A stretch of DNA of 64,000 bases from Hyperoplus lanceolatus (Eukaryota > Chordata > Actinopteri > Uranoscopiformes > Ammodytidae), in assembly GCA_026929865.2 (NCBI GenBank), contig CM049395.1, positions 35,167,501 through 35,231,500 of the forward strand, in the 5' to 3' direction. This document shows, in pieces, positions 1 to 64,000 of the stretch. The position numbers and the translations under genes are program-made. The notes under the pieces are model-generated. The model had not been told where the DNA came from. It ran no database searches and was given only the letters and a program-made list of their open reading frames with translations. Numbering within the stretch: the stretch's first letter is position 1; each line of letters starts with the position of its first letter.

Positions 1-96
1 CGTGCGTGCGTGCGTGCGTGCATGCGTGCGTGCGTGCGTGCGTGTGTGTATGTGTGCGTGCGTGCGTGCATGCATGCATGCGTGTGTGTGTGTGCC
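1..96. repeat. CGTG/TG microsatellite
   Basis: Imperfect tandem CGTG, CATG and TGTG units run from the left edge of the window. Simple repeat, no coding content; the left boundary is cut by the window. Confidence 0.9.
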
Positions 97-3000
97 CCCA
101 TCCTCCAAGCTCATCAGCTGAAACAATGCCCTGCATTGAGGACATGAGATGAACGGTTGAAAGTCCGTTACTTGTGTACGTGTAAGATGCTGTTTGCATG
201 CTAAGCTCCTTAAGGAGACTTTTACACTTTGTTTAATCCTGTTATGTAGACTTTGCACAAGCAAGAGCATAAAAACATGACAGTTATGAATTAAGTCACA
301 TAGTTAAGCACCACTTTATTAAAAAGGACAGATTTCTATAGGAAAACTTAACGTTGTTCTAAAGGTATTTCCAGAAACACTGCAATACAGTATTCCATCC
401 TCTGCATGGTAGAAAAAGATAATGGTTAGGGGTTAGGGAGATCACAGTAATATACATACATGCAAATCCACTCTCTTGGGAACCAAAATGTTAACATGTA
501 TTGTCATTTATCTCTTTAATATTTTCACATATTCATTCATAGAACTATATGCGTTCATAGTTTGTTTTTGTGTGTTATAGACAGACATCAGGAGTCAAAT
601 GTCACAAACCTCTTTTATTGGTTGTGTAAGTGTGCAGTGTGTTACTGTGCGTGTGTGGAGGGACATGAAGGTAAGAGTGCAATAAAAGTTACGTGAGGTG
701 AGGGAACAGATTGTGCTTTATTTCCAGCAGGTGGCGCCACAGTGACAATGACTCAGGCTTTATTCTGTCATACACATTTCTTTCATTTCACTACACTAAC
801 TCAGGCTTTACAGGTATGTTGGAAATAACGATAAGGTTGTCTTAATTTTCCCACATTTGTAGAAGGCGACTGGTCTGCTCTTTTTTTTCTATATACATGT
901 TTATCATTGAACTGTTGTTTGCTTTACAACTGTATTTGATTCACAAAACCGAAATGTCCCATTCGGGGCGACAGAAATCTGGAAAACATTTATTCCTGGG
1001 AACATTGGGATGAACCTACTTATCTAGCCCAACATTAATAACTTTTCATTTTCACATTTTCAACTGCTATATAGTTTTGAATTGAATTGAAAATGTTTTT
1101 ATTTCAAACAAGTAAATAATAAAAAATAAAAAAGCTATAATAAACAATAAAATAAATGAAACAAGTGGACAGTTACAATAAAGTCATATTTACACACAAT
1201 GAAAACCACAAATGAAAATAAACTTTACCTGTTCGAAAAGGGGTGAGAAGAAGAAAACGTATTTAATCATATAGAGTCTATTTGCCAAATGTCCAAAAGC
1301 TGCAAATGGCAGGTGCCATTGATCCCTTTGAGGTCAAACGTTTTCTTGTCAAAGAGAAACAGGATACATTATGCTCAGAGGTTCATTAATGTGTTTTATA
1401 GAATAAGTTATATTTACAGATAGCATTACTCTCTTTTCTTTCTCTCTCACACTCTGCAACTCACACTACATCTCATTAATGCAGCCAAATGGACTCTGTG
1501 ACCCTGACAGCAAACTTGGCTGACTGTCGTCTTTTCTACCACACCAGAGTCAGTCTCAAGTTCTTATTCCCAAAAAAATGTGGGTTCAAGAACTTACTTA
1601 GAACAATTATTTTCGATTTAATAATCTATTGGAATGTAAGATATGTTTAGCGATAAATGTGTTATCTGGTACGTTCACGTGAATCTAACTCAATCATAGA
1701 TTTATAGATTTGAAAAAAAGGGAAACGTCCAATGAATTCAATAGACATTTATTTGATATTCAGAACACATCTCCCATGAAGTAGAAATCGATGCACGTAA
1801 TGGAACAATTGCATGTTTCCTGAGCTGAAAAAAAGTTAATCATTAACAAAATAAACTCAATATAATGACCTTTAATTCTCCATATATCTGAAGCATAAGT
1901 TTGAGTTGTAGGCTGCTAACCGAGAGAAAGTACAGTCAAAGGTTTGCACAGATACAGTCTACAGATAATTTGTCTTCATAAAACTGTAAATCACAGAAAA
2001 TATAAACACTTCAGAATTTAAAATATTTATTTAAGATGTTAAAAGCTCCACTGACATAAATAATGTGTGAAAGACCTGCATCGGCACTTTGAACGGCTCT
2101 TCTCATATTAAACCCAACCCTCTGCATTATGTCTAAATATAATTATGTCCGCTGATGACAGACTCCAGATCTCTGTATACCCAGCCACATTTTTCTCCAT
2201 CGGTCTGTCCTTGTTGAGATTATCATCCATCAAAAGACTGAATAATAATGGAAGAAAACTTTTTTCCTAATTATATGGAATCTGGACTTATTTAGCTGCC
2301 GAAAAGGGAACTTGTAGTGCCACCAGAAGACCCTTAAATTTGCCGAATAAGAAGTTGGGCTGATGAGGTGAGAAGCAGAGAATGCCCTAAAACAAACTAG
2401 CAGAGGGGCTTGGAGCAAAACAGCCAGGGGCTTAAGATATATTAAATTACCATGATTGGGACTTAAGGCATGGTTAAAGCCTGTTTGAGAGGCTGGGGAG
2501 AGCTATTCATGTCTGGGGAGCTGGGTCAATAGGTTGGGGAAGTTCACAGGACCTGATTCCATTCTTATGCAAACGCAGAGTACAAGACCTAATGCTCACT
2601 CGGTTGGAAGATATAAATGACTAGACAATCATCTGAAGCCCTCCGCACACAGACACAAACCTGATCTACAGCTGCCTACTTTCATTCATGAGGCAGAGAG
2701 CGATGTCGTCCGCCGGGTTCACTCCCAACGTCTCACTTCCTACTTCCAAATAGGAATAGTTGTGGTGATGACACACATATTCACACATATGCTTGTAGAT
2801 TTCAGGGGGGGATGCAGGGGATGTGTAATTTCCCCCTCAATATTTAAAAGAGGCACATTTTTCCCCCCCCAAAAATATGAAAGATAACCCAGATAACAGT
2901 TCAGGGGGTCAAAACATTTATATATCCTACTTACCTGCTGTAAATATATATTTCCCAACGGTTTCAGACGCCCCTAAAGTAGGCCGTGACAACTTGACCT

Positions 3001-4616
3001 TGATATTGTCTTTTCCTACACAGAAAAAAAAAATCCACCATAAACTGATACGGAAAATGCATAAATTGGTGCATAAAATGTCATGAAAATGCAAGAAATT
3101 AAGTGTTTGATGCTGAAAATCTTGTGAACGACCCCCAGACTCCCACCTATAATGTGCCCCCCCCCGCCCCAAATATTTAAACCAAACCCTACGCCCTTTT
3201 TTCACACGAAAGTTAGGATAAAGTAAACCCAGCCCTGTCTCGTGTAAAATGTAGCCTACGCTCTGGATTTCCAGTTTGAAGCAGTGTAATGAATGGGAGT
3301 GTCAGGATAACTATTAGTTTATTTATGTATAATAGAGGCACATAAAAGTGTGCTTTGTTCCTCCCTGGCTGCAGCACAGCCTGGCCGGGAGTTTATTTCT
3401 CAGCGTTTGGTGAGTAATGCGACCTCCACTGACTCCAACCCACAATGGACAACATCTATCTCTATGTGCTGACAGGGAGAAAATCTGAGCAGAATTAATG
3501 AATGAATGAATGAATGCACAGTGAGCGCCGTGAGAGAGAGCACCTGCAGCCGGCGGACACAGTTTCATAAGCATTTCTATAGTTTTGGCAGATTTTTCTT
3601 CTTTTTTTTAACATCTGACCGAATATGAAATGAGGAAGAAAGATTCAGTCATTTTTTAATGTTTCGGTAAAAAGCGATCAATCAGGCTTTGACAAACTCA
3701 TTCAAAAAGCCCACAGGCCTCCACTCTTTACTCTCAGCATCCTGCTGCCTGCAGGAATTTGCTCCCGACACTGATGTTGGGTGATGACAACCCGCTTGTT
3801 CCAGTTCATGTTCAAGGAGTTGAGATCTGGACACACATTTTCTTTCTTTTGTGATATGTTAACATGAAAAGTCCACCCTCAACCTTTTCTGGTGAAGTTT
3901 AAAACCCTTTCATTGCACTGTAGAAAGTTTTCCTTTGATTGTAACTAATGAGCACAATATTTTTTTAAACCAAATAAAGCAATAACAGTCTCTGATGTTA
4001 TTGGTTTGGACCTAATATTGCATTAAGACAGGACCATAAAAGAAATGTGTTATATTCTCTGCGTCAAGAATTGTTCCTGTGTTTTTTTTTATGTTGTTCT
4101 GAGAGCAGTTGCATGCATTTACAGTATGTCTTGCTGGTGCCCACATGTCATGACTTTGAATTTGATGACTTCAGGTGTATATCTGAATCTGAGAACCTGT
4201 CAGGCTCTATGTAGTTGGACTGGTGTGTCCTGGCCTTAGAGCAACGGACGGCTGTGGAAAAAGGTTAATCAAGGTTTTGGAAACACAAAGAAAAAAGAGG
4301 AAAACTACCCTCAGTCATGGTCAGAGGATCACACACACTTATCCGTTGGCTTGTGCCGGGTCAAGTGTGTGTGTGTGTCCCAGGAGAGATCAGAGGTCAT
4401 GACTCCCTCTGTCCGTCAGCAGGTCGATGCTCTAACACACAGAGGTCTCCACACTGTGGGAGGAGCTTTTACTAGTTTACTAATCTACTGCAGAGCAACA
4501 CAGACAGGCTGCAGAGAAAGACTGAAGGCACGTTACTGAAGAATAGATATATTTTTCATTCGCTTTTTTAATGTCTATTCTATGCTTGATGTACTTTAAT
4601 CTTGATGTGTTTCATG

Positions 4617-4692
4617 GCCCTGTAAAACACTTTGAATGGCCTTGTGTCTGAGTTGTGCTATATAAATAAACTCTCCTTGCCTGGCCTTGCCT
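4617..4692 (-). repeat. Dispersed fish repeat, TTTATTTATATAGCAC type
   Basis: Read on the minus strand this matches the blocks at 16991 and 55308. The shared order is an AGGCAAGGCAAG-like head, TTTATTTATATAGCAC, then CAAGGCCATTCAAAGTG and a TTTACAGGG-like end. Three copies in one 64-kb window show a dispersed element, probably the tail of a SINE or LINE. The family was not identified. Confidence 0.7.
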
Positions 4693-6254
4693 AGATCAAC
4701 AGTTGGTTTATAGGACCTACCTTATATAGCTTCTAATATGTCAACTTTTTCAAACATGTAAATAATTGTAGGGAAAACATGACTGCCCCATGTTTTTATC
4801 TTGTTAGAAATCATTATGGTTAAATGTGGCACTGTACATTATGGGTTCTGATAACTATGTGTTTAGTTCCACAGGTTGTTGATGGTTGTGTTTTAGTTTT
4901 TTCTTCTTTATTTCTCTCAAATGATGAGTTGACAAACACCTTTCTTTGTGCTGCTTTTCATTTATGTGAGTCGAGGCATTTCCAGCGTTTCTTTTTCCCC
5001 CTGTACACCTATTCACTGTTTTTTTTGTCTGTCTTTCTGAGTTATAGACATGAATCAATGTTGTGAATATGTCCTTCAAAATAAATAAAAACTTGCTTTC
5101 CACCACCATAGTCTAGTTTTAGGAAAATGTAGCCCCCATATCAGACATTTCAAAAGCTCTACAATGCACTAAAATACACCACTATACTACTGACTACAGG
5201 AGATGCCTCTGTCCAAGGTGCTGACAGAGAGCAGCCTTTCAAATCTACAGCTCCAAATAAAAACATACTCGTCGTCATGTTACTTTAACATTCATTTTAT
5301 TGAGTAAAAAGCAAAACATTTAATCAGCTCACATTGATGAACTTCATTTTCTACCGAGGCGAAAACTCAACACAAGTTCAAAGATCGCGTTTCACTCCAA
5401 AAACATCCACATTTGAACACACTTTTCAGAAATGATTCTCAAAAATCTCCATGTTTTCCAAAATAAATAACATTTAATGACAGTATATCTGAAAGAAAAA
5501 AACTGCTGTATTTATGCAATTGTACATGGCAGAATGTTAAAGCTGTTGTTGGTGATATCTGAAGTTGGTGTAAGACAGCCTGAAGACATCCTCCGTGAGG
5601 CACAGGTTCCTTTCATTGCTGCATGCAGACTGTTAACGTCACAAATCGGCCTGTGAATCCATGATGATGTAATGAAACAAGTCACGCAGATCCCCCACAC
5701 AGCAGAGTAGCATCTGCACCATCAACGTCCTAAAAAAGACAACAACAAAAAACACATCAGAAATCAAAATCAGCTTTGTAACATTTACATCTTCAGGTAT
5801 CGACAACTGCTCAGCAACTCTGAATAGTTACACTTGTCTTTTAACAGATTGCATCATCTCCGTGTTTTGTAACTAAATTAAGGCGGGATTTTTGATGTGA
5901 GATCAGGCTGAGTTGGGCCGTGTAGCCATACCGCTGCCAGATTCACCAAATTATACATAAAGAGGTTCCTTGGACATTTTAATCCCACTGGGAGACATGG
6001 TAAGACCTTTTCTTTCCCAATTTTCACGCTCTCTCTTATTCAAACCTCTTCTCTTTCCCCCTGCAGCTCCACAATGCAGGATCATGCTTTCTTTTTTCTT
6101 TTCTTTTTTTTTCATGTTCTCTCATATCTTTTCTGGGTATGACCGCCTCCCCCCCGCCAAACCCCTCAGACAGCATGCAGTTTATGCAAATGATCCACCT
6201 TTCATGCTCAAAGTTGAATGAGACCTCAACAAGCAGATCCCTCTCGCTCATTTT

Positions 6255-6256
<2 letters not shown>

Positions 6257-6327
<71 letters not shown>
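6257..6327. repeat. (CA)n microsatellite
   Basis: About 35 nearly uninterrupted CA units. A second, shorter CA tract follows at 6546-6580. Apparent reading frames here are poly-Thr/His or poly-Cys/Val artefacts. Confidence 0.95.
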
Positions 6328-6340
<13 letters not shown>

Positions 6341-6543
6341 GTCATGTTCCCATCACTTCAGAGTACATAACATAGACTTATACATTCCCTGGAGTTATAC
6401 CCCTACCATGACCACTTCTACGTAACCCCAACTCTACCCGAAGCTTAAAGCAATTCTCAACCCAAAGATGTATTAAGGCCTGTAAAAGGATGGCGAGGCC
6501 CTATACCGTGTTTAAACAGATTTATGTCCTCACAAAATGAGTA

Positions 6544-6581
<38 letters not shown>

Positions 6582-8293
6582 TACTCAGTTAAAAAATGGA
6601 TTTGCCATTATTTTCACTTTAGTTTTTCTGTTATAATTTGAAATACTTTACTTAATTTACACTACATAGATAGGAGTAATGAAGAAGTGTGCGTGTGTTA
6701 GTGTGTATGTGTGTGTCTGTCTCTCTATGTCTGTGGTTGATGGTAAGTAGACCATACATGCATGGATGGACATAAAAGTTAGGAGTTGTTTGGAGAGGCG
6801 TGCATGCAGTTTGTGTGTATGTGTGTGTGTGGATAATGATGAATGTGAAATTGTCGGTGTTCCCAGGGTCTGGGTGGTGTGCGGGTGAAAGGCCTTAGGA
6901 GGGGGGCAGTTGTAGGAGGGGGAGGAGGAGGGGGGTTGCATGTGCCCAGCTGTTGGGGGGAACCTGAGTCTCTCTCTCTCTCTCTTGACAGGCTGTCCTT
7001 TTCACCAGTGCATTGCCGGGCCGACCAGCCTGCTGCCATAACAACGCCACAGCCCCTCTCTGTCATAGTACCGCCATGCAGTAACCACAGAGCAGGGGAG
7101 GGGGGGGGGGAGACAGACGTGAATGAAGAGTCCAGACGTTTCTACCCCTGTGAACTTGAACTTGACTGACAGTCTGAGCCACTGGCGGGACAGAATGGAA
7201 ATGTGATTCTGTCCTGTGATTGAGTTCCCAACATACTTTCACATGTCACTGATGTTGAAGATTTGCTGAGTGAATCGTGAATGAACAAATGTTTATATTA
7301 AGACTAGGGTATATTAATTCTATTAGTTATTTTTAAATATGTTCATACATATAAATAGGCTACCACCACTTCTAGGTCTAATCGTGGTGTTATAATGTAA
7401 TAATAATTGTATGTGACTAAGGTATATAGAATCATTGTTTTTGTTTTTATTATTATATTATCACATATCTAATAGTATGTAATCTAGCGGCATATATTTT
7501 TTAGAAACATAAAAATTATAACAAATGTTACCTCTTCTTACAAAAAAACATTATCTTTTGATTTAACTTGTGAATAAATCCCATATTGTGTAAAATGATC
7601 AGACCAGGATATTTTGAGTAAGAAATTGCAGCTCAATATAACATTTATTAACTAACTTCCTTTTTAACTAACTTTCTTCCTTGTTTATCTCCATGTCACA
7701 CGCTCATTCGCTCCAGTCTAAAGTCCCATCAGGGGTCCTATAGCTGCTCAGACCCACTGGACCATGGGGTGTTCGGGGTGTAAAAAGACAGAGCTGTGAA
7801 AGGTCTCCTGTCGCTGCTACAAAGCCAAATACAAGCCGTAGCAGGATAATCTCATGTCCTCCTAGATTAAGACAGAATCACAGCTGTGGTGTGTGTGTCC
7901 TTGTTGGGGGGAACGGGGGTCCTGCCTTCAGGAGAGCACACAGTGCTTCCTAATCTACACAAGGTTCTGGTTCTGTGATTGAGAGCCGACAGGTTATAAT
8001 TCCTCTGGGCTTTACTGTAACACTGTTAGTTTCGTATCCTGTGTCTCGATGCTTTGTTTGTGTTAAATAATATTTACAGGTTGTTTTATTTTATGTCCTT
8101 TGACATTAATGTCTCCACACACATCCTGGTCAGCCCACTAGAATTTGTGTCTTTCGTTTGTTCAGATTTGGCAAAGGCCTTTGGAACTCGACTGAGTTCC
8201 CGCCTATAATATGAATCAAGTGGATACACGTTGGATACAATGGCGGCAGTCTTTTTTCATTAACATTAGTTCTGGCATGAGACCACACACTCC

Positions 8294-8398
<105 letters not shown>

Positions 8399-9014
8399 CC
8401 TCGCAGACATAAAGAGGCAGCCAGACAAAGGGGCCAACTTTGTCCAGGAGACACTCCTATGGCTGCGGTGCTAATGCCGGCATCTGCCACTGTCTGGTCT
8501 GATGCGCCGTTCCCACCTCCCAGCCCAGCCCAGGGTTTACTGCAGTGTACACAATGTTGGGAAAGGGAAGAAGTGGCAGACCTTTGTGGATGGGGCTCCT
8601 TTCACAAAGCAGCCATTGTGGAGCGCGAGCGAGCCAGGCTCAGAATGATAATGTGGACCACTGTTTACTAACAGGGTCTCCCACAGCTGCACAGAGGGGC
8701 TGCACTGTGTCTGGGCATCACGGAGAAAACAACATGCGTACAGGTGCATCATATATCACCTGCAGGCCACTGTGGGTTTGTACCATGCCTTCTGTTATTA
8801 CCACAATGTGCTGGGTTTCCTAAAGAAAAGTGCATTTCTTAATTTATGTAAAAATGTATTTAAATGTAAGCAACTCCAATGTTATTTATCCTTTTATAAT
8901 TTTAACTATCAGACACTCCTGCCTTCCAGAAGTTGCATTTTGTATTTTAAGCAACTCCAAGTGAAAATCTCTTCTGCTGGTTTATAATTTCACTACCTTT
9001 ATATTAAACTTGAG

Positions 9015-9015
<1 letters not shown>

Positions 9016-9096
<81 letters not shown>
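9016..9096. repeat. (CA)n microsatellite
   Basis: About 40 uninterrupted CA units ending in a short A-run. Confidence 0.95.
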
Positions 9097-9099
<3 letters not shown>

Positions 9100-9559
9100 A
9101 ATCAATAAACAAGCTACTAAGGCAGAAATGTTTAAATCCCCGAATAAAGGATTTTTTTTGTTAAACATATGGCTGATTTACAGACGTGCTCTGTGTTGGC
9201 CGGCCATACAGTATTTCACTGCATGAGCTCATCTTATCACCAGCCTCACACCTGCCCCTCCCCCCAGCTGCTTGTCTAATTACAGCCTTGGCTTCTAATA
9301 AAGGAACAGTTCCCCTTTTATTTTTCAAGCCCTAGAAGCTGACTGTTCAAACCACATGTGTTCGTGATCAGTTAGATTTTACATTAAACGTTTTTTTTTT
9401 TTGTGAACAATTAATACATTTATAATAAATGATATTTTCCACCAGAATATGAATCCTGGCAATTTGGAGACGGATTGTTTTTATTTTGATTATTTGTCTT
9501 TATATTTAGAAAATAAAGAAAAAAAATTCAAATCAATTATTCTGATCATTGTTGGTCTT

Positions 9560-9615
9560 AATCAAAATATCCAGTGCAGGTGAGGTCCTCCTCACCTACA
9601 CTGGATATTTTGATT
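9560..9615. repeat. Near-perfect 26-bp inverted repeat (hairpin)
   Basis: Left arm 9560-9585 and right arm 9590-9615 are reverse complements with one mismatch, separated by the 4-base loop TCCT. The arms contain ATCAAAATATCCAGTG. The hairpin is much shorter than a normal pre-miRNA stem plus loop, so a cruciform-forming palindrome or a collapsed inverted-repeat element is more likely than an RNA gene. Confidence 0.85.
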
Positions 9616-12600
9616 GAGTGGCAGGCTATCTCTGAAACCCATGCTTGACACCCATGGATAGGATTATATTATGTGCATTTTTTTGTTATGGGCATTACAA
9701 CTTTATCCCTTGCTTTAGGCCTGTAGCCATTTAGGTTTCATTTAGTATAAAAATTATGAACTTCACCTTTATAAAGATATTTAATGCTGCTCGAAAAACT
9801 GTCCACATGCTCCGACCATAAATAAAATAAATAAAATATTGATGCAGTGTTGTTCTGCATATTACGGTGCTGCTGTGCCTTTAAATACTCTCTGTGCTCC
9901 CCTCGTTTCTATGCAATTATGTAAATATGCGGAGCTCGTCTGGCTGCTATTCATTATCGGCTGGGATTGCGGGATTGTTTCCTTTATTTTCCATCTCTAA
10001 AGCCAATCTTGGGCTTTTTCTTTTCTTTTTACACCAAAGGAGACCTACGGCGAGCGAGAAGACATTAAGGTTTGCAGTTCGTTTTCCGTGTGTGTGAGGT
10101 TCACTCTTTGCGGATTTAAAATAGCGATATGTAGGCCTAGAAGGAGAGGCCGAATATCTCAAGCATTTGTCTGCAGAACGAACAACCCAGGTGTTCTCTT
10201 AATTTTCTGTTATTTATCAAAAAGGCGCTGAACTGTAAATACACCTGTCGGAAGAACCTCGATCCCAACCTGCGCACTTGTAATGTAACAGAGAGGGTCA
10301 TCCATATTTCAAGAAGGAGGAAGATGTAGGCTATTTAATGAGCATGGTTTGCAATTTATTAAAACTGAGGAACTACTGCAATATTGAGAAGTTTCATTTT
10401 TCTTTATGATAAATATTTACAGTTTACCCCCACTGTGTAGCTTTTTAGAAAATGTGTCTCTTTTTTGTGTCTGACTTCGATCTTGTCTATAATCCATATT
10501 TATATATAAATGATCCTAAACACAATAACTTCCTTTCATGACTATGCTTCTCATATTGTCCTTTCATTATTAATTATTATTAAAATATATTTTTTTTGTA
10601 TCACGTTTTGATTGTTCATTTGACATGTTGCTATATAATAACACATGAAAATGATCAATAATAATTAACACATAGCTTGTAACACAGGCTGATGGACTAT
10701 GGGCCTTTTGTTTTTGGCCTTAAATTAAAGAGGTGAAAAAGCTTGACACAAGGGCCTCACCTATAAGGCCTGATAATGCTTCAAATTTTGCAGAATAATA
10801 TGCTTTATTTTCCAAATATGTATGCATGAAAATATGATTTGAACAATATTTTTGGGCTATTCAATTGAAAGTTTATGTTTCTTTCTAAATGAGCCATAGA
10901 CAATAGGCTTTTACAAAAAGAAAATCTGAAAGGATAAAAGTGTCATTGAAAATTGTACTCACATTTTTTAACTGCCTGGTTTTTCTTTTCCATTACCGAA
11001 ATTCATGATCATTTTGATTTAAATCTCATTTAATTTTTATGTGATGGGAGTTTAGAATATAGGATGCATATATGGTCACATTGGATCTGACACAGAAATG
11101 CAGAATTTGTCATTTTATCTGTCATGCTTTCTATAAAACTGGTAGACAACAATAACTTGAACTTGACAAATATGAGTCAGAACTTTATTTTTTACGGTAC
11201 TTTATATATAAATATATTTTTAAAAAGGGTCTTATATCTAATACAAAGGTTACTTGCACTACAACGTATTGTCTCTGTGAACCTGACTCACTGGGCCTGA
11301 TTATTTCCCCCCTCGTGGCATTAGCAGATTCTCAGATGGGCACAGGAATGTCCCCTAATGTAATCAAGTGTCATGATTTACACTGGCTCATTGATTGACC
11401 TTTAAACAGCCTCGGTGTGTGTGTGACCTCGCTGATTGGCTAGAGAGGAGATGTGTTATTAAGACAGGAAAGGTTTGAAGACGGACTGATTGAGCTGTGA
11501 GATCTGTGCAGCTAACGATGCTCCAATTAAAGCGGGCCGTGCTGTGGTGCCAATACAACCATTTTAGAGGCGGCGGGGAGACTCCTTCAAGATGGCCTCC
11601 ACCACATACAGTACACAAGACGAGGCTGTGGCAAGGGAAGGGGGCTGAGCTGTATACTACACAGCCCAGCATGTGTGTCTTAAGGCCTCTCTCTCTTTGA
11701 GAATTAAGATCTCACAGATTTTGTCTTTTCTATGCATTTCCAACACCTGCTGTAACACTGTTGGATGTACTATGTTGTATTCTGTGTCTGTGCATCATAT
11801 AGTGTCTGCAATTTTGAAATAAAATGGTGTATTTTATTGGATTTAGACTTAGACTTATTGTTAAGATGCAGGCTGGAGTTACATTCTTAGTCAGTGAAAT
11901 CTAACGTGGATCTGAGCAACTATATGAACACATTATTATAGTGCACATATGGAGCCAGTGCCACATTATATAAAGGCAGTGGCACGTCTGATTGAAACAA
12001 TTATTGAAAGATTTTACAACATTTAAAACATTTCACAGAAGTGAGGTTGATTCAAGTTTGACTCATTTAAAAGCAATAAGAACAGTGAGCATTGAATTAA
12101 CTTGGTTTGGTAAATAACTGTAATTGTTTCAGTTTGTTCAACAGAGACTTTAGTGAGCTCCAGAGGATGTACTGGTATGCAAAGATCTTATTTTTTTATA
12201 AATGATTCGGAGGTCCATTTGACACAAACATCCTGCTGACATCTGAAATTTCACAGAAAGAAAAACTGTCAGAATGTCAAGAAATCTTTCTAAGAGGGGT
12301 TATTAAACATGGCATATGTCACATGTGATAATTATTGGTATTTGAAAGGCTTTACCAGAGGAGAGAAAAATGCCCCCCAAAAATCCTGACAGTCAGATAT
12401 ACAGAGATACACAGTTTACTTTAACAGGAGATTAAGGGGGGAAAAGCAAATCTTCACAAACTAGAAGCTGGAACTGGGAAAATATTGGTATTTCTTTGAT
12501 GAATCAATGTTCAAAGTTGCCGATTGTCCGTGGACTTTCATCAACTAATCCACTAACTGTTGCATCTGTAGCCTAATTGTGGCGATAAGAACAAATTCTT

Positions 12601-12729
12601 CATATTCTTTCTGATCATTTCTTTTTTTAAACCTACCGGAAAAGTATTCAGGTCCTCTCGTCTCGTCTGTTGTTCTCTTTTGGTTATCTTCTTCAAAGCA
12701 AGAAGCGGAGGGGTTCGGAGGCCATTCCT

Positions 12730-12751
12730 ACTTTCGGTTATCTAGCTTTAT
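12730..12751 (-). ncRNA. Mature miR-9-3p (miR-9*)
   Basis: 22-nt opposite arm on the minus strand beginning ATAAAGCTAG. It is intact and pairs with the 5' arm to leave a typical short 3' overhang. Confidence 0.92.
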
Positions 12752-12768
12752 GATGGAGGGTTTAACAC

Positions 12769-12791
12769 TCATACAGCTAGATAACCAAAGA
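12769..12791 (-). ncRNA. Mature miR-9-5p
   Basis: 23-nt guide arm on the minus strand. The seed region CTTTGG (positions 2-7) is intact, and no difference from the vertebrate consensus is seen. Confidence 0.93.
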
Positions 12792-14097
12792 CAGGAACAC
12801 ACTCCACTGTTTGCAACAAAAAGGTCTGAAGTCTGAAGCGCCCTGTGAACATGAGGAAAACAATTGTGGAGTTAATGCATGATCCTACAATTAAAATGCC
12901 TTCACTGTTGATTTAGATGATAAAAATTAAATATCTGAACTTTAAAATAACATTGACAAAACCAAACACATTTCTGAAGTGTTTCAATCAAATAGAAATA
13001 CTCTATGTGGACCGATTACAATTAATTCAATTACCATAAGAAGCATTTAGCCTACTCTTATTGCACTCCACATTGCATCTTTAAAATGTGAAGTATACAG
13101 AAATATAATGAGGTCTCTGTGCTGCCTCCCTCTTTTGATACAGAATTTCACATATTTGCCAAATAATTCTCTCCCCTTCTTTAACATTTAATAAGCTGCA
13201 TGTGAAAGTTTTTGCTTATAAAACTTTGTTCATATAATCTTTTGGATGTGGACTCGGTCAGGGGGCATGAAGGCCTCAGTGCTTATGTTTTGTAATTCAC
13301 TAAATATGACGTTTTTCATCTTCTGTCTTTGCTACTATACTTTACTGCATAGCTATTATTGACATCTCTTGACCATTGCTACGCATATGTGTAATTCCTT
13401 CTTCAAAATACATGTTTTATAGTTGAAAAAAGACAATCATTAAAAAAAATACAATTATTTATGATTTATTATCATGCATACCTTAACTCATAATAACCTC
13501 ATGATGAACTCATGCTTTACTTTGCTATTGCGTCAGACGTCAGTTGTTTTAATTGGGGGGAAAAGATGCACTGACATGGCATGCATCACTTTCTTTGTAT
13601 AACTCACGCACACTACTACAATTATCACGGCCTTTTTATATATAAATGAACTGATGCGAACTGCAGCAGACCACATGAGTGAAGCTCATAGTAATAGGTG
13701 TGAAGTTGCCTTGACTGAAGGGTTGGAGAGGGACAGCCCTGTGAACTCTCTTCATGCTTACAAACGAGCACATGTTGTCTTGAGATTATAAATTATTTTA
13801 TTTGCGAATTTAATGCGATTTTTTTTTAATGGGAATTTTCTAATTGTAATGGAGGGTGTAAACTAGACATTACAGCCCCACATTATCTATTGGCTGTGAC
13901 TTAGACAATGAACCCTTATTTGTAACCTTCTTGACTATTATAACATGGTTTCATGAATGTCTAGCCTACTACACCTTGTTCCTAAAAATCTGTGACATGA
14001 CACCAGTGCACCTGCAGCTGCTGAGAATACATAGCCTCAAAACTGCCTGTGTGCAGGCTACGACATGACAAAGATTGCATTTAAAAAAAAGACTCAC

Positions 14098-14530
14098 TTT
14101 CACTTTGCACCAGACGCCTCCCGCATCCATGGAGACTGTAGCATCCACATGTGTCGTCGGTGGCAGGGCCGTCGGTAGCATCTCTCGGGCTCCAGATGTG
14201 CAGAGTTCCCGCGTGATTTTGGTATTTGACGAACAGGTGAGCGTGTATGGATGGGATCGATAAAATCCCACGCCCGCTTGCCCGGGGCTGGGCGTCCACT
14301 GCGGGCTGTGGATGAGGTAGTATCCTCCCTGAACTGTGTTGTTTGTATCCGGGATCAGGGAGTTTATAGTTAGGCTATTTTTCTCCAGAGATGAAGTGTG
14401 ATGCTGCTGGTGATGGCCTAAAACACGGCGTGGTGTCTTGCCCCAGTCCGAGCAGCTAGTGAGGCTGCGCTGCGCTCCCCTCAATGATCTCCTCTCACCT
14501 CCTCTCTGCCTCTTCTTTTTCCCCAAACGC
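14098..14530 (-). ncRNA. Possible first exon of the mir-9 host transcript
   Basis: This GC-richer block lies 1.3-1.8 kb upstream of the mir-9 hairpin on the same strand, just below the promoter-like block at 14.53-14.60 kb. Read on the minus strand it ends at a good donor, AAA followed by GTGAGTC (boundary at 14098). It contains an open frame of 185 codons (13969-14526) with basic, low-complexity composition that I do not recognise. The frame runs through the donor, so I do not call it a protein gene. A host-RNA exon, as known for mammalian mir-9-3, fits strand, position and splice signal, but this is inference. Confidence 0.4.
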
Positions 14531-14600
14531 CTCCCCCTCCTCCCCCCACGGATAAGCTGACGTCACAGCGACGGCAAGTGGCTGGTGACCAATGGCATAC
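14531..14600 (-). promoter_or_regulatory. Candidate promoter with CRE and CCAAT box
   Basis: A perfect palindromic cAMP response element, TGACGTCA, is at 14558-14565, and a CCAAT motif is at 14589-14593. The flanking C-rich tract (14521-14550) and GC content contrast with the surrounding AT-rich DNA. No TATA box is clear. A promoter firing leftward would transcribe the mir-9 hairpin. Confidence 0.5.
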
Positions 14601-15266
14601 GGCCCCCTCGTGCGTGTTTTTTAGGAGGGTGGCACACACATAGAAATTGTGCTAGTGTGATCATTAGACTCAAAGAAGCTCACACTGTTCTGGAGCATTT
14701 CTTTAACATTATGGACAAATCAACAGTGCAGCATGTTACAGCATGGTATTACTCATGCCATTACATTGTGTTGGTTTATTTCAAATTTGTTTTGAATATG
14801 AGATTCTGAGACTTTTATCATCAATATACTGATGAAGTAAGTGACATAAGAACTATGTCTAATAACCTGGAGCCTGTGTTGTTTTACCAATTAAAAATAA
14901 AAAGTCACTTATTCCCAAATTCCGAACTACCCCTTTAAAGCAGCCACAAAGAACATCCAGTTTTTGTTTATTCTAGCGCCCCCCCTGGACAAAAGTGTTA
15001 GTGTTTTTACGTCACCAGCGCCTTCTGTCATAAAGATCTTTGCAAGTGCGTGCCGGCGGTGCATGCAGTTTAGTTAAATGTATACGTGACTATATAATAT
15101 TAATAATGTTTATTTGACAATGGTGTAAATGAAGTTCAATGAAGTAAACTTTGATTTATTTATGTTTGGGAAACACAGGATGTTTCGGTCCGCCTGCCGT
15201 ACATCGTTTTGACTGATTTTGCAGGGAATCGTACTGGAGAAAAAAGTGTTAATGATAACTTTAAAC

Positions 15267-16273
15267 TAGTGCTGTCAGTTTAACGCGTTATTAACGGCAT
15301 TAACGAAAACCCATTTTAACGGTGTCAATCTTTTTATTGCGTGATTAACGCTCGTCATGGCTTCACATGCTGTTGTATGAAACACTGAAACACCACAAAA
15401 TATACATAGCCTATGGCTCGCAGTTAAGTTACTGTCAATTCAAACGGAACATGTCCTACAGCGTAATTTCACATTAAAATCATTTAACTGGCATAACGGC
15501 GAAACGTTAAGTCAATTCTGACTTTTATTTTGAAGCAGAAACCGGAACCTAGCACTTCCTAGCTCAGCTGCGCGACCTTCACTAGTAGAGTCTTCCGTGT
15601 TGTGACTGTGGGACTACACGGAAAAGAACAGAAAAGAAAGCCTGTCATTTGCAAAAGTCTTACTTATAACCCTGCGCGCACACCAAAACCTCCATGAATG
15701 TTAGTGGCAGCCGCCAGTCATTCATTTTCACTTTAATTTTCGCTACGAAGGGCGACTGCCTCAGCTGCAGCAGCGCCATGCCAACCTCCGGCACGCAGGC
15801 ATAGTGTGTCCACTCCACACAGTCTGATATAAGCCGTGGATGAAATACTCCCAAAACATTTAGGCCTACAACAAGCAGTTTAATTGAGCTTTAATACTAT
15901 TTTGTTTTATATAGCCTATGTTGTTTTATGGTTTGGTTTTTAAATAAAAAAAGTATGCTTGTGAATGCTGTTCTAGGGGTGGGGGGGAGGGAGGGGGGTT
16001 ATTGTTATTTGCACTGAATTGCAAATTATGATATATTAGAAGAAATACACAGAATTACACCATTGTAATTCAGTGTATTTCTTCTAAAATATCATATATT
16101 AGAATGGGTGTGATAAGAGCATTAAAATGAGAAAAAATAATGGGACAAAAAGAAATCAAGGGACATTCAGGCTAGAATAAATACAAATGTGATTAATCGC
16201 GATTAATCGCGAGTTAACTATGACATTAATGCGATTAATCGCGATTAAATATTTTAATCGTTTGACAGCACTA
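15267..16273. mobile_element. Non-autonomous hAT transposon (family A, copy 1)
   Basis: The ends are TAGTGCTGTCAGTTTAACG on the left and CGTTTGACAGCACTA on the right, with inverted TAGTGCTGTCA termini. The element is flanked by a perfect 8-bp duplication, CTTTAAAC (15259-15266 and 16274-16281), the hallmark of hAT transposition. It carries internal ATTAATCGCGATTAATCGC repeats near the right end and a long hairpin around 16025-16105. At 1007 bp it has no transposase. A sister copy with nested insertions is at 39929-42765. Confidence 0.93.
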
Positions 16274-16439
16274 CTTTAAACAAATAGCATTCTTACCGCT
16301 AATGGTCTCAGCTTCTGTAACAGGTCATTGATGACCATCAGAGGAAACATTTGACTGTTTCATACACATTTAATAAGTCCAAGTAGGGTTACAGCCACTT
16401 CTACAGAATTTAAAATGTCTGACTTCAGCACCCCCCAGT

Positions 16440-16820
16440 GGGAGCAGAACAAACACAGAGACATCAATGGGTGACTCCATTACCCATACTTCCATATTTC
16501 TTTAAGGATGTCCCAATATGTCAAATGCAGTACGGAGAAAATGCAGTATGCAGAACATTTTCAACTACATCCATTTGCATTTCACAGTGTGCAAACCAGC
16601 ATGCGTTATGGCTGTTCTGTTCAACAATCCACTGTGCAGAGAAAATGATGTCTCATCGACTGATCCTCCACCAGCCATGTGACCACTGTAATGGATAAGC
16701 AAGAGGGTCAAAGTTCAAGGCCCAAAGTTATGACATAGTAGAATGTCCCAAATGTAGCATACTGCATGCAAAGTACATACTTTTTAAGGTGCAGCTGTAG
16801 TATGAAGTATAGTAAAAAGG
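16440..16820. repeat. Diverged repeat shared with 28130-28410
   Basis: Short blocks occur in the same order in both places: GGATGTCCCAAT, then AATCCACTG, an ATCGACTGA-like block, an ACCAGC...ATGTGAC block and GTTATGACA. Both are old copies of one dispersed element. No terminal repeats or coding sequence could be defined. The rest of 16274-18460 shows nothing I can assign. Confidence 0.5.
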
Positions 16821-16990
16821 AAAAATTTGAAATGCAGAATCCAGAAGAACTCAATTTATAGGCTACAAGAATATTATTATATTTACCTACAATGTATTCT
16901 CCTTTTGTTTGTTTGTATGATAATGTTCCTGTCTATGTGGTGCCCACGGGCTTAATTCAATGAATGTATTGCTTATTCTTGTTTTTTTTT

Positions 16991-17110
16991 AAGGCAAGGC
17001 AAGTTTATTTATATAGCACAATTCAAACACAAGGCCATTCAAAGTGCTTTACAGGGGCAAGATTAAAACACATTAGAAGACATTTAAAAGCAGAAGACAT
17101 TTTAAAGAAA
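16991..17110 (+). repeat. Dispersed fish repeat, TTTATTTATATAGCAC type
   Basis: Plus-strand copy of the element at 4617 and 55308, starting AAGGCAAGGCAAGTTTATTT and running through CATTCAAAGTGCTTTACAGG. An A-rich tail follows. Confidence 0.7.
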
Positions 17111-18469
17111 AACATTTGAAAAAATATCCTAGTTTAAGCCCAGAGAGACAAAACATTTTTTTTTGCTGGATCTTCATGCTATGAGTTCACCAGATATATT
17201 ACAGACTGGTGTGTAAAGACTGAGGCTACAGCGCCCTCTGCTGCCTGGATGGTGTCCACACTCCCATCTCACACATCTGATTTACTCTGTACTCTTGGGA
17301 GAAATATACTGTTCTGTCATTACTGCTGTGTCTTCCACTTGTGTTTTTCAGGACGGAGATGTTGAGCTCCTATACATTGAATAAAGAACCAGGATAATTT
17401 GCATAATAAGGCAGATGGAGAAACAACTTGGAATACATCAATTAAGGCTCAAATTAGATGTTAAATGTGCTGAACTAACAACTAGATTTACTTTTTTTAA
17501 GCAGGGTACTGATACATATTTAGATAAAATCATGATCATTGGATCAATTTGACACTGAAGGAAACATAAAAACTTGATAATATTCAATAAAGTTCTGTGG
17601 TTGTTTCTATGATTTCAAAGCAAAGAAAAAACGGACATAGGTGACAGTGACTGTATCTTCTGGAAGTGCAAGAAACTGAACCTTAAAATGTTTGTATCCT
17701 GAGTGTGTGTTCAGATTTGACTGAGCTATGGATCTGATAAAGGGCAGCTTCCCAGTGTGAGAACTTACTGTTAAAGAGTTCAGAAAATAATTCATTTGTT
17801 GTGCTATACGGCATTGTCTCACTATGTGTAAGACTAAAACTAGTTTTAAGTACAATGTTTCTCAGGGTATATTTTTTTAAGATGGTGGCTTATTTTTGGA
17901 TAAATAGACTTATATGTTCCAGGTAATTTGTTTGATCATCTGCATGGGTAGAAAGATTAAAACACCAACAGTGTAAGCTGCTTAGCATTTCCTTTTATCT
18001 TCCCGTGAATGTTGATCAGATCTCCAGCTGCGGACTCGTAGAAAGCAGTCCTGTCCTGCTGATCACAGCTGAACTTCAGCCCACACTACGCCTACACCAA
18101 TCTGCATTCTCACAGCAGCTTTCATGCCTCATTTAAACCAACTGTGATAACATCCAACCTCACAATCGACTTAAAATGGGATTACAGACCAAATGGCAAA
18201 AATCATTCTCCCCATTTTTGTGTTTAAGATTTGTTTAAAACATTTTCCGAAATGACAGCTTCCAACTTGAATAGAAACAAAAAGACATTGTCTGAAATGC
18301 AAAAAACATTTTAATATAAAATACTGTAGAAGGTAACAATAGGACATGATTAGACAGCAAGAGGATCTCATGTTATAAAGGACTTAAAAGACTTTCATGG
18401 TTGGTAAGACCAAATACTGTATGAAGTTGAAACATCAACTTTACCTTAGTGAAAGTGCTTCATGTAGAA

Positions 18470-18620
18470 ATCAGTGGATGTCCTCATTTATTAAAAAGAA
18501 AACTTTATACAAAAGTACAAAAAACTAACGCTGTATGAAAGACATAATATTTCAGTAACCACAGAACAAAAATCTATGAATATGGTCTTAAAGTAACACA
18601 CAACAACAGTATGTATATTT
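18470..18620 (-). promoter_or_regulatory. kif7: kif7 3' UTR and polyadenylation signal
   Basis: The kif7 stop codon is at 18621-18623. The first AATAAA on the minus strand downstream of it lies at 18487-18492, giving a 3' UTR of roughly 150 nt if cleavage occurs about 15-20 nt beyond. No competing signal was seen closer to the stop. Confidence 0.55.
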
Positions 18621-31044
<12,424 letters not shown>

Positions 31045-31091
31045 CTCACTGCTGTGTGTCTCTGTGCTATGTCTGGATCATCTTAGAGCCA
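31045..31091 (-). promoter_or_regulatory. kif7: kif7 5' UTR part of the first coding exon
   Basis: On the minus strand CCCTTGCAG precedes 31091, a good 3' splice site 47 nt before the start codon at 31042-31044. The ATG-containing exon is therefore preceded by at least one non-coding exon, and 31091 is not the transcript start. I chose this ATG because the next residues run straight into the motor domain and no in-frame ATG is needed further upstream. Confidence 0.7.
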
Positions 31092-32269
31092 CTGCAAGGG
31101 AAAATAAATCATTGGATGAGTACGTGATAATGATAAGATCTGAACACACCAAGCACCTCAAGCAAACGTTTTTTCTGTGAGGGAGGGAGCAATGATTTTT
31201 ACTTTAAGACAACACTACAACTATTTTACTATAAGCTACAATAGTCAGCAGGAGAGGGTTGTATGGATAAATATGTACTTTAATAACACAATGTCAATAA
31301 ACAGTATATTTGTGATACAGAAAGTATTCTGGAAAGACTACAAAGAAACGGTTAAGTTAAGGTAAAATTATCCGAAAGGAATGTCTGATTTTGACTCATA
31401 AAGCAAATTAAATTCCCAACACATCAGAGCAAAACAATATTATCGTAAGAGGTAATAAAGAGATTGTTACCTCTGTATCAAACATTTTGACAAATGATGA
31501 GTCTTGATTTGATGACATCTATAATTAGAATCACAACATGGAAATCTGATTATACCACATGTAGGCTATACCTTCCTACATTACAGTCTTTTGGGCCTAT
31601 GTTATAGCCTTCTTCATATTACATTTTGAAATGTGTCTCCCTACTACATCTCTTGTGTGTTGCATTATTAATCTAAGACTTTCAAAGCCAAAAACTGCTT
31701 CTGTAATAGTTAGTGCACATGATAAATAAACACAACTTGAACTAGGTTAGATGTTAAAAGGGCTACGTGAGACAGCTTGGATGAAACTCGTAAGTCATTC
31801 AGAAGGGATTTACTTTATAACGGTTAAGGTAAAACAGTGCTAAAATACCTTGGTAAACTACTGAAAAGTAAAACAAACTTAGCCTATTTAGACTGATGTT
31901 AGCAGGGGAACGTTAACCAGCCGCTGTTACAGCTGTTTCACAAACTAACTAGTTTGGTGCCGTTATCCAAAATAAACAACAACAACCAAAACACGCAAGT
32001 CTTATTTCTTTCTATAGCCTAAACATACTTTTTCAGACTTTAAAACGGCACTTAGTCGCCTGTTTCCTCAGATAACTGCAGCTAAGCTAAAGTTAGCCAG
32101 CTAGCCCCAGCGGTCCGAACAACAGAATCAAAACATGAGGATGAAGCTGGATGTTAGTTTCTGGAAAACTGCAAAACGTACCCCACAAAGTAAATCTCTA
32201 GGCTACCTTCAAACATCACGCAAGGACCGGTTGAGCTCCCATAACGGATTATAAATTCACATGTCTTAC

Positions 32270-32440
32270 TTTGGGGCAGTAACAAGTTGCACCATGGATT
32301 CAGGATAACACTGGGAGTTTTTTTCTTTTTTTTTTGGGAGAATGGAAGTTGAGGGGCAGCCTGGAGGAGCAGGAGGAGCCCGAGTTTGCAGCCAGGCGGG
32401 GTTGATGGATCCCAGCCCCACCTACCAGAGATATGATGCA
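32270..32440 (-). promoter_or_regulatory. kif7: Candidate non-coding first exon and promoter of kif7
   Basis: The minus strand has a GC-richer block (32340-32430) ending at a strong donor, CCCCAAA followed by GTAAGACA, at 32270. Splicing to the acceptor at 31092 would give an intron of about 1.2 kb. A TSS near 32.4 kb would fit, but no TATA box or initiator is clear and this exon is a guess from splice signal and position. Confidence 0.35.
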
Positions 32441-32842
32441 TTCACGTGCTCCTCGGATGGTCCCTTTTCCCTATGTGAGCCTACTACATGAAAATTCAAT
32501 TAGATAGGCTGTTATATTAATTAGATCAAATGTATATTGATTAAAGTATGGATTTGAATCAATAAGGAAACTGATTAAGTATTCATGGAGGATGAATAAC
32601 GTAGGGAGAAGGGGTAAGATGTTGTTCTTTTTCCTCACACATTTTCGAACATGTATAGGCTAAACTTAAATGTTGGGCAGTTTCTATTTCTTTATTATTT
32701 GTATTGTTTGTAGACTGTTTTTTATGTCTGTCCATCTGTTAGATAATTTTCAATTGTTTTCCTTTCTTTTATTATTTACTTCTTGGAATAAATACATTTT
32801 CAATTTCAATTAGGCTACTCATTATCACCTCAGATTATTCCT

Positions 32843-32847
<5 letters not shown>

Positions 32848-32884
<37 letters not shown>
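32848..32884. repeat. (TC)n microsatellite
   Basis: About 18 TC units, followed by TCTTTC-rich sequence. Confidence 0.9.
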
Positions 32885-32890
<6 letters not shown>

Positions 32891-33099
32891 TTCTGTCTTT
32901 CTTTATATCCCTATACCTCCTGCAATAACTAAGATGCACTGGCCTACACTCTTCCTGAGTGACCTTCCTCAGACATACATCACCTCCTGGCCTGTGAGCT
33001 GAGCAAAGGTAGGCAAGAGCTACAAAGGGCCCCATTAAAATATCTCAAAAACCTATACGGTTAAGAGTTGACCTCCCTGACTTAATATATTTATGACGA

Positions 33100-33345
33100 T
33101 GGAGATGAGATGAGATAAGATATATGTCTTTATTGGTCTCACAGTGGGGAGATGTAGCCTATGTAGTTACAGTGACAAAAGGGGACAGTGCAACAGAGAA
33201 TGCCTAAGAGATTCAAAAATAAGTGAACAAATGTAAAATAAACTATTTAAAAAAAGAAGTAAAAGAAAATAAGTAGGCCTTACAGTCAGTTAAATAAGTA
33301 AACACAACAAATAAATAAATAAATAAATAAATAAATAAATACATA
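33100..33345 (+). repeat. Dispersed fish repeat with an AAAT-rich tail
   Basis: GAGATGAGATAAGATATATG, TCTTTATTGGTCTCACAGTG and GGGGAGATG resemble the conserved 3' tail of fish LINE/SINE elements. An (AAAT)n tract at 33308-33341 follows. Confidence 0.55.
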
Positions 33346-33355
33346 AGTGGACTGT

Positions 33356-33416
33356 TGGACAGCCTGGTATAGGCCTAGTTCTAATGATATTCATTAGAAC
33401 TATACCAGCCTGTCCA
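33356..33416. repeat. Palindrome of about 60 bp
   Basis: TGGACAGCCTGGTATA at 33356 and TATACCAGCCTGTCCA at 33401-33416 are near inverted repeats. The inside TAGTTCTAATGA pairs with TCATTAGAACTA. The whole can fold as one stem with a small bulge (GGCC). Confidence 0.8.
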
Positions 33417-33600
33417 ATGGTATTAAGGCTATTTTTTTAAACTAAAATCTAAAACACTAAAAAAAGCACAGTATTGCACTTGGTGAACATTCCAGTGGTA
33501 GCCTACTTTCATGTGCTTTAATGCTGCGTTCGAGAGAACTGGGAAAGTCGAAATATTCCCGCCTCCTACTAGATAAAGGTAGGTCTATAGTGAAACCTGA

Positions 33601-33728
33601 TATAAAAAGGCCATGACTGAAACGCCAATCAAAGTGAAGAGTTCCTCTTCAGACTAAACTTTCCTCCCCCGACTTCACAGAACGAGCTGTCTGGCGTCTC
33701 ACCACAATGGCAACACACATCGATCACG
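33601..33728 (+). promoter_or_regulatory. Candidate TATA promoter and first exon of the NAT locus
   Basis: A TATA box, TATAAAA, is at 33601-33607. About 100 nt downstream an ATG (33707) has a strong initiation context (A at -3, G at +4). The exon ends at a donor, CACG followed by GTAAAA, at 33728. The 22 coding nt read MATHIDH plus one base. If joined to the NAT acceptor before 35857 the frame is kept, adding MATHIDHGK before the usual MNLEEYF start. No other upstream exon on this strand was seen between 31 and 35.4 kb. Inferred. Confidence 0.5.
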
Positions 33729-34025
33729 GTAAAACATCAACTTAAATACAACGTAAACTAACCTATATTTGCTTCCAAAACCTGTCCTGCATGTAACTTG
33801 ATATAAAATATGTTTCTTAGGTGATCAGGCAGCTGAAACAATCTCTGAGAGATAATTTTCTGCAAACAAAAAAAAAGTGTGTGTGTGGGGGGGATCGGTC
33901 TCAGCCTCGTAATTTTTATTTTTTTTGCGTAGGCCTTTTTGCTGCACTGACTGACTGTTCAGATGTCTAGACTAGGCCTAAATTTGAACAGAAACACATT
34001 ATTTTTGATCAGACTATGATTCATA

Positions 34026-34174
34026 CGGTGGCGCTGAGCATTCAGCAAATTAAAAACAATTCTCACTTTAGTAAGCTCATAATTACGAGATCCATGATGT
34101 CGTAATTACGAGATCCTGGTGCTAATCGCTAAGGTGTGAACCTTTTTTTATTTGCTGAATGCTCAGCACCACCG
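34026..34174. mobile_element. 149-bp MITE flanked by TA
   Basis: The ends CGGTGGCGCTGAGCATTCAG and CTGAATGCTCAGCACCACCG are inverted repeats of about 25 bp. TA is present on both sides, consistent with a TA target duplication. There is no coding capacity. It lies in the putative first NAT intron. Confidence 0.8.
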
Positions 34175-34300
34175 TAGATTCAGACATGCTTCACATGTTT
34201 ACTTTAGCTTTGTGCAGCTGGACCCTGGGACTGTGGAACAACATGGACGCTAAATGTGTTATATTCTCTGTTGAATATCTCTTGGCGTTTAAACAACACA

Positions 34301-35406
34301 CAGTGGCGGCCTTAATGATCTGGGGGGCCGTTTCAAGACCTATTGTGGGGCCCCCCACTTTTTTTTCATAAAAAAAAATCTTTTTATTTTATTTTTCTAA
34401 ATACATATTTCTTGTGCATGCTTGTGCATGCTGCCCGCAAAAAGAAAACAGATTGTAGAATTCAGTTGGTTCGTAGACAGTTTATGAGATGATGCCCCCC
34501 CCCACTCCTACCCATCCAGTCAGGTATACACTGACTTCTCCGCAAATGTACAATTAATGGTAAAAACATATTAAGGAAGTCAGAGTTTCCCACAGGATTT
34601 AGGGATACTGTGGGAGGGACCCTGGTCCTTGTTGGGGGCATAGACGGATTATGAGATAATGGGCCCCTTGGCACAGACTCTTAAAGGTCCCCCCACTCGC
34701 CCCTATCCAGTCAGGTACACTGACTTTTCCACACAGACACAAACAATTATTGGCAAAAACATATTAAGGAAGTCAGTGTTTCCCACAGGATTTTGGGATA
34801 CTGTTGGAGGGACCCTGTACCTTGTTGGGGGGTCCAGCGGCTTGCCCCCCCGGATTTTTTTTTTTACCTTTTTAAAGTAAAATGCATTAATCTGGTGCAC
34901 TTTGAGAGGAAATTTTAGATGCTACATTATTTTTCAGATTTTTCTTAAACAGGCAGCACTCTTTACTCTGCAACTGTAAAAACATTACAGTAGATTGGTC
35001 TGCAGACCCATGTTCTATGATGGAGGGGCCCATTTCAACAGATTCAGGGTGGATAGCTACTTTTTATGAAATATTTAGAATTCACACATAGAAAGCTTAT
35101 TTCTGTATGTGTGAAGGGGCCTTCAAGGCCCCTCATGAAGCCCCTTAGACAGAGCTACTAATGCTGTTGTTTTTAACTTGCTTTTGTATTTCTCCCCTAC
35201 TAGTTGAGGGGCCCATGATGATTTCTATCTTGTTACATTTTAATGAGTATCCTTATATTTAAGCTAGTCCTTTTTGGACATCAGTGACTGAGCTCTTTGA
35301 CTATGCAACATAAAAAGTTACTATCAGTATCTCTGGCTAAGGGCCCCCCTGAGCCCTTGGGCCCCTGGGCCTGTGCCCGGTGTGCCCGTGCAGTAATCCA
35401 GCCCTG
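34301..35406. mobile_element. GC-end repeat element with internal tandem duplication
   Basis: The block starts CAGTGGCGGCCTTAATGATC and ends CAGTAATCCAGCCCTG, rich in GGGGCC and GGCCCC. Two similar units, about 34495-34640 and 34690-34838, share ATCCAGTCAGGTA, ACATATTAAGGAAGTCAG and GTTTCCCACAGGATTT. The termini look hAT-like, but I found no matching 8-bp target duplication, so boundaries and class are uncertain. Its right end abuts the first duplicated NAT unit. Confidence 0.55.
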
Positions 35407-37115
35407 CTTTTAGCACTCATTAACATGAGGGCCGAGAGAATTATCAACTTGCATAACCCACACAGGTTTTACTGCCTGTCAAAGCTCAACTCCCTGAGGA
35501 AAAAGCAGCACAATAGTTTTTACTTTTGTGGAAGATTTGGCTCCATAGAAATACTGCAACATCATTAAACAGGATTACCCTATCTGAAAGGTAAAGTTAA
35601 ACACGTTTGCTAATTAGTTTCTGTTGCACAATTTTGTGAGTTGCAAAGTTTTGTAATGTATGTTGACTTTTAAACATCTCACACTCATTACAACATTTTA
35701 ATGACTGAAAACAATTGTATTTGAGCGATTTGCACTGACACACAGCTTTTATGATAAGAAACTATAACCAAGATAACTTTGCAAAATTGAGTGCTTTTAT
35801 GTAACAGACAGATTCGTCCTAATGTATGAATTCATGCAATATTCTCCATTTTACAGGCAAGATGAATTTGGAGGAGTACTTCAAGAGAATTGGTTTCCAC
35901 AGTGCTTTTGATAAACCAGATCTGGCAACACTGAAGATGATCCACAAACAGCACGTCATGTCAGTTCCATTTGAAAACCTCAGCATTCACTGTGGTGAGA
36001 GGAACAGCCTGGACCTTGAGATAATTTTTGATAAGATAGTGAGGAAAAACCGTGGGGGTTGGTGTATGGAGAACAACTACCTGTTTGGTTGGGTGATCAG
36101 AGAAATGGGCTATGACGCTACGACCTTGGGCTCCAGAGTTTTCAACAGTCTTCTGAATAATTTCTACCCCGAGGAGAGTCATCTCATTCACAAGGTCGTC
36201 ATCGAAGGAAAGGCTTATATAGCAGATGTGAGCTTTGGAATGTCTTCCCAATTGTGGGAGCCAATGGAGCTCATCTCTGGAAAGGACCAACCTCAGGCGG
36301 CGGGTGTCTTTCGTCTCATAGACGAGGGGAACCTTTGGGTGTTGGAGAAGACTGGTAGAAAGTTCCAGGTTCTCAATCCAGACTTTGCCCAATCAAGCCT
36401 GGTGAACAAGAAGGAAAAAGGTACTATCTATGGCTTTACCCTCACGCCTCGTGAGGTAGATCATTTCTCTGAGCAGAGCCACTTTCTCCAGACAGACCCA
36501 AATGCATTGTTCATGAAGAAGTCCATCTGCTCTCTGCAAACCCCAACAGGGTTCAGAGCCCTCATAGGCTGGACCTACAGCGAGGTCACCTACAAGCCTG
36601 AGGAAGGCATCAATGTTTTAGACATGAGGGACATAACAGACGATGAGATAGAGAAAATTCTGATGGAAAAGTTCAACGTGAAGCTGCAGAGCAAACTGCG
36701 GCCTATAAATGAAAAAGCAATATTCACAATGTGAAAGTAAAAAATAAACAGTACTTAGGATATGTTATGCCATGTGCATATTGGCATGTTTGCAACGTAC
36801 GAGTTGAGCAAGTGTAGCAACAGCTCATCATAGTAAATATTGTTTCCTCAAACTAAGTACATTTCAATTATACACCTGCTGGTTGTGAAATCATGTTCAA
36901 AATCACTCTTCATTTCCCAAATATCATGCATTCATGTGTTATAAACTATAAATAAAATTATACTTATGACTGTCCTTACTCAATGAATAAATGAATATTT
37001 GTATATAATGTATCTAATCAACCAAATGTCTAACAAACGTAACCGTCATTGTCAGTGTAAAGTGCATTTAAGAGTACATACTACATGAATTAATAAATAC
37101 ATTTAAACTGTATAA
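35407..37115 (+). repeat. NAT segmental duplication, unit A
   Basis: Sequence from CTTTTAGCACTCATTAAC through the NAT coding exon and about 380 bp of 3' flank is repeated at 39670-44205 (unit B, interrupted by an insertion). The intron part is about 98% identical by eye. The 3' flank is clearly more diverged. A possible extra non-coding exon in the unit ends CTGAAAG before GTAAAG at 35590 (39853 in unit B). Confidence 0.9.
35862..36734 (+). CDS. Arylamine N-acetyltransferase, copy A
   Basis: 290-residue NAT, the normal length of the family, in one coding exon that starts at the acceptor TTTTACAG (exon from 35857). It transfers acetyl from acetyl-CoA to arylamines and hydrazines in the cytosol by a ping-pong mechanism. 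The catalytic triad is complete: Cys68 in NRGGWC, His107 in ESHLIHKV and Asp122 in YIADVS. Other family blocks are VPFENLSIHCG (36-46), ELISGKDQPQ and SICSLQTPTGF. Positions 125, 127 and 129, which line the acceptor pocket in human NAT1/NAT2, are Phe, Met and Ser. I chose the ATG giving MNLEEYF, which aligns with human MDIEAYF. An upstream ATG in the intron (35826) is excluded by the acceptor. Orthology to one mammalian NAT gene cannot be assigned, so no symbol is given. AATAAA follows shortly after the stop. Confidence 0.96.
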   Translation: MNLEEYFKRIGFHSAFDKPDLATLKMIHKQHVMSVPFENLSIHCGERNSLDLEIIFDKIVRKNRGGWCMENNYLFGWVIREMGYDATTLGSRVFNSLLNNFYPEESHLIHKVVIEGKAYIADVSFGMSSQLWEPMELISGKDQPQAAGVFRLIDEGNLWVLEKTGRKFQVLNPDFAQSSLVNKKEKGTIYGFTLTPREVDHFSEQSHFLQTDPNALFMKKSICSLQTPTGFRALIGWTYSEVTYKPEEGINVLDMRDITDDEIEKILMEKFNVKLQSKLRPINEKAIFTM

Positions 37116-38155
37116 TTTGCTATATACATAGCTTGATATATTTGAAATAAATCTGGATATTGGGCTAGCAAATACACTGTATTGTTATTATTATTAAAAA
37201 CCATGACCCAGAAATGTAGATTTTACTGTGACAGAAGGCAACGGTAAACTAGCAAATATATTCTGTCCCATACTGAAGCAGCTGGGAGCAGTGGCGATTC
37301 TAGGGGGGGGGGGGTATGGCCCCCCCTGAAATCGTACTAGCCACCCAAGTGGCGCCCCCCAGTTCAAATGTTTTTTTTTATATATATTTTTTTTCCTGAT
37401 ATGTAGCCTAGTTCAGAGATGATATGTATTTATTTTTTTCTTTCTTAACTTTTTTTTGATAGGTAGTTGACACGTTCATCACACAAACACTCCAATCCAC
37501 TGATATGAGATCAGTTTGCAATTTTCAAGTACTAAATTAATGGTAGGACTGTGACCACTAGAACTGGTCTCTGGTCAGCAAAGGTCTTGAAAACAGCATA
37601 AGTGTGCTTGTGACACGCATGCCACCCATGTACGTGTATGGGCAATTGCCCCAGCAGATTTTTGAAATCTGAATTAAAAAAATAAAAGTTTGTAGTTGGT
37701 AAGTGTAACATGTTCTTAGTAAGGGTAGAATTTCATAAATAAAGGTTATTTCTTTTTAGAAAAATATTTGGTCAAAAGCTAGTTGTCATGCACCCCTCTG
37801 TCCAGTTGTTAGGCATCTGGCTGCAGTGCTAGCAAGTTATGTTGTCTTGCTAGTTTGGCTATTTATCTGAACTGAAATAAATGTTGACTTTTTCCTTTAC
37901 TCTCTTCGCCAGAATGCACCAGAAATTGCTTAAATTACAGTGGCTTGAAAAATTATTCATACCCCTTGAACTTTTCCACATTTTGTCACGTCACAACCAC
38001 ACACATACATTTATTTTATTGGGATTTCATGTGATAGACCAACACAAAGTGGCGCATAATTGTGAAGTGGAATGAAAATTAAATATGATTTACAATTTTT
38101 TTTATAAATAAAAACCTGAAAAGTGTAGCGTGCAAAAGTATTCAGTCCCCCTGAG

Positions 38156-38733
38156 TCAATACGTTGTGGAACCACCTATCGCTGCAATTACAGCTCCAAG
38201 TCTATTTGGGTATGTCTCTACCAGCTTTGGGACTGAAATTTTTGCCCGTTCATCTTTGCAAAATAGCTCGAGCTTTAGATTCAGAGTCAGATTGGGTGCA
38301 GAGCGTCTGTGAACAGCAATTTTCAAGTCTTTCCAGAGATTCTCAATTGGATTTAGGTCTGGACTTTGACTGGGCCATTCTAAGACATGACTATGCTTTG
38401 ATCTAAACCATTCCATTGCAGATCTGGCTGTATGTTTAGGGTAGTTGTCCTCATTGAAGGTGAACTTCCACCCCAGTCTCAAGTATTTTGCAGACTCTTA
38501 ACAGGTTTTTCTGCCCTGTATTTGGCTCCATCCATCTTCCCATTAAGTCTGACCAGCTTCCCCGTCCCTGCTGAAGAACAGGACCCACACCACATGATGC
38601 TGCCACCACCATGTTTCATGGTAGGGATGGTGTTTTCAGGGTGATGTGCAATGTGAGTTTTCCGCCACACATTGCATTTTGCATTTAGGCCAAAAACTTC
38701 AAGTTTGATCTTATCTGCATATGCTGCGCCCAC
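38156..38733 (-). pseudogene. Tc1 transposase C-terminal fragment, left arm
   Basis: Two minus-strand frames (38479-38733 and 38156-38482) together cover the part of a Tc1 transposase from the KIE-(V/L)-F-G-(L/H)-NAKC block to near the C-terminus, including DLNPIENLWKDL. They are joined only through a frameshift near 38480, and the N-terminal half is absent. Non-functional remnant. Confidence 0.85.
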
Positions 38734-38736
38734 CGA

Positions 38737-39190
38737 ATGGTTTGTGGCAAGGGTTGGAGGAAGGTGCTCAGGTCAGATGAGACCAAAATTGAAGTTATTG
38801 GCCATAATGCAAAATGCAATGTGTGGTGGAAAACTCACACTGCACATCACCCTATACACACCATCCCCACTGTGAAACATGGTGGTGGCAGGATCATGCT
38901 GTGGGGGTCCTGTTCTTCAGCAGGGAAGGGTAAACTGGTTAGAGTTGATGGGAAGATGGATGGAGCCAAATACAGGGCAGAACACATGTTAGAGTCTGCA
39001 ACTGACTTGAGAGTGGGGTGAAAGATCATCTTCCAGCAGGACAACTACCTTAAACATACAGCCATATCTACAATGGGATGGTTTAGATAAAAGCATAGTC
39101 ATGTGTTGGAACAGACCCGAATAGACTTGGAGCCGTTATTGCAGCGAGAGGTGGTTCTACAACGTATTGACTCAGGGGGGCTGAATACTT
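38737..39190 (+). pseudogene. Tc1 transposase C-terminal fragment, right arm
   Basis: The plus-strand frame begins GKGWRKVLRSDETKIEV and continues through HGGGRIMLWGSCSSAGKGK. It is stopped near 39021 and continues only in broken form to the right inverted repeat. It is the mirror copy of the left arm but more decayed. Non-functional remnant. Confidence 0.8.
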
Positions 39191-40636
39191 TTGCATGCCA
39201 CATTTTTCAGTTTTTTATTTATAAAAAAAATTTAAAACCATGTTTCATTTTCATTCCACTTCACAATTATGCACCCCTTTGTGCTGTTCTATCCATGGTT
39301 CTATCACATGAAATGCCAATAAAATAAATGTACGTGTGTGGTTGTTACGTGACAAAATGTGGAAAAGTTCAAGGGGTATGAATACTTTTTCAAGCCACTG
39401 TACATGTTAAAAACACAAAAAAAAATCTTTTTTTTGGGGGGGGGGGATGCCCCCAGACCTCCTTCAGGGGTTTAGTTTTCTGACAAACATTACAATGGAT
39501 GCTAACATGATTTGGGCATTTGGGATTATAAATCATCTTTGAATTGGTTGTACAGCATATCACATGCTATTCATTCAGGTGTGCGATGGCCACCCCACTC
39601 TAGCTCTGTGGCCCACCTTGGCCACCCCAGTCAACATTTCCTGGAAACGCCTCTGGCTGGGAGGCAACGCTTTTAGCACTCATTAACATGAGGGCCGAGA
39701 GAATTATCAACTTGCATAACCCACACAGGTTTTACTGCCTGTCAAAGCTCAACTCCCTGAGGAAAAAGCAGCACAATTGTTTTTACTTTTGTGGAAGATT
39801 TGGCTCCATAGAAATACTGCAACATCATTAAACAGGATTACCCTGTCTGAAAGGTAAAGTTAAACACGTTTGCTAATTAGCTTCTGTTGCACAATTTTGT
39901 GAGTTGCAAAGTTTTGTAATGTATGTTGTAGTGCTGTCAGTTTAACGCGTTATTAACGGCGTTAACGCAAACTCTTTTTAACGGCGTCAATTTCTTTATC
40001 GCGCGATTAACGCTCGTCATGGCTTCACATGCTGTTGTATGAAACACTGAAACACCACAAAATATACATAGCCTATGGCTCGCAGTTAAGTTACTGTCAA
40101 TTCAAACATGTCCTACAGCGTAATTTCACATTAAAATCATTTAACTGGCAAAACGGCGAAACGTTAAGTCAATCCCGACTTTTATTTTGAAGCAGAAACC
40201 GGAACCTAGCACTTCCTAGCTCAGCTGCGCGACCTTCACTAGTAGAGTCTTCCGTGTTGTGACTGTGGGACTACACGGAAAAGAACAGAAAAGAAAGCCT
40301 GTCATTTGCAAAAGTCTTACTTATAACCCTGCACGCACACCAAAACCTTAGTTAGTGGCAGCCGCCAGTCATTCATTTTCACTTTAATTTTCGCTACGAA
40401 GGGCGACTGCCTCGGCTGCAGCAGCGCCATGCCAACCTCCGGCACGCAGGCATAGTGTGTCCACTCCACACAGTCTGATATAAGCCGTGGATGAAATACT
40501 CCCAAAACATTTAGGCCTACAACAAGCAGTTTAATTGAGCTTTAATACTACTTTGTTTTATATAGCCTATGTTGTTTTATGGTTTGGTTTTTAAATATAA
40601 AAAATACGTTTGTGAATGCTGTTCTAGGGGTGGGGG

Positions 40637-41692
40637 CAGGGCTGTACAGTGCGACAGTTTTGATCGCATTTGCTACTGAAATTGATCACGTGCGATGATG
40701 AATACAATTCCACTCGCACGAGTGCGACAGCTTGCTAATGAGCAGATGCTGTCCGTTTGAGACACAGAGGAGTGATGCACAATACTGCTTAGAGGGCTCT
40801 ACATTAACACTCTCCAAATTCGGGTAAATGTAGTCTTAGGCAAGTAAGTTATTGAGTCCACCCTCCACTTTTGCTGGTGAAAGATGTGTGCTCGGGACCT
40901 GTGCTTGTGCGGCGATTAATACATCTCACCAACGGTAATAACCGGAAGGAGACGCAGTTAAGTTAGCGCGTGTGCAAACAGAACATTCCTGTGCGCCTTC
41001 ACATTAAAAGCCCGTTACTAGGCAAACGTGAGTTGACTTTTATTTTGAAGCCGGTAAGAACAAGAAGTTAGCGCTTCACAGCCCTGCAGTGCGCTAGCTT
41101 GAAAATCAACTGCTTCAGCTGCATTGAGCAGTCAACAGTAGTCTTTTTAAACAAAGTTTTAAATAACTGATAAGCCACTGAAGAACTACTCCCAACACAT
41201 TCACAACAACCTATTTAACTTATTTCAAATTTTACCAATATGTATACTTATTTATTTAATAGGCTATGTTTAATGTTTTAAAGTTTGGTTTTAATTAACA
41301 GAAGGACATTTACCAAAAAAAATTATTATTATGAATATAATAATGATATGTATATACAGAAAATATATAGATATTAATTTTATGGGGAGAAATAATTCTG
41401 AATCAGAAAAAAATTACAATTGGCAGGTTAGATTTTGTCTAAATTGCAATCAGTGCACCCCTATTAATTGTTCTACAATTATTACTGCACACACTAGGAT
41501 ATGATATTAATTGAGAATTTCAAATGAGACCAAGATGACAGGCTAAAAGGTAATTAGAGCGAAATGCATGGGTTAAGGTTATGCAAGTTTTCGATCATAC
41601 TTTGTGTGCTACTGAATTTATTTTTGTGCTACTGATTTTTTTTGCTTGCTAGCACCAGTGCTACCACCTAAAAAAATAAGCGTACAGCCCTG
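40637..41692. mobile_element. Nested hAT transposon, CAGGGCTGTAC family
   Basis: The left end CAGGGCTGTACAGTGCGAC and the right end AAGCGTACAGCCCTG are inverted termini. A perfect 8-bp duplication, GGTGGGGG (40629-40636 and 41693-41700), flanks it. It is inserted in the G-run of the outer family-A element, which reads continuously at that point in copy 1. 1056 bp, no intact coding region. Confidence 0.92.
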
Positions 41693-41715
41693 GGTGGGGG
41701 GAGGTGGAGGTTTAT

Positions 41716-42499
41716 TTATGGAAGTAAATGAGTGTCATCTGATTTTGAAAATAAAAAGCCATTGAAATTTAACCACTGAATATTTATGCATTGAAATAAC
41801 ATATCTGAATTTTTTTGCCTCATTAAATTTTAAACAATTAATTTTCTTCTTTATTTTACAATGTTTTAAAATTCAAAATCAAATATTCAACGTTAAAAAA
41901 TTCAACGTGCCAAATTCAACTGCAAAATCCCATGTATGAAATTCAGAGTAAAACTTTGGGCAACCAAGGAAGAGCAATCGATCATAGATGCTAGATCGCT
42001 AGATATGCTAGCCATTATATTCTTCCCTATATAGAAACATGTTTGTACTCACCCAAGCACCATTGTTACTTGCGTTGCCGTTTGACATGGCTAAAACCTG
42101 ATTTGCCTTCCTGCATCAGTCAGGGGTATCCAAGGCAACAAGCTAATATTCCCACTGGTTCTCTTTGTTTGAACGAGATCGAGCATCTATGATCGATTGC
42201 TCTTCCTTGGGTCCCCAAAGTTTTACTCTGAATTTCATACATGGGATTTTGCAGTTGAATTTGGCACGTTTAATTTTTTAACATTGAATATTTGATTTTG
42301 AATTTGAGAACATTGTAAAATAAAGGTGAAAATTAATTGTTTAAAATGTTATGAGTTAAATTCAGAGGCAAAAAATTCAGATACATTATTTCAATGCGGA
42401 AAAACAATCAGATACATTATTTCAATGCATAAATATTCAGTGCTTAAAATTCAATGGCTTTTTATTTTCAAAATCCGATGACACTCATTTTCTTCCATA
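41716..42499. mobile_element. Long palindromic (snap-back) MITE
   Basis: Arms of about 275-310 bp, starting ATGGAAGTAAATGAGTGTCA on the left and ending TGACACTCATTTTCTTCCAT on the right, are inverted repeats around a unique centre of about 190 bp (42000-42190). TTTAT is present at both flanks (41711-41715 and 42500-42504). It is absent from the copy-1 element. The class is not identified, and no coding sequence was found. Confidence 0.85.
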
Positions 42500-42969
42500 T
42501 TTATTGTTATTTGCACTGAATTGCAAATTATGATATTTTAGAAGAAATACACAGAATTACACCATTGTAATTCAGTGTATTTCTTCTAAAATATCATATA
42601 TTAGAATGGGTGTGATAACAGCATTAAAATGAGAAAAAAACATGGGACAAAAAGAAATCAAGGGACATTCAGGATAGAATAAATTAAAATGCGATTACTC
42701 GCGATTAATTGCGAGTTAACTATGACATTAATGCGATTAAATATTTTAATCGTTTGACAGCACTAGTATGTTGACTTTTAAACATCTCACACTCCTTATG
42801 ACATTTTAATGACTGAAAACAATTGTATTTGAGCGATTTGCACTGACACACAGCTTTTATGATAAGAAACTGTAACCAAGATAACTTTACAAAATTGAGT
42901 GCTTTTATGTAACAGACAGATTCGTCCTAATGTATGAATTCATGCAATATTCTGCATTTTACAGGCAAG

Positions 42970-43842
42970 ATGAATTTGGAGGAGTACTTCAAGAGAATTG
43001 GTTTCCACGGTGCTTTTGATAAACCAGATCTGGCAACACTGAAGATGATCCACAAACAGCACGTCATGTCAGTTCCATTTGAAAACCTCAGCATTCACTG
43101 TGGTGAGAGGAACAGCCTGGACCTTGAGATAATTTTTGATAAGATAGTGAGGAAAAACCGTGGGGGTTGGTGTATGGAGAACAACTACCTGTTTGGCTGG
43201 GTGATCAGAGCAATGGGCTATGACGCTATGACCTTGGGCTCCAGAGTTTTCAACAGTCTTCTCAATGATTTCCGCCCTGCTGAGACCCATCTAATCCACA
43301 AGGTCGTCATTGATGGAAAGGCTTATATAGCAGATGTGAGCTACGGGGTGTCTTCCCAATTGTGGGAGCCAGTGGAGCTCATCTCTGGAAAGGACCAACC
43401 TCAGGCGGCGGGTGTCTTTCGTCTCATAGACGAGGGGAACCTCTGGGTGTTGGAGAAGACTGGTAGAAAGCAGCAAATTCTCAATCCAGACTTTGCCCAA
43501 TCAAGCCTGGTGAACAAGAAGGAAAGAAACGCCATATTTTGTTTTACCCTTGCGCCTCGTGAAGTAGATCATTTCTCTGAGCAGAGCCACTTTCTCCAGA
43601 CAGACCCAACTTCATTGTTCATGAAGAAGTCCATCTGCTCTCTGCAAACCCCAACAGGGTTCAGAGCCCTCATAGGCTGGACCTACAGCGAGGTCACCTA
43701 CAAGCCTGAGGAAGGCATCAATGTTTTAGACATGAGGGACATAACAGACGATGAGATAGAGAAAATTCTGATGGAAAAGTTCAACGTGAAGCTGCAGAGC
43801 AAACTGCGGCCTATAAATGAAAAAGCAAGCTACGCAATGTGA
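42970..43842 (+). CDS. Arylamine N-acetyltransferase, copy B
   Basis: 290-residue tandem paralogue of copy A with the same exon structure (acceptor ends at 42964, exon from 42965). The catalytic triad Cys68, His107 and Asp122 is intact and no stop or frameshift is seen. About two dozen residues differ from copy A, grouped at 81-134, 168-195 and the last four residues, while long stretches are identical. At the acceptor-pocket positions it has Tyr125, Val127 and Ser129 instead of Phe125, Met127 and Ser129. It lacks a duplicated copy of the TATA-linked first exon, so it must be transcribed from inside its own unit or spliced from the upstream exon at 33.7 kb. An AATAAA follows the stop at about 43849. 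Confidence 0.95.
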   Translation: MNLEEYFKRIGFHGAFDKPDLATLKMIHKQHVMSVPFENLSIHCGERNSLDLEIIFDKIVRKNRGGWCMENNYLFGWVIRAMGYDAMTLGSRVFNSLLNDFRPAETHLIHKVVIDGKAYIADVSYGVSSQLWEPVELISGKDQPQAAGVFRLIDEGNLWVLEKTGRKQQILNPDFAQSSLVNKKERNAIFCFTLAPREVDHFSEQSHFLQTDPTSLFMKKSICSLQTPTGFRALIGWTYSEVTYKPEEGINVLDMRDITDDEIEKILMEKFNVKLQSKLRPINEKASYAM

Positions 43843-44282
43843 AGTAAAAATAAACAGTACTTAAGATGTTTTATGTCATTTACATCTTTGCCTTGTTTGC
43901 AGGTCAAGAGCTGAGAAGTATAGCAACAGCTCATTATACCTTTGTTTCTTAAAACTGAGTACATTTGTTACATTACGTCAGTTCATGAAATCATATTCCA
44001 AATCACATTTCATTTTCCAAATATAATGCATTAATGTGTTGTCAAAACTAACAGCCGGTACCTAAAACTATACTTCAGACTGTCGTTATTCAAGGTATCC
44101 ATGTCAATAATTAACCAAATGTCTGAAATACCTAATGGTCATGGTCAGTGTAAAGTGCATTTAACTATATACTACTTGAACAAATAAACTAATTTGAACT
44201 GACTTATTGCATGCATTTTTATTTTATCTAGTGAAATATTATTTATATATATTTTAAGAACACACTTTGAGTCCCACCAGGG

Positions 44283-44283
<1 letters not shown>

Positions 44284-44318
<35 letters not shown>
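44284..44318. repeat. (TC)n microsatellite
   Basis: About 17 TC units downstream of NAT copy B. Confidence 0.9.
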
Positions 44319-44321
<3 letters not shown>

Positions 44322-44845
44322 AGCAACCTGGGCTTCCATAACACCTCAGCAGTGCCACAGGCTGATAGCATCCATGCCACGCCATATTGATGCAATAATT
44401 CATGCTAAAGGGGCCCAAACCAAGTACTGAGTACATGATACTTTCTAGAGGGCTGACATTTCTGATTTTAAAATCCATTTTTTTTATTGATTTCATGTAA
44501 CATTCTAATTTTCTGAGATTTAGAATTTGGGGTTTTCATAAACTGTAAGCCATGATAATCAGAATTATAACAAATAAAGGCTTGAAATATCTCACTCTGC
44601 ATGTAATGAGTCTATATAATATATTATTTTCACCTTTTAAGTTGAATGAAATAAATGAACTTTTGCACGATATTCTAATTTTTCGAGTTTCACCTGCACT
44701 GTGTGCTCTCTCAGCATTCACTGTTTGTTTGCACACCTGCCTACAATTACCGACCTGATTACAAGGCTTTGCGTCACTACCACTGGTCAACACCAGATGG
44801 AGTCATTTCTCATCCATTTAAACTCAACTAGTTGAGAACAACTTC

Positions 44846-44847
<2 letters not shown>

Positions 44848-44886
<39 letters not shown>
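44848..44886. repeat. (TG)n microsatellite
   Basis: About 19 TG units in the NAT-pkm intergenic region. Confidence 0.9.
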
Positions 44887-44887
<1 letters not shown>

Positions 44888-45395
44888 TGTCACAGTTAGA
44901 GTGTCTAGACAGTATAAACATTTTTTTTTAAACTAAGTTTTATAATAAGTATATCAGATTAATCAGAAGAGCTTGTTGAGACACCCAACTTTAATATCAT
45001 GTATTGATTTTTATTTAATATCTTTACAGAATAATGGCGAGAAAAGCTTTTTGGTGAAACATTTGTAAAACTTAGGAGGAAAAACTTATTGTAGTAACTT
45101 GACTTTTTACAAGTTATAAACTTAAACTGTTTTATCAGTACATTAAGTTATATATCTGTGTCTATATACTGTTAATAACATAACAGTATTACAACATGAT
45201 ATTGTGATATTGCCTATGTGAATGACACAAATAATAATTTTATAATTAACAAACTTTCAAGAGAAGATAATCAATTCCATGACGACTCTGACGTTGTGAT
45301 GTCACTTCCATATGCACTGGATTGTGTGTCAGAATCACCCAAATAGGATGCTGTTTTCAACACTAAAAATCTCGAGCGGATGTAGTAGACATCTG

Positions 45396-46453
45396 AGGCC
45401 TGTTTCAGGTAGCTGGTTTTACATACTCTGAGTTGAATCCTGCACTCTGAGTTGACAAGCAACTCCGGGTTTTCGGTTTCAGAACAGTGGATCAGCGTTA
45501 GGTCAATCAACTCTGAGCGTGTTCAGTCTGGGTGGAGCGTGTGCGTAAAAGCCATCGTCAATGGATTGCTGATAACATGATTCACCATGGAAACAGCAGA
45601 AACAAATGGTTGATCCTCCCACTTCTCCACTTCTCAAAAAAGAACAAAAGAAAAACACCGCTCCTCCCACTAGAGTTAGAAATATTAACGAATGAGCATA
45701 TGGTATGGAGAAGAATCAATGGGGATATTGTCGCATAACATGATCTAATCTCCTCGGCAATTCAGAAAAAAACAGAGCAAACATTTTTTGTCAAGAGAAT
45801 CATTTCGCTTCCGTATGAGAAGCCATAGTTTATTTTAAAAAGTTACGCATATCAGCAGTAAAGTAAGCTGGCGCGGCACAGCATTGCTGACAGTGTTTTA
45901 TCGCTGTATAATATGTTGGCAAGCTATAGCCTAATACTGTGCAGTAAACAGACACATAGGTGACAGTTTCCATTTAAGAGCCTGAATTATTACCAGATCC
46001 ATTTTCCTCAAGTGATAACAGTTTAAATTATTATATAATTTTTATATTCATATTAGGCCATTTAACGAGACACAAGTGAACAGTAACGATCGCGTGCAGC
46101 CGCAGCGTTACATGAATCCACCTGACATAAATCTGTTCAGTGGCACAGACGTTAAAAATCATACAATACAAATAGGTTTATTAATCTGAATGAGTGATTT
46201 TGCTTCAAACTGTACAGGGACGCGTGTGACAGTGACACTCTTTCTTCAGTCGGAGCTGCAGCGTAAAGTGAAAACAAACTCAGGGTAGGTCTAACCACCT
46301 CCCGAGCAGGTTAGACCCACGGCGTATGTTGCCGCAGTATCTGACTGTCGGTTGCGCTGAACCTGCTACCTGAAACGGAAAACCCAGAGTTTCCACTAAC
46401 TCAGAGCGAACAAACTCTGGGTTGCCTCAAAACCAGCTACCTGAAACAGGCCT
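45396..46453. mobile_element. Non-autonomous TIR element, AGGCCTGTTTCAGGTAGC ends
   Basis: AGGCCTGTTTCAGGTAGCTG at the left and CAGCTACCTGAAACAGGCCT at the right are perfect inverted repeats that continue through GTTTT. CTG is present on both sides (45393-45395 and 46454-46456), a 3-bp target duplication that suggests the PIF/Harbinger group, although CTG is not the usual TWA. Near the ends, CTCTGAGTT-type motifs recur in both orientations. 1058 bp without a transposase. Confidence 0.85.
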
Positions 46454-46648
46454 CTGGGTATTTCTAATTCTAACCATACTAAATCTGGCCACAATAATCG
46501 GGACACCCTAATTTTTTTTCTAAAAAACTAAATAATAGATAGTATGGGGATTGGAATGCAGCCAACATGTGCATGTGTTAAGTTGTTCCTTCTTTAACCA
46601 AATAGGCAAATAGACAAATATCATGTTAAATAGTATAGTGGTAATTTC

Positions 46649-47142
46649 TTAAAGGTGAAGTAAGCGGTTTATTTATGTTAATATAAGTGTAAAATCGCTC
46701 TTTATTCATACAGTGATCACTTACATATGTGCACGTTTCATAAAGCCCATCTCTCAGTCAGCTGCTTTGCCTGTAATCGGCAAATAAACTTATTGAAGTA
46801 TCCCGAATTTTTTATCCAATCAGAAGACAGAACGCTACAAACCGACATTCGTCTCACTCATATATAGTATATACACTCCATGGTCTCACTGCCGGTGCAC
46901 GCCAGAGCAACAGATGGGTGAATGTGTATGCACCTACAATGGCGGAGCAGGTAAAAATCCTTCCCAATGTCTGTTTTGATGGTTTTTATCATGTTTTATG
47001 GATCTGAGATGACGCTAGATAACTTGCTGCTTGAAGACCGCAGTGCATTAATGTGGTGACGTAGGACGAGCGAGGGGACTGCTAACTGCAGTAACTGACA
47101 TGGAGTTAGATAAAAGAACCATTCCGCTTACAGCACCTTTAA
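46649..47142. mobile_element. TTAA-flanked MITE
   Basis: The termini TTAAAGGTGAAGTAAGCGG and CCGCTTACAGCACCTTTAA are inverted repeats. The outer TTAA could be the target site, as in piggyBac-type elements. 494 bp, non-coding. Confidence 0.7.
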
Positions 47143-49190
47143 GCAAAATCTATGACTAAAAATGTTAATAAATTACCTTTTTTACATGACATTATCAAGC
47201 TAAAATTAGATATTTGAATTAGATACTAAAACTATGACCAAATATTTGTTTTGTTTTCATTGACCAGACTTAAAATGTGTGTGGTTGGCTATCAGACTTT
47301 CCAAATGCAGGATGTTTTCTCTCAATTGTGTGTCAGCCTAGTCTCTGTAAACCGGTCAAGTTGCTAGCTATGGTAGGCCCCCTTTTATTTGCATAACAGT
47401 TTACATATGTAGCCCCTAGGCTCTGTATTAACATAACTATGAACATGGACCACTGATTTTGCAAAAAGTGATCAACAACAAACATTCTCCAGAATCGCTG
47501 ACTTTAAACTGAAGTCGAAAACCCCTTCACTTAGAAAAAAACAGTGATTTTGCACGAATTAAAAGATGCTCCGAAGAACTTTCAGCTTTTCTTAAATCTT
47601 GCACCCCCTTTGGACAAAAGCTGTAGTTCCAGGGTGAGTGTACCCATGACAAAGGCATTAAGAAAAAACTATTTACAAAAATTAAAATGAGACTGTTTCA
47701 GAAATATTCAAAAGTTCCTCGTAGCATCTATATAGGAATACTTCACCCATACGGAACCGCTGTTCTATCATTATAAAATCGCTATTATAATTGAATGAAT
47801 TAGATCTTTCTTCCCTCTTTCCTCAGTCTTCCCTTGGCCCAGCTGTCCTGATAATCCTAACCCTACATTTTACCATGTGGAAATGTAGGTAGACACTGAG
47901 ACCATACAACACTATTTCTCAGGCTGGGATGAACCGAGCGTTTTCTAAATGTTTGCACATTTATACTACATAGATTCAAAGAGTTGCATACACCTTCATA
48001 TTCCCACCAGTTAAGTAGGTCTTTACTTAATGTCTGTATGCCTACTCACGTCAGAGGGAGCGAAGGCGCAGCGTTCCCCCAGACTGGCAGCGAGCCAGAC
48101 ACTGAAACAATACAATTTATTTCAAATACCAATACAAATGTTTTATTTCAATTTATATTTAAAAGTAGTAGTCCTCCTAATCCTGCAATTCAAATGACCA
48201 ACAAATAAAATTAAAATAAATGTTGCATTCATTATTGCACACGTCGCTCATAGTTAACAGCTGTTTTAGATCTGATTTAAAGATGTTAAAGCAGCTTTCA
48301 TTCAACTGCATCCATTATAAAGCCTGTGTATTCACAATGAAACTTCAAATGAAGCTCAAATAAAGGCAATTTTTACCTTAACGATAGCATGAATCAGAAA
48401 ATGCGCTTAATTAAATGTATAACAGATCATACTGTGTATAAATGCATGACATTCTAGTTCATCAAAATACTTTAAATTCAATTAAAATACATTTTCAATC
48501 ACTTTTAGTTTAGTCTCTCTAATTAAGTCTGTAGAATATGATGTATACAGGACATCTCTGCCATCAATATTTAATTTAAAATGGTAGAATTTTCCCCTTG
48601 TCTTTATATGCTAACTGAACTTTACATCAATGTATACTGTTGGTGAAGCATTTGGAAGTGTTTGATATGACAAAGAAAAAATATATAATTTTGAGAGAAC
48701 TTGTTTTTCTTAAATTTGGTTCATAAGATTTATAAAATACATTTTCAATTACTTTGTGTGTCTTGTCCATACTTTTTCACCTTAATCTAGGGCTGCTCGA
48801 TTATGAAAAAAAATATATAATAGGGATTATTTCAATTGATATTGAGATATTTTTTGAACACGATTACATTGACTTTTGGAATCATATGCATTTAGTAACT
48901 TTTTTTAAAAATACATTTACTGGAACAGCTTTCTTTTTAACAGTTGGATTTCCTTGAATTTATTATAAAGTTTAACTGTACAATTAAAACATGTCCTGGC
49001 TTAAATTAATTATATTGAAAAAGATGATTTAATTGGTGGAAGTCAAAATTGTTATTGATTAAATTAATTGCACAGCCTTACCTCAACCCTTCACTATATC
49101 TAAACCAACTGACATACCACCGATAAATTTAAAATAATGATTATTATTTTTTAAACAAAAACAAAATAGCAAGTCAGCATTAGTATAGGT
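47143..49190. other. AT-rich intergenic stretch
   Basis: No coding exon or clear transposon was found between the TTAA element and the pkm 3' UTR. One end of the GAATCGCTGACT family is at 47485-47510. TTGATTAAATTAATTGCACAGCC near 49055-49077 resembles a decayed hAT right end. Confidence 0.5.
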
Positions 49191-50360
49191 GCTCATTTAT
49201 TTTAATGATGGAAACCCAGTCTTTTCAAACAGCTCAGTACACCAACTTAACATAATGACACTCCTTTACATTTAGTTAGTTCTTACACTCTAGCGTTACA
49301 ATCAGAAGCATGTTACACACACACACACACACAAAGAGACAGCTACAGTGGACCACCAGAAATATGAGCACAATGATTTTACCCAGAATCCACTGGGGTT
49401 GAAAAAGGGCAGGGCTTTATCCCTTCATCAGCGAATAAAACCCCTAAAAAGTGCTCATTTGTATCAGTCAATATTAAGTGAACCAAACATTATTTTTGAG
49501 TGAAGGCTTTTTATGACACATCTAACAAAACACAAATACAGTAACTAACTCAAACATACAAGTGGACATCCAAAAACTAACATTTCTCTGTAGTTTAGAC
49601 AAAATATAAGTAGCATTGGATGTCCCCAAAACAAAAAACCTTTACCAATCACAAAAGTCAAGTATAATATTGAAGAATGTAACATTGTCGAGAGTAGATT
49701 TTAGGAGTGCAACACTTACAGATACACTTATATTTAAGAGAGGACACTTGGTATATAGACAGGACTGTTGCTTGGGTGGAGTGGGTGGACTTCAGTCGAG
49801 AGCCCTTTGATTTTTTTTTAAAATGCCACAAGTTTGTTCGTTACGTCGGCAGAGGAGTGATAAGGTAGCTGTGACATTACTCAAGGCGCTCTGTTAATAT
49901 CAGCCTGGCCCCCACCACCTAAACAAGAGTCTGTATGCACACACACACACCAAAATGCATTCACTCTTAGACTGGTTTCACTTTCAATAATACAAATGCT
50001 AAAGAATGAATAGAATACAGCAGTTTGTTTTTCATTATCAGGGTGTGTGTTTATCTGAGGCCCTGCAGACTGGCTTTGATTGAGAGAATGGACTTGAATG
50101 TGAATGGAATGGATTAACACACAGTGGAATAGTTTAGGAACACTCCCCACAACTACCACCCCAAATAAACAAAACAAAAAAAAACAGCTCTTTTGCCATG
50201 AGGGCTGTAACTATTAATAATGTTAATTTATTGGCATTATTATCTGAATGCTGAATTGTTCATGGCTAGGAGCTGGATTAGAAGGTGCTGTGGTGGGAGA
50301 AGCTATGAAAGATAAGATGGATAGGAGGGAGGGAAGAAGCAGAGCGGCCATTTTAGATGT
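49190..50360 (-). promoter_or_regulatory. pkm: Probable pkm 3' UTR with polyadenylation signals
   Basis: Downstream of the pkm stop (50361-50363) the minus strand has an AATAAA at 50227-50232 and another at 49196-49201. Either could end the transcript. The sequence between has no repeat ends and no coding frame. The UTR length is therefore about 0.15 or 1.2 kb; which is used cannot be read from sequence. Confidence 0.45.
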
Positions 50361-63957
<13,597 letters not shown>

Positions 63958-63988
63958 GGCGATCACTGGGGAGTCTGGAGAATTACTA
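63958..63988 (-). promoter_or_regulatory. pkm: pkm 5' UTR segment at the window edge
   Basis: On the minus strand a T-rich tract ending TTTAG (63989-64000) precedes about 31 nt of leader before the ATG at 63955-63957. An alternative acceptor, CTCCCCAG, lies closer to the ATG. Either way the first, non-coding exon is off the right edge. Confidence 0.5.
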
Positions 63989-64000
63989 AAAAAAAAAAAA

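Follow-up and report, generated by a model that had tools for sequence, protein, structure and literature searches.

A mir-9-3 gene between Rh and kif7 genes in Hyperoplus lanceolatus, and a likely target for a zebrafish central nervous system enhancer

The window analysed here is a stretch of 64 kb from the genome of Hyperoplus lanceolatus (C1:35167501-35231500, in an assembly of 806.7 Mb and 527 contigs, cited below as C1 and so on). On its minus strand, positions 12722-12800 give a full-length match to the Rfam mir-9 family (RF00237) that scores 75.1 bits (E 6.3e-13), above the gathering threshold of 58.6 bits. This is the only gathering-level Rfam match across the window; a permissive scan added only matches below threshold, among them the hairpin's own antisense strand (56.6 bits), and ARAGORN predicted no tRNAs there. 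The kif7 gene lies to the right on the same strand, where it spans 18621-31077 when measured from the stop codon up to the end of the first motor frame, and the exons of an Rh/ammonium-transporter gene lie left of the window on the plus strand (C1:35152267-35154969), 25-28 kb from the hairpin. Other features were also seen in and near the window. Two very similar arylamine N-acetyltransferase genes of one open frame each (PF00797) are found on the plus strand at 35823-36731 and 42931-43839, separated by a transposase fragment (DDE_3) at 38159-38497 on the minus strand. A pyruvate kinase exon (PF00224) is located at 62691-62963 on the minus strand, with more exons, recognised by eye, leftwards to about 50 kb. 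Left of the window, C1:35162227-35164547 is a repeat with frames that by eye appear reverse-transcriptase-like, 90-95% identical to stretches of C6.

The original prediction, made from the sequence alone, had placed a complete miR-9 gene at 12724-12798 in a protein-free region, with base-perfect arms and flanks that extend the stem. The gene is real, and these details have held. Both the 5p arm (12791-12769, 23 nt) and the 3p arm (12751-12730, 22 nt) are identical on the minus strand to the mature letters of miR-9-5p and miR-9-3p, and the Rfam alignment is consistent with miR-9 letters along both. Small-RNA reads had been predicted to start at 12791, which in the sequence is the first base of the 5p arm. 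The 17-nt stretch between the arms (12752-12768, minus strand) is unlike that of all five paralogues in the locus comparison. The 121-nt minus-strand RNA of 12700-12820, whose folding had been proposed as a check, forms a single stable hairpin of -42.1 kcal/mol with the mature arms inside the stem; 200 shuffles gave a mean of -23.2 kcal/mol (sd 3.1; z -6.0), and none was equally stable. When the six mir-9 loci of the genome were aligned, 5 of the 33 predicted pairs had at least one sequence changed on both sides with pairing kept, all five in the lower stem beyond the mature arms. The description of the region as protein-free is fair, in that the single frame of the Rh-kif7 interval given to Pfam (13972-14562) had no match. 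Open frames of 60-73 amino acids overlap the hairpin.

A hairpin of this kind could in principle be a decayed, non-expressed mir-9 copy that was retained by chance. We regard this as extremely improbable, as both arms are unchanged and lower-stem pairing has survived two-sided changes among the paralogues, while most of the interval shared with the related locus on C6, described below, no longer aligns. The strand of the gene also deserves comment. The plus strand folds equally well (-43.4 kcal/mol) and its 56.6 bits fall just below the threshold, so that strand assignment is based on sequence alone and the primary product might be an antisense mir-9. The antisense strand passes the Rfam threshold at four of the five other mir-9 loci in the genome, which marks this as a trait of the near-palindromic mir-9 stem and means that Rfam strand calls for this family demand care. 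In the window, however, the minus strand scores 18.5 bits better and bears the canonical arms, and we give transcription from the plus strand hardly any credence.

Six mir-9 loci are present in this genome, on C19, C3, C6, C12, C1 (the window) and C9, each above the Rfam threshold on at least one strand; genome-wide Rfam scoring covered 64 out of 119,780 first-look candidates. A search for the last 22 nt of the 5p arm with up to two mismatches returned seven places, namely the six loci, all exact, and one place on C3 with two mismatches, and a reversed control pattern had no match in the genome. The seventh place (C3:28473867) was rejected as a mir-9 copy, having neither a mir-9 hairpin fold nor a gathering-level Rfam match. 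A two-arm mir-9 pattern found no matches in viral contigs. The 3p arm is exact on C19, C3, C6 and C1; on C12 and C9, AGAGAACC replaces AGATAACC in the 3p arm while the 5p arm is unchanged, and C9 has one further change. The longest match of C12 is to C9 (103 nt at 85%), and this is the longest among the 15 pairwise matches between loci. In size, number of mir-9 genes and vertebrate-type neighbouring genes, the genome is in keeping with a teleost fish. Zebrafish is described as having seven mir-9 genes (PMC9641661), and a review states that eutherians have lost a class named miR-9-4 or miR-9b (PMC3834235). In our reading, the copy on C3 belongs to mir-9-2, that on C19 to mir-9-1 and that on C9 to mir-9-4, with C12 as its probable twin by virtue of the same 3p variant and the longest pairwise match, and the copies on C1 and C6 belong to mir-9-3.

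The neighbouring genes support this placement of the window copy. All four kif7 motor frames tested matched Pfam Kinesin. One of them, compared with the PDB, had human KIF7 as its best match (E 3e-58), with the first row not named KIF7 at 1.1e-35; KIF27, the nearest paralogue of KIF7, was not named among the best 60 of the 156 rows. One exon frame of the Rh gene beside the window had RhCG as its best PDB match (E 1.7e-31), followed by RhAG (5.3e-22), with no RhBG among the best five rows. Since neither KIF27 nor RhBG appears among these listed matches, the choices of kif7 over kif27 and of rhcg over rhbg were decided by gene order. The hairpin lies between the two genes, and both converge on it. 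The last kif7 frame read ends in a stop codon at 18621-18623, 5.8 kb from the hairpin, in agreement with the distance of 6 kb first given. Human gene order differs, with KIF7 beyond RHCG. In zebrafish, rhcga and kif7 are described as converging across 90 kb of non-coding DNA on chromosome 7 (PMC4593583), and the human MIR9-3 locus is said in another report to include POLG, FANCI, RHCG and TICRR (PMC5760859). The zebrafish-like convergence of rhcg and kif7 on the hairpin makes assignment to mir-9-3, which the original prediction had proposed on the strength of kif7, well supported.

It might still be argued that the hairpin is a real mir-9 gene of another class (mir-9-1, mir-9-2 or mir-9-4), as all six loci have the same 5p 22-mer and the arms are common to several classes, so that the mature letters are unable to decide between them. 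The surroundings, however, differ. All 15 Tmem161 matches in the genome fall on C3 (58 kb from its hairpin) and C9 (20 kb from its hairpin), and MEF2-type exons are found about 41 kb from the hairpins on C3, C9 and C19, whereas the window copy lies beside the Rh gene and kif7 and C1 has its only MEF2-type match 26 Mb from the hairpin. The other MEF2-type exons are on C6, 5 Mb from the hairpin, and on C7, about 170 kb from another Rh gene; judged by the human residues, the C3 exon is like MEF2C and those on C19 and C7 are like MEF2D. The mir-9-4 (miR-9b) class has its 5p arm in common with the window copy, but C9 and C12, which we file there, carry the AGAGAACC variant in the 3p arm, C9 has Tmem161 and a MEF2 exon as neighbours, and C12, with the same kind of variant, has its longest match to C9. 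We therefore consider membership of another class very unlikely and conclude with high confidence that the window copy is an intact mir-9-3 gene, in a fish of teleost type. It shares with vertebrate mir-9-3 the hairpin, both mature arms and an Rh-type neighbour, and has kif7 placed as in the zebrafish rhcga-kif7 arrangement; it differs in its own loop and flank, and in being one of two probable co-orthologues. As a gene it is ordinary, as would be expected within a microRNA family of such deep conservation.

The MEF2D-like exon and the Rh gene on C7 (C7:33401658 to 33576526, 170 kb apart) merit a separate remark. A second mir-9-1 site could be expected between them, and a search with the 5p 22-mer at up to two mismatches found no mir-9 on C7. 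It is possible that this interval represents a lost mir-9-1 duplicate.

The second mir-9-3-type copy, on C6, makes the window copy one of two probable co-orthologues. An Rh gene lies 23-26 kb from the C6 hairpin, and on both C1 and C6 the Rh gene points toward the hairpin. When the window-side Rh gene was compared with those on C6, C7, C14 and C20, using seven frames judged to be in-frame and keeping one piece per pair, the C6 gene had the top identity in all seven exon frames (e.g. 86% versus 70%, 69% and 46%). It had the top bit score in five of the seven and was the sole match in one; scores were higher elsewhere for C7 (78.2 versus 73.6 bits for C6) and for C20 (107 bits, from a longer piece, versus 95.1). 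The presence on both C1 and C6 of a distant MEF2-type exon was also counted toward the pairing. Together with four collinear non-coding elements downstream of the two hairpins, the Rh identity suggests, from sequence comparison, that the C6 copy is probably the twin of the window mir-9-3 gene from the teleost duplication.

These elements were found, at E <= 0.01, when window positions 1-12700 were compared with the corresponding side of the C6 hairpin (C6:14740691-14763000). From the hairpin outwards they are 8471-8535 (C6:14744001-14744069; 72% over 69 columns, E 1.2e-4); 6986-7045, the weakest of the four (C6:14746813-14746873; 72% over 61 columns, E 8.5e-4); 5977-6082 (C6:14747910-14748012; 69% over 106 columns, E 1.6e-8); and 2433-2617 (C6:14752508-14752712; 63% over 211 columns, E 1.6e-5). 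All four are in one orientation and keep their order. Their distances from the hairpin are 4.2, 5.7, 6.6 and 10.1 kb in the window and 3.3, 6.1, 7.2 and 11.8 kb on C6. A first-order Markov model of the C6 stretch, resampled 60 times, gave one hit in total, and eight control stretches of real DNA gave two, both in one stretch, with none in the other seven; one of the two came from a repeat found elsewhere and the other was an 87-nt hit with E 7.7e-4. Lone weak matches are thus no proof, and single matches as weak as 6986-7045 can arise by chance, yet chance does not readily explain four matches in collinear order. A genome search with window positions 2150-2720 found only the region itself, which indicates that it is not a repeat; that search was not sensitive enough to pick up the C6 counterpart. 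Upstream of the hairpins, comparison of window 12811-18600 with C6:14720001-14740570 gave no match.

Several other matches were left outside the element set. C1:35164570-35164621 matched C6 (E 1.3e-4) out of order; the remainder were a match near the end of the Rh gene (E 0.001), C1:35161446-35161568 against a C19 sequence near MEF2 (E 2e-9), two weak matches to C9 (E 1.3e-4 and 0.002), and some matches between repeats. Window 16586-16839 matches C9:12098302-12098550 (E 8e-16, with 63% identity over 256 columns) in an orientation opposite to that of the hairpins; it may be a repeat or an old shared element, and was likewise left out.

From the known biology of mir-9, the gene would be expected to work as follows. 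A Pol II primary transcript carrying the hairpin would run leftwards on the minus strand from a promoter upstream of 12800, driven by central nervous system enhancers in the non-coding rhcg-kif7 interval, several of which may lie 4-10 kb downstream (2.4-8.5 kb in the window). Drosha and Dicer would release miR-9-5p and miR-9-3p, and these would repress targets such as her/Hes genes and so time neurogenesis. CpG-rich segments upstream of the hairpin at 14001-14400 and 15501-15800 may be the promoter; 8 of the 11 segments that passed as CpG-rich are elsewhere. An 11-mer complementary to miR-9-5p, AGATAACCAAA, occurs on the minus strand at 12679-12689, 33 nt past the hairpin, and was considered as a self-regulatory site. 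It is expected 0.05 times per 64 kb, and none of the random 300-nt segments of the window (about 3975 by our reckoning) attained its score of 22. However, it was picked post hoc, the flanks of the other five loci (10 in all) score at most 17, and an uninterrupted seed site is missing, so we leave it as a probable chance occurrence.

Human MIR9-3 sits in LINC00925. One report describes the human lncRNA that contains MIR9-3 as a POLG regulator with three central nervous system enhancers (PMC5760859). While the human locus holds POLG, polymerase-A-family exons in this genome were seen only on C5 and C23, in seven matches with none on C1. As these matches are at family level and polg itself may have been missed, they hint only weakly that polg does not adjoin mir-9 in this genome.

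The element at 2433-2617 is of particular interest, as it is the probable counterpart of a zebrafish enhancer. The pTME12 enhancer-trap line, inserted in the rhcga-kif7 interval, is described as showing GFP from 16 hpf in the telencephalon, by 48 hpf in the brain and spinal cord, and from 72 hpf in the retina, a pattern which according to its authors matches neither kif7 nor rhcga and for which their discussion gives no target (PMC4593583). CNE2, one of four elements conserved across zebrafish, fugu and medaka, gave central nervous system expression in 58 of 650 injected embryos, as stated there (PMC4593583). The main text of that paper contains no mention of microRNAs or mir-9, and no paper among those searched names both mir-9 and rhcga. 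The window element has the rhcga-kif7 position in common with CNE2 and pTME12, and the CNE2 reverse primer matches 23 of 26 positions at 2595-2620, where the element ends. This match scores 20, against a best of 17 for 400 shuffled primers and at most 14 in six other stretches, eight primers having been tried. The CNE2 forward primer, in contrast, has no convincing match in the window, none better than chance; sequence like the reverse primer was not seen in the C6 copy of the element, and the primers for CNE1, CNE3 and CNE4 had no convincing match (CNE1 reverse scored 14, and the best of its 30 shuffles 13).

The expression of mir-9 in zebrafish is also relevant. Start sites of zebrafish pri-mir-9 transcripts, mir-9-1 excepted, are reported as detected at 16 hpf, and mature miR-9 as appearing first in the telencephalon (PMC4838339), and pri-mir-9-3 is listed among the early hindbrain pri-mir-9s (PMC9641661). 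With this timing and these sites, the pTME12 pattern fits mir-9. By analogy with the window, zebrafish mir-9-3 would lie within the rhcga-kif7 interval of chromosome 7, and the likely target of CNE2 is mir-9-3. Comparable long-range regulation was proposed earlier for human mir-9-3 (PMC3123655). We lean towards the view that CNE2 is a long-range mir-9-3 enhancer which belongs to a small collinear set and has stayed some 10-12 kb downstream of the two mir-9-3 copies ever since the genome of teleosts was duplicated.

The link between CNE2 and mir-9-3 is a modest new inference, and the presence of the gene alone changes nothing. The window and its probable duplicate nevertheless give a published central nervous system enhancer that had no target a likely one, and provide a short list of elements worth testing for the early mir-9-3 expression observed in the zebrafish hindbrain.
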